A DNA stretch of 64,000 nt, from assembly GCA_029261405.1 (NCBI GenBank), contig JAJDBK010000046.1:1-64000 (forward strand). Direction: 5' to 3'. This stretch comes from Nitrospinaceae bacterium. GTDB taxonomy: Bacteria; Nitrospinota_A; UBA7883; JAJDBK01. The stretch's first letter is position 1. Each line of letters begins with the position of its first letter. Of this stretch, positions 1-64,000 are shown piece after piece. The notes under the pieces were generated by a model. It was not told the DNA's origin and searched no databases. It worked only from the letters and a program-made list of their open reading frames with translations. The translations under genes and the position numbers were made by a program.

Positions 1-122
1 GATTCAGGTTTGGATTTCAATGAATAATCTCCAGGTTTTGAGAGGTATTGGTGATTACATGGCAATATTATACACTGCTCAAGTTGAGAATAACCAACGT
101 TTATAGGGCTATTTCTGCTTTT

Positions 123-302
123 TCAGGGGCGACTATTTAAAATAGGCTGGTTCCCGCTAGGCAGTTGTTCATCCCTCTCTTCTTGTGTCAGATTGAATTT
201 TCCGGCTAACGCATCGACCGCTTCGCCAACAGTATGAGTTTGCCTGTCACCCGCCAGTTCAAGTAGCGGAAAAAAAATCTTTTGAAAATCGGGTATGGCC
301 AT
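123..302 (-). pseudogene. Truncated Mrr-type restriction protein, N-terminal domain only
   Basis: A 59-codon open frame whose product (MAIPDFQKIFFPLLELAGD..., then GEAVDALAGKF, LTQEERDEQLPSGNQPIL) closely resembles the winged-helix N-terminal domain (Mrr_N) of type IV restriction endonuclease Mrr. Intact Mrr proteins are about 300 residues and continue after the SGxQP motif into a linker and a PD-(D/E)XK nuclease domain. Here the match ends at NSRP followed by a stop, and none of the three minus-strand frames down to base 1 resumes Mrr-like sequence. The start at 302 has a GGAG-type ribosome site 7 bases upstream, so the stump may still be translated. It lies 116 bases downstream of the metallo-hydrolase gene. 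Most likely it is a remnant left by deletion or rearrangement; a free-standing DNA-binding domain is possible but less likely. Confidence 0.7.
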
Positions 303-418
303 TAACTGTCTCCGTTTAATAAATTCCCCATATGACACAAGGTACGATGCAACATTACCAACATAACCGTGTTCCAGCAACAGGATTCAGCCCGACCATG
401 CATGGATCACTTGTTCCT

Positions 419-1180
419 CTATGGGGCCTTGATAGTCATGCCGTCGTGGCAAACAGTCACGTCGCCTGTATATCCATGTTCCTTCATCAGGGCTGGCAGT
501 TTCGACGTGTCTACAAAGGGGTAGAAATGGGTCAGCGCTAGGTGTTTTGCTCCCGATTCTGTTCCGGTTTTGGCAACCTCTTTCGGTCTCATGTGGCCCT
601 CACCCTCGTAACCGTCCGGCCATGAGACCTCCACCAGCAGTAGATCCGCGTCTCGCGCAAGCTCAATCAACGAGTCGCAATAGCCGGTGTCGCCCGAATA
701 GACAAAAACAGAACCATTGCTATCGGCGAACCGATATCCAATAGCGCCCGCCCCGTGAAACATCGGCGCCGATCTTATCGACAGGCCGTTTTTCACCCAC
801 TCAATACCGTTAGCGTCGATGAGGTTGACCGAAAACTTTTCGTCGTCGAATAACCACGCCTTGAACGGGGCGGTAATGGCGTCGAAAAGGTTTAGAAATT
901 CGGTCGGCGCGATTATGGTCACGTCTCTCCACCCATCCGACCTTCCGTTCCTGTAAGCGAAGAGGTAATAAGGCAAGTCACTGCAATGGTCGAGGTGGTG
1001 ATGGGTCAGGAGAATTGCGTCGATATCGAACGGATCAAGCCCGGCTGAGATCGCTTTGTTTACCGATCCCGGCCCCGGATCGATCAGGAATTTTCGATCA
1101 GTGGTCTCAAGGAAATAAGAGGCGGGCGTTCTGGTCGGGTTGTCAGCGCATGTGCCGCTCCCCAGGATGTGGAGCCGCAT
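419..1180 (-). CDS. MBL-fold metallo-hydrolase (RNase Z-like family)
   Basis: 253 residues, cytoplasmic. The zinc-binding HxHxDH motif is visible as H60-H-H62-L-D64-H65. Further metal-ligand positions of the fold are a later FHGAG histidine, YSGDTGYCD (Asp) and ALTHFYPF (His). The N-terminal LGSGTCADNPTRTPASY matches the beta-lactamase-like subgroup that includes RNase Z and arylsulfatase-like hydrolases. Canonical RNase Z is somewhat longer and carries an exosite arm not seen here, so the substrate cannot be assigned. The gene begins 8 bases after the accC stop and is probably read from the accB-accC transcript, but no role in fatty-acid synthesis is implied by its sequence. Confidence 0.8.
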   Translation of the reverse strand: MRLHILGSGTCADNPTRTPASYFLETTDRKFLIDPGPGSVNKAISAGLDPFDIDAILLTHHHLDHCSDLPYYLFAYRNGRSDGWRDVTIIAPTEFLNLFDAITAPFKAWLFDDEKFSVNLIDANGIEWVKNGLSIRSAPMFHGAGAIGYRFADSNGSVFVYSGDTGYCDSLIELARDADLLLVEVSWPDGYEGEGHMRPKEVAKTGTESGAKHLALTHFYPFVDTSKLPALMKEHGYTGDVTVCHDGMTIKAP

Positions 1181-1188
1181 CAGTAACG

Positions 1189-2526
1189 TTATTTAATCAT
1201 GTCGGGAAGGGAACCGGTATGGTATTTTCCCGATATAAACTCTTCTGAATTGATGACTTTCGAGCAGAGACTTATGGTGGTCTTGACACCTCCGACATGG
1301 AACTCCAAAAGCGATCTTTTCATCTTGGCAAGGGCTTCTTCCCGGTTGACACCATGCACGATAAGTTTGGCTATCAGGGAATCGTAGTATGGTGACACCC
1401 TGACCCCCGGATATATTGCGGTATCGACCCGCACTCCCGGTCCCCCCGGAAAGTTAAGCTCTGTGATGGTACCGGCTGACGGCGTAAATTTTTCCGGGTC
1501 CTCAGCATTGATCCTGCACTCTATGCTATGTCCGTAAAACTTTACCTCATCTGCGATAAGGGGTAATTTATGACCTGCGGCGATCCTGATCTGTTCCTTG
1601 ACGAGATCAAGCCCGGTTATACATTCGGTGACTGTATGCTCCACCTGGATACGGGTGTTCATCTCGATAAAATAGTAGTTCCCGTCGCCGTCCATGAGAA
1701 ACTCTATGGTGCCTACGCTTTCATACCCGATATTCTTTGCCAGATTAATAGCGTGGTTGGCCATCTCCCCCCGAGTCTCACTTTTAAGTGTGACCGACGG
1801 GGTCTCCTCGATAAGTTTCTGGTGGCGCCGTTGCACGGAACACTCCCGGTCTCCTAAAGAGATAACGTTTCCGTGAGAATCCGCCATGACCTGAATCTCG
1901 ATATGTTTCGGATTCACAATCATCTTCTCTATATAGACATCAGGGTTGCCGAAAGCCGAATCGGCCTCGTTCCTGACAAGATCAAAGAGTGAACGCAGCT
2001 CATCCTCCGAATCGATCTGTCGCATTCCCCGTCCTCCGCCACCTGCGGAGGCTTTGAGCATTACCGGGTAACCAATGTCGGCGCATATCTCAAGCCCCTC
2101 TTCAAGCGACCCTACAGTACCACCGGAGCCGGGAATAACCGGAACTCCACACGCCACAGCCGTTTCCCGCGCTGTGGATTTATTTCCCATACGGCTTATA
2201 TGATCTGGAGATGGGCCGATGAACTTGATTTTACATGCGCCACAGACTTCGGCGAATCCGGCGTTTTCGGAGAGATATCCGTATCCGGGATGGATCGCGG
2301 AGGCTCCTGTGACATCCGCCGCGCTTATAATGCCGGGAACGTTGAGGTAACTTCTTGAACTCTCCGCAGGGCCGATACAGACCGACTGGTCGGCGAACCG
2401 GACATGCAGGGCGTCTTCATCTTCCGTGGAGTGGACCGCCACCGTTTTTATCCCAAGCTCCTGACAGGCCCGGATCACACGGATGGCGATTTCGCTACGG
2501 TTGGCTATAAGTATCTTGTCGAACAT
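1189..2526 (-). CDS. accC: Biotin carboxylase subunit of acetyl-CoA carboxylase
   Basis: 445 residues, the usual AccC length. It carries out the ATP- and bicarbonate-dependent carboxylation of biotin on AccB, the first half-reaction of acetyl-CoA carboxylase in fatty-acid synthesis. The N-terminal domain begins [16 protein letters not shown], the glycine-rich ATP-grasp loop AGGGGRGMR is at residues 161-169, and the catalytic segment [14 protein letters not shown] supplies the conserved Glu/Asn/Arg residues. The start codon is 17 bases after the accB stop, giving the common accB-accC operon. AccA/AccD (carboxyltransferase) are not in the window. Because Na+-decarboxylase subunits lie 5 kb away, a second role with another carboxyltransferase cannot be excluded. 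Confidence 0.97.
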
Positions 2527-2543
2527 CAGGGATGTTTTGTAGT

Positions 2544-3026
2544 TTATTCCGGGTCGATCTCGAACAACGGTTCGCCATACTCCACCGGTTTACCGTTTTC
2601 CGGGAAGATACGGATGATTTTACCGCCGACTTCGCTTTCGATCTCGTTCATCAGTTTCATCGCTTCAATGATGCAAAGCACATCCCCTTTTCGCACTGTT
2701 TTCCCCTCGTCGGTGTACGGTTGCGAGGTGGGGGAGGAGGTCCGGTAAAATGTTCCGACCATCGGCGAGGCTATGACCCTGTATTTCGACTGGGTGGCGA
2801 CAGGCGTATTTCCAACACCGGGCAGAGCCGATTCGGCCAACGATGGACCAACAACATGAGGGTTAGGCGCCGGAGAAACTGGCGTTGCAGGCTGAACCGC
2901 GGCCGCTGGCGTAAAATCTCCGCCCTTTTTCAGTACAACTTTCGACCCATCCTGCTCCAGGGACAACTCGGAAACGGAGCTACTTTCAAACAGGCGGATC
3001 AACTTCTTCAAATCACCTATATTCAT
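2544..3026 (-). CDS. accB: Biotin carboxyl carrier protein of acetyl-CoA carboxylase
   Basis: 160 residues, typical for AccB. The C-terminal biotinyl domain has the biotinylation motif EAMKLM with acceptor Lys124, and upstream the SPMVGTFYR segment characteristic of acetyl-CoA carboxylase carriers. Residues 37-75 are an Ala/Pro-rich flexible linker. The N-terminal helix ([14 protein letters not shown]) is the typical AccC-docking region. It is the first gene of the minus-strand accB-accC-hydrolase group, divergent from lysA across a 303-base gap. Confidence 0.97.
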
Positions 3027-3329
3027 GCTCGAGTCCAGTTAATTACTTGTTAAGCGGTTGAATCCAGGCAGAGGGCAAAATCTAAATTGCAAGAAGCGTA
3101 TTCCTGGCTTTTCGCAACGACATTGACCACCTGTCCGGCAAATTTCAGTATCGCCGTCATTTTAGCAGATTTACCCTGAAATGGAAGAAATTACTCTATT
3201 TTCATTCATTTTCAGCATAATTCTTAATGAAACCGGGCAAGACACTCCGATTTTCCGCAGGTGATGAAAGTTGACAATGGATAGTCAGTTCACGCAAGAT
3301 ATACCGCTTATAACAAACAGGTGAGGTCC
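3027..3329. promoter_or_regulatory. Divergent intergenic region accB / lysA
   Basis: About 300 bases without a gene between the divergent accB and lysA genes, so promoters for both should lie here. A consensus -35 hexamer TTGACA (plus strand, 3271-3276) precedes lysA, but no good -10 lies at 17 bases; AT-rich hexamers follow at 3300-3314 (TATACC, TATAAC). The AGGTGAGG just before the ATG at 3330 is the lysA ribosome site. No riboswitch or RNA gene was recognised. Confidence 0.4.
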
Positions 3330-4592
3330 ATGCATCATTTTTCCTATAAGAACGGCGAATACCACTGCGAAAACGTACCATTAGCCCAGATTGCCGAAGA
3401 TGTCGGGACACCATTTTATTGTTATAGCCATGCAACGCTACTCAGACATTTTACGGTGTTCGACGAAGCGTTCTCCGAGATAGAACATATCGTCTGTTTC
3501 GCCGTAAAAGCCAACTCCAATCTGGCTGTTTTAAGCCTTCTGGGCAAGGCCGGGGGTGGCGCCGACATCGTCTCCGGTGGTGAACTGTTCCGCGCCTTGT
3601 CAGCCGGAATAAGCCCCGACAAGATCGTATACGCCGGGGTAGGAAAGACGCGGGAGGAGATAAGGCAGGCGCTCAACGTCGGTGTCATGATGTTCAATGT
3701 AGAGTCATCCCAGGAGTTGCTGACCATCGACGCCGTCTCCGCGCAGGTGGGCGTAAAGGCCAGAGTCGCCTTGCGGGTGAATCCGAATGTCGATGCGAAA
3801 ACCCATCCATACATATCGACCGGTCTGAAGGAGAACAAGTTCGGTATCGGTTTTGATACCGCTATAGAAGAGTATAGGCTCGCCGCCGGTCTGAAGAATG
3901 TGGAAGTTGTCGGTATCCATAAACATATAGGATCGCAGATCACCCAGGTCGCACCCTTTGTGGACGCGTTGGAGAAAACCCTTGGCCTTGTTGCGCAGTT
4001 GAAGGATGATGGTATCCCGATCCGTTACATCGACATGGGTGGCGGACTCGGAATCACCTACAAGGATGAAACACCACCCCAGCCGAAGGAACTTGCGGAA
4101 CAGATCGCCCCAATGTTGAAAGGGACGGGCTGTTGTGTTGTGTTTGAACCGGGAAGAGTCATAGCGGGCAATTCCGGCGCCCTTGTAACGAGGGTCCTCT
4201 ATACCAAAACCAATGATGCTAAAAGTTTCATCATAGTAGACGCCGCCATGAACGATATGGCAAGACCGAGCCTCTATGGAAGTTACCAGGGCATCGTCCC
4301 GGTAAATGAATCGGCTTTAGGTTACAAGAAGGTATCCGCCGATGTGGTGGGGCCGATATGCGAAACGGGAGATTTCCTCGCCAAAGACCGGGTGTTACCC
4401 GCATTCAAGCAGGGGGAACTGCTCTCTGTCATGAGCGCCGGGGCGTATGGGTTCACCATGTCCTCGAACTACAATTCGCGATGCCGGGTTCCCGAAATTC
4501 TGGTCAACGGTGACAGGTACGATGTGGTGCGGGAACGGGAAACCTACGAAGACTTGGTGCGCGGCGAGTCAATACCCGATTACCTGAGCTGA
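3330..4592 (+). CDS. lysA: Diaminopimelate decarboxylase
   Basis: 420 residues. PLP-dependent decarboxylation of meso-diaminopimelate to L-lysine, last step of lysine synthesis. The alanine-racemase-like barrel carries the PLP lysine K60 (CFAVKANSN), the glycine loop GGGLGI, the EPGR phosphate-binding motif and the substrate-specific CETGD motif (CESGD-like) that contacts diaminopimelate. The ATG at 3330 is preferred over an in-frame GTG at 3321 because AGGTGAGG then serves as its ribosome site at normal spacing. The gene is followed by dapF after 4 bases; lysA-dapF-dapA-dapB form a lysine/DAP operon. A second LysA-fold gene at 39022 lacks the CETGD motif, so this copy is the probable true LysA. 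Confidence 0.96.
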   Translation: MHHFSYKNGEYHCENVPLAQIAEDVGTPFYCYSHATLLRHFTVFDEAFSEIEHIVCFAVKANSNLAVLSLLGKAGGGADIVSGGELFRALSAGISPDKIVYAGVGKTREEIRQALNVGVMMFNVESSQELLTIDAVSAQVGVKARVALRVNPNVDAKTHPYISTGLKENKFGIGFDTAIEEYRLAAGLKNVEVVGIHKHIGSQITQVAPFVDALEKTLGLVAQLKDDGIPIRYIDMGGGLGITYKDETPPQPKELAEQIAPMLKGTGCCVVFEPGRVIAGNSGALVTRVLYTKTNDAKSFIIVDAAMNDMARPSLYGSYQGIVPVNESALGYKKVSADVVGPICETGDFLAKDRVLPAFKQGELLSVMSAGAYGFTMSSNYNSRCRVPEILVNGDRYDVVRERETYEDLVRGESIPDYLS

Positions 4593-4596
4593 TTTA

Positions 4597-5433
4597 ATGG
4601 CGGCAATAAATTTCACCAAGATGCATGGACTCGGCAACGATTTTGTCGTCATAGACTGCCGGAACAAGAAGGTTGTGTCCCTTGCGGTAAAAGCGGAGTT
4701 GATCGGCGACAGGAGGTTCGGTATCGGGTGCGACCAGATCATAAGTATCCACACGTCACGGAGAGCCGATTACAGGATGAGAATCATCAACTCCGATGGT
4801 TCCGAGGTGGAGATGTGTGGAAACGGCGTTCGCTGTTTTGCAAAATACCTTTGGGACAGGAATGATCCGGTTATACGGAGTAAAAAAACGGTCACAGTGG
4901 AGACACTGGCCGGAATTGTACGCCCGACGATAACCTCTCGTGGTCTGGTCAAGGTCGATATGGGAGAGCCGGTTCTCGACGGTCTTTTGATACCCACAAC
5001 CCTTGCGGGGGAGGTAGTCAACCGTCCGATAAAGGTAGGCAAGAAAAGATACCGTATAACCGCCGTCTCCATGGGTAACCCCCATGCGATCATCTTTACG
5101 GACGACGTAGAAAAAGTGGCCCTCGACGTGGAAGGCTCCGCTATAGAAAACTGTACGGATCTCTTTCCGAACCGGGTCAATGTCGAGTTCGCCCAGGTAA
5201 CGGCGAAGAATCGTATCAAGGTGAGAGTATGGGAACGCGGATCGGGCGAGACATTGGCTTGCGGAACCGGAGCGTGCGCCGTGGCCGTAGCCGGATTTCT
5301 GAACGGCAAGACTGGTAACAACGTAGATATCGACCTTCCGGGAGGCGGACTCAACGTCAAATGGAATGGTAACGGCCCTGTTATCATGACAGGCCCCGCC
5401 AAGGAAGTCTTTACCGGGACCATCGACGTATAG
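4597..5433 (+). CDS. dapF: Diaminopimelate epimerase
   Basis: 278 residues, normal length. PLP-independent epimerisation of LL- to meso-diaminopimelate by a two-cysteine mechanism. Both catalytic cysteines are present: C74 in EMCGNGVRC and C222 in LACGTGACA. The conserved start KMHGLGNDFVVID is intact. The product feeds both LysA next door and MurE in the wall cluster at 24.3 kb, which adds meso-diaminopimelate to the peptidoglycan stem peptide. Four bases separate it from lysA, indicating translational coupling. Confidence 0.97.
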   Translation: MAAINFTKMHGLGNDFVVIDCRNKKVVSLAVKAELIGDRRFGIGCDQIISIHTSRRADYRMRIINSDGSEVEMCGNGVRCFAKYLWDRNDPVIRSKKTVTVETLAGIVRPTITSRGLVKVDMGEPVLDGLLIPTTLAGEVVNRPIKVGKKRYRITAVSMGNPHAIIFTDDVEKVALDVEGSAIENCTDLFPNRVNVEFAQVTAKNRIKVRVWERGSGETLACGTGACAVAVAGFLNGKTGNNVDIDLPGGGLNVKWNGNGPVIMTGPAKEVFTGTIDV

Positions 5434-5510
5434 TATTCTGTCACATTGTCCGTTAAACAATAACCTGAGCTGGAACAGGCTGTTTCCAGTTAATCCTTGA
5501 AGAACGACTT

Positions 5511-6389
5511 ATGAATATCAGAGGCGCTATTACCGCTATCGTCACCCCTTTTGACGATGGTAATGTTGATGAGACAGCGTTTGTCAACCTCATCAACCGA
5601 CAGATAGAGGGTGGAATCGATGGCATCGTAGCCGTTGGCACTACAGGTGAATCCCCGACCCTGACCCACGAAGAGCATAAAAGGGTTATCGAACTTTGTG
5701 TTGAGACTGTTGACGGGCGTGTCCCCGTCATCGCAGGCGCCGGCTCCAACTCCACAGCCGAGGCTGTAGCCCTGACCGAATTCGCCGCCGTCTCCGGCGC
5801 CAACGCCGCTCTTGTGGTTAACCCTTATTACAATAAACCGGGGCAGGAGGGTCTCTACCAGCATTTTACAGCCGTAGCGGAGGTAAATTTCCCGGTGATC
5901 GTTTATAATATTCCGGGTCGAACAGCGGGTAAGGTGACCGTTGATACCATGGCAAGGCTTGCGGAACACGAAAATATCATCGGTGTCAAGGACGCCGTTG
6001 GGGATCTTGCCGAGACATCGGAACTGATAGCGAGACTTGGTCCCGACTTTATCGTGCTGTCAGGAGATGACGCGCTGACCTTGCCGATGATGGCTCTTGG
6101 CGGATTTGGGGTGGTTTCGGTGCTGGCCAACCTTGTGCCGGATAGAGTGACCGCCATGGTCTCGGCCATCGATTCTGGCGATTACGATACCGCAAGGTCT
6201 ATCCATTACGAAATAAACCCGCTTGCCAGAGCCATGTTTATCGAAACCAACCCGGTACCGGTAAAGACCGCCCTCTCCATGATGGGGCTGATAAAAGAAG
6301 AATTTCGACTCCCGCTGTGTCCCATGTCCCAGATAAATTGTGAGAAACTTCGGGATGTCACAAGCAAAGCGGGATTGCTCAACGGATAA
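5511..6389 (+). CDS. dapA: 4-hydroxy-tetrahydrodipicolinate synthase
   Basis: 292 residues. Condenses pyruvate with aspartate semialdehyde, the first committed step to DAP and lysine. TIM-barrel aldolase with Schiff-base lysine K160 (GVKDAVGD), GTTGESPTL near residue 45, the NPYYNKPGQEGLYQHF segment and YNIPGRT containing the catalytic tyrosine. It belongs to the lysA-dapF-dapA-dapB operon, 77 bases after dapF and 18 bases before dapB. Feedback inhibition by lysine is usual in the family but cannot be judged from sequence here. Confidence 0.97.
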   Translation: MNIRGAITAIVTPFDDGNVDETAFVNLINRQIEGGIDGIVAVGTTGESPTLTHEEHKRVIELCVETVDGRVPVIAGAGSNSTAEAVALTEFAAVSGANAALVVNPYYNKPGQEGLYQHFTAVAEVNFPVIVYNIPGRTAGKVTVDTMARLAEHENIIGVKDAVGDLAETSELIARLGPDFIVLSGDDALTLPMMALGGFGVVSVLANLVPDRVTAMVSAIDSGDYDTARSIHYEINPLARAMFIETNPVPVKTALSMMGLIKEEFRLPLCPMSQINCEKLRDVTSKAGLLNG

Positions 6390-6407
6390 AAGACAGGAGA
6401 AAGTCAG

Positions 6408-7214
6408 ATGACTGTAAGAGTAGGGGTGATTGGAACCGCAGGCAGGATGGGTGTCCGCATCGCGAATATTGTTGAGACCACCGATGGGGTTATATTAAGC
6501 GGTGGAGTGGAGGCGCCCGGCAGTCCCTTTGTCGGAATGGATATCGGTGACGCCGTTGGCTTGCCTAGCAAAGGAATCGCCATCAGCGGTTCACTGGCCG
6601 ATTGTATCGACAGATGCGATGTCATAATCGATTTTTCCGTGCCATCGGTCTCGCTGGCAAACTTTCTTCTGGCTCACGAAACAGGAAAATCGATCGTCAT
6701 AGGAACCACAGGGTTCAGAAGTGAACACTGGGAGTCGTTCGAGTCGATGTCGAAAACATGCAGGGCCGTCATAGCGCCCAACATGAGTGTCGGTGTCAAC
6801 GCGCTGTTCAAAATGGCATACGAAACCGCTAAAATACTGGGGGACGACTACGACGTGGAGATCGTCGAAATGCACCACAACCTGAAAGTAGACGCCCCGT
6901 CAGGAACCGCCGCCCGACTGGCGGAAGTGACAGCCAACGCCCTCGGCAGGGATATATCCAAAGTCGCCAACTACGGACGACACGGACAGGTCGGAGTCAG
7001 ACCCAAAAAAGAGATCGGCGTCATGACCCTTAGAGGGGGTGATGTGGTCGGAGAGCATACAGTCATTTTCGCAGGTCAGGGTGAACGGGTCGAACTTACC
7101 CACAAAGCCGCATCCCGCGACAATTTCGCAAAAGGCGCCATCCGCGCCGCCGCATGGATAGTAGACCAGCCCCACGGCCTGTACGACATGCAAGATGTCC
7201 TCGGCCTCTCTTAG
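6408..7214 (+). CDS. dapB: 4-hydroxy-tetrahydrodipicolinate reductase
   Basis: 268 residues. NAD(P)H-dependent reductase that follows DapA. The Rossmann nucleotide-binding motif is GTAGRMG (residues 9-15); the active-site block EMHHNLKVDAPSGTA matches the usual E(x)HHxxKxDAPSGTA. An AGGAG-type ribosome site (ACAGGAGAAAGTCAG) precedes the ATG. Last gene of the operon. No N-acetylase/N-succinylase branch genes or dapL follow, so how the LL-DAP precursor is made has to be encoded elsewhere. Confidence 0.97.
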   Translation: MTVRVGVIGTAGRMGVRIANIVETTDGVILSGGVEAPGSPFVGMDIGDAVGLPSKGIAISGSLADCIDRCDVIIDFSVPSVSLANFLLAHETGKSIVIGTTGFRSEHWESFESMSKTCRAVIAPNMSVGVNALFKMAYETAKILGDDYDVEIVEMHHNLKVDAPSGTAARLAEVTANALGRDISKVANYGRHGQVGVRPKKEIGVMTLRGGDVVGEHTVIFAGQGERVELTHKAASRDNFAKGAIRAAAWIVDQPHGLYDMQDVLGLS

Positions 7215-7513
7215 GTGCGTGGCCCACAGCCAGCTTCGCTTCGCTAGGATGTGGATGGTTGCTTTACGTTCGCTCCGGTAGCGGTCGCTACGCTCCCCGC
7301 CTCTGGTTCTATTACTGGTGATCAAAAAATGGCTGGGGAGCGTTCATACCCGCCCCTCGCCGGAGGTTTTGTCTCTCAGTGCCATTAGGGAATAGAATCA
7401 TTCCGACTCCGGGGCGCTGTTGTGTTATTATTTTCCTTCATGCGGAGAGGGGCGATGAGCGGTCATTGAGCCTCGTTACCGTACAAGTTTTCTTTAACCG
7501 GATTTGAGAATAA
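7215..7513. other. Intergenic region with inverted repeats, dapB to decarboxylase beta
   Basis: About 300 bases without a gene. It holds a GTAGCG-GT-CGCTAC palindrome at 7278-7291, a 9-bp perfect inverted repeat ACGCTCCCC (7290-7298) / GGGGAGCGT (7335-7343), and a stretch at 7257-7280 (GGTTGCTTTACGTTCGC then TCCGGTA) that resembles sequences at 13896-13920 and 14562-14585 on the other strand. No clear promoter or T-tailed terminator is seen. Probably decayed repeat material plus the leader of the next gene. Confidence 0.5.
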
Positions 7514-8728
7514 ATGGACGAGATAACTATTAGTTCGGCTTTTGGGAAAATATTTGGCATGACCGGAATCGGGTCGCTCGATTTCGGCGTTATGACTATG
7601 CTTGTCATCAGCCTGGTTTTCCTCTACCTCGCCATAGCCAAGGGATTTGAACCCCTGCTTCTTGTTCCCATAGGGTTTGGCTGTCTGTTGGCGAACCTCC
7701 CCCACTCATATATGACATCCTCGGATCCGGGTGGTCTTTTCTACTACTTCTACCAGGGGGTCAAACATGAGATATGGCCACCCCTGATTTTTCTGGGAGT
7801 GGGCGCCCTTACAGATTTCGGGCCTCTGCTCGGTAATCCGATTACCCTTCTTCTCGGAGCGGCGGCGCAGATCGGGGTCTACATCACCCTTGTCATAGCT
7901 GTGGCTCTCGGTTTCTCTTTGCAACAGGCCGCCGCCATAGGAATCATAGGGGGGGCGGACGGGCCTACCGCTATTTTTCTTGCCAACAAACTCGCCCCGG
8001 AGCTTCTTGGGCCGATAGCCGTGGCGGCTTATTCATATATGTCGCTCGTTCCGATCATCCAGCCTCCTATCATGAAGTTCATGACTACCGAAGAGGAGCG
8101 GAAGATCAAAATGGAACAGTTAAAACCGGTGAGCCAGAAGGTAAAGATCATCTTCCCGATCGCAGTCACAGTCATCTGCCTGCTACTCCTGCCGGCGGCT
8201 TCGCCCCTTATCGGAATGCTCATGCTCGGTAATCTGTTCCGTGAGTGTGGTGTCACCAAACGTCTGCACGAAACATCCGAAACACACCTTATCAATATCG
8301 TAACGATCCTGCTGGCCTTGGCGGTGGGAAGCTCCATGACCGCCGAATCATTCCTGAGATGGGAAACGGTGAAGATTATCACCCTGGGGCTTTTCGCTTT
8401 CGCTTCGGCGACTGCGGGAGGTATCATCCTCGGAAAAATCCTTAAAACCGTTACGGGCGGAAAGGTGAATCCGCTCATCGGTTCGGCGGGAGTCTCGGCT
8501 GTCCCGATGGCGGCGAGGGTCTCCCAAAAAGTCGGGGCGGAAGCCGATCCCCACAACTTTCTGCTGATGCACGCCATGGGGCCGAATGTCGCCGGAGTTA
8601 TCGGAACGGCTGTAGCCGCTGGAGTCATGCTCGCCCTTTTCGGCCAGGAAGCGCAGATGACACCTGGTCACGCGGAACTAATTATTCAATACGGCGCCGA
8701 TTTTGTGCGCTCAATCTTTTTCGGTTAA
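7514..8728 (+). CDS. Na+-translocating decarboxylase, beta subunit (OadB/GcdB/MmdB family)
   Basis: 404 residues, multi-pass inner-membrane protein. In this family the beta subunit decarboxylates carboxybiotin and couples it to Na+ export. The conserved [19 protein letters not shown] block around residues 150-170 holds the Asp required for Na+ transport in OadB. The hydrophobic segments and the C-terminal [13 protein letters not shown] and [17 protein letters not shown] motifs are typical. A gamma-subunit gene follows 6 bases later. No alpha (carboxyltransferase) gene is adjacent, so the substrate (oxaloacetate, methylmalonyl-CoA or glutaconyl-CoA) is undetermined. The ribosome site is weak. 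Confidence 0.93.
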
Positions 8729-8734
8729 AGAGCA

Positions 8735-8974
8735 ATGGGAAACGTAGGTATAGCTCTTATCATTACCGTTATCGGTATGGGTGTGATCTTCGTGGTGCTG
8801 GCGATCCTGCTCGGAACAATTGTGCTACTCAACAGGATGTTTCCGTATATACAAGCTCCGGTGGAGCCTGCAGTCACTGGTAACGATTCGGAGACTGTTG
8901 CGGTTGTCACTGCGGCGGTAACAGCGTTCCTTAAAAGAAAACCGGGTAAGGTAACGATTAAAAGGAGCCAGTAG
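8735..8974 (+). CDS. Na+-translocating decarboxylase, gamma subunit (OadG-like)
   Basis: 79 residues with one N-terminal membrane helix (IALIITVIGMGVIFVVLAIL) followed by a short hydrophilic tail ending in basic residues. This is the architecture of OadG/MmdD-type gamma subunits, which anchor and help assemble the alpha-beta complex. It starts 6 bases after the beta-subunit stop. The tail is shorter than in many OadG proteins and lacks the long Pro/Ala linker plus zinc-binding end seen in oxaloacetate decarboxylases. A companion role to the beta subunit is the best call. Confidence 0.8.
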   Translation: MGNVGIALIITVIGMGVIFVVLAILLGTIVLLNRMFPYIQAPVEPAVTGNDSETVAVVTAAVTAFLKRKPGKVTIKRSQ

Positions 8975-9020
8975 CCCGGAAATTTCCGTTCTGGCGCCAA
9001 ATAAGGGAAAAGGCTACTCC

Positions 9021-9050
9021 CTACCTGCGCCAGCCTGCTGTTGCGGGTAG
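9021..9050. terminator. Hairpin between convergent genes
   Basis: CTACCTGC (9021-9028) pairs with GCGGGTAG (9043-9050) to give an 8-bp stem (one G-T pair) in the 78-base gap between the convergent decarboxylase gamma gene and the CBS gene. There is no strong T-tract on either side, so a bidirectional terminator is plausible from position only. Confidence 0.4.
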
Positions 9051-9052
9051 TC

Positions 9053-9460
9053 TTAGTCCCCCTCCTCGTTCTTCTCCTTCACCAGCGATTTCACCAGGTC
9101 GGTAAGGGAGACGATGCCGAGCATTTCGTTTCCGTCCACCACCAGCATCCTTGAAACACCGACTCTTGTCATCAGTCTGGCGGCGTATTTAATATCCAAT
9201 TCGCTCTGCACAGTCATGCACGGTTTGCTCATGACATCAAACACATTCAGAAGGTCCAGTTCCTGCTTGTCGTCGGCGATGACCTCCTGGGCTATGTCGG
9301 TAAACGTCAGGATGCCGAAAGCGTCGTTGGCGTGTCTCGGTTTGATGATAATCGACTTGACCGAACTTGAAAGCATCATGTTCAGACCTTCCATCAACGG
9401 CGCCATACCGTCGATCGTCAGAACATTGGTTACCATCACGTCTTTGACTCTTACAATCAT
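9053..9460 (-). CDS. Two-CBS-domain protein
   Basis: 135 residues made of two CBS motifs (about 8-60 and 74-128): VKDVMVTNVLTIDG, IIIKPRHANDAFGILTFTDI, then FDVMSKPCMTVQSELDI, MLVVDGNEMLGIVSLTDLV. Paired CBS domains form a Bateman module that commonly binds adenine nucleotides and regulates transporters or enzymes. It is the last gene of the run DUF1538-DUF1538-PII-like-CBS and has a strong GGAGGA ribosome site 3 bases before its ATG. With the PII-like gene beside it, sensing of cellular energy state for the membrane pair is a reasonable inference, not proven. Confidence 0.85.
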   Translation of the reverse strand: MIVRVKDVMVTNVLTIDGMAPLMEGLNMMLSSSVKSIIIKPRHANDAFGILTFTDIAQEVIADDKQELDLLNVFDVMSKPCMTVQSELDIKYAARLMTRVGVSRMLVVDGNEMLGIVSLTDLVKSLVKEKNEEGD

Positions 9461-9492
9461 AATTCCTCCTTTTATTTTCCAGAAAGGATCAC

Positions 9493-9837
9493 CTAAAGTA
9501 ATTCCTCGGTTTTCTTTTTAAGGATGGCAAGCTGGCTCTCCAGTCCCACAACAGAATCGATAGGCATGGAAAAGCAGATACCGTTGCCCGGCTCTTTCAT
9601 CCCTCCCGAACTGTAGACCGCCTTCATGACCTTGCTACACAGGTGTCTTTCCACAAGCATCACCATCGCCTCCTGAGGTCTGTCGAGAGTCAATCCGAAA
9701 AAGGTCTTCGCCTCCTTGCTTCCTGTCCCTCGCACGTTTAGTATCGTGGCGCCTGTCACCCCCGCCAACTTGGCGCCGTCCAGGATATCCTCCAGGTTTT
9801 CCGCCGGACATATGGTAAAGAGCATGTTAAACCGCAT
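9493..9837 (-). CDS. PII-like signalling protein
   Basis: 114 residues with the ferredoxin-like PII pattern: first strand MRFNMLFTICP, helix with LEDILDGAKLAGVTGATILNVRG, a B-loop-like SSGGMKEPGNGICFSMPID and a final strand-helix. The T-loop region (GSKEAKTFFGLTLDRPQE) is short and lacks the RGAEY uridylylation motif of GlnB/GlnK. It is therefore an atypical PII likely to respond to nucleotides or another small ligand without GlnD control. It begins 6 bases after the second DUF1538 gene, suggesting that it binds and gates those membrane proteins, as GlnK does with AmtB. Confidence 0.75.
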   Translation of the reverse strand: MRFNMLFTICPAENLEDILDGAKLAGVTGATILNVRGTGSKEAKTFFGLTLDRPQEAMVMLVERHLCSKVMKAVYSSGGMKEPGNGICFSMPIDSVVGLESQLAILKKKTEELL

Positions 9838-9843
9838 TTTTCA

Positions 9844-10575
9844 TCATTTCCTTTCAGTTGGTCTTCTGTTTATCGCTTTTATCACAATTGCGTAACTCAA
9901 AACCGAAATCATCGGAAAAACCGACGCGAAAGCTATCAGGCCGAAACCGTCGATCAGAGGATCACGACCGGGTATGTTCGAGGCCAGCCCCAACCCCAGC
10001 GCCGCCACCAGTGGTACGGTAATGGTGGAGGTTGTCACGCCTCCAGAGTCGTAGGCAAGTGGAATGATCTCTTTCGGAGCCAGAAACGTCAGTATCACTG
10101 TAATAATGTAACCTACCAGGATGTAGACCCATAGTTGGTCGCCGGAAAAGATGCGGTAGACCCCCAGGGAAAGCCCGAAAGCCACACCGATAGCCACAGC
10201 GTTGCGCAGGTAGAAGCTCGGCAGGCCGCCCGATGAGATCTCCTCGGCTTTCTGGGCCACCGCCATCAGGGCCGGTTCAGCCATGGTAGTGGAGTAACCG
10301 ATGCAAAAAGCGAAGGCCAGGGTCCACATCCGTTTGTCTGGATGGGAAAACTTTTCGGCCATGTCCTTGCCAACAGGAAAGATACCCATATCAAGCCCCA
10401 CCAGGAAAACATATAAACCGACCACCACCGCGACAAACCCCAAACAGATCATTCTCGGGTTAGGCAATCCTTTTCGCAGAACGGCGAACTGGAAAAAGAG
10501 GATTACCAGCAGAACCGGCATAACGTCACGGAGAACTGATAGAAGGTCGCGTCCGATGGTGGCAAGAAATTCCAT
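9844..10575 (-). CDS. DUF1538 integral membrane protein, second of pair
   Basis: 243 residues with about six hydrophobic segments. It shares with the upstream protein the blocks CIGYSTTMAEPALMAVAQKAE, YLRNAVAIGVA, APKEIIPLAYDSGGVTTSTI and NPLIDGFGLIAFAS-like DPLIDGFGLIAFAS, so the two are paralogues from an old tandem duplication. DUF1538 proteins have no established function known to me; the conserved AEPAL and YDSGGVTTS motifs inside membrane segments look like a substrate or ion path. The ATG overlaps the stop of the preceding gene (TAATG), implying coupled, roughly equal synthesis and possibly a heterodimer. Confidence 0.85.
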   Translation of the reverse strand: MEFLATIGRDLLSVLRDVMPVLLVILFFQFAVLRKGLPNPRMICLGFVAVVVGLYVFLVGLDMGIFPVGKDMAEKFSHPDKRMWTLAFAFCIGYSTTMAEPALMAVAQKAEEISSGGLPSFYLRNAVAIGVAFGLSLGVYRIFSGDQLWVYILVGYIITVILTFLAPKEIIPLAYDSGGVTTSTITVPLVAALGLGLASNIPGRDPLIDGFGLIAFASVFPMISVLSYAIVIKAINRRPTERK

Positions 10576-11267
10576 TATAATACTAGCAACCCATAACCCA
10601 TGACAGTTATCATCGGGGTCAACGAAGCGAAAGCGATGAGTCCGAACCCGTCTATGAGTGGATTACGCCCCGATATAGAACTTGCCAAACCGACACCCAG
10701 AGCGGTTACAAGCGGTACAGTCACAGTAGATGTCGTCACACCACCCGAGTCGTAGGCCAAACCGATAATTTCATTGGGAGCGAAAACGGTCATCACCATA
10801 ACAATAACGTACCCGGTGATTATGTAATATTGAATAGGATGGCCCAGTACGATTCTCAAAGACCCCAAAGCGATGCCACCCGCCACTCCTATGGCAACGG
10901 CGTTTCTTAAGTTCCACGCCGAAAGAGTTCCGTTGGTGATAGTCTCCGCCTTTGCGGCGATGGCTATGAGCGCAGGCTCTGCAATGGTTGTGGTATAGCC
11001 TATGGCGGCGGCGAAAGTCATCAGCCACCATATGTTGCCCTTGGCGGCGAAGGCGTAGGCCATCGACTCACCAATAGGGAAAAGAGCGGCCTCAAGCCCA
11101 CGCATGAACAGAAACAGACCGAACACCACGAGCGCAATACCGAGTATAACCTTCGTTGTATTGGGAAACGGTTCGCCGATGACGATAAACTGGAAAAAAA
11201 AGATAACTACAATAAGAGGGGCGACATCTACGAAAGACCTGTAGAGTAGATAAAGGAAATTTTTCAT
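10575..11267 (-). CDS. DUF1538 integral membrane protein, first of pair
   Basis: 230 residues, about six hydrophobic segments starting with APLIVVIFFFQFIVIG. It carries AIGYTTTIAEPALIAIAAKAE, LRNAVAIGVAGG, APNEIIGLAYDSGGVTTSTV and NPLIDGFGLIAFASLTPMI, each matched in the downstream paralogue. It follows the peptidase gene by 46 bases and leads a membrane pair-PII-CBS module. Its role is unknown; transport under nucleotide control is inferred from the neighbours only. Confidence 0.85.
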   Translation of the reverse strand: MKNFLYLLYRSFVDVAPLIVVIFFFQFIVIGEPFPNTTKVILGIALVVFGLFLFMRGLEAALFPIGESMAYAFAAKGNIWWLMTFAAAIGYTTTIAEPALIAIAAKAETITNGTLSAWNLRNAVAIGVAGGIALGSLRIVLGHPIQYYIITGYVIVMVMTVFAPNEIIGLAYDSGGVTTSTVTVPLVTALGVGLASSISGRNPLIDGFGLIAFASLTPMITVMGYGLLVL

Positions 11268-11313
11268 TACGAGATCTTCATCCTGTTTTGCCCTGTTATG
11301 GAGACGACTCTGC

Positions 11314-12447
11314 CTAATATATCATAAACTCTTTCGGCACAGCGGAAGTTAAAACTTCACACGAGCCGGCCGTAACCAGCACAAGATCCTCGATTCGGAC
11401 CCCACCTTTGCCAGACAGGTAGATTCCCGGCTCTATGGTGATAATCATGCCCTCCTCAAGAACAGTGTTGTCTCTCCACGATACGGACGGTTTTTCGTGA
11501 ATGTCGAGACCAACTCCGTGCCCGGTTCCATGCCCGAAAGCCTCTCCGTACCCGGCCTCCACAACTATATCACGAACTACCTTGTCAATATCGTTCACCC
11601 TGACTCCCGGTTTTACAGCGTCTATCCCGGCCAGGTTAGCCTCCAGGACTATCGAATATACATTTTTCATCTCGTCATTTACGCTCGTAACAGCTATCGA
11701 CCGGGTATTGTCGGTGTGGTAGCCCCAACCCTTAGCGCCCCAATCGAGAGTCGTCATATCCCCGGCTGATATCTTTTTTGACGAGGCCACCCCGTGCGGC
11801 AGGGCCGATCTTTCACCCGAAGCCACGATAAAATCGAAAGCGGGTCCGTCGGCTCCGGCTTTTTGCAACAGGTATTCGAGTTCCAGCGCCACATCCCTCT
11901 CCACTGCGCCGGGACGAATCAGTTCGACTGTCCTGGGATAGACTTCCGCCAGCATTCCGGCCAGACGTTTTGTGGCTTCGATCTCAGGCTCATCTTTGCG
12001 TAACCGAACCTCCTCACACATCTGGAGGGTATCTTCGAGTTTGACGCCGGAAAATTTCTCCTTCATCTCCTTAGCCTTTGCGACCGACACCTTTTCAGCT
12101 TCAAATCCGAGAGTTTTTACATTCCGTTCGCTCAAAAGTTTTGCGATGGTCTTCATCGGGTCACGATATTCGTGAATGACAGCGTCGCTGACCTGATCGA
12201 AAGCCTGACCTCTGTATCGAAAGTCTGTGAGAAAATCAAAACCGTCCGGTGTCACGAGGACCGTAGCCGACGTACCGGTAAACCCTGCGAGGTAACGGAT
12301 ATTTACCGGGTGGGTAACCAGAAGGGCGTCTAACCCGGCGTGAACGATCTTCTCCTGCAGGGCGGCTCTGCGGCGCTGGTAAAAGGGAGCGGATAGCTCC
12401 TTTGATTCGAGGATAAGTGGTTTACACCTCAAGATTGGCGACCACAT
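11314..12447 (-). CDS. Xaa-Pro aminopeptidase (M24 family)
   Basis: 377 residues. Creatinase-type N-terminal domain (about 25-140: LDALLVTHPVNIRYLAGFTGT) followed by an M24 metallopeptidase domain with metal ligands visible in TLDWGAKGWGYHTDNTRS (two Asp), FGHGTGHGVGLDIHE (His), TIEPGIY (Glu) and GGVRIEDLV (Glu). It would cleave N-terminal residues from X-Pro peptides in the cytoplasm. The assigned ATG overlaps the aroQ gene by 26 bases; a shorter start inside residues 6-30 is possible because the first 20 residues are not family-conserved. aroQ followed by such a peptidase is a frequent bacterial arrangement, often with efp, which is absent here. Confidence 0.92.
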   Translation of the reverse strand: MWSPILRCKPLILESKELSAPFYQRRRAALQEKIVHAGLDALLVTHPVNIRYLAGFTGTSATVLVTPDGFDFLTDFRYRGQAFDQVSDAVIHEYRDPMKTIAKLLSERNVKTLGFEAEKVSVAKAKEMKEKFSGVKLEDTLQMCEEVRLRKDEPEIEATKRLAGMLAEVYPRTVELIRPGAVERDVALELEYLLQKAGADGPAFDFIVASGERSALPHGVASSKKISAGDMTTLDWGAKGWGYHTDNTRSIAVTSVNDEMKNVYSIVLEANLAGIDAVKPGVRVNDIDKVVRDIVVEAGYGEAFGHGTGHGVGLDIHEKPSVSWRDNTVLEEGMIITIEPGIYLSGKGGVRIEDLVLVTAGSCEVLTSAVPKEFMIY

Positions 12448-12913
12448 CGAGGGCCAGAAGATAGCTGAAAATACCGAATCCAGTGATGGCGCCCACTGCG
12501 ATATCCGATATGTACGACTTGTATCGAAACTCTTCGCGCTTGTAGACGTTTGACATGTGTACCTCCACTACAGGAAGACCAACCGCAAGCAGAGCGTCCC
12601 GGATCGCCACGCTCGTATGAGTGTATCCACCCGGATTGATTATGATGGCGTGGCACTGTCCGTAGGCCGACTGAATCGCGTCTATAATGGCCCCTTCATG
12701 GTTGCTCTGAAATATCGCGAGATCGATATTCAAGCCGACCGCTCTCTCCTTTATGACTCTGTTCATATCTTCATATGTGGTTTTTCCATAAAGCGCCGGC
12801 TCCCTTTTTCCTACCATGTTGAGATTGGGTCCGTGCAATAGAAGGGCTTTTCTGGGTGGTGGCATTTTCTTTTCCGGCGGTGTCATATTTTCTGGTGGTG
12901 TTTCATTTTCCAT
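12422..12913 (-). CDS. aroQ: 3-dehydroquinate dehydratase, type II
   Basis: 163 residues; third step of the shikimate pathway, a dodecameric cytoplasmic enzyme. Active-site blocks are LLLHGPNLNMVGKREPALYG (with the catalytic lid Arg and Tyr), FQSNHEGAIIDAIQ, INPGGYTHTSVAIRDAL and VEVHMSNVYKREEFR (catalytic His and Arg). An N-terminal extension of about 20 residues rich in Pro, Glu and Met precedes the domain; a start within it (for example at residue 10 or 17) is possible. It overlaps the upstream TPR gene by 11 bases and the downstream peptidase gene by 26. Confidence 0.95.
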   Translation of the reverse strand: MENETPPENMTPPEKKMPPPRKALLLHGPNLNMVGKREPALYGKTTYEDMNRVIKERAVGLNIDLAIFQSNHEGAIIDAIQSAYGQCHAIIINPGGYTHTSVAIRDALLAVGLPVVEVHMSNVYKREEFRYKSYISDIAVGAITGFGIFSYLLALDVVANLEV

Positions 12914-13754
12914 TGTTTATCATTCCTGATGAGGATTTCATTTCCGTTATTCGATTAAGCATTCTCTCAAGTTTCACTCTGCTCTTCGATATTTTCTTCA
13001 TGGCAGGGCGAGCTGTCTGATGTTCTGGAGCGATTTCAACAGGTGAATCACCCGGTAATGGCAGATGCGTTAAATGGAGAGGCTTTCTGGGTAGAACCGG
13101 TTTAGCCGCAACCTTTGACTGTTTGACTTGCGCCTGAGTCGTTTTCGGTCCAACTCTTTTTGCAATTGGCCTTATGGGAGCGGCAGTTGTGCGCTTTACC
13201 GATTTGACAGCGCCGGGTTTCGGTTTGGTTCTTGTTCCCCGATTTTTTTTAGCCGCTGGTATCTGATCCTCCACTATTGAAAAGAGAAGCTCTTTTTCCT
13301 CCACAGGCAGTTCGTAATGTTTAGCCAGACGTTTTATGGATGGCGTATCCGGGTAATAATCGAGCAAACGACGGCTCAACAGTTCCGCCTTCACAGGTTT
13401 TCCCTCCTGCTCGTAGACACGGCAGAGCAGGGTAACCGCGCCGAGTACTCCGGGCCATCTCTCCACAACCTCTTCGAGAAGCCTGCAACTTTTACCGAAA
13501 TCACCCCGGTCATAATAGAGGCGTGCGAGCAGGATCCTGGCCACCCGGCTGTTCGGTTTCTCCCCTACCCCATGCTCAAGCAGAGTCGTCGCCTGATCGG
13601 TCATTCCAAGCTTGGCCAGCGAGTCGGCCAGCGGGACGAATATGTACGAAGACCTGTCCTTTGCGAAGATAGCCGAGTAGTGTTTAACCAGCCGGGCAAA
13701 GAAAGGCGAGGTTTTCCGCCACGCTATGATACCGAAATCACGCATAATTAACAT
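12903..13754 (-). CDS. TPR-repeat protein with basic Pro/Lys-rich tail
   Basis: 283 residues. Residues about 25-140 form tetratricopeptide-like helical pairs (YIFVPLADSLAKLGMTDQATTLLEHGV, ARILLARLYYDRGDFGKSCRLLEEV, LLCRVYEQEGKPVKAELLSRRLLD). Residues 165-270 are a low-complexity basic tail (KPKPGAVKSVKRTTAAPIR..., KRVGPKTTQAQVKQSK). No signal peptide or membrane helix. TPR proteins scaffold protein complexes; no specific partner is recognisable. It is the first gene of the minus-strand group with aroQ, a peptidase and the DUF1538 module, directly behind a good sigma-70 promoter. The start could be ATG 13754 or ATG 13745; neither has a clear ribosome site. Confidence 0.75.
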   Translation of the reverse strand: MLIMRDFGIIAWRKTSPFFARLVKHYSAIFAKDRSSYIFVPLADSLAKLGMTDQATTLLEHGVGEKPNSRVARILLARLYYDRGDFGKSCRLLEEVVERWPGVLGAVTLLCRVYEQEGKPVKAELLSRRLLDYYPDTPSIKRLAKHYELPVEEKELLFSIVEDQIPAAKKNRGTRTKPKPGAVKSVKRTTAAPIRPIAKRVGPKTTQAQVKQSKVAAKPVLPRKPLHLTHLPLPGDSPVEIAPEHQTARPAMKKISKSRVKLERMLNRITEMKSSSGMINNGK

Positions 13755-13775
13755 TAAAATAACCGTAATTAGGAT

Positions 13776-13804
13776 ATAATATAGCGAAATCCCCCCTCCG
13801 TCAA
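13776..13804 (-). promoter_or_regulatory. Sigma-70 promoter of the TPR-aroQ operon
   Basis: Minus-strand -35 TTGACG (13804-13799), 17-base spacer and -10 TATTAT (13781-13776). Transcription would start near 13769, leaving only about 15 bases before the ATG at 13754, consistent with the lack of a ribosome site. Confidence 0.65.
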
Positions 13805-13948
13805 CACCAACTCCTGCCGAACGGCAGTTGCGGGTGCGGAGCGATAATCAAAACGATCCGATTCTCAGCGGTCACGATAATTGGTGTGCCCCAGCCACCG
13901 GAGCAAACGTAATCAAACCCACGAATACCAGCGCCAGCGAGATTCGCC

Positions 13949-13961
13949 GTGGCCGCGCCAC
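13949..13961 (+). repeat. Dispersed hairpin repeat, variant copy
   Basis: GTGGC-CGC-GCCAC, a perfect 5-bp inverted repeat preceded by ATTCGCC, the same flank seen in the copies at 14637-14670 (reverse orientation) and 43005-43133. Relative to those copies (GTGGT-CGC-ACCAC) the T-A pair is replaced by C-G, so both arms changed together. Confidence 0.6.
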
Positions 13962-13974
13962 TGGCCCAGCCACC

Positions 13975-14003
13975 TTGACAAGTTCCTGTCCTGATTTTAT
14001 CTT
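13975..14003 (+). promoter_or_regulatory. Sigma-70 promoter of hsp20
   Basis: Consensus -35 TTGACA (13975-13980), 17-base spacer, -10 TATCTT (13998-14003). It lies about 65 bases before the hsp20 start codon. No CIRCE element (TTAGCACTC-type) or obvious sigma-32 promoter is seen. Confidence 0.6.
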
Positions 14004-14069
14004 CTGAGCGAGAGAGTATGATTGTTGGCATTTATAACTTTAAACTATTTTTCATGGAGGTATGAAATC

Positions 14070-14498
14070 ATGTTGACACATTACAGGGAAAATTCGCTTG
14101 CTCCACTCGGCGGAATCGACCCGTTCAGGACGCTTTCTCTTTTTGACGAACTATGGCCTTCAACCCTTTCCGACCACTATTTTACTCCCGCTGTGGAGGT
14201 TACAGAGACCGATTTTGCATACAAGGTGACAGCCGAACTGCCCGGAATCGGGAAAGATGCGGTCAAGGTCGATTTTGAAGGATCGGTTCTTACCATCTCC
14301 GGCGAAAAAAGCGTGCGAAAAGAAGAGAAGGATGAGAAGGTATACCGCTCCGAAAGAGGGTACGGCTCCTTTTCTCGATCTTTCAGGTTCAGGAATATCG
14401 ACCCGGAGAAGATAAGCGCGTCCTGGGATAATGGTGTGCTTGAAGTATCAGTCCCGAAATCGGAGTCGGTTCAGCCGAGAAAGATAACCATTAAATAA
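14070..14498 (+). CDS. Small heat-shock protein, Hsp20/alpha-crystallin family
   Basis: 142 residues. ATP-independent holdase chaperone that forms oligomers and binds unfolding proteins. The alpha-crystallin domain runs from about residue 42 (FTPAVEVTETDFAYKVTAEL) through LPGIGKDAVKVDFEGSVLTI and ends with the DNGVLEVSVPK motif; the short C-terminal tail lacks a clear IxI/V motif (RKITIK is the nearest). The start at 14070 is chosen because a GGAGGT ribosome site lies 9 bases upstream; an open frame extends 16 codons further. It is a single-gene unit with its own promoter. Confidence 0.93.
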   Translation: MLTHYRENSLAPLGGIDPFRTLSLFDELWPSTLSDHYFTPAVEVTETDFAYKVTAELPGIGKDAVKVDFEGSVLTISGEKSVRKEEKDEKVYRSERGYGSFSRSFRFRNIDPEKISASWDNGVLEVSVPKSESVQPRKITIK

Positions 14499-14636
14499 TA
14501 GCTCCCACTCCACCATAACCTGGAGGCGGGTGGCAAGTATGGCAATGGCCCGGTCACCCGCCACACGGCGCGAACGTAAACAACCTTTTGCAACGGCACA
14601 CCTATCCCGCATTATTCATGAAGATTTGTGATGAAA

Positions 14637-14670
14637 GTGGTGCGACCACGGCGAATAGTGGTGCGACCAC
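14637..14670 (-). repeat. Two copies of dispersed hairpin repeat
   Basis: GTGGTGCGACCAC occurs twice (14637-14649 and 14658-14670), 21 bases apart, separated by GGCGAATA. Read on the minus strand this is ATTCGCC-GTGGTCGCACCAC, the same unit that is tandemly repeated six times with a 22-base period at 43005-43133. Confidence 0.75.
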
Positions 14671-14959
14671 TCGAGAACCAAAATGGCCGAAAGTGACGCA
14701 GTGGCAGGTGGATACGAAGATGTAACAGAAGCCTCATGAATTATCGGGGTTAGGGGTCGGTATTCTCTTTGTCGCCTTGTCGATCCACATTACCCATAAA
14801 GGTGACTCCAAAAAGCGCTAATACCACTTCGCTCCCTTCTCTCCACAGGCATTAACTCATAAACAATGATGACTAAACAGATCTGCCGCTAAAGTCTTGA
14901 ATTCAATTACCATTTTCGACAGAGACAGATTTTCAAAGCTGAAATAAGCCGCGAGGGCC

Positions 14960-14980
14960 ATACCTCATATGAGGTATAAT
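14960..14980 (+). promoter_or_regulatory. 18-bp palindrome overlapping -10 box of histidine kinase gene
   Basis: ATACCTCAT-ATGAGGTAT (14960-14977) is a perfect palindrome whose right end merges into a consensus -10 TATAAT (14975-14980), 46 bases before the kinase ATG. No good -35 lies 17 bases upstream. A dimeric regulator bound here would cover the promoter, so this is a candidate operator; the regulator is unknown. Confidence 0.6.
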
Positions 14981-15026
14981 AAGCCAAAGATAAAATAGAG
15001 AATTTCTCCCGGCCGAAGGTGATGAG

Positions 15027-17375
15027 ATGAAAATATCGACCAAGCTGATCATCATTCAGCTACTCGCTTCACTGGCCCCTTTCATAACCATATCTTATCT
15101 CTCCATCGTTCTGAGCCGAAACGCTCTGGAAAAACATATTACCGCATCGTTCGCGGAGTTAGCCGAAGATAAAGCTAACTCCCTGGCGTTGATCATTGAT
15201 GAACGAATACATGAGACGCGTCAACTGGCTCATCGTCCAGACATCGTTGACGCGGTAAAACTGGCTAACGCCCGCTACAACGACAATACCGAACAAGAGG
15301 CGTTACAGGGTATCCTCGAAAAGGACCTGCGCTGGATCGCGCAAAAAGGGGAGACTCAAACCGCAAAAGAGATACTCGAGTCACCCCTCTCCGGCCTGCT
15401 AAAAAGCTATCAGGAACTCGACCACAACCGTTACGGCGAGCTATTTATAACCGACTCCCGAGGCGCCGCACTGGCTATGACTAAAATCTTGTCAGATTAT
15501 TATCAGGCCGATGAACAGTGGTGGATCGAAAGTTTCGCCGACGGTCGGGGCAACGTATTTATCGATGATCGCGGAATGGATAAGAGCGTTAATGCGCTGG
15601 CTATAGGGGGAGTCGTTCCGATCATGGACGGGGATACCGTAGTAGGGGTACTGAAAATCAATTTCAAGGTTAGCGCCATCCTTGAGATCATAACCGATGA
15701 AGCGATCAGGAAGCGGGGAGCCTCGGCGGCTCTGGTCAGGTCACAGGGAACTGTATTGGCAAGCACCGAAACGAGTAGCCAATCCCCCCTCCTGTCCAGC
15801 GTCGAGAAGAGAATCCTGAAAGGCGAGAGCGCTGGCGTGTTAGAGGACGAGCACAAGCATGAGACTATCATGGCTTACGCCCCGGTGAAGGCGTCAATCA
15901 ATACCCGCATCCAGGCGCCCGGCGCCATCAAGGGAATATCGGGTGAAATGTGGGAACCGACCGTGTGGCATGTGTTCCTCGAAATCGAAAAGGAAGTAGC
16001 TTTTGCGGAGATCATCCACGAGCGTAATCTTTTCATCCTGATAAGCCTCGCAGTGGCCATGCTGGTGGTTTTTCTGGCTGTATCTCTGGGAAAAACCATC
16101 ACACGCCCCGTCGAAGCGTTGGTGGAGGGGACAGAGAGGGTCGGGCGTGGCGATCTCGATTACAAGGTGGGGTTGAAACGGTCTGACGAACTTGGAACCC
16201 TCTCCCGGGCGTTCGACGATATGACCGAATCTTTGAAAACCACCACAGCCTCGCGTGACGAACTTGAGCAGGAGGTTACAGAGCGCATTGCGATTCAGCG
16301 TTCGCTGGCGCTTGCCAAGGAAGAGGCGGAAGCGGCGACCGAACAGAAGGACAAGTTCGTATCACTGATTTCTCACGATCTGAAAAACCCGCTTACCACC
16401 ATCGTCGGTTTTTTAAAGTTGACCCTTGGTAATGATAAGACCGAATTTGAACCGGAGACCCGCCAGCGCCTGGAGTACGCCATGAAAGCCGGGGAGAGGA
16501 TGTTCCGCCTGGTGGAGGAGGTTTTGAACATGAGTCGGCTTCGGTCCGGCAAGATCGTAGCTATGCCTGCGTTCTACGATCTGCAGAGCATTGTATCGGG
16601 TATACTGACGCATCTGCATCCCGTATACTCCGCAAAAAATATTGTGATAATAAACGGGATTCCCACCAATAAACGAGTCTATGTCGATTACATACTCTTT
16701 TCTCAGGTGTTGGAAAACCTGCTCACAAATGCGGTGAAATTCTCCTTTCCCGGAGGTACGGTGACCATCTCCATGCCAAAAGGAGATACGTCTTCTGTCA
16801 TAGTGACCGATGAGGGGGTCGGCTTAAGTCAGGAGCGAATCGAAACTCTATTCGATTTTTCCAAAAGGCAGAGCACACCAGGTACTGTCGGTGAGGAGGG
16901 GACAGGATTTGGGCTACCCCTCTCCAGGGAGATAATGGAAAACCTTGGAGGTACCCTCACTATAGAATCTAATGAAGGGGCGGGAAGCTGTTTCACAGCG
17001 CGACTACCACATCTTCGTCCGGTGGCGCTGGTGGCGGTAGACAACGAAGATGCGATTATCATCCGTCGAGTTCTGGAAACCGCAGGCATTGATCTGGTCC
17101 ATGCCGTTGAGGCGCGTACCGCTTTGAAACTTGTTGTAGAGAGGAAGCCACATCTCGTCATTGTCGATAATCACTTACCCGAAATTGACGTATCCGCATT
17201 TCTGAAAGAGATAAAGGGAAACTACCAACCTACCTCCATCCCTATCATTCTGATTATAAACAATGATGAAATAAAGTCCAGCGATCAGACCTTTGACCTC
17301 GTCGCAAACGACTGCATGACAAAACCGCTCGACGAAGGGGAACTTTTCACCTGGGTATCACATCACCTGCCTTGA
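15027..17375 (+). CDS. Hybrid sensor histidine kinase (Cache-like sensor, HAMP, HisKA, HATPase, receiver)
   Basis: 782 residues. One membrane helix at about 7-29, a periplasmic Cache-like sensing region (about 35-330), a second helix at about 335-355 (LFILISLAVAMLVVFLAV), HAMP at 356-408 (RVGRGDLDYKVGLKRSDELG), then a HisKA domain with phospho-acceptor H450 (SLISHDLKNPLTTIVGF). The ATPase domain has N box ENLLTNAVKFS, DEGVGL and GTGFGLPLS. The C-terminal receiver (about 660-782) carries Asp714 (VIVDNHLPEI) and a KP pair (CMTKPLDEG). An AAGGTG ribosome site precedes ATG 15027. Its ligand is unknown; a chemoreceptor-like sensory role in a phosphorelay is inferred. A receiver remnant lies just downstream on the other strand. 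Confidence 0.93.
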   Translation: MKISTKLIIIQLLASLAPFITISYLSIVLSRNALEKHITASFAELAEDKANSLALIIDERIHETRQLAHRPDIVDAVKLANARYNDNTEQEALQGILEKDLRWIAQKGETQTAKEILESPLSGLLKSYQELDHNRYGELFITDSRGAALAMTKILSDYYQADEQWWIESFADGRGNVFIDDRGMDKSVNALAIGGVVPIMDGDTVVGVLKINFKVSAILEIITDEAIRKRGASAALVRSQGTVLASTETSSQSPLLSSVEKRILKGESAGVLEDEHKHETIMAYAPVKASINTRIQAPGAIKGISGEMWEPTVWHVFLEIEKEVAFAEIIHERNLFILISLAVAMLVVFLAVSLGKTITRPVEALVEGTERVGRGDLDYKVGLKRSDELGTLSRAFDDMTESLKTTTASRDELEQEVTERIAIQRSLALAKEEAEAATEQKDKFVSLISHDLKNPLTTIVGFLKLTLGNDKTEFEPETRQRLEYAMKAGERMFRLVEEVLNMSRLRSGKIVAMPAFYDLQSIVSGILTHLHPVYSAKNIVIINGIPTNKRVYVDYILFSQVLENLLTNAVKFSFPGGTVTISMPKGDTSSVIVTDEGVGLSQERIETLFDFSKRQSTPGTVGEEGTGFGLPLSREIMENLGGTLTIESNEGAGSCFTARLPHLRPVALVAVDNEDAIIIRRVLETAGIDLVHAVEARTALKLVVERKPHLVIVDNHLPEIDVSAFLKEIKGNYQPTSIPIILIINNDEIKSSDQTFDLVANDCMTKPLDEGELFTWVSHHLP

Positions 17376-17384
17376 TTAGGCGCA

Positions 17385-17747
17385 TCAGGTGATGTAACGC
17401 CTGATGCGAGGAATAAGATCGTCCCGCATATCGGTTGTTTTTATAGTGAAATCGTTGGCGCCGAGCATGGCTACCTTCTCGTTCACCTCCACCACGATTG
17501 AACTGGTAAGTACGATAATCGGAATATCTTCCTGTCTGATATCGGAGTGGACACGTTCGATCAATTCAAATGCATCCATTACCGGCATGTTCAAGTCGGT
17601 GAGTAACAGGTCTGGCAAAAAACTCTCCATCCCGGCCAGAGCCTCCTCTCCGTTGCTCGCCTCCATAATCATGCGCCCGGCTTCGATCTTGGAGATAATG
17701 TCGAGGTTTTCCTTCAGCCAGGAGTCTGGATGGGTGAAGTTTATTAA
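17385..17747 (-). pseudogene. Receiver-domain remnant (response regulator lacking its first strand)
   Basis: The open frame 17747-17385 reads NFTHPDSWLKENLDIISKIEAGR, then MIMEASNGEEALAGMES, PDLLLTDLNMPVMDAFELIERV, IPIIVLTSS and the terminal helix. The phospho-acceptor Asp (LLLTDLNMP) and the Thr/Ser of LTSS are present, but strand 1 with the acidic pair expected just before HPDS is missing: an in-frame TGA at 17748-17750 lies there. The first usable ATG (17672) would lose helix 1 as well, and the KP lysine is replaced by TIKTTD. Without the acidic pair Mg2+ binding and phosphorylation should fail. Most likely a decayed single-domain regulator, convergent with the hybrid kinase gene and 9 bases from its end. 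Confidence 0.7.
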
Positions 17748-17866
17748 TCATCCGTTGAAAGGTCGGAGGAAAGGCGTCAAGCGATCGCTACCGATGCGAA
17801 GGAAATGTGGGGGATTCAAATGTGCGACAGCGTCACAGTGTGTGACCAAGCCACTGATCACGCCTC

Positions 17867-18712
17867 CTACCGCTCTATTTCTGTGCCGACTCCCTGGTCT
17901 GTGAAAATTTCGAGGAGCACGGAGTGTTTTATTCTGCCGTCAATGATGTGGGCTTTTTTTACTCCGTTGTCGAGGGCGGAGAAACAGGCCTGCACCTTCG
18001 GGACCATACCTCCTGCGATAACTCCTTTTTCAACAAGGACTCGCGCGTCAGGTTCGCTGATGGTGGACAATAACTCACCATCCCGCAAAACACCAGCGGT
18101 ATCTGTCAGCAGAACAAGTTTTGAAGCGTTCAGCTCTGCGGCGATGGCGCTTGCGACGAAATCCGCGTTTATATTAAAAGTTTCTCCATTATCACCAAAA
18201 CCGACAGGAGCGATTACCGGTATAAAACCGGCTGATTCGAGGGATCTTAACGCCAGTGTGTTAACTTCCACAACTTTGCCGACCATGCCGATGTCTATGA
18301 TCTCCGGTCGATCCACTTCGGCGGAACTCTTTTGAACGAACATCTTTTCGGCGCGGATGAGTCTGCCGTCCTTACCGGAGAGACCGACCGCCATGCCTCC
18401 GTGGGAGTTTATGTTCGCGACGATCTCCTTGTTCACCTTACCGACCAGAACCATCTCCACAACGTCGATGGTCTCCCCTTCTGTAACACGCAGACCATCT
18501 ATAAAACGGCTCTTGATGTTCATCCTGTCGAGAGTCTTGCCGATTTGGGGACCACCGCCGTGAACCACCACAGGGTTTACGCCGATATGTTTGAGCAGTG
18601 TCACATCGCGGGCGAAACCGTCCTTTAATATGTCGTCCACCATGGCCGAGCCGCCATATTTGATGACGATGGTTTCTCCGGCGAAGGCCCGCATGTAGGG
18701 CAAGGCTTCCAT
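17867..18712 (-). CDS. argB: N-acetylglutamate kinase
   Basis: 281 residues from the first ATG. Second step of arginine synthesis, ATP-dependent phosphorylation of N-acetyl-L-glutamate. Amino-acid-kinase fold with the nucleotide-binding VIKYGGSAM, the substrate loop [17 protein letters not shown] and late [13 protein letters not shown] and LLTDTAGVL motifs. The family N-terminus normally begins about 14 residues earlier (helix IxxAEVLIEALPYI), and the frame upstream indeed reads [20 protein letters not shown], beginning at an ATA codon (18754-18752) with an AAGGA ribosome site 8 bases before it. The true start may therefore be non-AUG; see finding. It trails xerC and a 129-residue gene on the same strand. 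Confidence 0.95.
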
Positions 18713-18911
18713 AAGGACTTCCGCCTTGCCGATCAGGTCGTCTATATTCTGTATTTCAATTATCCTTCGCGAAAATTGGCGCCAGTTACAGGTTAAACAG
18801 GCTGGTGGCCTTGAGACGCATTGTACCGAATGTCATCGATAAACAGAGTGTAAAACGTCTTGCAATGGTCTCGATACGCAGAAAATGGATTTCATTCATC
18901 ATTAGCTCCCT

Positions 18912-19301
18912 CTATGTCTTTGGAAACAGAGTGAGAATTGCGGATATAGGGGCCAGGTTGAACACTCCTTTTTTGGTAAGTCCGCTAATGTGGTCACGAA
19001 GTTTCTTTGAAGTGATGGCTTTACTGGTAAGGTCGTCTATCCTCCACGACCCCGCCATACTACTCGCCCCCTGTTTTTCGTATAAATCCTTAGAGCTGTT
19101 GGCGCCGGATTTTGATTTCGCAGGTGTGCCCCTGGCGATACGGGGATAATCGACTTTCCGACGGGCCGGGCTCAGAAGCACAACCTTTCCGTTGTCGTCG
19201 TAGACCGCGACCTGGGTACCCCAACGCTTGATGTATCGAAAGACCCTTTCGTGACTCTCGGCAAAATGTTTGAGGCTTATTTTCCTTAACGCTACGCACA
19301 T
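18912..19301 (-). CDS. Small protein of unknown function
   Basis: 129 residues, no family recognised. The N-terminal 45 residues (ALRKISLKHFAESHERVFRYI..., TQVAVYDDNGKVVLLSPAR) faintly recall Phd/YefM-type antitoxin folds, but this is weak and no toxin gene is adjacent. The middle is Lys/Ser-rich and probably flexible (GTPAKSKSGANSSKD); the C-terminal third (ITSKKLRDHISGLTKKGVF) may be a helix. Translation is well supported by a GAGGAGGA ribosome site 7 bases before the ATG, immediately after the xerC stop, so it is likely a real gene of a xerC operon. Confidence 0.6.
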   Translation of the reverse strand: MCVALRKISLKHFAESHERVFRYIKRWGTQVAVYDDNGKVVLLSPARRKVDYPRIARGTPAKSKSGANSSKDLYEKQGASSMAGSWRIDDLTSKAITSKKLRDHISGLTKKGVFNLAPISAILTLFPKT

Positions 19302-19315
19302 GACCTTTTCCTCCT

Positions 19316-20275
19316 CTATAAACCCGGAATCTTCTTGAGTGACGCCCGCGGATGGGCTGAATCGTACACGCTCATCAATTGCTGTAGACCGACGTGCGTG
19401 TACTTTTGCGTTGTTGACAGGCTCGAATGCCCGAGCATCTCCTGAATAGCCCGAAGATCGGCGCCACCATCCAGAAGGTGGGTTGCAAAACTGTGCCGAA
19501 GCCTGTGCGGCGCCACCGGTCGTAATAATCCGGCTTCCAGCGCCCGCTTTCTTACTATTGATCGTATAGATCTATCGGAGAGCCGTTTTCGGCTTCCGTT
19601 AAGAAACAGTGGCTCCCCGAGATCATCTCCAATGGCTTCCCGAGGCTCAGACAGGAACGCTCTCAGGGAAGAATTCGCTTTCCCGCCAAAAGGTACGAGC
19701 CTCTCCTTTTTTCCTTTACCAAGGATTTTGATGAATTGAGTGTCGAAATCTATATCGAGCGCCGAAATGGAGGCTATTTCGGAAACCCGGATCCCGGTAG
19801 CGTAGAGTAGCTCCAGAATGGTTTTATCCCTAAGTCCATTCCCGCTCTCTATATCAAAGGGGCTGTCAAGAAGAGTGAATACTTCATCGGCTGTGAGAAA
19901 GTCGGGGTTTGTTCTCGGCTTCGATGGGAGCGAAATCTCCCTGGCCGGGTTGCTTCTTATAATAGATGCGCGAAGAAGACTCTTGAAAAATGAACGGATG
20001 GCCGCCACTTTTCGCTCCATGGTGGAGGGTTGGTTTTTGCGTCGGTGAAGATGAGTTACAAACTGTCTGATAGTGTTAGCGTCTAAAGTGTCGAGGTCGT
20101 GTTTTGTGGAGGAGTTGTTCCAGGCGTTGATTTCCCGGAGGAAGGTGAAGAACTGGCGCAGATCGACGTTGTAGCCTCTTATTGTATGAGGGGAGGCGTT
20201 CTTTTCTACGATCATCTGATCGAAGAAGAGGTCGAGGAACTGTTGTTCCGGTTTTTCCTGCTCTCTTTCTTTCAT
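19316..20275 (-). CDS. xerC: Tyrosine recombinase XerC
   Basis: 319 residues from ATG 20275; an in-frame TTG at 20305 would add 10. N-terminal SAM-like core-binding domain (FFDQMIVEKNASPHTIRGYNVDL) and a C-terminal catalytic domain with the full tyrosine-recombinase set: Arg in ATGIRVSEI, Lys in LGKGKKERLVPF, HxxR in HRLRHSFATHLL, His in MLGHSSLSTTQ and nucleophile Tyr in KYTHVGLQQL. With XerD it resolves chromosome dimers at dif during division, fitting its position back-to-back with the division cluster. Length and sequence match housekeeping XerC rather than phage integrases. Confidence 0.93.
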   Translation of the reverse strand: MKEREQEKPEQQFLDLFFDQMIVEKNASPHTIRGYNVDLRQFFTFLREINAWNNSSTKHDLDTLDANTIRQFVTHLHRRKNQPSTMERKVAAIRSFFKSLLRASIIRSNPAREISLPSKPRTNPDFLTADEVFTLLDSPFDIESGNGLRDKTILELLYATGIRVSEIASISALDIDFDTQFIKILGKGKKERLVPFGGKANSSLRAFLSEPREAIGDDLGEPLFLNGSRKRLSDRSIRSIVRKRALEAGLLRPVAPHRLRHSFATHLLDGGADLRAIQEMLGHSSLSTTQKYTHVGLQQLMSVYDSAHPRASLKKIPGL

Positions 20276-20389
20276 GTCGCTGTTAAATAGCAATTGTGAT
20301 GCCAATTATCTAAAATCATAAAGGCTTATTAAATAAACAGATACGATATTAGGGTTAAACAAGAAAATTAGCGCACCCTCCAAAATGAA

Positions 20390-20416
20390 GTTTTGCTACA
20401 ATTTTGGTAGCAAAAC
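20390..20416. promoter_or_regulatory. 27-bp perfect inverted repeat upstream of xerC
   Basis: GTTTTGCTAC (20390-20399), a 7-base spacer and GTAGCAAAAC (20407-20416) are exact reverse complements. There is no T-tract after it on either strand and no gene ends nearby, so an operator for a dimeric regulator is more likely than a terminator. It lies about 115 bases upstream of the xerC start. Confidence 0.5.
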
Positions 20417-20710
20417 CACCCAGTCTCGCTCATTTATTATTTTTATTACCTGCCCTGGATAATTAAAATGAGGCATCCTGGTTAATCGCCAAAGTATTGA
20501 CGGATTGCGCAGAACAAAGACCCACAGTAAAACAGCGTAGCTGGTCGTCTGTCCATTTACAATTACATATAATTAGTATACCATTTAACCATATTTAATG
20601 CTAAATCAACCAAATTGTTGATAATTTATACCTAACATTACAGTTTTATGGCGTCAGAATTGTTCGATCTTTCTATAAGAAAAAATCGAAATATCAGTTT
20701 CGTTATGCTA

Positions 20711-20736
20711 TAGTGTCACGAAGTGTCAAAAAGTGT
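20711..20736 (+). promoter_or_regulatory. MraZ operator: three 10-bp-spaced AGTGT repeats
   Basis: Three blocks tAGTGT-cacg, aAGTGT-caaa, aAGTGT-taga start at 20711, 20721 and 20731, exactly one helical turn apart, ending 12 bases before the mraZ ATG. MraZ represses its own operon by binding short direct repeats at about 10-bp spacing (TGGGN in E. coli, AAAGTG-type boxes in mollicutes), and this array matches that pattern closely. Confidence 0.75.
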
Positions 20737-20748
20737 TAGAGATTCGCC

Positions 20749-21177
20749 ATGTTTATTGGACGGCATTCCGTCAGCGTCGATGCAAAGGGTCGAATACATC
20801 TCCCTGCGAAGTTAAGGGACGTACTGCTAAAAGATTTCGAGCCTCCGTTAATCGTCACAATCTCGAACAATTGCCTGTCGGCGTATCCGGTCAGGGAATG
20901 GAGAGAGAAATACGAGGCGTTAGACAGCCTTCCTTATACACCTGAGAAGGACAACCTTTTGCGGCTCGTGAGCGAAAACGCAGAGGAAGCTCCCATAAGG
21001 AATGGAAGGATTCTGCTTCCCGCAAGATTGCGCGAATATGCGGGGATACTGAAGGAGGTCGTAATCATCGGCAGAATGAAGAAGATAGAGATATGGAGCG
21101 CCGAGCGGAGAAGAGAGGCGACAGCCGAGCTTACTGACCTGAAACTTTCAGAAGATATGGGGAAGTTGGGTTTTTAG
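20749..21177 (+). CDS. mraZ: Transcriptional regulator MraZ
   Basis: 142 residues, standard length. Two AbrB-like swapped-hairpin domains each with a DxxGR core: VDAKGRIHLPAKLRD (about 10-24) and NGRILLPARLREYAG (about 86-100). MraZ forms an octamer or larger ring, binds repeats in its own promoter and represses the division and wall cluster. First gene of the dcw cluster. The ribosome site is poor (AGAGATTCGCC before the ATG), which fits low expression. Confidence 0.96.
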   Translation: MFIGRHSVSVDAKGRIHLPAKLRDVLLKDFEPPLIVTISNNCLSAYPVREWREKYEALDSLPYTPEKDNLLRLVSENAEEAPIRNGRILLPARLREYAGILKEVVIIGRMKKIEIWSAERRREATAELTDLKLSEDMGKLGF

Positions 21178-21203
21178 CCGGTATTTTGGGGGCTGGCGCC
21201 ACA

Positions 21204-22166
21204 ATGGGGGATCAAAATCTGGAACGGACGCATACGCCGGTTCTTTTTGAAGAAGTCATCGGTTTTTTTGACCGGGCGGGCGTTGAAACGATAGTGGACG
21301 GGACTCTTGGCGGTGGAGGACACGCCGAGGGTTTTTTACAACGAATAGACGCGCTGACCACTTTTATCGGGATTGACCGGGACATTGAGGCTGTAAGGCG
21401 TTGTGAAATAAGGCTGAACAGCTATCAGGGGGTTTTATTGTTCCAAGGCCGGTTTATCGATATCGATGTCACGCTCGACAAGATTGGAATTGAAAGTGTG
21501 GATGGGATTTTGCTGGATCTGGGGGTTTCCTCTTTTCAGTTGGATAATCCTGACAGAGGCTTTTCGTTTATTAAGGATGGACCGCTGGATATGCGTATGG
21601 ACGTAGGCTCAAAGACCAGCGCCGCTGATCTGGTAAACCAGCTTGGCGCCGATGAACTTGCGACGATTTTCCACAGGTTCGGTGAAGAGCGTTTTGCAAA
21701 GAGAATTTCACGCGCCATTGTCCGGGAGCGGGAGGATGATCCGATTTTAAGTACGTTGCGCCTTGCCCACATAGTCGAGTCGGCCATACCGGCGGCCTCG
21801 CGTCCCCGGGTTGGAGGCTCCCATCCGGCCACGCGAGTCTTTCAGGCTTTGCGGATTGCGGTAAACGACGAACTGGATTCATTACGGGAGGCTATAAAAA
21901 GAGCCATATCCCGCCTCTCTGTCGGAGGGAGAATCGCCATCATTACATTCCACAGTCTGGAAGACAGGATAGTAAAACAGACTTTTTTCGATCTTTGCAA
22001 ACGGTGCGTCTGCCCGAAAGACCTACCTGTATGTGTATGTGGCGAGCCGGGACTGATAAAGACCCTCACGCACAAGCCGATTACGCCGGAGGAGTCGGAG
22101 ATAAGCGAGAATGTGCGTTCCAGATCGGCCAAGCTCAGGGTCGCAGAAAGGCTGGGCGCCAGTTGA
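21204..22166 (+). CDS. rsmH: 16S rRNA (cytosine(1402)-N4)-methyltransferase
   Basis: 320 residues from ATG 21204 (a TTG at 21186 would add six). SAM-dependent methylation of C1402 in the ribosomal P site. The N-terminal THTPVLFEEV, SAM-binding VDGTLGGGGHAEGFL, GILLDLGVSSFQLD, RVFQALRIAVNDEL and IITFHSLEDRIVKQTF motifs are all in place. A C-terminal CKRCVCPKDLPVCVCG stretch is Cys-rich, as in some RsmH. Second gene of the dcw cluster. Confidence 0.96.
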   Translation: MGDQNLERTHTPVLFEEVIGFFDRAGVETIVDGTLGGGGHAEGFLQRIDALTTFIGIDRDIEAVRRCEIRLNSYQGVLLFQGRFIDIDVTLDKIGIESVDGILLDLGVSSFQLDNPDRGFSFIKDGPLDMRMDVGSKTSAADLVNQLGADELATIFHRFGEERFAKRISRAIVREREDDPILSTLRLAHIVESAIPAASRPRVGGSHPATRVFQALRIAVNDELDSLREAIKRAISRLSVGGRIAIITFHSLEDRIVKQTFFDLCKRCVCPKDLPVCVCGEPGLIKTLTHKPITPEESEISENVRSRSAKLRVAERLGAS

Positions 22167-22177
22167 GAGAAAGAGCG

Positions 22178-22483
22178 ATGCCAACATTCGAGAGGGAGAA
22201 AGCCCGGCTGAACAGGAGCGCTATAGCAGTCTGGTCGATAGCCGGGATTGTGTTCCTTCTCTCCTCACTATCGTACATATACCCTTCGATCCGGGCAACG
22301 AGCCTGATGTACGAATATTCGCATCGAGTAAAACGGTTAGATGACCTCAAGGAGCTTAACAAGAAACTGACGCTGGAGGCGGCGGCCCTGAGGTCTTACG
22401 ACTATATAGAAGGGCGTGCGGTAACAGACCTTGGATTTGTGTTCCCGAAACAGGAACAGGTGGTAATCATTGCGAAAAAATAA
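22178..22483 (+). CDS. ftsL: Cell division protein FtsL
   Basis: 101 residues. Bitopic protein: short basic cytoplasmic tail (MPTFEREKARLNRS), one membrane helix (AIAVWSIAGIVFLLSSLSYIY), then a periplasmic coiled coil (YEYSHRVKRLDDLKELNKKLTLEAAALRS). FtsL is very variable in sequence; the call rests on this topology and on its place between rsmH and ftsI. With FtsB and FtsQ it activates FtsWI. The start at 22178 is 11 bases after the rsmH stop; the open frame extends upstream inside rsmH but that part is not FtsL-like. It overlaps ftsI by 14 bases. Confidence 0.88.
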   Translation: MPTFEREKARLNRSAIAVWSIAGIVFLLSSLSYIYPSIRATSLMYEYSHRVKRLDDLKELNKKLTLEAAALRSYDYIEGRAVTDLGFVFPKQEQVVIIAKK

Positions 22484-24305
22484 GATAACCGAAACTCAGG
22501 TAAGCAAAGATCACTGGTACCGGTTCCGGGCGCTTTTCGCTCTGTTTATCCTGTTGATATGGTTTTCCGCGCTCGGTGGCCGACTTGTACAGCTCTCTTT
22601 TTTTACCGACGAACGGGTGGAGCGTTATTCGAAAAGACAGGGGGCCGGAGACGTAAAGATCCATCTTCCGCGAGGCATCATATACGACCGTAACATGAAC
22701 GAGCTTGCGGTATCGATCAAGACCCATTCCGTATATCTCGACCCTGCGAAGGTAAAAGACATCGAAAAAACAGTAACAGCGCTGACAAAGATCCTTGAGC
22801 CGTCCGATGTAAAGGCCCGTCACAAAAAAGAAGAGCGGCTGATAAATACGGTTCAACGAAAAAGGAACCGCAGGTTCGTCTGGGTGAAGCGAAAAATCGA
22901 TCCGGCGCACTACACAAAAATCAAGGCGGCCAATCTCAAGGGTGTGGGGTTCGTGAAGGAATCACGTCGATACTATCCGAAAAGGGATGTGGCCGCCAGA
23001 ATCGTCGGTTTCTGCGGGATAGACAACCAGGGTTTGCACGGCCTTGAGGTTTATTACGATGACGTTATAGGACCGAGAACATCCAAATTCAACGTACTCA
23101 AGGACGCTTTGGGCAGGCCGGTGTCGATGCCGGACGCCATGACTATCGCCGAAGAGTCGGAGCCTGTGGATCTCGTTACCACAGTGGACGAGCGAATCCA
23201 GTATGTGGCGGAGAAGGCGCTGGAGCGGAAGGTTACCCAGGTCGGCGCCAAGGGTGGTATCGCCATCGTCATGGAGTCCGCCACCGGACAGGTCCTCGCC
23301 ATGGCTGAGCAACCAAAGTTCAACCCGAACAGCTATAAAAAATATAAAAAAGGGATGTACAAATCGACATCCGTCACCAACGCCGTGGAGCCTGGATCGA
23401 CTTTCAAGGTGTTCGTTACGGCGGCGGCTTTAGAAGAACGACTGTTCAAACCGTATTCGGTCGTCAACTGCGAAAACGGTAAATACAGGGTTGCCGGGCA
23501 TGTATTCAAGGAAGCCAACTACCAGCGCCATAAGGACCTGACCGTCGCCGAGATTATTCAGAAATCGAGCAACATAGGCGCCATTAAAATAGCCGAAGCT
23601 CTTGGAGAAGATCGGTTAATGAAATACCTTAAAAAATTCGGTTTCGGATCGAAATCCGGAGTCGATCTTCCGGGTGAGAATTCCGGGCTTTTACAGCCGG
23701 TCTCCGCCTGGTCGAAAACGACTCTGCCATCGATTTCGTTTGGACAGGAGGTTGGTGTAACTCCCCTCCAGTTGATTGTCGGTCTTAACGTCTTTGCCAA
23801 CGATGGATACAAGGTTAAACCCCATTTCGTGAAAACCTTGTTGCGAAATGAGAAACCGATTCCCAACCAGCCCGTAATCTCCGCTACGAAAGTTGTATCG
23901 GGTGCAACCGTCGCACAGATACGGGAGATGATGACAAACGTCGTTAAAAATGGGACCGGCAAGAGAGGGGCTGTTCCAGGCTTTGAAGTCGCTGGAAAAA
24001 CCGGAACAGCCCAGAAAATAGACCCTGCGACCAGGGCGTATTCGAAAGACAAGTTTCTCTCTTCTTTTTTCGGGTTTTTCCCCGCAGAGAACCCGAAACT
24101 GACCATTCTTGTGATGATCGACGAACCGGTAGGGTTGGCGTGGGGAGGTCATATAGCCGGACCTGTATTCGCAGAGATCGCGGCTCGCGCTTCCAGAATC
24201 CTCCGTATTCCCCCTTCAGGCTCCGAGGTATACGAAGTCGATTGGCGCAGGATAGAGGAAGCGGCAAGTAAAAGCAGAGGCGACTATAAAACGTCGGGTA
24301 TTTAA
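22470..24305 (+). CDS. ftsI: Septal peptidoglycan transpeptidase FtsI (PBP3)
   Basis: 611 residues. Class B penicillin-binding protein: N-terminal membrane helix (FALFILLIWFSALGGRLVQL), a dimerisation domain with RGIIYDRN, then the transpeptidase domain with Ser310-T-F-K313 (GSTFKVF), SSN (KSSNIGAIK) and KTGTAQK. It crosslinks septal peptidoglycan together with FtsW. No PASTA repeats at the C-terminus, unlike SpoVD or Gram-positive forms. The start is a TTG within the ftsL end (22470), the overlap suggesting coupling; no better start fits. It ends TAATG into murE. Confidence 0.95.
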   Translation: MRKNKITETQVSKDHWYRFRALFALFILLIWFSALGGRLVQLSFFTDERVERYSKRQGAGDVKIHLPRGIIYDRNMNELAVSIKTHSVYLDPAKVKDIEKTVTALTKILEPSDVKARHKKEERLINTVQRKRNRRFVWVKRKIDPAHYTKIKAANLKGVGFVKESRRYYPKRDVAARIVGFCGIDNQGLHGLEVYYDDVIGPRTSKFNVLKDALGRPVSMPDAMTIAEESEPVDLVTTVDERIQYVAEKALERKVTQVGAKGGIAIVMESATGQVLAMAEQPKFNPNSYKKYKKGMYKSTSVTNAVEPGSTFKVFVTAAALEERLFKPYSVVNCENGKYRVAGHVFKEANYQRHKDLTVAEIIQKSSNIGAIKIAEALGEDRLMKYLKKFGFGSKSGVDLPGENSGLLQPVSAWSKTTLPSISFGQEVGVTPLQLIVGLNVFANDGYKVKPHFVKTLLRNEKPIPNQPVISATKVVSGATVAQIREMMTNVVKNGTGKRGAVPGFEVAGKTGTAQKIDPATRAYSKDKFLSSFFGFFPAENPKLTILVMIDEPVGLAWGGHIAGPVFAEIAARASRILRIPPSGSEVYEVDWRRIEEAASKSRGDYKTSGI

Positions 24306-25786
24306 TGAAGCTGTTTATGGAGGTATTGCGCGAGATGAACACACTTGAAATAAGTGGCGCTCCACCCAAAAGCATTACCAGTGTGACTTCCAACTCCAAT
24401 GATGTCAGACGCGGTGGTGTGTTTGTGGCTGTCAGAGGCGAGAGCGTTGATGGGCACGATTTCATCGGCGAGGCCGTTCGTCGTGGCGCCTCGACCATCG
24501 TGGCGGAGCGAAAACCGGATATCGGACTGCCGGGCAAGGTGACCCTTGTAATAACGAAAGACACCCGTAACGCCCTTGCCAGAATGGCCGACTACTACTA
24601 CGACTCCCCTTCGAAGAAGGTTAAGGTTATAGGCGTCACAGGGACCAACGGTAAAACCACAGTGACCTATCTTGTCGAAGCTATGTTACGCAACGCCGGG
24701 CGCGCCTGCGCAAGAATAGGCACCACCGGTTACGATACCGGGAAAAGCCAATACAAGGCCACAGTAACAACTCCCGATTCTGTAGCGCTTCAGCGCATGT
24801 TAAACGAAGCCAGCGACGCCGGGGCGGAGTATTGCGCTCTGGAGGTTTCATCCCACGCTCTCACTCAAAGTCGGGTCGATTTCGTCCGTTTCCAGGTTGC
24901 TGTATTCACCAATCTGACTCAGGACCATCTCGATTACCACAAGTCGATGGAGAGTTATTACAAGAGCAAAGCCAGACTGTTCATCGATCATTCCCCTAAG
25001 GTCGCGGTGGTAAACATCGACGATCCGTATGCGTCAAAACTGCTCGGCGCCATCGAAGGCGATCTTTTCACCTATGGTCTGGAGGGTTTTGCGGACATCA
25101 CCGCCGAAGATGTTGTGATGTCTATGTCTGGCACAAACCTCACTTTAAAAACGCCGAAAGGATCGGTTGAGGTGCGATCAGCTTTGACAGGCGCCCACAA
25201 TATCTACAACATCCTGGCCGCTACCGCAGTCGGTGTGGCCGAGGGGATAGATATTGATAAACTCGCCGAGGGGATCGGATCGCTCAACGCCGTTCCGGGT
25301 CGATTCGAGCGGATAGTAGAAGGACAGGGATTCGGAGTAATAGTCGATTACGCCCATACACACGACGCTATTGGCAAAGTAGTTGAGACAGCCCGGAAAC
25401 TTACTCGCGGAAGGGTGATAACCATTTTCGGATGCGGGGGGGACAGGGACAAGGAGAAACGACCGCTTATGGGAAGAGCCGCCTGGCGTCTATCCGATGT
25501 GGTGGTGGTCACGTCTGACAATCCCAGGTCGGAAAGTCCGGACAGAATCATCGACGATATCCTGGATGGGATTATCGAAGAGGAGAATCCGGGCGCCACA
25601 TTAAAGGTGGTGGACGACAGAAGAGAAGCTATCAGGACCGCTATATCGTTGGCTGTAGCCGACGACATCGTTCTTATCGTCGGCAAGGGACACGAGGATT
25701 ACCAGATTATCGGCGACACACGACATCATTTTGATGACCGAGAAGAGGCCAGAGCGATCCTCAAGGAGAGATATGGCTCAGTTTGA
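24305..25786 (+). CDS. murE: UDP-MurNAc-tripeptide synthetase (meso-DAP adding)
   Basis: 493 residues. Adds the third amino acid to UDP-MurNAc-L-Ala-D-Glu. The ATP loop is GVTGTNGKTTVTYL, the carbamylated-lysine region is near KSMESYYKSKARLF, and the substrate-determining SDNPRSE motif matches the DNPR signature of meso-diaminopimelate-adding MurE, not the lysine type. This agrees with the complete dap operon at 3-7 kb. ATG 24305 overlaps the ftsI stop and gives the family-typical N-terminus MKLFMEVLREMNTLEI. Confidence 0.96.
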   Translation: MKLFMEVLREMNTLEISGAPPKSITSVTSNSNDVRRGGVFVAVRGESVDGHDFIGEAVRRGASTIVAERKPDIGLPGKVTLVITKDTRNALARMADYYYDSPSKKVKVIGVTGTNGKTTVTYLVEAMLRNAGRACARIGTTGYDTGKSQYKATVTTPDSVALQRMLNEASDAGAEYCALEVSSHALTQSRVDFVRFQVAVFTNLTQDHLDYHKSMESYYKSKARLFIDHSPKVAVVNIDDPYASKLLGAIEGDLFTYGLEGFADITAEDVVMSMSGTNLTLKTPKGSVEVRSALTGAHNIYNILAATAVGVAEGIDIDKLAEGIGSLNAVPGRFERIVEGQGFGVIVDYAHTHDAIGKVVETARKLTRGRVITIFGCGGDRDKEKRPLMGRAAWRLSDVVVVTSDNPRSESPDRIIDDILDGIIEEENPGATLKVVDDRREAIRTAISLAVADDIVLIVGKGHEDYQIIGDTRHHFDDREEARAILKERYGSV

Positions 25787-27161
25787 TATGCGGGAGGCGG
25801 CTTTCGCCATGGATGGTACGTTAAGGATCGAAGGCAGGTCCGGTAAGGTCCGGGGTGTGTCGATCGACAGCAGAACCATCAAACCCGGTAACCTGTATAT
25901 AGCGATCAAGGGGGAGCGGTTCGACGGGCATAAGTTCGTAAAGGATGCGTTTGAAAAAGGCGCAAAACTTGCCGTGGTTTCAGAAGGGGCTGTTGGAGCG
26001 TGGAGCGGAAAAAATATCATCGTGGTAAAAGACACCGTTACGGCGTTGCAACAACTGGCCCATTACCATCGCCGCAGATTTAAAAACCTGAAAGTTGTGG
26101 CGGTGACAGGATCAAACGGCAAGACCACAGTAAAGGAGCTTTGCGCAACCGCTCTTTCGGTCCGTTTCACTACTCACCGGACAAAAGGAAATCTTAACAA
26201 CCATATAGGGCTTCCCCTGACCCTCCTCCAACTGACCGACAAACATACAGCTTTAGTGGTCGAGATGGGGATGAGCCATAAGGGCGAAATAACGAGACTG
26301 TGTGAAATAGCCGAACCGGATGTCGGAATCGTAACCAACGTAGGCGCCGCCCATATGGCGAATTTCAGATCCATCTCAGATGTGGCCTCCGCGAAAGGTG
26401 AACTGATAGAGTCGCTCGGCAAGAAGGGGGTGGCTGTTCTGAATGCCGACGATCCAAACAGCGAATCGATTTTCTCCAGGGCCAAAGGAAGGATAATCGG
26501 TTTCGGCGAAAACAGCGAAAGCGCCATCAGGTTGATTGAGACATACGCCGACAAGAGAGGCCGGATGTGTGGACGAATAACCGTCTCCGGGAAGGAGATA
26601 GATTTTGCGGTCAGTTTGCTGGGTTTGCACCATCTGCATAATTGTCTTCCGGCGTTCGCCGTCGGTTTTGTGTTTGGTATCGACCCGAAAAAGATCGCCT
26701 ACAAACTTGGCAAGGTAAAGCCGGTATCGATGCGGATGGAGCCAGTAAGGCTTCGCAACGGGGCTTTGGTAATAAACGACTCATACAACGCCAACCCCGA
26801 CTCAACCAGGGCGGCAATACAAACACTCTCTGAATTAAAACGGAAGGGACGCTCGGCGCTGGTTTTAGGTGACATGTTAGAGCTTGGCCGGAGAGGGGAG
26901 GCGGCGCATAGAAAAATTGGACGGATGGCGGCGAAAACCGGGGTCGATCTTATGATAACCCTCGGTTCTCTTGCAAACCTTGCGGCCGAAGAGGCGAAAG
27001 AGAGAGGGGTGAAAACAGTGAAGGCAAACAGCCTTGGCAAAGCTAGCGCTTCACTCTTCAAGTTTCTCGGGAAAGAGGATATCGCCCTTGTCAAAGGGTC
27101 GAGAGGCATGGGCATGAACAAGGTTGTGGACAAGTTGCTTCTGATGAGCGGGGCGAATTAA
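25773..27161 (+). CDS. murF: UDP-MurNAc-tripeptide:D-Ala-D-Ala ligase
   Basis: 462 residues. Joins D-Ala-D-Ala to UDP-MurNAc-tripeptide, completing the pentapeptide. VSIDSRTIKPGNLYIAIKGERFDGH, the P-loop VTGSNGKTTVKEL, and VINDSYNANPDSTRAA are family blocks. The start at 25773 is chosen for the AAGGAGAG ribosome site and the sequence MAQFDMREAAFAMDG; it overlaps murE by 14 bases. Ddl at 34.1 kb supplies its dipeptide substrate. Confidence 0.95.
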   Translation: MAQFDMREAAFAMDGTLRIEGRSGKVRGVSIDSRTIKPGNLYIAIKGERFDGHKFVKDAFEKGAKLAVVSEGAVGAWSGKNIIVVKDTVTALQQLAHYHRRRFKNLKVVAVTGSNGKTTVKELCATALSVRFTTHRTKGNLNNHIGLPLTLLQLTDKHTALVVEMGMSHKGEITRLCEIAEPDVGIVTNVGAAHMANFRSISDVASAKGELIESLGKKGVAVLNADDPNSESIFSRAKGRIIGFGENSESAIRLIETYADKRGRMCGRITVSGKEIDFAVSLLGLHHLHNCLPAFAVGFVFGIDPKKIAYKLGKVKPVSMRMEPVRLRNGALVINDSYNANPDSTRAAIQTLSELKRKGRSALVLGDMLELGRRGEAAHRKIGRMAAKTGVDLMITLGSLANLAAEEAKERGVKTVKANSLGKASASLFKFLGKEDIALVKGSRGMGMNKVVDKLLLMSGAN

Positions 27162-27163
27162 AT

Positions 27164-28246
27164 ATGCTGTACCACATTCTCTACCCGTTGCACGACTATT
27201 ATGCGGCTCTCAACGTATTCCGGTATATCACTTTCCGATCGATCTACGCGGTGGTGACAGCTCTTGTGATAGCGCTGGTTATGGGGCCGTGGCTTATAGA
27301 GTTCCTTAAGACCAGGAGAATTGGAGAAAAAATAAGGAGCGAAGGGCCGGAGAGTCATCATGTCAAGGAGGGGACTCCGACCATGGGCGGTGTCCTGGTA
27401 ATCTTTTCGGCGGCGGCGCCCACTCTTTTGTGGGCCGATCTTACGAACGCATATGTGTGGATAGCGCTGTTTACTATTATCCTCTTCGGTGGAATCGGTG
27501 TTTACGACGACTACCAGAAACTGGTGGGGGCAAACCATGGGATTTCAGGTCGGGGGAAGCTGGCTATGCAATTCGCGGCGGCGTTTGTGGTGGTGGTAGC
27601 GGTATATCTGACTCAGGGGGGAGACCCTTCCGTTACGAAAGTAAGTCTGCCGTTCTTCAAACACGCAAGTCCCGATTTCGGCCTTTTCTACATTCCATTC
27701 GCTATGATTGTAATCGTCGGAGCGTCCAACGCCGTAAACCTGACTGACGGCCTCGACGGTCTTGCCATAGGTCCGGTAATAATCTCATTTTCCGCATACC
27801 TGATAATCTGTTATGTGGCGGGACACGCCAGATTCGCAGAATACCTGATGATCCCACGGGTCTCCGAGCTATCCGAACTGACCATATTCTGCGCCGCTGT
27901 GGTGGGAGCGTCTCTCGGTTTTCTCTGGTACAACTGTCATCCCGCCATGATATTCATGGGCAATGTCGGCTCCACAGCTTTAGGGGGCGTTTTGGGGGCG
28001 GTTGCTGTAATGACCAAGCAGGAGGTTCTGCTCGTTCTGGTAGGCGGTGTTTTCGTAGTGGAGGCGTTGTCGGTAATCATCCAGGTTTTCTGGTTCAAAA
28101 CCACAGGAAAACGGTTTTTCAGAATGGCGCCTCTTCATCACCATTTCGAGAAACTCGGATGGCCCGAATCACAGGTGATCGTCCGGTTCTGGATCGTTTC
28201 GATGGTGCTTGCCCTGTTGTCCTTAAGTACGCTCAAGCTTCGGTGA
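27164..28246 (+). CDS. mraY: Phospho-MurNAc-pentapeptide transferase
   Basis: 360 residues, about ten membrane helices. Transfers phospho-MurNAc-pentapeptide to undecaprenyl phosphate, forming lipid I at the inner membrane. Conserved motifs: HHVKEGTPTMGG-like SHHVKEGTPTMGG, the Asp pair GVYDDYQKL, VNLTDGLDGLAIG and the cytoplasmic MAPLHHHFEKLGWPE. Two bases separate it from murF. Confidence 0.97.
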   Translation: MLYHILYPLHDYYAALNVFRYITFRSIYAVVTALVIALVMGPWLIEFLKTRRIGEKIRSEGPESHHVKEGTPTMGGVLVIFSAAAPTLLWADLTNAYVWIALFTIILFGGIGVYDDYQKLVGANHGISGRGKLAMQFAAAFVVVVAVYLTQGGDPSVTKVSLPFFKHASPDFGLFYIPFAMIVIVGASNAVNLTDGLDGLAIGPVIISFSAYLIICYVAGHARFAEYLMIPRVSELSELTIFCAAVVGASLGFLWYNCHPAMIFMGNVGSTALGGVLGAVAVMTKQEVLLVLVGGVFVVEALSVIIQVFWFKTTGKRFFRMAPLHHHFEKLGWPESQVIVRFWIVSMVLALLSLSTLKLR

Positions 28247-28251
28247 ATACG

Positions 28252-29616
28252 ATGGTCGATTGTAAGGGGAAAAAGATTCTTGTCGTAGGACTGGCTGTAT
28301 CCGGTCTTGCCTCGGCCAAGCTGGCGCACAACCTCGGCGCCACGGTTACCGTTTCCGACGCAAAGAGCGAATCTGAACTTTCCGGTTTCCTGTCGAAACT
28401 TCCAGCGGGAATAGAATTGTCGTTGGGTGGCGAAAGGCTCAATCTGAAAGAATTCGATCTGGCGGTGACCAGCCCCGGTGTCCCTTGGGATTCGCCGATA
28501 TTGGGCGGCTTGCGACTCGATGGTGTAGAAGTGGTTTCAGAGATCGAGTTCGCCAGTTGGTATCTTGAGGCGCCTGTAATCGCGGTTACGGGGTCGAACG
28601 GAAAAAGCACCACAGTTACCCTTATCGGCAAAATCCTTGAAAAGGCCGGTATGAAAGTATACGTCGGCGGCAACATAGGACCGCCGTTGGCGGATGCGGT
28701 GGGCGGTGAATACGACTGGGTTGTCGCGGAAGTCTCCTCTTTCCAGTTGGAGGGCATAAAGAGGTTCAGGCCCAAAATATCCCTGCTACTGAACATCACT
28801 CCTGATCATCTCGACCGGCACAGAGACCTGCACAACTATGCGGGGCTGAAGTTTCGGCTGTTTGAAAATCAGAATGAGGACGACATAATTATCGTAAACG
28901 CCGGGGACCCGATAACCAGCAAAACTGGCGTAGTATCGAGTGCGCCGTGGCGAAAGTTCGGACTGAACGAACACGGTTTTGACGGAGTCTGGATCGAAGA
29001 TGGCTCCGCCGTGTCGAAAACCGGAGACGAAAAAGTGACGCTCTTCCGAGCCGACGATCTTCTCATACCGGGTGTGCATAATCTCGAAAACGCATTGGCC
29101 GCTTCTCTTGCGGGATTGATGGCAGGAGCCAAACCGGATGAGATAAACGAAGCTGTAACAGCTTTTACCGGCCTTGAACACCGGATGGAGGAGGTGGCGG
29201 TGATCGGAGGGATTAGCTACATAAACGACTCCAAGGGAACCAACGTTGACGCCACCATCAAGTCTCTCGCAGGTTTCGGAAAAAACGTTGTTGTGATTCT
29301 CGGCGGGTCGAGTAAAGGCGCCGATTTTACCAGCCTTGCGAAAGCTGTCCGGGAGAAAACAAAAGGTGTTGTCCTTATCGGAGAGACGGCGGAGTTGATC
29401 GCAGACGCATTAGGTGATTATTCGCCTCTCATCCGGGCGGAATCTATGAAGTCCGCCGTGGTTGGCGCTGGTGAGTTGTGCGAAAACGGCGACACGGTTC
29501 TTCTCTCTCCAGCATGTGCAAGTTTTGACATGTATACAAGTTACAAAGACCGGGGCGCCGCATTCAGGAACGCAGTGAAGGAACTTAACGACAGGAGCGT
29601 GAGCCATGCCGGTTAA
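28252..29616 (+). CDS. murD: UDP-MurNAc-L-alanine:D-glutamate ligase
   Basis: 454 residues from ATG 28252; upstream codons overlapping mraY do not look like MurD. Adds D-Glu to UDP-MurNAc-L-Ala. N-terminal Rossmann-like domain KKILVVGLAVSGLASAKLA, P-loop VTGSNGKSTTVTLI, LLNITPDHLDRH and YINDSKGTNVDATI, LSPACASFDMYTSYKDRG near the end are all typical. It overlaps ftsW by 11 bases. Confidence 0.95.
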   Translation: MVDCKGKKILVVGLAVSGLASAKLAHNLGATVTVSDAKSESELSGFLSKLPAGIELSLGGERLNLKEFDLAVTSPGVPWDSPILGGLRLDGVEVVSEIEFASWYLEAPVIAVTGSNGKSTTVTLIGKILEKAGMKVYVGGNIGPPLADAVGGEYDWVVAEVSSFQLEGIKRFRPKISLLLNITPDHLDRHRDLHNYAGLKFRLFENQNEDDIIIVNAGDPITSKTGVVSSAPWRKFGLNEHGFDGVWIEDGSAVSKTGDEKVTLFRADDLLIPGVHNLENALAASLAGLMAGAKPDEINEAVTAFTGLEHRMEEVAVIGGISYINDSKGTNVDATIKSLAGFGKNVVVILGGSSKGADFTSLAKAVREKTKGVVLIGETAELIADALGDYSPLIRAESMKSAVVGAGELCENGDTVLLSPACASFDMYTSYKDRGAAFRNAVKELNDRSVSHAG

Positions 29617-30706
29617 GAGACATCCCGATTACATAATCATCGGTTGCGCTGGCGCTCTGGTGTTATTCGGTCTGGTGATGATTTTCTCGTCTTCGGCGGT
29701 GCTTGCAGGAGAGCGCTTCAACGACACTTATTATTTCCTCAAACGTCAGGCGATCTGGTCTGTCATCGGGGTGGTGGTAATGATCGTGACCATGCGAATC
29801 GATTACAGAATCTTAAGCAGGTATAGCGCCCTTATTTATTGGGTTACGGTCGCATTTCTGATTCTGGTATTTTCCAATTCTCTCGGCAGGGAGATCAACG
29901 GCGCCCAGCGATGGATTTCGTTAGGGTTTGTGTCGTTCCAGCCATCGGAGTTTGCGAAGCTTGGGTTGATTATTTTTTTCGCATCCCTGTTGGCCAAAAA
30001 AGAACATGAAGGGAAACTGACCGATTTCAAACTTGGTTTTCTTCCCCTGATAGGATCGCTGGCGCTGGTGTTTTCGCTGATCCAGGTACAGCCAGATCTT
30101 GGGACCGCCGTTATAATCGGTCTTGTATCGATGATAATGTTCCTGGTAGCCGGCGTAAGGTTTACTCACCTGCTATGCACAGTTCTTATCGCCATGCCGA
30201 TCCTCGTAACGGCGGTGTATAACGTTGGGTACCGGCGCAAACGGATATTGTCCTTTCTCGATCCGTGGGAGGACGCCGCTAATTCCGGGTACCAGATAAT
30301 CCAGTCGTTTGTGGCTTTATCCCGTGGCGGTTACTTCGGAGAGGGGTTAGGCGCCGGACATCAGAAACTCTTCTTCCTGCCGGAACCGCATACAGATTTT
30401 ATCTTCTCCATCGTAGCCGAAGAGCTGGGATTAGCTGGTGGAACTCTTATTCTATTCCTGTTTGCGATGTTGACTATACGGGGCGTTCGGGCCGGATTGA
30501 AGGCGCCGGACCGTTTCGGCTCGTTGCTTGCCTTGGGCATAACCTTCTGCATTGCGCTTCAGGCGGCGGTAAATATCTCCGTGACCATGGGTGTTGTGCC
30601 GACAAAGGGTTTGCCACTTCCGTTCATCAGTCTCGGAGGGTCAGCGCTTGTGATGTGGATGGCCTCGGTGGGCCTGCTCGCCAACGTTTCGGAACACTCG
30701 GCGTGA
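29606..30706 (+). CDS. ftsW: Septal peptidoglycan glycosyltransferase FtsW
   Basis: 366 residues, SEDS family with about ten membrane helices. Polymerises lipid II at the septum in partnership with FtsI. SEDS signatures include RWISLGFVSFQPSEFAKLG, QPDLGTAVIIGLV, GGYFGEGLGAGHQKLFFLPE, TDFIFSIVAEELGL (with the catalytic Asp segment in the large loop) and GVVPTKGLPLPFISLGGSAL. Its position between murD and murG favours FtsW over RodA. Confidence 0.95.
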   Translation: MPVKRHPDYIIIGCAGALVLFGLVMIFSSSAVLAGERFNDTYYFLKRQAIWSVIGVVVMIVTMRIDYRILSRYSALIYWVTVAFLILVFSNSLGREINGAQRWISLGFVSFQPSEFAKLGLIIFFASLLAKKEHEGKLTDFKLGFLPLIGSLALVFSLIQVQPDLGTAVIIGLVSMIMFLVAGVRFTHLLCTVLIAMPILVTAVYNVGYRRKRILSFLDPWEDAANSGYQIIQSFVALSRGGYFGEGLGAGHQKLFFLPEPHTDFIFSIVAEELGLAGGTLILFLFAMLTIRGVRAGLKAPDRFGSLLALGITFCIALQAAVNISVTMGVVPTKGLPLPFISLGGSALVMWMASVGLLANVSEHSA

Positions 30707-30715
30707 GGGTTTAAT

Positions 30716-31795
30716 ATGAGACTGATAATAACAGGCGGCGGAACCGGGGGGCATGTATATCCGGGGATTGCTGTGGCGCTGGAGCTTATGAGACGGGACA
30801 GTAACTCCGAGGCGCTCTTCGTGGGCGCAAGCCGTGGTGTAGAAAGGGAGCTTGTCCCGAAAGCGGGCTTAAAACTCGCCCTGCTAAACGTCTCCGGTTT
30901 GAGAGGAGAAGGTATTGCTGGCAAAATATCGGGTATAGCCCGGCTGGTGAAGGCGATTTTTGAGTGTATCGGAATAATAAGGCGTTTTAAACCGGACGTG
31001 ACTCTCGGAGTAGGCGGATACGCTTCCGGCGCCATGGGGGTCGCTTCCGTTCTGACCGGCGTTCCCCTGACCTTGGCTGAACAGAACTCGGCGCCAGGAC
31101 TTACAAACAGGTGGCTTTCCAGAGTTTCAAAGCGGGTCTTTGTCACCTGGCCCGGCTCGGAGGAGTTTTTTCCAAATGGCAGGGCGAGAATAACAGGTAA
31201 CCCGATTCGTCCGGAGTTTTTCTCCGCCCCACCTGAAGAAAAAAGCGACACGTTAAAAATTCTGGTTATTGGAGGCAGTGGCGGAGCTCGTTCTATAAAC
31301 AACGCTATGGTCGAGGCTATACAGAAACTGGACGAAACCGGAATCAAGCTGTCAGTAACACACCAGACAGGTAAAACGGAAGCCAGCGATGTAAAAGGCG
31401 CCTATTCATCCGCCCGGTTTTCGTGGGAAGTTGCGCCTTTCTTCTACGATCTTCCACTGCGTATGGCTGATGCGGATTTAATCGTATCAAGGGCGGGAGC
31501 GGGAGCGTTGGCGGAGATTTGCGCCGTGGGAAAAGCGGCAATTTACGTTCCTTATCCTTACGCCGCCGACGATCACCAGATGAAAAATGCGGAGAAGATG
31601 ATGTCTGTAGGGGCCGCCCTTGTAGTGGCCGACTCCGATCTTGACGGAGATTTTCTCGTTAAGACAATATTGGAGCTTGCTTGCGACAGGAACAGTCTTG
31701 CGAGGATGGGTGAAAAGGCGAAAGCCATGGCCACGCCCGATTCGGCTGGCCTGATTGTCGATGAGCTATACGCCATAACAAGGAAGGTGGCCTGA
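30716..31795 (+). CDS. murG: Lipid II synthase (UDP-GlcNAc transferase) MurG
   Basis: 359 residues. Adds GlcNAc to lipid I at the cytoplasmic membrane face. GT-B fold with N-terminal glycine loop ITGGGTGGHVYPGIAVAL, GVGGYASGAMGVAS, LAEQNSAPGLTNR and C-domain GGSGGARSINNAM, SRAGAGALAEICAVGKAAIYVPYPYAADDHQ motifs. It starts 9 bases after the ftsW stop. Confidence 0.97.
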   Translation: MRLIITGGGTGGHVYPGIAVALELMRRDSNSEALFVGASRGVERELVPKAGLKLALLNVSGLRGEGIAGKISGIARLVKAIFECIGIIRRFKPDVTLGVGGYASGAMGVASVLTGVPLTLAEQNSAPGLTNRWLSRVSKRVFVTWPGSEEFFPNGRARITGNPIRPEFFSAPPEEKSDTLKILVIGGSGGARSINNAMVEAIQKLDETGIKLSVTHQTGKTEASDVKGAYSSARFSWEVAPFFYDLPLRMADADLIVSRAGAGALAEICAVGKAAIYVPYPYAADDHQMKNAEKMMSVGAALVVADSDLDGDFLVKTILELACDRNSLARMGEKAKAMATPDSAGLIVDELYAITRKVA

Positions 31796-31796
31796 T

Positions 31797-33185
31797 ATGA
31801 GATTCGGCGGAACCCGAAGAATACACTTCGTGGGCATAGGCGGCTCCGGCATGAGTGGCATTGCTGAAATCCTCCTTAACATGGGATATGAGATAACGGG
31901 CTCTGATCTTGCGCGGTCTGAGGCTGTTTTACATCTTGAAAAAGCGGGGGCGAGAATAAGGATCGGGCATTCGGCTGAAAATATCGAGAACGCCGATGTG
32001 GTGGTTATATCCTCGGCTGTGAGCGGGGAAAATCCGGAAGTTATCTCGGCTCGGGAACAACTGATCCCTGTGATACCGAGAGCGGAAATGTTAGCCGAGC
32101 TTATGCGGATGAAACACTCCATAGCAGTGGCTGGTTCCCACGGCAAGACGACCACTACCACCATGACCGCCATGACCCTTGCAAAGGGGGGATTCGATCC
32201 CACAATAGTTATTGGCGGAAGGGTTGATCGTTTGGGATCAGGCGCCAAACTCGGCGAGGGGGATTATCTGGTGGCCGAAGCGGACGAATCGGACGGTTCG
32301 TTCCTGAGTCTTTACCCGACGGTAGCTGTGGTAACAAATATCGATAACGAACATATCGACCACTACGGCTCCTTCGAGAAAATCAAAATCTCTTTTGCCG
32401 AGTTTGTGAACAAGGTTCCGTTTTACGGGGCCGCGATCCTCTGCCTGGATGATCCGAATATACAGGAGATAATTCCGCAGTTAAAAAAACGTTTTGTCAC
32501 TTTCGGTGTCAACTCCACCGCCGATGTTACGGCGCAGAACATACGGTTCGACCGGTTCAGATCGACCTTTGATGTTATTGCGTATGGTGAGCCTGTCGGA
32601 ACCTTGTCTATCGACATGCCGGGAATCCACAACGTCTACAACGCCCTGGCGGCGGTTACTGTGGGGATCTGGCTCAAGATGGATACCGACGATGTTATGG
32701 CGTCTCTCGACAAGTTCGCGGGAATCCAGAGAAGGCTTCAGAACAAAGGTGAAATCGGTGGAGTAATGGTGTTGGACGATTACGGCCATCATCCGAGCGA
32801 AGTTATGGCTACCTTACGCGGGGTCAAAAACGGTTTTCCCGGGAGACGGCTCGTAGTGGTTTTCCAACCACACAGATATAGCAGGACCCGCGACCAGATG
32901 GAGTTGTTTCATACGGCTTTCTATGATGCGGACGAACTTCTTATCCTGCCGATCTACTCCGCTGGTGAAAAACCGATCGAGGGGGTCCGGGCGGAGGATA
33001 TCGCCGAAGGTGTATCGCGCCACGGCAAGAAAGGCGTCCGATACTGCGCCGGTTTTCAGGAAGCCCTTGCCCATCTTGTCGGCGCCTTGAAGGAAGGCGA
33101 TATCGTTCTGACAATGGGAGCGGGAGATATCGCAAAATTTCCCGACACCATATTGGCCGAACTGGTTGTAGAAGAAAAGGAATGA
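31797..33185 (+). CDS. murC: UDP-MurNAc:L-alanine ligase
   Basis: 462 residues. First Mur ligase, adding L-Ala to UDP-MurNAc. HFVGIGGSGMSGIAEIL at the N-terminus, P-loop VAGSHGKTTTTTMTA, EADESDGSFL, NIDNEHIDHYGSF and LDDYGHHPSEVMATL, FQPHRYSRTRDQ are characteristic and distinguish it from Mpl. One base separates it from murG; its ATGA end overlaps murB. Confidence 0.97.
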   Translation: MRFGGTRRIHFVGIGGSGMSGIAEILLNMGYEITGSDLARSEAVLHLEKAGARIRIGHSAENIENADVVVISSAVSGENPEVISAREQLIPVIPRAEMLAELMRMKHSIAVAGSHGKTTTTTMTAMTLAKGGFDPTIVIGGRVDRLGSGAKLGEGDYLVAEADESDGSFLSLYPTVAVVTNIDNEHIDHYGSFEKIKISFAEFVNKVPFYGAAILCLDDPNIQEIIPQLKKRFVTFGVNSTADVTAQNIRFDRFRSTFDVIAYGEPVGTLSIDMPGIHNVYNALAAVTVGIWLKMDTDDVMASLDKFAGIQRRLQNKGEIGGVMVLDDYGHHPSEVMATLRGVKNGFPGRRLVVVFQPHRYSRTRDQMELFHTAFYDADELLILPIYSAGEKPIEGVRAEDIAEGVSRHGKKGVRYCAGFQEALAHLVGALKEGDIVLTMGAGDIAKFPDTILAELVVEEKE

Positions 33186-34072
33186 GAGCTCTAATGTCTA
33201 CCTTGACCGTCGTGACCGGAGCGCCGATGTCGGATTATACGACCTTCGGTACCGGAGGCCCGGCGGACCGCGTTGCGTTTCCCGCAAGTGTGGAGGATGT
33301 GGCGGAATTTATGATCCGTGAGTCTGTTTCGTATCCGCTCGGCGGAGGATCGAACCTGCTAGTGGCGGACGCTGGCATCCGGGGTACGGTTCTTCACATG
33401 GGGCGTTCTCTTTCAAACCATGAAATCCTTGTTGATGGGGACGATGTTCAGGTTACCGTGCAGGCCGGAGCCGATATGACCAGGCTTGCGGGAAAATTGA
33501 TGAAAGCTGGTGTCGCCGGTTTTGAATTCGCATACGGCGTCCCCGGAACATTGGGCGGGGCGGTGGTCATGAATGCGGGCGCCCACGGCGGTTGTATGGC
33601 CGATGTGATTTCCGAAATTACACTAGTAACCATCGAAGGCGGAATCGAGACCGTCAGGAATAACGATCTCGGCTTTGGATACCGGACATCCACCCTTCCG
33701 AAAGGGTCTGTGGTGGTAGAGGTTGTGTTGCGACTTGAAAAAGGGGAAACAAGCGATATCCAGCGTAAAATGAGACATGGTCAGATGGAGCGGAAAAGAA
33801 CCCAGCCACTTGACATGCCAAGCGCAGGGTCAGTATTCAGGAATCCTCCGGGCGACTACGCAGGCAGGCTGATAGAAGTTGCAGACCTTAAGGGGTGTAT
33901 CGTCGGGGGCGCCATGGTATCGGATAAACACGCAAACTTTATAGTCAACACAGGCGCCGCATCTTCGGCTGACATATTCGCCCTCCTGAAAAAGGTCGAG
34001 CTTGCGGTCTATGAGCGATTCGGTGTTTCCCTCGAACGAGAAATAAAGCTCGTCGGTGAGTTTGAAGAATGA
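33182..34072 (+). CDS. murB: UDP-N-acetylenolpyruvoylglucosamine reductase
   Basis: 296 residues. FAD-dependent reduction of UDP-GlcNAc-enolpyruvate to UDP-MurNAc, supplying MurC. FAD-binding PCMH domain (TTFGTGGPADRVAF, PLGGGSNLLVADAG, GIPGTLGGAV-like GVPGTLGGAVVMNAGAHG) and C-terminal domain with the proton-donor Ser in PSAGSVFRNP and the ANFIVN segment; it lacks the Tyr loop of E. coli, so it is a type II MurB. It overlaps both neighbours by 4 bases (ATGA). Confidence 0.96.
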   Translation: MRALMSTLTVVTGAPMSDYTTFGTGGPADRVAFPASVEDVAEFMIRESVSYPLGGGSNLLVADAGIRGTVLHMGRSLSNHEILVDGDDVQVTVQAGADMTRLAGKLMKAGVAGFEFAYGVPGTLGGAVVMNAGAHGGCMADVISEITLVTIEGGIETVRNNDLGFGYRTSTLPKGSVVVEVVLRLEKGETSDIQRKMRHGQMERKRTQPLDMPSAGSVFRNPPGDYAGRLIEVADLKGCIVGGAMVSDKHANFIVNTGAASSADIFALLKKVELAVYERFGVSLEREIKLVGEFEE

Positions 34073-34992
34073 GCGAAGAACTGGCGAATATGAGAATCGG
34101 CGTCCTGATGGGCGGCCTCTCCAGCGAAAGGGAAGTCAGCCTCAAGAGTGGCGCCGCGGTATTGGCCTCTCTTCAGAGGCAGGGATTCTCCGCTGTCGGC
34201 ATCGACGCTGGACGAGATCTGTGCGCAAGGTTGACCGAAGAGAAAATCGACATCGCCTTCATAGCTCTTCATGGCAGATACGGCGAGGATGGATGTGTAC
34301 AGGGGGCTCTTGAGATTATGGGCATTCCTTACACAGGTTCCGGTGTCATGGCAAGTTCTGTGGCCATGAACAAACCGCTCACAAAAACTGTGTGCGGATC
34401 GATAGACGTAGACACACCGTTTGGCGTAGTAGTAGACCGCAACTGGTTCGACAGCGAAGGTGTCCCTCCCGAGATAAAAGCGCCCGTAGTGGTAAAACCC
34501 GCAGACGGAGGATCGTCCATAGGGGTGACCATCTGCCTTAAGGATGAACAGATCGAAAACGCTATGCGTCGGGCGCTTGAAGAAGAGGGTGGTCGGGCGC
34601 TAATCGAAGAATATATAGACGGTGTTCTGCTTGCTGTCGGTATTCTTGACGGAAATACTCTCCCGATAGTGGAGATAGAAACCGGTGACGGATTTTACGA
34701 TTACGGGCACAAATATACACCCGGCAGAACCGATTACCACATACCCGCAAGGGTCAATGGCGATCAGCTTGTAAAAGCCGGTCAGATGGTCCAGACCGTA
34801 AGCATGGCCATCGGCGCAAAAGGGGCCACTCGTTCAGAGGTCATCCTGGATAAATCGGGCCGCCTCTGGTTTATCGAGCTTAACACCATACCCGGTATGA
34901 CCGAAACGAGTCTGTTACCAAAAGCGGCCCTGGCATGCGGGATATCGTTCGACGAAATGACCCTCGCAATTTTGGAAGAGGCGCTGGTGTGA
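34069..34992 (+). CDS. ddl: D-alanine:D-alanine ligase
   Basis: 307 residues, DdlB-length. Makes the D-Ala-D-Ala that MurF adds. ATP-grasp enzyme: VLMGGLSSEREVSLKSG, FIALHGRYGEDGCVQGALE, PYTGSGVMASSVAMNK, VVKPADGGSSIGVT, FIELNTIPGMTETSLLP are standard. A Tyr/Phe-type omega loop typical of D-Ala-D-Lac ligases is not seen. A start at ATG 34090 (MRIGVLMGG) is possible; the ATGA overlap with murB favours 34069. Confidence 0.96.
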   Translation: MSEELANMRIGVLMGGLSSEREVSLKSGAAVLASLQRQGFSAVGIDAGRDLCARLTEEKIDIAFIALHGRYGEDGCVQGALEIMGIPYTGSGVMASSVAMNKPLTKTVCGSIDVDTPFGVVVDRNWFDSEGVPPEIKAPVVVKPADGGSSIGVTICLKDEQIENAMRRALEEEGGRALIEEYIDGVLLAVGILDGNTLPIVEIETGDGFYDYGHKYTPGRTDYHIPARVNGDQLVKAGQMVQTVSMAIGAKGATRSEVILDKSGRLWFIELNTIPGMTETSLLPKAALACGISFDEMTLAILEEALV

Positions 34993-35798
34993 AGAGAGTC
35001 AGCAACCGGAAAAAGGTCGAAAGCGGAGGAGCGAAGGTGAGCCTGAGAAATATTTTGCGTCTTCTGTTTGTCGTTATGATGATGACGTTAACAGCGGCGG
35101 CCACTCACGCAAGTTACGAGGCGGCGGCGCAGAAACAACTGTTCAACGTGAAGAAGATAGTTGTTGAAGGTTGCGATACCGTCCCTGAAACAAGGATAGA
35201 GACTTTCATGGGAAATGTCATGGGGGAGAATATATTTCTGCTCGATATCAAGGTGATCGGAGAGCGCATTGAATCTGATCCTTGGATAAAGTCGGTATCG
35301 ATAAGACGCGACCTTCCGGGCAGGCTTACCGTATCCATCGTGGAGCGTCGTCCGGCGGTAATAGTCAAGAACTCAAGGACGTTTATCGTGGATGTGGAGG
35401 GAGCGGTATTGTCTGAAATCGACTCCACCGAGAGCTGGGGACTTCCTGTGGTAAGCGGGATGAGCGATAAGGATTGGAAAGGCTCCGTGGGGGATTTTAT
35501 GGACATATCTTTGTTAAAGCCTGTGTTTATGGCGATGAGACAGTTAAGCGGATACAGCCTGCTTGGCCGGGGTCGGCTGGCTGGCGTTGATATCTCCGAT
35601 ATCAATAAACTTCGTCTGGCGTTTGAGAATCTTGAAACAGTGGTGCTGGCCCCGAAACGCCCATGGAGTGACGAAGCCGAGCGCCTATGGACGGTCGATT
35701 ATCTATTAAGGAAAAAGACGGAAGAGGTAGCCACGATCAGTCTGATGTTCAGGGACAAAGTCGTCGTCACCTATCCACCTCCCAAGGAGCGCATGTAA
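34989..35798 (+). CDS. ftsQ: Cell division protein FtsQ
   Basis: 269 residues from GTG 34989, which overlaps the ddl stop (GTGTGA). Basic cytoplasmic tail (VKRVSNRKKVESGGAKVSLR), one membrane helix (ILRLLFVVMMMTLTAAATHA), POTRA domain (KQLFNVKKIVVEGCDTVPETRI..., IESDPWIKSVSIRRDLPGRLTVSIVERRPA) and a beta domain. It links early and late divisome proteins. A start 18 codons upstream inside ddl is less likely because the tail would lie in the ddl coding end. Confidence 0.93.
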   Translation: MKRVSNRKKVESGGAKVSLRNILRLLFVVMMMTLTAAATHASYEAAAQKQLFNVKKIVVEGCDTVPETRIETFMGNVMGENIFLLDIKVIGERIESDPWIKSVSIRRDLPGRLTVSIVERRPAVIVKNSRTFIVDVEGAVLSEIDSTESWGLPVVSGMSDKDWKGSVGDFMDISLLKPVFMAMRQLSGYSLLGRGRLAGVDISDINKLRLAFENLETVVLAPKRPWSDEAERLWTVDYLLRKKTEEVATISLMFRDKVVVTYPPPKERM

Positions 35799-35799
35799 C

Positions 35800-37029
35800 A
35801 TGGCAAAGGATAAGGAAATCATTGTTGGTCTCGATATCGGGACAACAAAAATCTGCTGTCTTATAACCCAGGTCTCCGAGGATAGCCTGGATGTTATAGG
35901 AATAGGCTCGCACCCCTCCACCGGGATGCGCAAGGGGGTTGTGGTTAATATCGAATCGACCGTCGAGGCTATCAAGCGAGCCGTGGAGGAGGCCGAAACC
36001 ATGGCAGGTATTGAGATCGAATCGGTATACGTTGGCGTGGCCGGTGGACATATAAAGGGAATCAACAGCCACGGAATAATCGCCGTCAAGGGTGGCGAAG
36101 TGACACAACAGGAGGTGGAGCGCGTTATCGACGCCGCCAAGGCTGTGAACATACCGATGGACCGGGAGGTTATCCATGTCCTGCCCCAGGAGTTTATCGT
36201 CGATAGCCAGGACGGCATCATGAAACCGGTCGGCATGAACGCCGTGCGGCTGGAGGTGAAGGTCCACATCATCACTGGCGCGGTTACGTCAGCCCAGAAT
36301 ATCGTGCGCTCTGTCAACCGGGCCGGTCTGGAAGTAAACGACATCGTGGTGGAACAGTTGGCCTCGGCGGACGCTGTACTTGAAAACGACGAGAAAGAGC
36401 TGGGTGTGGGCCTTGTGGATATGGGAGGCGGCACTTGCGACATCGCCATGTTCCTGAACAACGCCATAATGGGAACCAACGTAGTGGCGTACGGCGGCAA
36501 CCATATCACCAACGATATCGCCATAGGGTTCAGGACGCCAAATCACGACGCTGAAAAACTAAAAAGGCAGTTCGGATGCGCCCACCCTGCTATGGTGAAC
36601 GAAACGGAGATGATAGAGGTGCCGGGGGTCGGCGGCAGACCGGCGAGAATGATGTCCCGCCGTGGTCTCGCCGATATCATCGAGCCGAGGGTATCGGAGA
36701 TATTCATGTTGATAAAGCATGAGATAGGACAGTCAAACCACCTCGATCAACTCGCTTCCGGTCTGGTGATAACAGGTGGCACTGCGATTCTGGAAGGTAT
36801 GACCGAGCTGGCCGAAGCGGTGTTCGACATGCCTGTAAGGCTGGGCACACCGAAAAGGGTAAGCGGTCTTACCGATCTTGTGGACAGTCCCCAATTCGCA
36901 ACGGTAGTGGGGCTCGTGACATACGGAAGCAGGTCGGCCAAGTCCGGGCGGACACACAATCTGCGTGGGCTTAACATGTTCGACAAGGTTTTAGAGCGGA
37001 TGAAAGGATGGGTACGCGAGTTCTTTTAA
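35800..37029 (+). CDS. ftsA: Cell division protein FtsA
   Basis: 409 residues. Actin-like ATPase that tethers FtsZ to the membrane. Phosphate-1 motif IIVGLDIGTTKICCLI, the 1C domain (VYVGVAGGHIKGINSHG), phosphate-2 LVDMGGGTCDIAMF and adenosine motif LVITGGTAILEGM are present; the C-terminal amphipathic membrane helix is VLERMKGWVREFF. One base separates it from ftsQ. Confidence 0.97.
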   Translation: MAKDKEIIVGLDIGTTKICCLITQVSEDSLDVIGIGSHPSTGMRKGVVVNIESTVEAIKRAVEEAETMAGIEIESVYVGVAGGHIKGINSHGIIAVKGGEVTQQEVERVIDAAKAVNIPMDREVIHVLPQEFIVDSQDGIMKPVGMNAVRLEVKVHIITGAVTSAQNIVRSVNRAGLEVNDIVVEQLASADAVLENDEKELGVGLVDMGGGTCDIAMFLNNAIMGTNVVAYGGNHITNDIAIGFRTPNHDAEKLKRQFGCAHPAMVNETEMIEVPGVGGRPARMMSRRGLADIIEPRVSEIFMLIKHEIGQSNHLDQLASGLVITGGTAILEGMTELAEAVFDMPVRLGTPKRVSGLTDLVDSPQFATVVGLVTYGSRSAKSGRTHNLRGLNMFDKVLERMKGWVREFF

Positions 37030-37090
37030 CCCGGTTTATATTGGCAATAACACCCGTGGGGGGGTTAAAAATATTTTTGGAGGCGACAGG

Positions 37091-38329
37091 ATGAAAGATA
37101 AAATGTTCGGAAACGAGAAGATATTCTTCGATTATTCCGACGGTAACGAAGACGGCGCTTTTGCCGCCAGAATCAAGGTAATCGGCACAGGTGGAGGCGG
37201 CGGTAACGCGGTTAGAACCATGCAGGAGCAGGGGATAACCGGGGTTGAATTTATAATTTGCAACACCGACGCCCAGGCTCTGGTGGCTTCTTCAGTTCCG
37301 ATGAAACTGCAACTTGGCAAACAGAGAACCAAGGGACTCGGCGCAGGTGGAAAACCGGAGATCGGCAAAGCGGCGGCCATGGATGACGAAGAGGCTATCC
37401 GGGCCAACTTGAAAGACTCGGACATGGTCTTTGTCACAGCCGGCATGGGTGGTGGCACAGGTACCGGCTCCGCTCCCGTCATAGCGTCTATCGCAAAGGA
37501 GCTTGGCGCGCTGACTGTAGGTGTTGTCACGAAGCCTTTCTCCTTTGAAGGAAGGCGCAGGATGAAAAACGCCGACCAAGGTCTTGCGGAGTTCAGGAAA
37601 TGCGTAGATACGCTGATCGTTATTCCGAACCAGCAACTTCTCTCTTTCGTACCGAAAAACACTCCGGCCCCGAAAGCTTTCGCCATCGCCGACAACGTAT
37701 TGTGTCAGGCGGTAAAAGGGATATCGGAGCTTATCACCGGCACCGGTGTCGTAAACCTCGATTTCGCAGACGTGCAGACAGTCATGAGTTCCCAGGGGCT
37801 TGCCCTGATGGGAGTCGGTGTGGGTGAAGGTGAAGATCGCGCGATACAGGCGGCCATGAACGCCATCAACTCTCCACTGCTTGAGGATTCGTCTATCGAA
37901 GGCGCTCGCGGCATCCTCATCAACATCACCGGAAGCCACGAGCTTACCCTGCACGAGATCGACGAAGCGGCCAATAAAATTATCGAGTCCGCCGACGAGG
38001 ACGCAGAGGTCTTCTTCGGAGCGGTATTCGACGATTCCATGGGTGACAAGGTCTCCATTACTGTAATCGCCACCGGCTTTATCAGCGCTATTGACGCAAA
38101 GAAAGAAGAGGAGTTCAGGAAGGTCGAAGAGCAGATTACGCCAACCAGGCGAGACGAGATAAAAAGTGGTGTCTCCAATATCCAGATGGTAGAGCCGCTA
38201 CCAGCTCCTGTGGTCGAGACCAAACCTGAACGCGTACATAGGCCGTTTCTGAATGTTGTCAACGGAGACCCTACGAGGTTTGAGGAGGATCTTGAAATTC
38301 CGGCGTTCCTGCGAAGGCAGGCCGATTGA
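37091..38329 (+). CDS. ftsZ: Cell division GTPase FtsZ
   Basis: 412 residues. Tubulin homologue forming the Z ring. IKVIGTGGGGGNAVRTM, the tubulin signature GMGGGTGTGSAP (about 118-129), the T7 loop NLDFADVQTVM, a short variable linker (about 320-395) and the C-terminal FtsA/ZipA-binding peptide EDLEIPAFLRRQ are all visible. A GGAGG ribosome site lies 7 bases before the ATG. The 61-base gap after ftsA may hold a separate promoter, though none is clear. Last gene of the dcw cluster. Confidence 0.98.
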   Translation: MKDKMFGNEKIFFDYSDGNEDGAFAARIKVIGTGGGGGNAVRTMQEQGITGVEFIICNTDAQALVASSVPMKLQLGKQRTKGLGAGGKPEIGKAAAMDDEEAIRANLKDSDMVFVTAGMGGGTGTGSAPVIASIAKELGALTVGVVTKPFSFEGRRRMKNADQGLAEFRKCVDTLIVIPNQQLLSFVPKNTPAPKAFAIADNVLCQAVKGISELITGTGVVNLDFADVQTVMSSQGLALMGVGVGEGEDRAIQAAMNAINSPLLEDSSIEGARGILINITGSHELTLHEIDEAANKIIESADEDAEVFFGAVFDDSMGDKVSITVIATGFISAIDAKKEEEFRKVEEQITPTRRDEIKSGVSNIQMVEPLPAPVVETKPERVHRPFLNVVNGDPTRFEEDLEIPAFLRRQAD

Positions 38330-38350
38330 TCTTTTGAGGAGGCTAAGATC

Positions 38351-39025
38351 GTGAAACACGAACTGGTAAAACAATCGACGAAGCTTTCAAATTCACGCCT
38401 GAGGCAACACAATAACCTCCTGCGCAAGAGATTGAAGTTTCTGATCTCCTGCACGGAGGATAACGAGATGATTCATGAACGAATCGACAAGATGGAGTGC
38501 GAGCTTCTCAAGGCCACTACAATGAAGTCGATGTACGACGCCTTGATAACCCTGGGCGAGAGAATATTCGGCCTTGATGTAATCACGGTTACCCTGGAGC
38601 GTGAGTTAAAACCCCATTGGCCCGACACATATCACGAGAATGACGGGTCGAGTGTTTTCCTTAATTCAAGCAAGGTCGCTTTTCTCTCACCGGCTGTTAT
38701 GGCGACACACTTTACAGAACAGGCCGAACCTCTACTGCGCGGTACAATCCGGAACGGAACCTCAGGTTTCTTCTCATCGAAGTATTCGGGGAAAGTCCGC
38801 TCCGAAGCGTTGGCTCCGATCCACAACGGAGAGCGTATCATCGGAGTCATGGCGTTCGGAAGTTTTAACCCGAAGCGTTTCGAGGAGGGTTTCGGCGCTC
38901 GTTTCTTAACGAGGCTGGCCAGAATCATCGCTCTTAAGACAGAGTATTTCAGAGCCACCATCGCAGGTTTTGCCGAAAATAACCAACCGGAGCGGTTCAG
39001 GGAAGCGCACTGCCATACGGAATGA
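38351..39025 (+). CDS. DUF484/GAF-like protein
   Basis: 224 residues, cytoplasmic. The N-terminal helical part (SRLRQHNNLLRKRLKFLI) is coiled-coil-like and the rest resembles DUF484, a GAF-related fold: GERIFGLDVITVTLE, VRSEALAPIHNGERIIGVMAFGS, FGARFLTRLARIIALK. In proteobacteria DUF484 typically sits beside dapF and xerC; here it follows ftsZ. Function in the family is not established. GTG start with a strong GAGGAGG ribosome site 9 bases upstream; it overlaps the next gene by 4 bases (ATGA). Confidence 0.8.
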   Translation: MKHELVKQSTKLSNSRLRQHNNLLRKRLKFLISCTEDNEMIHERIDKMECELLKATTMKSMYDALITLGERIFGLDVITVTLERELKPHWPDTYHENDGSSVFLNSSKVAFLSPAVMATHFTEQAEPLLRGTIRNGTSGFFSSKYSGKVRSEALAPIHNGERIIGVMAFGSFNPKRFEEGFGARFLTRLARIIALKTEYFRATIAGFAENNQPERFREAHCHTE

Positions 39026-40317
39026 GTCCTATACGTTGGTTCAGATCGGAAAACGGATCTCTTCTGGTGCAGGATAAGCCTGTGGAAGAGATTGTACAGA
39101 AGACAGGATCGCCACTTTATCTGTACGATGCGGGAATTATGCGTGACCGCTACGAGGCTCTCGGCAACGCGATTCCAGAAAATTTTTCTATACACTACTC
39201 CCTAAAGGCCAATCCCAATATCGAAATCGCCCGTAAATTCCAGCAAATGGGTGCGGGAGCGGAGGTGGCTTCGGCCCAGGAGTTAAAGGCCGCTTTTAAA
39301 GCGGGATTCGCCCCGGGTAAAACGGTGTTCGCCGGACCGGGAAAGAGCGTCGAAGAGCTACGACTGGCCGTCAAAAAAGGTATAGCCGCAATAAACGTAG
39401 AGTCAGCGACGGAGCTTGATCGTATCTCGGAGATTGCAAAAAAATCACGATCATTGCAACGTCCGGCAAAGGTTGTGTTTCGCGTTAATCTCGAACCACC
39501 AGATGTCAGTGACTCCACCGGTCACATCATGACAGGCGGCCCGAAAAAATTCGGCATAGACGATACCGATATAGCCCCCCTGGTGAAAAGAGCTGTAGAC
39601 GATGCGAATATAGATTTTTGTGGATTTCACTGCTATCCTGGCACCCAGTTAACCAGCGCAAGGGCGCTCGGTTCGATCTATCGCAGGTTCACAGGTTTCG
39701 CAAAAGATTTTGTCTCTCAAACCGGCATTGAAATAAAACTGCTGAATTTTGGTGGTGGACTGGGAATTCCCTTTACCGATAAGGGGGGTGAGCTTGACAT
39801 CATTTCTTTGGGTAAAACGCTTGGGCGACTGGTAGATGACCTTGCCAAAAGGCCCGGTTTCGGCGAAACGAAATTTATGTTAGAGCCGGGCAGATTTCTG
39901 GTAGGTCCAGCCGGGGTTTACATATCCCGTATTACCGACATAAAAACCTCTCGCGGAAAAACCTTTGTCCTTACCGATGGTGGCATACACCACGCCTTGA
40001 TACCTATCGTAATGAACAAAAACTACCCTTCCACACTGGTCAACAGGATGGACGAACGTAAACGGGTGGAATGCGCCATCGCCGGACCGCTCTGCTCCTC
40101 GGCGGACCAATTATCGAGGAGTGTAAAACTGCCTCCGCCACAAATCGGCGATCTTCTCGGAATTTTCAACTCAGGAGCATACGGATTTACCGCAGGCATG
40201 GTCTACTTCCTGTCACACCCGACTCCAGCGGAGGTTCTCGCTGATAACGGGAGCTTCCACCTGATCCGACCCCGCAAAAACCCCGACATGGGGATTCGCA
40301 AAACCATTAAATTCTAA
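39022..40317 (+). CDS. LysA-fold PLP-dependent decarboxylase, probable non-DAP substrate
   Basis: 431 residues, group IV (alanine-racemase barrel) decarboxylase. The PLP lysine is in HYSLKANPN, glycine loop NFGGGLGIPF, EPGRFLVG phosphate-binding motif. The block that is CE(S/T)GD in true LysA and contacts diaminopimelate here reads PLCSSADQLS, so the Glu is lost. The C-terminal NSGAYGFTAGMVYFLSHPTPAEVL resembles decarboxylases associated with exosortase-A clusters and BtrK-type enzymes that act on carrier-bound or other amino acids. A true lysA lies at 3330. Cotranscription with DUF484, a small membrane protein and mutS2 gives no clear pathway. Confidence 0.85.
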   Translation: MSPIRWFRSENGSLLVQDKPVEEIVQKTGSPLYLYDAGIMRDRYEALGNAIPENFSIHYSLKANPNIEIARKFQQMGAGAEVASAQELKAAFKAGFAPGKTVFAGPGKSVEELRLAVKKGIAAINVESATELDRISEIAKKSRSLQRPAKVVFRVNLEPPDVSDSTGHIMTGGPKKFGIDDTDIAPLVKRAVDDANIDFCGFHCYPGTQLTSARALGSIYRRFTGFAKDFVSQTGIEIKLLNFGGGLGIPFTDKGGELDIISLGKTLGRLVDDLAKRPGFGETKFMLEPGRFLVGPAGVYISRITDIKTSRGKTFVLTDGGIHHALIPIVMNKNYPSTLVNRMDERKRVECAIAGPLCSSADQLSRSVKLPPPQIGDLLGIFNSGAYGFTAGMVYFLSHPTPAEVLADNGSFHLIRPRKNPDMGIRKTIKF

Positions 40318-40493
40318 TGGCCCAATACCTGATTCCTCTCGTCCTCATAGCGGGTCTTATCATCGCGTGGTACGCAACCCGATGGATAAACTGGTTTACC
40401 TTTGGAGAGAACCGTTATAAAAAAGAGCAGATGGAAATGAGAAAAAAACTTCGTGCGGAGATGCGAAAAGATAAGGACGGTTCAGAGAAATAA
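40317..40493 (+). CDS. Small single-pass membrane protein (58 residues)
   Basis: An open frame of 58 codons filling the gap between the decarboxylase and mutS2. It starts TAATG on the decarboxylase stop and ends directly before the mutS2 ATG. It reads MAQYLIPLVLIAGLIIAWYA (one membrane helix), then a short TRWINWFTFGE segment and a highly charged Lys/Arg/Glu tail (KKEQMEMRKKLRAEMRKDK). No family recognised. The seamless fit, coupled start and sensible topology support a real gene. Confidence 0.65.
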   Translation: MAQYLIPLVLIAGLIIAWYATRWINWFTFGENRYKKEQMEMRKKLRAEMRKDKDGSEK

Positions 40494-42830
40494 ATGGAGA
40501 CATCGTATTCCCTTCTCGGTTTGACCGAGCTGACGGATAAACTTGCGCTGAGAGCCAGTACGGTAGAGGGACGTATTGTATCGGCTAGCTCGGTACCGGT
40601 TGATACCTTGGAAGAAGCCGAAAAACTTCTCGATGAAACATCGGCCATGATCGACCTGCTAATTAATCACCCCGAAATCTATATCGATCCTGTGGAGGAT
40701 CTGAGGCCGACAATAACCAAAGCGGTAAAATCGCAATCCCTGACGGGCTCTGAGATATGGCCTTTCGTTTACCTGCTCAACGGCGCTGAAAGGATCATTC
40801 ACGCATTTGCCTCAGCTGGTGTAGGGCCGGGCAGTCCGCTCTTTGTGGACCTGCCGCATATTCAAGGTTTGGCCGACTTGATTGAAGAGTCACTCAACGA
40901 GGAGGGAAGTGTTAAAACCGATGCGACTCCAGCCATCGAAAGGCTTCATCACTCCATCAATTCGTTGAAGAAAAACATTCGTGGTGAAGCCGAGCGGTTG
41001 TTAAGTAGCAAAGAGATCGCTCCCATGTTGCAGGAAAATTACGTTACCGTCCGGGACAATCGATTCGCCATACCGGTTAAGGCGGAACATAAAAACCATA
41101 TCGAAGGCATCATCCACGATTCGTCCAATTCCGGTCAGACTTTTTTTATCGAACCCAAGGAACTGGTTCAGCTAAACAACCGTCTTCGGACTGCGGAGAT
41201 GGAGCTTGAAGATGAAGTAGCCAAACTGCTTCGTTATCTCACAAAATCGATTGCGGACGAGGCGGACCCCCTCGGCGAAATTTATAAGGGCATAATCCGG
41301 CTCGATGTCATATTAGCCCGCGCCAGACTCTCTTCTGATATCAACGGTGTTCGCCCTGTTTTTGGTGATGAGCTTTTTATCAAGTCAGCGTCGAATCCCC
41401 AGTTATTGCTTGAGAACAAGCCGGTAGTAAAAAACGACATTTCGATTCCGGCTGGTAAAAGGGTTCTTATAATTTCAGGCCCCAACGCAGGTGGCAAAAC
41501 TGTGGCGTTAAAGGCTGTTGGCGCGTTGTCGTTGATGTCAAGGTCAGGGCTTTTCATCTGCGCCGATGAAGGATCGGTCATGCCGTTTTACGACAGGGTG
41601 GAAGCGGACATCGGCGACAGCCAGTCTATACATGACGACCTTTCCACCTTCTCGGCGCATGTGGTGAGGATAAACTCGATTCTTAAAAGCGCCGGTAAAG
41701 GATCGCTTGTCCTGCTCGACGAGCTTATGGTCAGCACCGATCCGAAAGAAGGGAGCGCCCTGGCTGTCGCCGCTCTCGACAAACTGGTGTCGTTGGGGGC
41801 GGACGTTATTGTCACAACCCATTTTCATGACTTGAAGATTCTGGCCCAGAGTCAGGATATGTTCCATAACGCCTCCATGGAGTTTGACAAGTTTGAAGGA
41901 CGGCCAACTTACAGAATGATTTCGGGAACGCCGGGATCGAGTTCCGCTATTGAAATGGCTGAACGGCTCGGCATGGATAAAGACCTGCTCGAGGCGGCGA
42001 GAAAATTTCATCAGGGTGGGGACGAGAGGATCGAACGGGCGCTGGCGGAATTGCGCGACCAGCGTATCCTGCTCGAACGGGATCGGGCGGAAGCTCGAAA
42101 AGCAAAAGAGGAATCAGTTCGACTGCGGGAGGAGTTGAACAGGATGAAGGCGGAAATAGAAGAGAGAAACGAAGAGATAAAACGGACCGCAAGACGAAAA
42201 ATATCCGCCGACGTTGCCGTGGCAAGGCAGGAGTTATCCGACCTGGTAAAAGAAGCGAAAGCGGCTAGGGGCGATCAGAAGGCGCTGAAGGAGAAGGTCA
42301 CAGAAGTAGGCAGGATCGCCGAGGAGTCGGCCTGGGCTTCTGCGCCAGATGAGCAGATCAGCCGCAACAATCTGAAACCGGGCGACCAGGTGTATGTGGT
42401 TGCCATGGGAAAAACGGGGCGACTCGAATCTGTTTCGGGCGACAGCAAAGCGGAGGTCTCTTTCGGGGCGATGCGTGTGACAGTCGGTCTCGGCGACATA
42501 GTAGGGGTCGGCAAGGAGAAGAAACCTGGGAAAGTCCGAAGTTCCGAACCGGCCCGTCGTCCCGAACCGATTGTGTCGGACGAATTCATGGAAGAGGTGC
42601 ATCTTCGCGGAATGCGGGCCGAAGAGGCGCTTGATCTGCTGGAGCGATTTTTAGACTCCATGTTACGCAGGGAGGTCGATTCGGTCCGGATCGTACATGG
42701 CAAAGGGACCGGCGTTTTGCGGACAGTTGTACGAGAGCTTCTTTCTTCATCCCCGTATGTAAAAAATTTCCGCCAGGGTGAGGCGCGGGAAGGTGGCGAG
42801 GGGGTTACTATCGCTACGTTGCGTTATTGA
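40494..42830 (+). CDS. mutS2: MutS2 family ATPase/endonuclease
   Basis: 778 residues. MutS core and ATPase domains without the mismatch-recognition domain. Walker A GPNAGGKT (329-336), SSFSAH-like DDLSTFSAHVVRINSIL, Walker B LVLLDELMVSTDPKEGSAL, TTHFHDLKILA; then a coiled coil (about 510-610) and a C-terminal Smr domain (about 695-778: EVHLRGMRAEEALDLLERFLD, VRIVHGKGTGVLR). MutS2 suppresses recombination and rescues collided ribosomes in various bacteria. The usual LDLRG of Smr is EVHLRG here; the HGKGTG loop is intact. Confidence 0.95.
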   Translation: METSYSLLGLTELTDKLALRASTVEGRIVSASSVPVDTLEEAEKLLDETSAMIDLLINHPEIYIDPVEDLRPTITKAVKSQSLTGSEIWPFVYLLNGAERIIHAFASAGVGPGSPLFVDLPHIQGLADLIEESLNEEGSVKTDATPAIERLHHSINSLKKNIRGEAERLLSSKEIAPMLQENYVTVRDNRFAIPVKAEHKNHIEGIIHDSSNSGQTFFIEPKELVQLNNRLRTAEMELEDEVAKLLRYLTKSIADEADPLGEIYKGIIRLDVILARARLSSDINGVRPVFGDELFIKSASNPQLLLENKPVVKNDISIPAGKRVLIISGPNAGGKTVALKAVGALSLMSRSGLFICADEGSVMPFYDRVEADIGDSQSIHDDLSTFSAHVVRINSILKSAGKGSLVLLDELMVSTDPKEGSALAVAALDKLVSLGADVIVTTHFHDLKILAQSQDMFHNASMEFDKFEGRPTYRMISGTPGSSSAIEMAERLGMDKDLLEAARKFHQGGDERIERALAELRDQRILLERDRAEARKAKEESVRLREELNRMKAEIEERNEEIKRTARRKISADVAVARQELSDLVKEAKAARGDQKALKEKVTEVGRIAEESAWASAPDEQISRNNLKPGDQVYVVAMGKTGRLESVSGDSKAEVSFGAMRVTVGLGDIVGVGKEKKPGKVRSSEPARRPEPIVSDEFMEEVHLRGMRAEEALDLLERFLDSMLRREVDSVRIVHGKGTGVLRTVVRELLSSSPYVKNFRQGEAREGGEGVTIATLRY

Positions 42831-42850
42831 TGAAACCGGTTATATAACCG

Positions 42851-42945
42851 TGGCGGAAGATGAAGGGAGTCGAACCCTCCGGAGACTATTACAATCTCCA
42901 CCTGGATTTGAAGTCCAGCCGCGCCACCGGACACGTTCATCTTCC
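42851..42945 (-). tRNA. selC: tRNA-Sec (anticodon UCA)
   Basis: Minus-strand 95-nt selenocysteine tRNA. Acceptor stem of 8 bp GGAAGATG/CATCTTCC, D-arm region GTCCGGTGGCGCGGC, anticodon loop CTTCAAA within CTGGACTTCAAATCCAG (UCA at 42911-42909), long variable arm GGAGATTGTAATAGTCTCC, T-arm GGGTTCGACTCCC, discriminator G and an encoded CCA (42853-42851). The long acceptor-T stack and UCA anticodon are diagnostic. It decodes UGA with SelB. selA, selB and selD are not in the window. Its 5' end is duplicated 210 bases upstream. Confidence 0.96.
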
Positions 42946-43004
42946 GTAAGTCGGTGTGGAATATTATATAGGTTTTGGCCGTAATACGCTTGGTGGCGCG
43001 GATT

Positions 43005-43133
43005 ATCGCCGTGGTCGCACCACCATATCGCCGTGGTCGCACCACCATATCGCCGTGGTCGCACCACCATATCGCCGTGGTCGCACCACCATATCGCTGT
43101 GGTCGCACCACCATATCGCTGTGGTCGCACCAC
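43005..43133 (+). repeat. Six tandem 22-bp hairpin repeats
   Basis: The unit ATCGCCGTGGTCGCACCACC plus AT repeats with exact 22-base period at 43005, 43027, 43049, 43071, 43093 and 43115. Units 5 and 6 have ATCGCT instead of ATCGCC and the sixth is cut off after GTGGTCGCACCAC by the duplicated tRNA end. Each unit contains the perfect inverted repeat GTGGT-CGC-ACCAC. There are no spacers, so it is not a CRISPR array. The same unit occurs near 13949 and 14637. Confidence 0.9.
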
Positions 43134-43159
43134 CCACCGGACACGTTCACCTTCCGTAA
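43134..43159 (-). repeat. Duplicated 5' end of tRNA-Sec
   Basis: 26 bases (CCACCGGACACGTTCACCTT then CCGTAA) match 42924-42949 with one mismatch (C43150 versus T42940), exactly 210 bases away in direct orientation. The matched segment is the first 22 bases of tRNA-Sec plus 4 bases of 5' flank. The rest of the tRNA is not present here, so this copy is a fragment. It directly abuts the last tandem repeat. Confidence 0.85.
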
Positions 43160-43171
43160 TATTATCGCGGT

Positions 43172-45736
43172 TTAAAGACCCAGGAGTTGGTATATCATCT
43201 TCATGTCTACTGACGCACGGAAAGTATCTGCCAGTCTGTCGAGAGCGCCATCCATATCGTAACGAGTAACGATAACGCCTTTTGGCGCCAATCCTTTTCG
43301 CTCACGTAGCTTATCGATAAACCACCGGCGAAACTCGTCCTGATCGAACAGGCCGTGCGGGTACGCGCCCCATGTAGAACCATCGGGCGAGCTTACGCCA
43401 ACTGTCATACCGTCATCCCGGACAACAGCCGGAACGCAGTTACCGATAGTGGTTTCGCCGTGATGGATTTCGTATCCGCCGATAGTCATACCCGATTCAA
43501 GATGTTTTCCTTGCATGCGGACCAGAGCTTTTTCCGGCATGAGAGTTGTCTCGGTATCGAGCAGACCAAGGCCCGGCGTCGATCTATCCTCCGACTCAAT
43601 CCCGTGTGGATCGTTTATACGTTTACCAAGCATCTGGAACCCACCACACAGCCCGATTATCATCGCCGACTTTGAACCCGCAAGCTCAGTGATCTTTTTC
43701 GCCATACCTGTTCGTTCGAGTTCCATAAGGTCGCCGATAACGTTTTTTGATCCGGGTAAAACTACCGCATCGGCATGGTTCAGATCATCCGCCGTTTCTG
43801 CCGAAACCAATTTTACCTCCGGCTCGAAAGAGAGCGAATCAAAATCGGTAAAATTCGATGTGCGTGCCAGGCGGACTACGGCGATAGTCACCGAATCGTT
43901 TTCAGTCGCAGTGGTAAAACCGTGTCTAAGGGATGTGCGATCCTCCTCCGGCATGTTGATCTGTTTCATATAAGGTACAACACCGAGAGTCGGGATACCG
44001 CAATGCCGTCCTGTGTATTCGATGGCGCTATCGAGAAGGCTTTGATCGCCCCTGAACTTGTTTATCAGAAACCCCGACAGAATCGACCTCTCCCATTCCG
44101 CCATTGTCTCTACGCACCCGATAAACGATGCGAAGACTCCACCCCGATCAATATCACCTACAAGGATAGCCCTGGCTCCCGCGTGACGCGCCATCCGCAT
44201 ATTAACGATATCGCTCGCCTTGAGATTGACCTCCGCCGGGGAGCCTGCGCCCTCCATCACGATTATTTCGTGTTTATCGGCCAGCGTGTCGAATGCGGTT
44301 TTTACGATTGCAAAGCCTTTTTCTTTTTTGAATGCGAAGTATTCGGCAACGTTCATGGAGCCTGCGGTTTTACCGAGGATGACAACCTGGGCGCCGGTAT
44401 CGTTTGTCGGTTTCAGCAGGATCGGATTCATCAGCGCAGACGGCTCCAGACGGCACGCCTGCGCCTGAGTTGCCTGCGCCCGTCCGATCTCGTTTCCGTC
44501 GAGGGTGACGTAAGAGTTGAGCGCCATGTTCTGGGACTTAAACGGAGCCACATCGTAACCGTCCTGATACAAAACCCTGCACAAAGCGGCGGTCATGACG
44601 CTTTTACCGGAATCAGAACTTACCCCCTGAAACATTATCGCCGGGGTTTTAGTTCGGCTCTTTTTTATAATCTTTCCATGCATCGCTTCTATCAGGGCCG
44701 CTACCAGCAGTTTATTCTCCGCAGGGGTGCGCACAGCCACACGGAAATATTTTTCGTCGAGACCGGCGAAGTTACCACAGGTGCGGATGGCGATTCTCTT
44801 TTCAAGCAGAGCCGTGGCGAGATGGTTTGCGTCAATGCCAGAACGTTCGATCCGCAATAAAAGGTAGTTCACCTGGCTGTCGAAAATGCGCAGACCGCTT
44901 ATCCGGTCGATATCCTCAACCAGACTATTACGCCACACAGTAACTTTCGCGGTGGTCTCCTGAACATATGTATAATCTTTGATGGCCCTCGTTCCAAAAA
45001 CCTGCGCCAGTGAGTTTACCGACCAGGGTGGCAGGTGGCCCCTGAATTTTTCGATGAGGGATTTTTCCGCTACAGCAAGTCCCAGCCGCAGTCCGGGTGT
45101 GGCGAAAAGTTTTGTAAGGGATATGATGACGATGACGTTCGGTGGGCGTTTATCCGTTATCGAATCGAAATCCTTTATAAAACCTGCAAACGATTCGTCA
45201 ACCACAAATGTAGTATCGATGTTCCGCTCCGCCATCTCCCGTATGACCGTACTCTCCACAGTTTTGCCGGTGGGGTTGTTCGGGTTCCCGATATATACAA
45301 GCTCGCCACCCTTGATCCGTTCCTCAAGTCTATTAACATCAAGGTTGAACCCTGTATCGGCGAGGAGCGGAAAAGATTCCACCACCAGTCCCGCCCTCTC
45401 CGCAGATTGGCGGTAATCGATGTAGGAGGGTTCCGGGATGAGAGCCTTTGCGCAACCGGTAACCGCTGGCGCAAGGAACAGCAATTCCGTCGATCCGTTT
45501 CCGGCTATCACCTGTGCTGGGGGTATGCCTCTCGATTCGGCGAAAGCCTCCACCAATTCCACGCAGAACGGATCGGGGTAGTTTGCCAATGAAGAGACGG
45601 ATGCGCTTATGGTCTGACGAAGCCAGTCCGGGAATCCGAGAGGATTCAGGCTGGCCGAAAAATCGAGGATCTCTCCAACCCGCAATCCTGACGATTTGGT
45701 CAATGAGCGAATGTCACCGCCATGATTAAAACTCAT
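43172..45736 (-). CDS. Fused threonine-phosphate decarboxylase and cobyric acid synthase (CobC-CbiP)
   Basis: 854 residues. Residues 1-350 are a PLP aminotransferase-fold enzyme of the CobD/CobC group (LDFSASLNPLGFPDW, AGNGSTELLFL, GNPNNPTGKTV, PLP lysine in SLTKLFATPGLRLG) that makes aminopropanol phosphate. Residues about 362-854 are cobyric acid synthase: P-loop-like GVSSDSGKSVMTAAL, PFKSQNMALNSY, GDIDRGGVFAS, and a glutamine amidotransferase domain with Cys in GLCGGFQML and the His of YEIHHGE. The two are normally separate proteins at neighbouring pathway steps. Last gene of the B12 operon, overlapping cobT by 4 bases. Confidence 0.93.
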   Translation of the reverse strand: MSFNHGGDIRSLTKSSGLRVGEILDFSASLNPLGFPDWLRQTISASVSSLANYPDPFCVELVEAFAESRGIPPAQVIAGNGSTELLFLAPAVTGCAKALIPEPSYIDYRQSAERAGLVVESFPLLADTGFNLDVNRLEERIKGGELVYIGNPNNPTGKTVESTVIREMAERNIDTTFVVDESFAGFIKDFDSITDKRPPNVIVIISLTKLFATPGLRLGLAVAEKSLIEKFRGHLPPWSVNSLAQVFGTRAIKDYTYVQETTAKVTVWRNSLVEDIDRISGLRIFDSQVNYLLLRIERSGIDANHLATALLEKRIAIRTCGNFAGLDEKYFRVAVRTPAENKLLVAALIEAMHGKIIKKSRTKTPAIMFQGVSSDSGKSVMTAALCRVLYQDGYDVAPFKSQNMALNSYVTLDGNEIGRAQATQAQACRLEPSALMNPILLKPTNDTGAQVVILGKTAGSMNVAEYFAFKKEKGFAIVKTAFDTLADKHEIIVMEGAGSPAEVNLKASDIVNMRMARHAGARAILVGDIDRGGVFASFIGCVETMAEWERSILSGFLINKFRGDQSLLDSAIEYTGRHCGIPTLGVVPYMKQINMPEEDRTSLRHGFTTATENDSVTIAVVRLARTSNFTDFDSLSFEPEVKLVSAETADDLNHADAVVLPGSKNVIGDLMELERTGMAKKITELAGSKSAMIIGLCGGFQMLGKRINDPHGIESEDRSTPGLGLLDTETTLMPEKALVRMQGKHLESGMTIGGYEIHHGETTIGNCVPAVVRDDGMTVGVSSPDGSTWGAYPHGLFDQDEFRRWFIDKLRERKGLAPKGVIVTRYDMDGALDRLADTFRASVDMKMIYQLLGL

Positions 45737-46791
45737 TTATCGGCGCTGGACACAGCCGCCTCCTCGAAGGTGGCCACCTCCGTCAATACCGCCACCGCCG
45801 CGTCCACCACGAGCATCGCCAAGGCTGAACCTGTTCCTTCACCTAACCGCATGTTCATATCGAGGAGAGGTTTTTTGCCGAGGGTTTCTAGCATTGCGGT
45901 ATGTCCAGGCTCCACGCTCAAGTGTGATGCGATCATATAATCGAGCGATTGTGGCGCGATGGTTTTTGCGATCAGGGCGGCGGCGGTGGAAATAAATCCG
46001 TCTATGAGCACAGGTTTTTTAAGTGATGCGGCGCCAAGGATCAACCCTGCGATTCCGCCTATCTCAAACCCACCGACTTTGGCCAAAATATCAACACCAT
46101 CGTTTTTGTCAGGTCTGTTGACATCGAGAATATTTTTGATGACCCCGATTTTCTTCTTTAGCTGGTCGTCGTCAAGACCTGTTCCCCTGCCGGTAACGGT
46201 GGCCGGATTTTCACCCGTTATGGTAGCAATAATCGCGCTACTGGGGGTGGTGTTGCCGATCCCCATATCACCTGTGCCAAAGATGTCCGTGTCGTTGGCA
46301 AGCTCCTGCGCCACTTTAATACCAGCTGTAATGGAGCGGATGGCGTCGTCACGCGACATCGCCGGGCCTTTTGCTATGTTGGCCGTTCCCATCCCGATTT
46401 TTCTGTTCATTATTTTTCCGTCGAGAGTTTTTAAGTCTGCGTTCACCCCCATATCGACCACCACCACACGAGCGCCCGACAATCCTGCGATTGCGTTTAC
46501 ACCAGCGCCACCGTTGACGAAATTAAAAATCATCTGGGGAGTCACCTCCGCCGGAAAGAGACTCACGCCTTCCGTAGTTACACCATGATCGCCCGCCATC
46601 GTAACCACCGTCTTGCGCGAAACAGGGGGGGGAGACTGGCCGGTCATGCCGGCTAGATCTACGGCCAGGTCCATCAACCTGCCGAGCGCCCAGTGCGGCA
46701 TCGTAAGTTTATCGAGCCTCGCCTTCGCCTTCTCACGGGCGTTTTGATCTGACGCTACTATCTGTGCAACAGTCTTTTCCAATAGATTCAT
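45733..46791 (-). CDS. cobT: Nicotinate-nucleotide:dimethylbenzimidazole phosphoribosyltransferase
   Basis: 352 residues from ATG 46791, chosen for the GGGAG ribosome site 6 bases upstream and normal length; the frame runs 24 codons further into the cobO gene end. It activates the lower-ligand base as alpha-ribazole phosphate. Typical motifs: MTMAGDHGV-like VTMAGDHGVTTEGVS, FVNGGAGVNAIA, GDMGIGNTTPSSAI and the catalytic-Glu segment MRLGEGTGSALAM near the C-terminus. No bza or bluB gene for the base is seen. Confidence 0.95.
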   Translation of the reverse strand: MNLLEKTVAQIVASDQNAREKAKARLDKLTMPHWALGRLMDLAVDLAGMTGQSPPPVSRKTVVTMAGDHGVTTEGVSLFPAEVTPQMIFNFVNGGAGVNAIAGLSGARVVVVDMGVNADLKTLDGKIMNRKIGMGTANIAKGPAMSRDDAIRSITAGIKVAQELANDTDIFGTGDMGIGNTTPSSAIIATITGENPATVTGRGTGLDDDQLKKKIGVIKNILDVNRPDKNDGVDILAKVGGFEIGGIAGLILGAASLKKPVLIDGFISTAAALIAKTIAPQSLDYMIASHLSVEPGHTAMLETLGKKPLLDMNMRLGEGTGSALAMLVVDAAVAVLTEVATFEEAAVSSADK

Positions 46792-46805
46792 GAATTCTCC
46801 CTTTG

Positions 46806-47363
46806 TTAGTAGTCCATACATTTCTGAGCCGAAATCCCTGCTTTCATCGGGTGTTTTATACACTCCATGCTCGTTACCATGTCCGCTTTTTCTATCAGCC
46901 GTTCCGGCGCCCCGCGACCTGTCAGAATCAGGTGGGTGGTTTTGGGGCGCAGGTCGATGAGCCGTTCTACACTTTCGACATCCACGAGGTTCGCTTTTAA
47001 CGCATAAAGAATTTCATCGAGTACAACTACCGCGTAGTCTCCCGATCTCAATGCGGTTTCAGCCAACTCCATCCCCTCAAGAGCGCATCTCACATGCTCT
47101 TCGTGCGGGGTATCGGGCAACCATGTGAATCCCTTGCCGGTCATGACGATATCAAGGTCGGGCGCAAGTCTCTCCGACATGACGTGTTCACCACAGTTGG
47201 TTGTTCCTTTGATAAACTGGATCACCTTACACTTGCCACCGTGTCCCATCGCGCGCAATGTCACTCCCAAAGCCGCAGAAGTTTTTCCCTTACCATCGCC
47301 TGTAAAAATTGCCGTGATCCCGATAAAATCAGGCACGGGACATCTCCAGTTTTTTAAACTCAT
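46806..47363 (-). CDS. cobO: Corrinoid adenosyltransferase, CobO/BtuR type
   Basis: 185 residues. Transfers the adenosyl group of ATP to Co(I) of the corrinoid. The P-loop variant GDGKGKTSAALG is near residue 23, with VIQFIKGT, VVLDEILYAL and LILTGRGAPERLIEKADMVT typical of the CobA/CobO/BtuR family. It overlaps the preceding cbiJ end by 35 bases if this ATG is used; a start a few codons later (PVPDFIGITA) has no ATG, so the overlap is accepted. Confidence 0.95.
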   Translation of the reverse strand: MSLKNWRCPVPDFIGITAIFTGDGKGKTSAALGVTLRAMGHGGKCKVIQFIKGTTNCGEHVMSERLAPDLDIVMTGKGFTWLPDTPHEEHVRCALEGMELAETALRSGDYAVVVLDEILYALKANLVDVESVERLIDLRPKTTHLILTGRGAPERLIEKADMVTSMECIKHPMKAGISAQKCMDY

Positions 47364-48099
47364 TGATCAGACCATCAATGGTCTCGAACAGCCCTGCGCC
47401 TTTATCCACAGGGCTTCTGACGACAATCAGTTCACAACCGGCCTCTTTCGCGGCTTCGACCTTCTCCCCTACCCCTCCGGCTTTACCGCTCTCCTTGGTG
47501 ACAATAACGCCTATGTCGTACTGTTTGATCTGCTCAAGATTATCGTCAACGGAGAAGGGGCCACGCCTGGCAATGACGAGGGAAGTGTCGAGTCCCGCCT
47601 CTCTGCAAGCGGATATCGACGGTCCGTAATCAAGAACCCTGGCTATCAATGGCGTTCCTGTCTCTCTGGACCACCAGGCGTAAGGTTCAAGAACTTTCGA
47701 ACCGGTGGTGGTCAGGACCGGCCTGCCGAACGAGAAGGCCAACTTCGCCGCCCCCTCATGATCGTCAGCCCAATGGATCTTGTCGCAATCGTAGTCGAGC
47801 CTCGGCCTGATAAATGTAAGATAAGGAATGGTCAGTTCCTCTGCGGCTTTCCTGGCGTTTTCACGAACTATGGTAGCGAAAGGGTGTGTTACATCTATTA
47901 CAGCCACGACTCCGTTATCACGGATCAGAGTCACCAGCTCGTCATATTGCAGTCTGCCAGACCTTCTTCTTATCGACGGGTGAGAGCCTGTGGCAAGTTC
48001 AATTTCTGTGGCGGTGGAAACCAGTACCGCATATCCAAGGGTAGCAATTCGTTCGGCCACTTCGGCGGTATGGCTCGTTCCCCCAAGCAGAAGGATCAT
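47329..48099 (-). CDS. cbiJ: Cobalt-precorrin-6A reductase
   Basis: 256 residues. NAD(P)H-dependent reduction of the corrin ring. N-terminal MILLLGGTSHTAEVAERIA nucleotide-like site, DVTHPFATIVRENARKAAE, YLTFIRP, VLTTTGSKVLEPY and VTKESGKAGGVGEKVEAAKEAG match CbiJ/CobK. ATGA overlap with cbiH. Confidence 0.93.
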   Translation of the reverse strand: MILLLGGTSHTAEVAERIATLGYAVLVSTATEIELATGSHPSIRRRSGRLQYDELVTLIRDNGVVAVIDVTHPFATIVRENARKAAEELTIPYLTFIRPRLDYDCDKIHWADDHEGAAKLAFSFGRPVLTTTGSKVLEPYAWWSRETGTPLIARVLDYGPSISACREAGLDTSLVIARRGPFSVDDNLEQIKQYDIGVIVTKESGKAGGVGEKVEAAKEAGCELIVVRSPVDKGAGLFETIDGLINEFKKLEMSRA

Positions 48100-48839
48100 A
48101 TAACATAACCCCTCGGATTTACTACCAGGCCGTTTATAACCTTCGTGTCGCTGTTGCCGATAATAACGGTGGTGCGCATGGCTATTTCCTCTTCGAGAAA
48201 CCGATCCAGCGTGGTGATAACTTTCCGTTCTTCATCAAGGCCGATAGAGTCGCATATGCCAACCGGTGTCGAACCGTCCCGGTATTTCAGAAAGATTTCA
48301 GCCGCCTCGGCAAGCTGAGCTACCCGTTTTTTGCTTTTTGGATTGTAGAGCGCCACCACAAGGTCGGCTACCGCCACAGCCTCAAGCCGCTTTTTTATCA
48401 TCTCCCACGGGACAAGAAGATCGCTTAAACTTATGGCGGCAAAATCGAGAGCCAGTGGCGCTCCCAACAATGCGCCCGCTGAACTGGCCGCTGTAACTCC
48501 GGGTACGAACTCCATTGGAACGTTAAAACCGAGGCTCTCGTTAAGCTCAATTGCTAAACCCGCCATGCCGTATATACCCGCGTCACCGCTTGAGATCAAC
48601 GCCACGTCGGCGCCATCCGCGGCGCGTTGCAGGGCCGCCTTCACCCGTTCAACCTCCCCGGTCATGCCGGATGAGACGAGCTCTTTACCTGTAGTCAAGT
48701 CTTCAACAAGAGCGAGGTATTTTGTATACCCGGCCACAACAGAACATTTTTCTATTACCATCTCAGCGCGTCTTGTCCGGTCCACGGAGCCACCCGGCCC
48801 TATACCAACAACGTACAGTTTTCCGGTTTTGTTCGTCAT
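48096..48839 (-). CDS. cbiH: Precorrin-3B C17-methyltransferase
   Basis: 247 residues, tetrapyrrole methylase fold. SAM-binding GIGPGGSVDRTRRA, VAGYTKYLALV, SSGDAGIYGMAGL and the LGAPLALDFAAISLSDLLVPW segment are typical for CbiH/CobJ, which performs C17 methylation and ring contraction. In this operon it works next to CbiG, which opens the delta-lactone in the anaerobic route. Four-base overlaps with cbiG upstream and cbiJ downstream. Confidence 0.94.
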   Translation of the reverse strand: MTNKTGKLYVVGIGPGGSVDRTRRAEMVIEKCSVVAGYTKYLALVEDLTTGKELVSSGMTGEVERVKAALQRAADGADVALISSGDAGIYGMAGLAIELNESLGFNVPMEFVPGVTAASSAGALLGAPLALDFAAISLSDLLVPWEMIKKRLEAVAVADLVVALYNPKSKKRVAQLAEAAEIFLKYRDGSTPVGICDSIGLDEERKVITTLDRFLEEEIAMRTTVIIGNSDTKVINGLVVNPRGYVI

Positions 48840-49609
48840 ACTATCCTCTCTTTTGCGATAGCCACTGTCACGCCATCGTATTTCCGTTTTGCAAGAATCA
48901 GTTCAGTCCGTTTCCCCGCCAACAGGGCGGAAGGCTCCGCTACAGCCGGCAGTCCCACTTTTCTCTTTACGAACTCCGACTCCTCAAACGAATAGCAGGT
49001 GTTCCGAACCTCGTCGGATGAAACAAACCTTACAGGCGCACCGAGAGTTTTGGCGGCGGCCAGAAGTCCTTCCTCGTCGGATTTGATATCAACACTGGCT
49101 ATCATGCGCACGTGTTCGATCTTTTCACCCGCTTCGGCAAGCGCTTTGTTAATCGAGTCGATTATCGATTCCTTATCTTTTCCCCTCTTGAGGCCAACGC
49201 CTACTATCAGGTTTTTTACAGCTTCAGTTGTAGCGCTTATCACCGGCTCTGCGAAGATAGCGTTTCCGACAGCGAAGGCCAGATCGTTGGCGCCTCCTTC
49301 ATGACCGCTTAACAGACTTATGGCGTGTCGTCCACCAACATCAACCACAACCACAGCCGGATCGGTCTTTTTAGATTTTATGACGGTCGATAAAGCGCGG
49401 ACCACCGCACCGCACGGGGCCACATAGACAATACCACCGTAGTCGTTGAATATTTTTCTCGTCAGTTCCACAACGCTTGCAAACCGGAAACACGCAAGGT
49501 CGGTCTCCGCCGATTCGTGAATGTAGATATCCGCTGTGGCAAAACTGTTTTTCAGCCCTCCAATTACCTTCGCGCCCTCTTTCGACAATGTTATTAACGC
49601 AAGTTTCAA
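48836..49609 (-). CDS. cbiG: Cobalt-precorrin-5A hydrolase CbiG
   Basis: 257 residues from TTG 49609 (LKLALITLSKEGAKV), chosen because it follows the cbiF stop by two bases and has a GGGAG ribosome site; the frame is open further upstream inside cbiF without CbiG-like sequence. N-terminal domain with YVAPCGAVVRAL, VVVDVGGRHAISLLSGHEGGAN, and C-terminal GVGLKRGKDKESI and VRFVSSDEV. CbiG is specific to the anaerobic pathway (release of acetaldehyde), which sets the oxygen-independent route for this operon. Confidence 0.93.
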   Translation of the reverse strand: MKLALITLSKEGAKVIGGLKNSFATADIYIHESAETDLACFRFASVVELTRKIFNDYGGIVYVAPCGAVVRALSTVIKSKKTDPAVVVVDVGGRHAISLLSGHEGGANDLAFAVGNAIFAEPVISATTEAVKNLIVGVGLKRGKDKESIIDSINKALAEAGEKIEHVRMIASVDIKSDEEGLLAAAKTLGAPVRFVSSDEVRNTCYSFEESEFVKRKVGLPAVAEPSALLAGKRTELILAKRKYDGVTVAIAKERIV

Positions 49610-49611
49610 TC

Positions 49612-50367
49612 TTAAGCTCCCTTCCGGTATTCGTGGGAGAACGACTTGTCGTAGAGGAGGGAGACAGCCTCGTTCCCCACGCCTATAGCCTGCCCGACGA
49701 TAATCATGGCGGTCTTTTTTATCCCGGACAACGAAACTTTCACTCCGATATTGTTGAGGGTTCCTTCTACAATCAGTTGGTCGGGCCACGACGCTCTATA
49801 GACCACAGCCACCGGCGCATCCGGGCCGTAACTGACTTTCAGTTTTTCCGCAAGGTCACCGATCATTGAGACAGAAAGGAATATGCAAAGGGTGGACTTC
49901 GACTCTGCGAGCCTTTGCATAGACTGCTCATCCGGAACGGGAGTTTTCCCCGCCATCCGGGTCAATATAATTGTCTGGGAGACTTCAGGGGCGGTCAGCT
50001 CTTTTTTAATCGCGGCGGCGGCGGCCTGAAACGAACTTACACCCGGGACAACCTCATAATCGATTCCGAGTTTATCGAGGGCTCTCATCTGTTCACCGAT
50101 GGCGCCGTATATCGAAGGATCACCGGTGTGAAGACGAACAACATCCACTCCCCGGTTCTTCGCATCCTTGAACACCGCCACTATCGAGGCAAGATCCATG
50201 CCCGCCGAGTCATGTTTATCCGCATCCTCAGCAATCAGGTCGATAACTTCGTTACTCACAAGCGAGCCGGCGTAGACACAGACCGCGCAGGTGGTGAGCA
50301 GTTTGTGAGCCTTGACAGTGAGCAGTTCAGGATCACCCGGCCCCGCTCCGACGAAACGGACCTTCAT
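49612..50367 (-). CDS. cbiF: Cobalt-precorrin-4 C11-methyltransferase
   Basis: 251 residues, tetrapyrrole methylase. GAGPGDPELLTVKAHKLL, VYAGSLVSNEV, RLHTGDPSIYGAIGEQMR and ELTAPEVSQTIILTRMAGKTPVP are CbiF/CobM hallmarks. It methylates C11 of the ring. ATGA overlap with cbiL. Confidence 0.95.
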   Translation of the reverse strand: MKVRFVGAGPGDPELLTVKAHKLLTTCAVCVYAGSLVSNEVIDLIAEDADKHDSAGMDLASIVAVFKDAKNRGVDVVRLHTGDPSIYGAIGEQMRALDKLGIDYEVVPGVSSFQAAAAAIKKELTAPEVSQTIILTRMAGKTPVPDEQSMQRLAESKSTLCIFLSVSMIGDLAEKLKVSYGPDAPVAVVYRASWPDQLIVEGTLNNIGVKVSLSGIKKTAMIIVGQAIGVGNEAVSLLYDKSFSHEYRKGA

Positions 50368-51089
50368 GAACTTTGCGCCCCCGTATGAATAAGAATGGAC
50401 GATAGATAACCTGTCTTCGCAGATTTTCCAAACAGCTTTTTCAGATCGGTTTCAACCATCTGGTTATTCATTCCGGCGTGGGCGACAAAAACTGAATTGT
50501 CGATTACATCAAGTTCGTCAAGAAGTTCCAACACCTGTTGCAGTCTTTTTCCGACTTTCATTAAAGCGATAGAACCGCCGCGCAATATCGCATCGCGCAA
50601 CACGTCAAGATCGTCGGAAGCGGGTACGATGGTCACAAGCTCTTTTCTCTCCCCTACGGGAAACCCGGTAAGGGCCGCCACTGCGCATATAGCGGTCACT
50701 CCGGGGATGGTAACAACCTTTATGTCAGGTTCGATTCGTTTTACCGCCCGCAGAAGATATATATATGTCGAGTAGAGAAGCGGGTCGCCCAGAGTGACAA
50801 AACATGCGTCTTCACCGGTCCTGATGATATCCACTATTTTTTCAGCCGACTCGTTCCATCGTTTCTCAAGTTCACTTTTGTCTGTTACCATCGGGAAGAC
50901 AAGTTCGGTAACATGTGTACCTGCGCTGATATAAGGTTTCACTATATCGAAGGCCACGCTGTCGGCTTTGACTTTCGCTATGGGAACAAAAAGATATTTT
51001 GTTTCTCCTATCAGTCGCGCTCCCTTGACGGTTATAAGCTCCGAGTCGCCCGGACCAACGCCGATTCCGTAAAAGGCACCACCGCTCAT
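50364..51089 (-). CDS. cbiL: Cobalt-precorrin-2 C20-methyltransferase
   Basis: 241 residues, tetrapyrrole methylase. GIGVGPGDSELITVKGARLI, VTLGDPLLYSTYIYLL, IPGVTAICAVAALTGFPV and late ALMKVGKRLQQVLELL are typical of CbiL/CobI, which methylates C20. It overlaps cbiE and cbiF by 4 bases each. Confidence 0.94.
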   Translation of the reverse strand: MSGGAFYGIGVGPGDSELITVKGARLIGETKYLFVPIAKVKADSVAFDIVKPYISAGTHVTELVFPMVTDKSELEKRWNESAEKIVDIIRTGEDACFVTLGDPLLYSTYIYLLRAVKRIEPDIKVVTIPGVTAICAVAALTGFPVGERKELVTIVPASDDLDVLRDAILRGGSIALMKVGKRLQQVLELLDELDVIDNSVFVAHAGMNNQMVETDLKKLFGKSAKTGYLSSILIHTGAQSS

Positions 51090-51718
51090 TTCAATAGCTC
51101 CTTGTCGATAAAAAGCACGATAGTCCGCGAAACCAGAATGACGGTCTGCAAACGATCAACTGTCATCTCCGAAACCCGCTCATACTCAAGCCCCAGGTTT
51201 TCACATACGATCACCGCTCGGTCATCCCCCAGTTTTCTGGCGAAACCGCGTATCCAGTCGAGCGCCTCCTCCCGTCCACCGAGGACAGCGATTTTTCCTC
51301 TACTCTTATAACTTTCGATATCTATCTCAGGATCGCCAGCGTGGGCGCTTATGATGGCGGTGTCCTCCCAGGGGAGACCGACCTTGGCGAAGGCCACCTG
51401 TACGGAGCTTATGCCAGGAATAATCACACAAGCGTCCCGACCAAACTTGCTGAGCACAGGCTTGGCCAGAGAGAACATTCCGGGATCGCCGGTTACCATG
51501 AGTACGGTATCGCCAAGGCTACGTTTTTCGCTTATAACTTCAAGGGTCTTCCTGACGCTGGCGCCAATATCTATCTTTTCCGCTTTTGCGTCGGGGACAA
51601 TTTCAAAAAGACGTTTATTTCCTATCAGGAAATCAGCCTTCGAAACAGCGTCAAGCCCCGCCACGGTCATATAGTCAATTGAACCAGGCCCACAACCTAC
51701 AATCGTTATCTTATCCAT
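51086..51718 (-). CDS. cbiE: Cobalt-precorrin-7 C5-methyltransferase CbiE
   Basis: 210 residues, tetrapyrrole methylase: IVGCGPGSIDYMTVAGLDAV, MVTGDPGMFSLAKPVL, ISSVQVAFAKVGLPW and IAVLGGREEALDWI. The length equals the CbiE half alone; the CbiT half (C15 methylase/decarboxylase), often fused or next door, is not found in this operon. It overlaps cbiD by 13 bases. Confidence 0.92.
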   Translation of the reverse strand: MDKITIVGCGPGSIDYMTVAGLDAVSKADFLIGNKRLFEIVPDAKAEKIDIGASVRKTLEVISEKRSLGDTVLMVTGDPGMFSLAKPVLSKFGRDACVIIPGISSVQVAFAKVGLPWEDTAIISAHAGDPEIDIESYKSRGKIAVLGGREEALDWIRGFARKLGDDRAVIVCENLGLEYERVSEMTVDRLQTVILVSRTIVLFIDKELLK

Positions 51719-52767
51719 AATTCATTCCCGCAAGATCCGATGATCTCGGATTTCATGTTAACTATCACTACTTCCACGTCTGTTTTTTGCGCCGTCTTTT
51801 GAATTACAACGTTTCTGATATTTCCTGCGATCAGATCGCCCAAGGTGTCTCGATCACTCTCGTTAAGGTTATCAAACACCCCCTCCACCGTTGCAGAGTC
51901 ATCGAGTCCGGGTGAAATTTTATTTCGCGCAATCTCAAGGACGTAAGGGGCGGCGGTGGGTGAGTTTTTTGAGTGAGTGTCCCAATGGCCCATGGCGAGT
52001 TTGGCGAGTTTCCCGGCGTGACCGATCAGCGCTAACGAGGTGACTCCGCTTTCAACCGCTTTACCGATGATATATCCCCACTCGTTGCCGACCTCCACCA
52101 CACGCTTCGGTTCCACCTTCAGGCTTTCGATGGCCGCTCTTCTTCCGATATTTCCCGGAGTTAATACCAGTTGCGATAACCCGCTCTCGGCGATGGCGAC
52201 ATTCATAAGGCAGAGGATAGACTCCTTGACTGCGCTGTGGGAGAAGGGGCGCACGATGCCTGTGGTACCGAGGATGGAAAGCCCTCCCATTACGCCGAGC
52301 CTGGGGTTGAATGTCTTTGCCGCAAGCCGTTCGCCACCTGGTATTGATAACCTTACTCTTACCGGTCGTTTGGTAACTTCGCGGACAGCACCTGTAATCA
52401 TGCGCCTCGGTCCCGGATTTATGGCAGGCTCTCCAACAGGGACACTAAGACCCGGTCTTGTTACCATCCCGACTCCGGTACCGGCCTCGAATAGAATCTC
52501 ACCTTCGTCGATGAAAAACACCTCCGCAGTAATGGGGCGCCCGTTGGTTATGTCGGGATCATCGCCCGCGTCCTTTATCACTGAGGCCATGTAGCCGTTA
52601 TTTTCTATCGGGCCAATCTTATGAACAGGCATTTTCGCCTTCACCCCCTCACCAAGCGTGACAATCACCTCCGAAGGTTCGCCTGCGCCGGTAAGGGCCA
52701 ATACACACGCTTTTACGGCGGCTGTAGAACATGCGCCGGTGGTATATCCTGTTCGTAATTCGCTCAA
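51706..52767 (-). CDS. cbiD: Cobalt-precorrin-5B C1-methyltransferase CbiD
   Basis: 353 residues. SAM-dependent C1 methylation in the anaerobic pathway. Conserved RTGYTTGACSTAAVKA at the N-terminus, PITAEVFF..., GVGMVTRPGLSVPVGEPAINPGPR, GGLSILGTTGIVRPFS and ALIGHAGKLAKLA, plus GHWDTHSK. It has no tetrapyrrole-methylase fold relatives in the operon. ATGA overlap with cbiO. Confidence 0.95.
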   Translation of the reverse strand: MSELRTGYTTGACSTAAVKACVLALTGAGEPSEVIVTLGEGVKAKMPVHKIGPIENNGYMASVIKDAGDDPDITNGRPITAEVFFIDEGEILFEAGTGVGMVTRPGLSVPVGEPAINPGPRRMITGAVREVTKRPVRVRLSIPGGERLAAKTFNPRLGVMGGLSILGTTGIVRPFSHSAVKESILCLMNVAIAESGLSQLVLTPGNIGRRAAIESLKVEPKRVVEVGNEWGYIIGKAVESGVTSLALIGHAGKLAKLAMGHWDTHSKNSPTAAPYVLEIARNKISPGLDDSATVEGVFDNLNESDRDTLGDLIAGNIRNVVIQKTAQKTDVEVVIVNMKSEIIGSCGNELWIR

Positions 52768-53645
52768 CAGACACTGTCCTTCAATTTTTTCAGGAGGATC
52801 TCTTCCGGGATAAGCTCCAGCATCCGTTTCCTCGCTTCTCCAAGCGTAAGAGGCAATCCGTTTATCGGCAAACCATCGCGCTGTTTCATCTCGTGCAAGA
52901 GAGCGGATATATAAGGTAGTCGCAGTCCCGCCCGGTCGATCATCTCGTGGTCACAAAAGATATCTGTGGCGTCGCCGCTCTTTAACACCTCGCCCTTCTT
53001 AAGAACGTATATCCTGTCGGCGAAAAGGGGAAGCATATCGACGGAGTGGGTTGCCAGAATGACGGTACAAGCCTCCTCCCGGTTAAGTCGGCTTAAAAGG
53101 CGCATCATACCGCTTTCGCCAGCGGGATCAAGACCGGCTGTCGGTTCGTCCAGAATCAGGATCGAAGGTCGCATAGCCAGAACCCCGGCCAACGCCACCC
53201 GTTTCTTTTCACCAAAACTAAGGTGCTGAATCGCCTTGTGGCGCAGTTCCAGGGCGTTCACAGATTCGAGCGCCAACACTACACGGCTCTCCACCACCTC
53301 CTCGGCAAGGCCCATGTTTCGCGGACCGAACGCCACATCCTCGTGTACGGTAGGGGCGAAGAGCTGATCGTCCGGGTTCTGGAAGACTACACCTGTTTTT
53401 GTATACAACCTGGCCGGAAGCAGGTCGGTTATATTCTCACCGTCGATGGTTATCGATCCCTCCTGCGGCTCCAGAAGGCCGGAGAGGTTTCGTAGAAGTG
53501 TGGTTTTGCCGGAGCCGTTGGACGCAAGCAGGGCTATGAACTCACCATGACCTGCGGTAAAAGTCACGTCACGCAGAGCGACCGTGCCTTCGTCGTACAT
53601 GAAGGTCAGGTTTTCGGCCAGTATGGCAAGTTCTCCCCCGCTCAT
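52764..53645 (-). CDS. cbiO: Cobalt ECF transporter ATPase CbiO
   Basis: 293 residues, ABC ATPase. Walker A ASNGSGKTTLL (N-terminal third), Q loop VFQNPDDQLFAPTVHEDVAFG, signature LSFGEKKRVALAGVLA, Walker B ILILDEPTAGLDP and switch His ILATHSVDM. Works with CbiQ, CbiM and CbiN in cobalt import for the corrin pathway. The C-terminal 60 residues are an ECF-type extension. Confidence 0.95.
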   Translation of the reverse strand: MSGGELAILAENLTFMYDEGTVALRDVTFTAGHGEFIALLASNGSGKTTLLRNLSGLLEPQEGSITIDGENITDLLPARLYTKTGVVFQNPDDQLFAPTVHEDVAFGPRNMGLAEEVVESRVVLALESVNALELRHKAIQHLSFGEKKRVALAGVLAMRPSILILDEPTAGLDPAGESGMMRLLSRLNREEACTVILATHSVDMLPLFADRIYVLKKGEVLKSGDATDIFCDHEMIDRAGLRLPYISALLHEMKQRDGLPINGLPLTLGEARKRMLELIPEEILLKKLKDSVC

Positions 53646-54418
53646 GAAATACCTGTCAGCAGAAACATCGACACTATCCCCAGCGTGGTCGCTCCCGCGA
53701 TCATCACGTCACGGCTGGTAACAGGCTCCGGTGGATCGAAACGTATAACGCCATCGTATCCACGGGCTGTCATCGCCTCGGAAGTAGCCACCGCCTTGTC
53801 GAAGGATCGGACCAGCGCCGACCCGGCCACGGTCCCTGCGGAGTTAAGGCCCAGCCAGGCTGTAGAATATCCAAGCCGCGTCCTTTGCGCAGAACTGATC
53901 TCAACAACAGTATCCAGCAGTTCAAAGATATACCGATACATCATCATCGCCACCTCGACCCACTCCCTCGGCAATCCAAGCCAGAGAGCGGTGCGGAATA
54001 TGTCGTGAGCTGGCGTTATTACACTCAGAAGATGAACCACACCCAACGCGCCCAGAACCCTCGAGGCGATCAGCGCTCCTTCGGTAAAACCTTCCAGCGT
54101 AAAAATAAGGCTGAAAAGATAAAAATCGAACACGACCATTGGTGTCGAGCCTGTCAGGAGAGCTTTTACAATCAGTAGTGTCGTTGCCATGACCAGCGGA
54201 AGAACAAATCGTAACAGCGCCATCTTTGCGGGAACTCCCACCATCAAAGTCGCGGTCATGGATATGGCGAAAAGAATCGTGGGGAATAGGGGCGATTCGG
54301 AAAAAAGAACACACATAATCGCAATGAGAGCGCAGAGCAGTTTACAGCGTGTTTCAATAACGCTCAACCTGTTCGGTTTGATTGTGAAGATATCTGTAAA
54401 CAGCTCAAAACTCTTCAT
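53642..54418 (-). CDS. cbiQ: Cobalt ECF transporter transmembrane subunit CbiQ
   Basis: 258 residues with about five to six membrane helices. The T-component coupling helices include REWVEVAMMMYRYIFELLDTV and SAQRTRLGYS, then GSALVRSFDKAVATSEAMTARGYDG, which matches the Ala-Arg-Gly signatures of EcfT/CbiQ proteins. Overlaps cbiN and cbiO by 4 bases. Confidence 0.93.
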   Translation of the reverse strand: MKSFELFTDIFTIKPNRLSVIETRCKLLCALIAIMCVLFSESPLFPTILFAISMTATLMVGVPAKMALLRFVLPLVMATTLLIVKALLTGSTPMVVFDFYLFSLIFTLEGFTEGALIASRVLGALGVVHLLSVITPAHDIFRTALWLGLPREWVEVAMMMYRYIFELLDTVVEISSAQRTRLGYSTAWLGLNSAGTVAGSALVRSFDKAVATSEAMTARGYDGVIRFDPPEPVTSRDVMIAGATTLGIVSMFLLTGIS

Positions 54419-54621
54419 TCCGCCATCTCTTTTCTATCGTCCACAAACAGCTTTCTGAAGTAGTAGCCGAAGATAGCTCCTCCGACGAAACCTGCGAGCA
54501 GGAACATAAAAAGAAGCAAATCACCCTGATCTGTGTTGATGTACGGTTCTGCAGGCGGTCTGCCGGCCTGTTCGGCGAATTTGCCTACCACCGTCTCATC
54601 AACCCCTTTCCAGTTGGCCAT
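54415..54621 (-). CDS. cbiN: Small CbiN-like cobalt transporter subunit
   Basis: 68 residues starting on the cbiM stop (TAATG). The N-terminal part is hydrophilic (GVDETVVGKFAEQAGRPPAEP) and is followed by one membrane helix (LLLFMFLLAGFVGGAIFGYYF) and a charged tail. Canonical CbiN is about 90-100 residues with two membrane helices; this looks like the second half only. Position between cbiM and cbiQ and the local pattern support a CbiN-type role. Sequence similarity to classical CbiN is weak. Confidence 0.7.
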   Translation of the reverse strand: MANWKGVDETVVGKFAEQAGRPPAEPYINTDQGDLLLFMFLLAGFVGGAIFGYYFRKLFVDDRKEMAE

Positions 54622-55370
54622 TACGCCGATCCCTTTCCAGCCCATACGGGGAGCAGTTCCGGTCGTCTCTGTTCTACAAAGCAGTAGGCTCCGGCGGTTA
54701 TAAAACCTTCCAGAATACCGAGCGGCGCCTGGGTCGGAATGAATGCTACGGTTATGGAGAGAAACATCGAGAAGAATGAGCCTCCATCCGCAAGTCCGGA
54801 GGCGAGAAAAAATGATGTAAAAAGATATGTCACCCAATCGGAGACAACTCCGGCCATAAAAGCGGCGGTCCAGGTTGATGTCCCTGATTTAAGCGCAAGC
54901 CGGAATACCGCAAGTCCAGCGAAAGCCCCCATGACACCCATGGAAAGAGTGTTGGCGCCAAGCGTAGTAACGCCACCGTGAGCGAGGAAGAGCGCCTGCA
55001 ACATCAATGCGACACTGCTGACGAGCGCCGTTAACCACGGGCCGATAAGAATCGCCGAAAGCCCGCAACCGCACGGGTGAGATGTGGCGCCTACCACCGG
55101 AACAGGAACCGGCATACATGAGATGATAAAGAGAGCCGATCCGACAAGAGCGATAAACGGTTTGAACATCCGGTCCGTTTTCGCCCTGGCTCTCAGTTCC
55201 CATACACCTTTCATGACGAACGGAATCATAAGCAGAGTCCAGAGGGTCGCCCAGGCGGGTGGTAGCGCCCCTTCTGATATGTGCATTGCGTCAGCCGGCG
55301 TGGCGGAGATTACGAGCGTAGCTACCACCACTATAGCCATAGTTGCGAAGTGTTGCGTCATGGTTTTCAT
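54621..55370 (-). CDS. cbiM: Cobalt ECF transporter substrate-binding subunit CbiM
   Basis: 249 residues, about seven membrane helices after an N-terminal signal peptide (residues 1-28, ending ATPADA). The mature protein would begin MHISEGALPPAWA; in NikM/CbiM proteins the N-terminal Met-His coordinates the metal, so processing after ADA would recreate that site. Later metal-site His appears in GATSHPCGCGLSAILIGPW. Cobalt specificity is inferred from the operon. A start at ATG 55361 is also possible. Confidence 0.94.
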   Translation of the reverse strand: MKTMTQHFATMAIVVVATLVISATPADAMHISEGALPPAWATLWTLLMIPFVMKGVWELRARAKTDRMFKPFIALVGSALFIISCMPVPVPVVGATSHPCGCGLSAILIGPWLTALVSSVALMLQALFLAHGGVTTLGANTLSMGVMGAFAGLAVFRLALKSGTSTWTAAFMAGVVSDWVTYLFTSFFLASGLADGGSFFSMFLSITVAFIPTQAPLGILEGFITAGAYCFVEQRRPELLPVWAGKGSA

Positions 55371-55373
55371 TTG

Positions 55374-55889
55374 TTAATGGCGATGTGTGTGGTCATGCCC
55401 ATCTGTATACTCTTTCGCCTCTTCGGGAGTCATGGCGACAAACTCCATCTCACCTTTCGCCAGGGGATAATCGTCCCGTTTCCCAAGCTTCACCTCCCGG
55501 ATATCGGGCAAGCCGGACGACTCCTCGATACGCCTGTTCACCAACGCCACCATCGCGTCGTCGTATCCAAGGCTATGCCCGTACACGATTTTTATACCCG
55601 GATATTTTTCGGCTTCCGCTTTTATCATCTCCGGCATGTCGAGGACCAGGTGCAATCCTGAGTGGAGGAAATAGGGAATCACTACTATTTTGCTGACATT
55701 TGTGTTCGCCACTTCCGCCAGCGTTTCCGGGAAGAACGGTTTCATCCTCGACATATTACATGTGGCGACCTCGGCGTAAGTTTCCACCTCCCGCAGTCTC
55801 GCCGCCACCTTTTCCATGTTGGCCCCCGCCAACGGCACACGGCTTCCGTGACCTATAAGTATGACCGCCGTATCGGAACGCGAGTTCAT
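55374..55889 (-). CDS. cbiX: Sirohydrochlorin cobaltochelatase CbiX
   Basis: 171 residues. Inserts Co2+ into sirohydrochlorin at the entry to the anaerobic pathway. Catalytic His motifs VILIGHGSRVPLAGANME and VIPYFLHSGLHLVLDMPE are both present, with EVKLGKRDDYPLAKGEME and a C-terminal histidine-rich tail (DGHDHTHRH). It is a short, single-domain CbiX of intermediate length. ATGA overlap with cbiC. Confidence 0.93.
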   Translation of the reverse strand: MNSRSDTAVILIGHGSRVPLAGANMEKVAARLREVETYAEVATCNMSRMKPFFPETLAEVANTNVSKIVVIPYFLHSGLHLVLDMPEMIKAEAEKYPGIKIVYGHSLGYDDAMVALVNRRIEESSGLPDIREVKLGKRDDYPLAKGEMEFVAMTPEEAKEYTDGHDHTHRH

Positions 55890-56587
55890 TCGCCTGCGTT
55901 CTTGTTGGCTGTGGCTGTAATGGCGCAGAGCGAGTGGATGACTGATACCGCGATACCGCTCCCCCCCCTTCTGCCATCGACCACTATGTATGGAATTTTC
56001 ATGGACATAAGCTCCGCCTTGCTTTCAAGAACATGAACGAACCCCACCGGAGCGCCGACTACCAACGCAGGTTTCGTCTCCCCCTCTGCGATCATTCTGT
56101 TTAGTTCCAAAAGCGCCACCGGAGCGTTACCGATAAGGACTATGGCGCCATCGAGGGAGGGTTGAGCTTTTCTTATGGCGTATAACGATCTTGGCAGACC
56201 TTCCCGTTTACCCTCCTCCGCCACATCGCCATCGGCTATATGGCACAGCACTTTATCTTTGGTGTAATCCGGATTTGCCGATTTTAATCTGGCGAGCGAG
56301 ATTCCGCTTTTTGACATATTCGCATCTGTATAGATGTGTCCGCCATTACGCAACGCTTCAACTGCGGATTCGATGGCGTCCGGGGAAAATTTTACGCTAT
56401 CACCCAAAGTAAGATCGGCTGTGGTATGCATCATTCTTCGTACCACGATCCATTCATCATCAGAAAAATCGCCTCTATCAGCTTCGTTGTCTATGGTGTC
56501 AAAGGAGCGTTGTTCTATCTCTTCAGGTTTGATCCTGTTTTCATAAAGATTGTAGATAAGGGATCGCCTGGTTCCGGTTTCGTTCAT
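55886..56587 (-). CDS. cbiC: Cobalt-precorrin-8 methylmutase
   Basis: 233 residues from ATG 56587, which overlaps the cbiA stop (ATGA); the longer frame inside cbiA is not CbiC-like. Moves the C11 methyl group to C12, forming cobyrinate. Conserved RRMMHTTADLTLGDSVKFS with the catalytic His, GGHIYTDANMSKSGIS, GNAPVALLEL and VGAPVGFVHVLESKAEL, RGGSGIAVSVIHSL. Confidence 0.95.
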   Translation of the reverse strand: MNETGTRRSLIYNLYENRIKPEEIEQRSFDTIDNEADRGDFSDDEWIVVRRMMHTTADLTLGDSVKFSPDAIESAVEALRNGGHIYTDANMSKSGISLARLKSANPDYTKDKVLCHIADGDVAEEGKREGLPRSLYAIRKAQPSLDGAIVLIGNAPVALLELNRMIAEGETKPALVVGAPVGFVHVLESKAELMSMKIPYIVVDGRRGGSGIAVSVIHSLCAITATANKNAGE

Positions 56588-57999
56588 TCGGTTTTTTCTC
56601 CAACACAGAAATTTATAAAACTTTTGAGCGCCGATTCGTTTGACGCCAGATGCAGGTGTGCGTAACTTAGCAGTGTATTCCCCTTGTAATATCCCTCTTT
56701 GCTCGATTCCCCGGTCCGTTTTCTGGTAATCGTATAAGCCGTGTTCCAGCCATCGGTACCCGCCGGGTCGGATTCCAGCTCCGAGTAGTGGAACCTGTGT
56801 CCCCGGACAGCGCCACCGCCCATTCTCCACGGCGAGTTTTTTTCAGGCGCAACGTCCACGTAACCGAGTGCAGTAAAGCGATTTCTCATTTTTGTCCCGA
56901 CCGGGAGCAGCCCCGCAAACTCACTTTTTTTACCATCAAGGTTTTCGACACTTTTGGAAAGATATATTAAGCCCCCACACTCCGCGTATACCGTTCCACC
57001 TGCATTGGCGAAACGCCTGACGCTGTTTAGCATCGACCTGTTAGCCGAAAGCTCCCCGGCGCTCTCCTCTGGATAACCACCGCCGAAATAAAGAGCGTTG
57101 ACACCATCGGGAATAGCCGTATCGGTGACAGGAGAGAAAGGAACTATCTCAAGCCCGCCCTGTTCGAGAGCTTTAAGGTTGTCCGGGTAGTAGAAATGAA
57201 ACGCCTTGTCGATGGCGACACCGAGCCTGCCTTTCACTTTATTGGGGCCGTGGTTCGCGCCCCCGCTCACATGGTTGGCATGGGCCGATTTCGTAACTTC
57301 AACAAGAGCGTCCATGTCGATATTTTTTTCAATAATGTTACCAAGCTCTTCGATCAAATTGAAGGTATGGCTTTCGGCTCCGGCGGTAAATAGTCCGAGA
57401 TGCCTTTCCGGCAGTTTCGGCGGATCGTTTTTTCTTATCCCTCCCAGCAGGGGGGGAAGATTCAATGAAACCATCGAATCGGCCAGTAACCGTGTGTGGT
57501 TTGCGGAACCGACATGGTTGGCTATAACTCCCGCTATGTTCATCCCGGACTCGAATTCCACAAAGCCCTTGACGATGGCGGCGGCTGACCGGGCGATTCC
57601 CCCGGCGTTTATAACAAGGACCACAGGCGCGTTTAAACATTTTGCGATCTCGGCGCAACTCCCCTCAGAAGTATCTGTGGAGAAACCATCGAACAGACCC
57701 ATGGCGCCTTCAACGATGGCGATTTCCGCATCCTCACACGCCGAGGCAAAAAGACGCTCCACATACTCGCGCCCCATCATGAAAACGTCGAGATTGTAAC
57801 ACTCGCGTCCAGACGCAATTTTAAGGTATGTCGGGTCGAGGAAATCGGGGCCGGATTTAAAAGTCTGAACCCTCAAGCCGCGCCGTTTCAGAGCGGATAC
57901 CAGGCCGAGTGTAATAGATGTTTTTCCGACACCGCTTTGTGTTCCGGCCAGAACGAGCCTTGGAATCCGCGAAGTGGAAACCGAACCTGAGTTGGTCAA
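56584..57999 (-). CDS. cbiA: Cobyrinic acid a,c-diamide synthase
   Basis: 471 residues from a TTG start at 57999 with a GGGAG ribosome site 11 bases upstream. Glutamine-dependent amidation of cobyrinate a,c side chains. N-terminal ATP-binding GTQSGVGKTSITLGL, FKSGPDFLDPTYL, EGAMGLFDG; C-terminal glutamine amidotransferase with Cys in YAECGGLIYL and His in GHRFHYSELE. First gene behind the cobalamin riboswitch. Confidence 0.95.
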   Translation of the reverse strand: MTNSGSVSTSRIPRLVLAGTQSGVGKTSITLGLVSALKRRGLRVQTFKSGPDFLDPTYLKIASGRECYNLDVFMMGREYVERLFASACEDAEIAIVEGAMGLFDGFSTDTSEGSCAEIAKCLNAPVVLVINAGGIARSAAAIVKGFVEFESGMNIAGVIANHVGSANHTRLLADSMVSLNLPPLLGGIRKNDPPKLPERHLGLFTAGAESHTFNLIEELGNIIEKNIDMDALVEVTKSAHANHVSGGANHGPNKVKGRLGVAIDKAFHFYYPDNLKALEQGGLEIVPFSPVTDTAIPDGVNALYFGGGYPEESAGELSANRSMLNSVRRFANAGGTVYAECGGLIYLSKSVENLDGKKSEFAGLLPVGTKMRNRFTALGYVDVAPEKNSPWRMGGGAVRGHRFHYSELESDPAGTDGWNTAYTITRKRTGESSKEGYYKGNTLLSYAHLHLASNESALKSFINFCVGEKTE

Positions 58000-58111
58000 T
58001 GTAACAAACGTCTCCCGACAAAACCGTATTCAGTGTCAACACCGGGACGCCGTTTTCCACCCGCGCAACGAAGATTCGCCATGTCTACCGAGGCGGTATC
58101 TCCAATCTTCT

Positions 58112-58272
58112 CTCTGGGCAAGTCTTCTGACTTCCGGATCGTCCTACTGACCGCGTCTTCCCCTTAATAGAAAGAGTGACATTTGCGGTGTTCGTTCCCG
58201 GTTACAGCGGCGGTCCCGCGACGGAATCTCACCGTCTTCCTTTTTAAGCCAATAATGGCGCCCAGAGACCAG
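58112..58272 (-). ncRNA. Cobalamin riboswitch
   Basis: Read on the minus strand: P1 arm TCTCTGGGC (58271-58263) pairs with GCCCAGAGA (58121-58113). Between them are GGTGAGATTCC, the GCGGGACCGCCGCTGTAACC core (58217-58200 region) and the B12 box AGTCAGAAGACTTGCC just before the 3' P1 strand. These are the conserved elements of AdoCbl-type riboswitches in correct order. It sits upstream of cbiA and should switch off the operon when cobalamin is high. Confidence 0.95.
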
Positions 58273-58277
58273 TGTGC

Positions 58278-58308
58278 ATTATATCAGTAATTAAACGGGC
58301 GAAAGCAA
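58278..58308 (-). promoter_or_regulatory. Promoter of the B12 operon
   Basis: Minus-strand -10 TATAAT (58283-58278), 6 bases before the riboswitch, with a possible -35 TTGCTT (58308-58303) at a long 19-base spacing. The perfect -10 and its position directly before the riboswitch P1 make this the likely transcription start region. Confidence 0.6.
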
Positions 58309-58429
58309 ACCTTCATGAAATATTCGGACAAAACCCAATTATTTAACTGAGCGTTTTAGATCGAGTCTTGATAGAATATAAATCGGTGTTGGCGGGTTGT
58401 AAATTCCATACCTTAATCCAGGGTTAGCG

Positions 58430-61400
58430 ATGGTCGAAGAATCGAAAGTAGTCGAATCAGTTGATCGTCTGAACATCAGCGCCAGCCTCACTTCCAAACT
58501 TATCGTTCGTTTTCTATTTGGCGTGATGTTCCCCCTTGTAGCGCTGTTCGTAATCAGCTACATCGTTGCAAACAGTGTCTTGGAAGAAGAAGTAGCCGCA
58601 CGGATAATCGGTATCGCCGAAGAGAAGACATACAGAATCGAGGAGTTTGTCAAACACCGTATAGAGGAAGCCACCTCCCTTGCGGTTACTCCGAGCATTG
58701 TCGGTGCGTTCGGGAAGCTTGAAAACGCCTTCAAATCATCTGGTCCCGACTCGGAGGAGTACCTGACCGAGGATAGACGTATTCGATCTATTCTTCCCCG
58801 AATTATGACGCAATCAGACTATTACGACATAATTTTTATCAGCCTTTCAGGTGACATCTTCTACACCTTCGCTCACGAGAAAGATTTCGGAGCCAACCTT
58901 AAAACTGGAGAATTAGCGGAGACCGAACTTGCAAACGCCTTCAACCGCACGTTGGTAAAATCAGAGCCGATGGTCTCCGGGTATTCCCATTACCCTCCGT
59001 CGAAATCCCCTGCGCCGTTTATCGCCGTACCTGTCATCATCGGTCAGAAGTTAACCGGTGTTCTGGCGATTCAGTTACCGGCTGAGCCATTTCTTCACAT
59101 TGTGCAGGATTACAGGGGATTGGGAAAGAGCGGTGAAACCGTAGTCGGAAAAGTGGCCGAAGGTGGCGCTCTGGTCGTACTTCCCCTTAGAAACCAACCG
59201 GACGCCGCCTTCCGTCTCATTATCAAAGATGAGGGAAAATCGGGGAATCCTGTCGTACAGGCCGCAAACGGCGCAGTCGGGCATTCCATTACATACGATT
59301 ACCGGGATAGGAAAGTTCTGGCGGCCTGGCGGCCACTCCCCTATTTTTCCCTCGGTATGGTGGTGAAAATCGACGCCGACGAGGTTTTCGCCAGGCGGGA
59401 TCAGCTTCGTAACCTCTCCATGGCTCTTTCGGCTATGGCTCTCCTGATTGTGCTGCTGTTGGGAGGATATGTCTACCGAACGGTTTCAATACCGCTATTG
59501 GCCCTTACTGCGGCCAGCAGACGCATAAGTGATGGCGATCTGGACATTAACCTCGATATCAGGTCGGGCGACGAAATCGGGGCGCTTGCCGGAACGTTAA
59601 ACAAAATGGCGGGTAACCTTAAATACAAACGAGACCATATGGAGGAGGAAGTGCGTCTGAGGACGGCTGAACTCGACGAACATAACATGGCTCTCGTAAA
59701 GAGCGAAACCCGCTTGGCAAAAGCCCAGGCGGTGGCGCGTATCGGTAACTGGGAATACGATTTTATTACGGATGATTTTTTCTGTTCCGATGAACTGGCA
59801 AATATATTCGGACTTTCAACCGACTGGTTCGACACCACGCTAAAAGAGTTCCAGGCGCTTATCCACCCGGATGATTTCGGGTTTGTTGAAAAATCCCGTG
59901 CGGAATCTGTAGCATTGAAGCAACCGTTCGATATCGTTTACAGAATCTGCCTCGGAGACGGGCGGATAAAATATGTCAATGAACATTGCGAGACCTTCTT
60001 TAATGACAACGGAGATCCGTTACGTACTGTCGGCGCCGTTCAGGATATCACCGAACGACATCTGGCCACAGAGGAACGGAATCGACTCTCCATCGTGGTG
60101 GAACAGGCGGCCGAAGCCATTGCCATCGCTGATACTGAAGGAGTGATCAAATATGTCAACCCCTCCTTCGAACGAATCACAGGTTATGCAAAAGAGAACG
60201 CACTGGGTAAAAACCTCGGTATTGTAGTCGATCAGAACGGTTCCGGCGTTCTTTTCTCCACCATCCTCGTAGCCATCAACAATGCGGAGACATGGCGAGG
60301 GGAATTGACTTTTACTCGTGGCCTCACAGAAGAGGTGGAACTGGAAAGCTCTATAACTCCGGTTCTTGGAGCGGATGGCAAGGTAGAGAATATCGCCTGT
60401 ATACTTCGCGATATCACCCGGGAAGCTACCTTGGAGCGCCAGGTGTCCCAGAGCCAGAAGATGCAGGCCATCGGAACCCTGGCAGGTGGCATAGCCCACG
60501 ATTTCAACAATATCCTTACTGCCGTTATGGGATTTGTGGAACTTGTACAGGACGAATTGCCAGAAAAACAGGAGGCGTACAACGACCTGGGAGAGGCTCT
60601 CAAAGGGTGCCACAGAGCCAAGGATCTTATTCAGCAGATCCTGGTCTTCAGCAGGCAAAGTGAAACCGAGTTCAGACCGATCCATATGAGCATGGTGGTT
60701 TCGAACACACTGAAACTTATTCGGGCCACATTTCCTGTGACCATTAAAATCGTCGAACAGATCGAGAATAAAAAAGAGGTTATCCTTGCCGATGAAACGC
60801 AGATTACACAAGTGGTTCTCAACCTGTGCAACAACGCAGAACACGCCATGCACAACCAGGGAGGCGTTCTGGCGGTCACAGTGAAGAGTCATACTGTCGA
60901 TAGCGAGTTTGCGGAACTGCATAAAGGTCTTGCCCCCGGACCATATGTTCTCGTCACCATCGGCGATACCGGGAAAGGAATTGATCGGTATACCCTGAAA
61001 CGGATTTTTGAGCCTTTCTTTACCACCAAAATCCAGGGCGAAGGAACCGGTCTGGGCCTCTCGGTGGTCCATGGCATCATGGAAGCCCACGGTGGGCTGG
61101 TCACCGTATATAGCGAAGTTGGGAAAGGCGCCATGTTCCACCTCTACTTCCCCAGGGTTGACAGAAACGCCAACGATGATGAGGAAGAGAAGAACGAGAT
61201 CGTGACGCAAAGCGGACGGGTTCTTTTCGTGGACGACGAGAAACATATCTCGATAGTCGCAAAAAGGGCGCTCACTACGTCCGGATTCGATGTGACAGCT
61301 ACCACCGACCCGGTCGAGGCGCTGGAGATTTTCGCCAGAGATCCTTTGGCATACGACATAATCGTCACCGATCACACCATGCCTGCAATGACCGGAGTGG

Positions 61401-61576
61401 AACTGGCAATAAAAGCGCGTCAGTTGCGATCCGATATCCCGGTGGTGCTTACGACAGGCTACAGTATGGTTATCGACGAAAAAGTAGCCGCCGAATGCGG
61501 AGTGTGCGAACTTGTCATAAAACCTTTCAACAAAAAAGAACTGGTGACAGCTATCGTCAAGGGTTTAAACGGGTGA
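58430..61576 (+). CDS. Hybrid sensor histidine kinase (Cache-like, HAMP, two PAS, HisKA, HATPase, receiver)
   Basis: 1048 residues. Membrane helices at about 24-46 and 328-350 (LSMALSAMALLIVLLLGGYV) enclose a periplasmic Cache-like sensor. Then HAMP (about 351-402), PAS 1 (about 435-545, with VARIGNWEYDF and LIHPDDF), PAS 2 (about 556-670, IADTEGVIKYVNPSFERITGY), HisKA with H690 (GTLAGGIAHDFNNILTAV), HATPase (VVLNLCNNAEHAM, IGDTGKGID, GEGTGLGLSVVHGI) and a receiver with phospho-Asp981 (IIVTDHTMPAM) and KPF. The IAHDFNNIL box matches the NtrB-like HisKA group. It precedes a response-regulator gene by 137 bases; the two may act together. Signal unknown. Confidence 0.94.
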   Translation: MVEESKVVESVDRLNISASLTSKLIVRFLFGVMFPLVALFVISYIVANSVLEEEVAARIIGIAEEKTYRIEEFVKHRIEEATSLAVTPSIVGAFGKLENAFKSSGPDSEEYLTEDRRIRSILPRIMTQSDYYDIIFISLSGDIFYTFAHEKDFGANLKTGELAETELANAFNRTLVKSEPMVSGYSHYPPSKSPAPFIAVPVIIGQKLTGVLAIQLPAEPFLHIVQDYRGLGKSGETVVGKVAEGGALVVLPLRNQPDAAFRLIIKDEGKSGNPVVQAANGAVGHSITYDYRDRKVLAAWRPLPYFSLGMVVKIDADEVFARRDQLRNLSMALSAMALLIVLLLGGYVYRTVSIPLLALTAASRRISDGDLDINLDIRSGDEIGALAGTLNKMAGNLKYKRDHMEEEVRLRTAELDEHNMALVKSETRLAKAQAVARIGNWEYDFITDDFFCSDELANIFGLSTDWFDTTLKEFQALIHPDDFGFVEKSRAESVALKQPFDIVYRICLGDGRIKYVNEHCETFFNDNGDPLRTVGAVQDITERHLATEERNRLSIVVEQAAEAIAIADTEGVIKYVNPSFERITGYAKENALGKNLGIVVDQNGSGVLFSTILVAINNAETWRGELTFTRGLTEEVELESSITPVLGADGKVENIACILRDITREATLERQVSQSQKMQAIGTLAGGIAHDFNNILTAVMGFVELVQDELPEKQEAYNDLGEALKGCHRAKDLIQQILVFSRQSETEFRPIHMSMVVSNTLKLIRATFPVTIKIVEQIENKKEVILADETQITQVVLNLCNNAEHAMHNQGGVLAVTVKSHTVDSEFAELHKGLAPGPYVLVTIGDTGKGIDRYTLKRIFEPFFTTKIQGEGTGLGLSVVHGIMEAHGGLVTVYSEVGKGAMFHLYFPRVDRNANDDEEEKNEIVTQSGRVLFVDDEKHISIVAKRALTTSGFDVTATTDPVEALEIFARDPLAYDIIVTDHTMPAMTGVELAIKARQLRSDIPVVLTTGYSMVIDEKVAAECGVCELVIKPFNKKELVTAIVKGLNG

Positions 61577-61713
61577 GCGGTCCGGCCATTACGTTTTTTT
61601 CATGACAGTAGTTGCGTAAAGGTTGGATAGCATTGAAAACTGTGTGATAATTGATCCGGTTTAATTGAATTCAGCCGGTTTTTTCAATGATATCTATACA
61701 AGTTTCCTGAACC

Positions 61714-63267
61714 ATGGACAAATCGAAAATCCTTGTGGCCGACGACAGCCCTACCATTCAGAAGGTGTTTGAGCTGGCGTTGGAAAAAGAGAATATCGAC
61801 CTGCTTTTAGCCGGTGACGGTGAATCCGCTTTTGCCATGGTACAGGAAAACAGACCTGATATCGTCATAGTGGATGTGAACATGCCCGGCATTTCCGGCT
61901 TTGAATTTTGCGCTCGACTGAAAGAAGAGACCGATACAGCCAGAATACCGGTCTACCTTCTTGCAAGCGCTCTGGACGAGTTCGACCAGGAACAAGCGGA
62001 TAAGGTGGGGGCCGCCGGTAAAATGGAGAAACCGTTCCGGTCGGAAGATATGGTCAACAGCATCCAAAAAGCGCTGGAAGACGCCAGAAACGCACCTGAA
62101 CCTGAACCGCTACCCGAACCGCTACCCGAACCGACACCTGAACCTGAACCGGAAATCGAAGCTCTACCCATGGTCTTCACAAGCGACGATGACGATGAAC
62201 CGGAAACAACTGAGGAAGCAAAAGAGGATACACCCGCCGAGGAACCGGAGAATGAGTTTGAGGATACGGATGTAGACGACTTTGAGGATTTCGACGTTTC
62301 CCTCGATGTCATGACCGAAGAGCCTATCACAAAAGAACAGGCCGCCGAAGAGCCGGTCATAAAAGAATACGCTCCTGCTGAACCGGAAATGGACGAGGAG
62401 GAGATGGGTGAACGTGAAGATGTCGCGCCTGTCGAGCAGGAGGAAAACGATCCCTTTAACGATACTTCATCGCGCCTCATCATTGAGATCGAAAAAGAGG
62501 ATATCGAACGGGATGAATCATCTTTGGCTCAGAAGTTGGACGATGATGTCGATTACACCTTAAGCGAAGAAGAGAAGGGGGAGGCGGCGCAAACCGTAAA
62601 AGAGACGACTATTCCCAACGATGAACCTGTTGTAATCACTCTTGACTCCACTTTGATTGTGGACGAAGAGGAGGAGGACGAAACCTTCGAGGTGGCAAAC
62701 GACGAAGAGGAGTTTGAGGAGGATGAACTCGACGATGATGATCTGGACGAAGAGGATGAACCAGGTGAGCGGGAGGAGTTTGAGGAGTCTGGTTTCGCGC
62801 CTGACGACGTTCAGGAAGTCGGGCCGCCCGATTCTGAAGTAGATGACGAGAGTGATTTCTCCATGCCTGAAACGGATAAAATCATGCAGGCGCTTAACGA
62901 GGAGGAATCGAGGATCAAGCGTAGTGAAACCATTGCAACCATCCCGGTTGAGGAGGAATCTTCATCCCCCGCATTGACATCCGCCGCCATCGAACGAAAA
63001 ATCGACACAGCAATCCGTAACGCCGTCAGTTTCCTTGAGGAGGGCAGACTGGAGGTGGTGGTGGACAGGTCGGTAAAAAAATCGGTCCAGGACGCTGTCG
63101 ATCACGACCGGATAGAGCAGACCCTTGATGTGGCTATAAGAGAAACCATTAATAGCATGAAACCGCAGATCATGGAAATCTTCCGAAAAGTCGCCACCGA
63201 CATTACCCTCAATATCGCCGAAGACCTCGTAAAACAGACCATAGACCAGATCAAAAGTGGAGATTAA
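61714..63267 (+). CDS. Response regulator with long acidic disordered region
   Basis: 517 residues. N-terminal receiver (1-120) with acidic pair ADDSPTIQKV (D10, D11), phospho-Asp54 (VDVNMPGISG) and a KPF motif (MEKPFRS). Residues about 125-420 are low-complexity and strongly acidic, beginning with a Pro-Glu repeat (EPLPEPLPEPTPEPEPE) and runs of Asp/Glu. The C-terminal 95 residues are predicted helical (AAIERKIDTAIRNAVSFLEE, IRETINSMKPQIMEIF, NIAEDLVKQTIDQIK) and recall the end module of receiver proteins with disordered linkers that take part in polar or surface-motility organisation. No DNA-binding output domain. Confidence 0.88.
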   Translation: MDKSKILVADDSPTIQKVFELALEKENIDLLLAGDGESAFAMVQENRPDIVIVDVNMPGISGFEFCARLKEETDTARIPVYLLASALDEFDQEQADKVGAAGKMEKPFRSEDMVNSIQKALEDARNAPEPEPLPEPLPEPTPEPEPEIEALPMVFTSDDDDEPETTEEAKEDTPAEEPENEFEDTDVDDFEDFDVSLDVMTEEPITKEQAAEEPVIKEYAPAEPEMDEEEMGEREDVAPVEQEENDPFNDTSSRLIIEIEKEDIERDESSLAQKLDDDVDYTLSEEEKGEAAQTVKETTIPNDEPVVITLDSTLIVDEEEEDETFEVANDEEEFEEDELDDDDLDEEDEPGEREEFEESGFAPDDVQEVGPPDSEVDDESDFSMPETDKIMQALNEEESRIKRSETIATIPVEEESSSPALTSAAIERKIDTAIRNAVSFLEEGRLEVVVDRSVKKSVQDAVDHDRIEQTLDVAIRETINSMKPQIMEIFRKVATDITLNIAEDLVKQTIDQIKSGD

Positions 63268-63303
63268 CAGGGTCGCCGCTAAGGGTAACGCTAATACCTC
63301 CTT

Positions 63304-64000
63304 TTAAAAATACCAGGCCGCCTCAAGTTTCAGGTAGCTGTCGTTACGGAATCCGTAGAGCGGGTCGGTTTCGGGAGCGTCGAGGAATGCGCCTGCTTCC
63401 AGTGTTGATCTGATACTGTCACCGAATCTCCGGCTCCCCTCAACCACAACCGCACGGGCCGACGTATCGAGGTCCTGTACCAGACCTGTCAGCAACTCGG
63501 TCGAGTCTACATCGTTTAGCGCCAGTCGCAGACCCAGGGTTATATCGTTGTTGTAGGGGGTTTCGGCATCACGGCCCCTGTCGTCATAGAGGTATTCTAC
63601 GATAGTACCTATATCCGCGCCGGAATCGAAAACCCCATAGAAAAAATATTCAAAACCGATATCAGCGGCTGTATAGCTATCTCCGTCCCAACTCCGGTGG
63701 ATCGCCTCTAATTTCCATATAAAGTCGCCCGCCATCAATTGCAAATCAACTCCCGACTGCTGAATCTGTATATAGTGCGGAACCAGTACCGGCGCCACGC
63801 CAATAGTTTCTTTGTATCGAAGTTGCGGATCGCGCCCTGTACCGCTGAAATGGGAAAGCCCGATATCCCAATCACCTATGGTGTGGGAATAACGGACCGC
63901 GAAATCGATGTGACATTCTTCATCCGCGTTTTCATAAGTTGCGTTAGAAGTATCCACCACCAGCGGATAACGCAATCTCCCCTTCTCTCCCGGAAACGTG
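63304..64000 (-). CDS. Partial beta-rich protein, probable outer-membrane barrel (C-terminal part)
   Basis: The frame is open to the right edge of the window, so the N-terminus is missing; at least 232 residues remain. Alternating hydrophobic/polar strands with aromatic ends (VRYSHTIGDWDIGLSHFSG, IGFEYFFYGVF, IGTIVEYLYD, ITLGLRLALND) and a C-terminal strand ending in aromatic Phe (YLKLEAAWYF) are typical of beta-barrel outer-membrane proteins. No specific family is recognised. It is convergent with the response-regulator gene, 36 bases away. Confidence 0.7.
   Translation of the reverse strand, partial: TFPGEKGRLRYPLVVDTSNATYENADEECHIDFAVRYSHTIGDWDIGLSHFSGTGRDPQLRYKETIGVAPVLVPHYIQIQQSGVDLQLMAGDFIWKLEAIHRSWDGDSYTAADIGFEYFFYGVFDSGADIGTIVEYLYDDRGRDAETPYNNDITLGLRLALNDVDSTELLTGLVQDLDTSARAVVVEGSRRFGDSIRSTLEAGAFLDAPETDPLYGFRNDSYLKLEAAWYF

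Follow-up and report, generated by a model that had tools for sequence, protein, structure and literature searches.

The hairpin repeat described here occurs at three places in the window, by which is meant the whole 64-kb stretch of DNA that was analysed, contig C46 of a genome of 3.27 Mb (81 contigs, 99.5% complete). The first place is an intergenic composite repeat upstream of an HSP20 gene, the second is a palindromic repeat with terminal inverted repeats (TIRs), and the third is a tandem array between a tRNA-Sec gene and a gene (43172-45736, - strand) with aminotransferase and CbiA/GATase_3 (CobQ/CobB-type) domains. The features, given with their window coordinates, are:

13883..13974, + strand: copy of an intergenic composite repeat (context B) of about 90 bp with approximate outer ends; the same arrangement is found at many places in the genome
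13944..13961, + strand: TCGCC tag and hairpin GTGGC-CGC-GCCAC with a C-G closing pair (motif match)
14603..14752, no strand assigned: IS1380-type palindromic MITE (context C) of 150 bp, holding both hairpins of this place (TIR matches at both ends)
14603..14621, + strand: left TIR, TATCCCGCATTATTCATGA (TIR match)
14637..14654, - strand: TCGCC tag and hairpin GTGGT-CGC-ACCAC (motif match)
14658..14670, - strand: second hairpin GTGGT-CGC-ACCAC, 21 bp off and without a TCGC tag (motif match)
14734..14752, - strand: right TIR, TAACCCCGATAATTCATGA (TIR match)
42851..42945, - strand: tRNA-Sec gene adjoining the array (Rfam match)
43004..43133, + strand: tandem array of six 22-bp units (CA)TATCGC(C/T)-GTGGTCGCACCAC, matching the unit at site 3 of the IS1182-type MITE described below
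43134..43159, + strand: copy of the tRNA-Sec 5' end (25 of 26 bases; source 42924-42949) directly after the array

All nine hairpin copies that an earlier note on this DNA had listed are present where it placed them, namely GTGGCCGCGCCAC at 13949-13961 (+), GTGGTCGCACCAC at 14637-14649 and 14658-14670 (both -), and six further copies of GTGGTCGCACCAC within 43011-43133 (+). Their claimed exact periodicity of 21-22 bases is seen as a spacing of 21 bp in the pair and of exactly 22 bp in the array, to which TRF assigned a period of 22 with 6.0 copies and 99% matches (43004-43133). In dinucleotide shuffles of the window the motif was matched 0.26 +/- 0.52 times, and none of 100 shuffles reached nine matches. 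The flank ATTCGCC had been described too broadly: it is found at one copy of the pair at 14637-14670, but the copy at 14658 has TCTCGA instead, and in the array at 43005-43133 the actual flank is ATATCGC(C/T). On the other side of the array, near 42991, GGTGGCGCGG is an inverted match to the D-arm region of tRNA-Sec, and the tRNA-Sec-derived pieces beside the array may mark an old recombination event.

The observation that the hairpin is a dispersed repeat is right but larger in scale than first noted, with well over 100 places in the genome. The exact form GTGGTCGCACCAC has 31 genome copies and one in the control, and GTGGYCGCRCCAC, i.e. GTGG(Y)-CGC-(R)CCAC, has 77 as compared with one; the tagged form TCGCYGTGGYCGCRCCAC, with at most one mismatch, has 117 copies as compared with none, and a looser form of the motif has 152 as compared with 12. 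The unit consists of the tag TCGC(C/T), a stem of 5 bp and a loop of 3 bases (CGC or CGA), and it forms modules of 18 or 22 bp that are nested within other repeats, a nesting that had escaped the earlier note. A comparison of the tagged and the exact copies shows that 59 of the 77 exact copies carry the exact TCGCY tag. Only 11 of 107 tagged hairpins lie inside genes as called by a simple predictor trained on the window, nine of them within MITE copies, whereas about 80% of the sequence examined is coding. The frequency of the motif is thus not that of chance, nor is its placement in genes random, which are the two outcomes that the earlier note had named as speaking against its proposal, and the intergenic bias that it had suggested looking for is clearly there. 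The unit is short and palindromic, repetitive and extragenic, as are REPs of the RAYT/GTAG class, and it is a real, lineage-restricted, REP-like dispersed repeat with a new tag. There are also longer tandem or mosaic repeats in which the hairpin alternates with segments of the CCGAAGCCCGGGCCACAGGCCCCGGCGAACGAACGTAAA type (C73:26297-26421 and C33:5166-6426), a further layer of nesting.

Among the genomes that were compared from other families of the same order, G008 and G010 contain tandem arrays of the hairpin with spacings of about 18-22 bp. A wide taxonomic spread was considered and rejected: nine single matches to a 19-base pattern in unrelated taxa of the genome_contigs set and three in viral contigs are about as many as chance would produce, with roughly four matches expected in genome_contigs by our own estimate.

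The compensatory base change in the stem, which had been noted from the copies in the window, is real and recurs throughout the genome. In the 77 exact copies the closing pair is T-A 31 times, C-G 30 times, T·G 16 times and C·A not once, while independent variation of the two sides would predict about 12 C·A; a closing-pair count listed as "CA 1" was a background match (CTGGCCGGAACAC) and no member of the family. In the variant 18-mer GTAGTGCGACTACCCCGG a different pair of the stem has undergone a compensatory change. Of 62 separate clusters, 21 contain the T·G pair, which is combined with five different loops and recurs in all contexts, and none contains C·A. As the hairpin copies share descent, such pairing counts are not independent and formal probabilities overstate the case, and the spread of T·G over the contexts is the better argument for a fold of one strand. 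On the strand that reads TCGC, T·G still pairs as a wobble, whereas the opposite strand has the mismatch A·C at this position, and it thus seems that the structure is maintained on only one strand. Such a one-sided wobble, with T·G present and C·A absent, is a simple indicator of the working strand of a dispersed palindrome.

The earlier note had left the choice between a folded element and a binding site, and of these the fold agrees with a stem that is kept paired, whereas a double-stranded site is a poor fit with one-strand wobble. An operator or a site for a nucleoid protein with dyad symmetry would keep its dyad in the symmetrical change from T-A to C-G, and the many intergenic copies would suit it as well, but a symmetric operator predicts that T..G and C..A are equally frequent, and the observed numbers are 16 and 0. 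The copies are also found mainly in mobile repeats and near unrelated genes, and such a binding site is very improbable; wobble that is tolerated on one strand only favours a single-strand fold over a double-stranded operator. The folded strand might also be RNA, with transcribed hairpins that affect the stability, processing or termination of mRNAs, and both the pairing on one strand with G.U tolerated and the intergenic position are in line with this. The flanking genes, however, show no preference for the TCGC strand (in the gaps with context B, both genes run that way in 0 of 14 cases and the opposite way in 5), and the 5-bp stem is weak, folding as DNA at -3 to -4 kcal/mol. The sequence after the stem has no T-run, and terminator calling gave none at the hairpin sites, for which reason terminators were discarded as an identity of the element, and the hairpin matches no Rfam family at the gathering threshold, the Rfam scan of the window having returned only tRNA-Sec and a cobalamin riboswitch. 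An RNA element is thus improbable, although somewhat less so than a binding site. The cobalamin riboswitch (RF00174, 112 bits) is located at 58100-58280 of the window on the - strand. A bias of the hairpin towards the leading or lagging strand was also considered and dropped, as the GC skew of the window flips its sign together with gene direction.

The hairpin is often found inside larger palindromic repeats, whose contexts were read from the sequence stretches around the matches. The first of these host repeats, host repeat A, has the terminal inverted repeats AGGAGYCTGTCGGACTTRGG, of which there are 84 ends in the genome and none in the control. Ten copies are exactly 164 bp long and have no hairpin unit, and these fold from end to end into one long hairpin. 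The copies with the unit are 140-243 bp long, and the unit occupies three fixed sites: two at matching positions in the two arms and a central one, in which it stands in place of AATAGTGGACCTA. Inserts are 18-mers (GTGGCTCGGCCACAGCGA) or 22-mers (GTGGTGCGACCACAGCGATATG), one to three in tandem; at site 3 the tandem number varies from 1 to 3, so tandem growth at one site is evident, and an element on contig C48 has four 18-mers in tandem. Each site has its own typical hairpin sub-type, and when both arms are filled, their hairpins are complementary and lengthen the stem of the host. Whichever two sites are compared, each of the four combinations of filled and empty occurs, which cannot result from one nested descent and means that insertion, loss or exchange took place more than once. 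At C33:8003 a TIR of this repeat adjoins a fragment of an IS1182 transposase (NF033551, E 6.6e-21), and another precedes a DDE fragment at C17:19096 that is better matched by IS5 (NF033581, E 7.4e-17) than by IS1182 (4.8e-11). Several fragments lie at contig ends, and among the copies of this repeat no intact transposase was seen. By the TIRs that it has in common with a transposase-bearing copy, host repeat A can be assigned as a MITE of an IS1182-type element.

The repeat that holds the two hairpins at 14637-14670 is another palindrome, with 52 ends near TAACCCGGATAATTCATGA in the genome and none in the control. An unfilled copy of 182 bp (C31:88558-88739) is palindromic over its full length, and in the copy of the window the hairpin units occupy the place of part of one arm. 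At C50:4412 such a TIR is followed by an IS1380 transposase fragment (NF033539, E 1.6e-23) that is cut by the contig end, and it is again from TIRs in common with a transposase-bearing copy that this repeat is regarded as a MITE, in this case of an IS1380-type element. As the unit at site 2 of the IS1182-type MITE substitutes for 13 host bases and part of an arm is replaced in the MITE of the window, the junctions are not those of clean insertions.

In G010, the hairpin is found inside a different dispersed palindromic repeat, GAGATTGC...TCGCAATGAC, of which eight copies of 51-54 bp have the hairpin (some of them degenerate), eight copies of 30-37 bp do not have it, and one more copy is of another type. 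The filled copies carry (TATCG)GC-GTGGCCGCGCCAC, and in the relative G009 none of ten copies of the same repeat has the hairpin. Palindromic repeats of at least three unrelated kinds thus harbour the hairpin, each of them in filled and empty versions. That one hairpin is found in three unrelated palindromic hosts, two in its own genome and one in a relative, with empty and filled copies within the same genome, makes the insertion step testable, since junctions, preferred target and strand can be read directly.

The composite repeat that contains the hairpin at 13949 has the layout ...CCGGAGCRAACGTAAxC...AGCG..AGCG-[A/T]TTCGCY-hairpin-TGGCCCAGCCACC. Its copies often start right at a TAG (TAG-TGGCAGGGCCA-GTGGCGCGGCCAC), as at C31:109957, C33:5166, C5:79706 and C27:23221; this TAG is possibly the stop of the gene that lies upstream, and the arrangement suggests an insertion at gene ends.

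The reading that we prefer, with moderate confidence, is that of a REP-like small dispersed repeat, an 18-22-bp hairpin module that functions as a single strand and spreads by insertion or copying, by tandem duplication and by carriage in MITEs. Its mobility is what we infer from the filled and empty hosts, and three routes may contribute to it. The module would be inserted or copied into palindromic DNA, chiefly into the arms and the centre of palindromic MITEs; after arrival, the unit of 18 or 22 bp would be duplicated in tandem; and it would be carried passively when transposases of the IS1182 or IS1380 type move the MITEs that contain it. The working form is in this case likely single-stranded DNA, and a dedicated or borrowed activity with a preference for palindromes would copy the unit. 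A REP-type transposase encoded elsewhere, as had been considered in the earlier note, is not supported, as a search of the genome for Y1_Tnp (RAYT) gave no match, and in six relatives of the order no locus with a Y1_Tnp gene holds the TCGC-tagged hairpin. The copying activity would hence be no Y1/RAYT enzyme of the present genome, and the lineage may since have lost it.

The best-scoring Y1_Tnp gene of a relative (L220, G010:C477) lies between two direct repeats of a different small hairpin, TATCGCCCCTATGGGGC, at 640-656 and 1332-1348, which are probably a separate REP-like pair. This other hairpin has TATCGCC in common with the hairpin described here, yet was rejected as its kin; since there are only two exact copies of it in G010 and none in the genome of the window, the resemblance was treated as chance.

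The main rival to mobility is template switching or gene conversion at stalled palindromes. The hairpin would then be an inert palindrome that travels as a passenger of MITEs and grows in tandem by slippage, with no mobility of its own. Much of what has been described could be explained in this way: at each site of the IS1182-type MITE one sub-type is typical, as if each had arisen once and had then been spread by MITE movement or exchange, host bases are replaced at the imperfect junctions, complementary hairpins in doubly filled arms are what conversion from arm to arm would produce, tandem growth is evident, and the search for Y1_Tnp in the own genome was negative. However, at least three host repeats that are unrelated to one another contain the same module, as do several sites where no host was recognised, and the TCGC tag and the strand-polar pairing persist from context to context, neither of which is needed for passive copying. 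An inert passenger is thus possible but rather unlikely, and the single-strand module that spreads by insertion or copying is the explanation that we retain.

The TCGC(C/T) tag is new, as it is neither GTAG nor CGTC, although tagged REP-like hairpins as such are already known. The REP/RAYT elements with a GTAG tag (PMC3733652, PMC3116915) are likewise short intergenic stem-loops with a tag at one end and short loops that occur in clusters, they have compensatory and G-T changes in the stem, some of their families lie in longer palindromes, and 5-bp stems are found in Thauera. Unlike these, the hairpin here has a TCGC(C/T) tag (TCGCY in 59 of the 77 exact copies) in place of GTAG, GYAG or GTRG, and a RAYT gene flanked by the repeat is absent from its genome as searched with Y1_Tnp. 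It is also arranged head-to-tail at 18 or 22 bp, which is rare for REP units (PMC3733652). Inverted pairs like those of REPINs exist inside the arms of MITEs, where they extend the stem of the host, but are few elsewhere, the other copies being mostly single or head-to-tail. CGTC-tagged REPs share the tagged hairpin, the compensatory and G-T stem changes that are described for both classes, and the lack of a dedicated transposase (PMC3733652), and REPs of both kinds can sit inside longer palindromes, as do GTAG-15 of A. variabilis and CGTC-1 of H. neapolitanus (PMC3733652). Their tag, however, is CGTC, TGTC or CCTC and not TCGCY, and their stems of 8-9 bp and loops of 4-5 bases (PMC3733652) differ from the 5-bp stem and 3-base loop found here, a stem shorter than in nearly all GTAG and CGTC REPs (PMC3733652).

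A functional parallel is found in mitochondria, where repetitive hairpin elements (sponge RHE, fungal double hairpins and yeast GC clusters) are intergenic and have complementary substitutions and tandem double hairpins, and where the mechanism of mobilisation is likewise unresolved (PMC2800124). They share with our repeat the small intergenic hairpins with complementary substitutions and the tandems, but they are organellar, unrelated in sequence and have no MITE hosts. How tiny hairpin repeats can multiply without a recognisable transposase is a question common to CGTC REPs, small repeats of cyanobacteria and mitochondrial hairpins. The cyanobacterial small dispersed repeats are the nearest precedent for the nesting: Elhai et al. 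in 2008 reportedly described repeats of about 20 bp that are nested in other repeats and whose mobility is said to have been concluded from filled and empty sites, and no enzyme is known for them. The very small size, the nesting and the filled and empty sites are all found here as well, but sequence and lineage are different and the hosts are palindromic MITEs of the IS1182 and IS1380 types. It may tentatively be proposed, doubtful as this still is, that the TCGC-tagged hairpins represent a third REP-like class next to those with GTAG and CGTC tags, which would enter palindromes, and especially palindromic MITEs, as single-stranded DNA by a non-RAYT activity in two or more families of the order.
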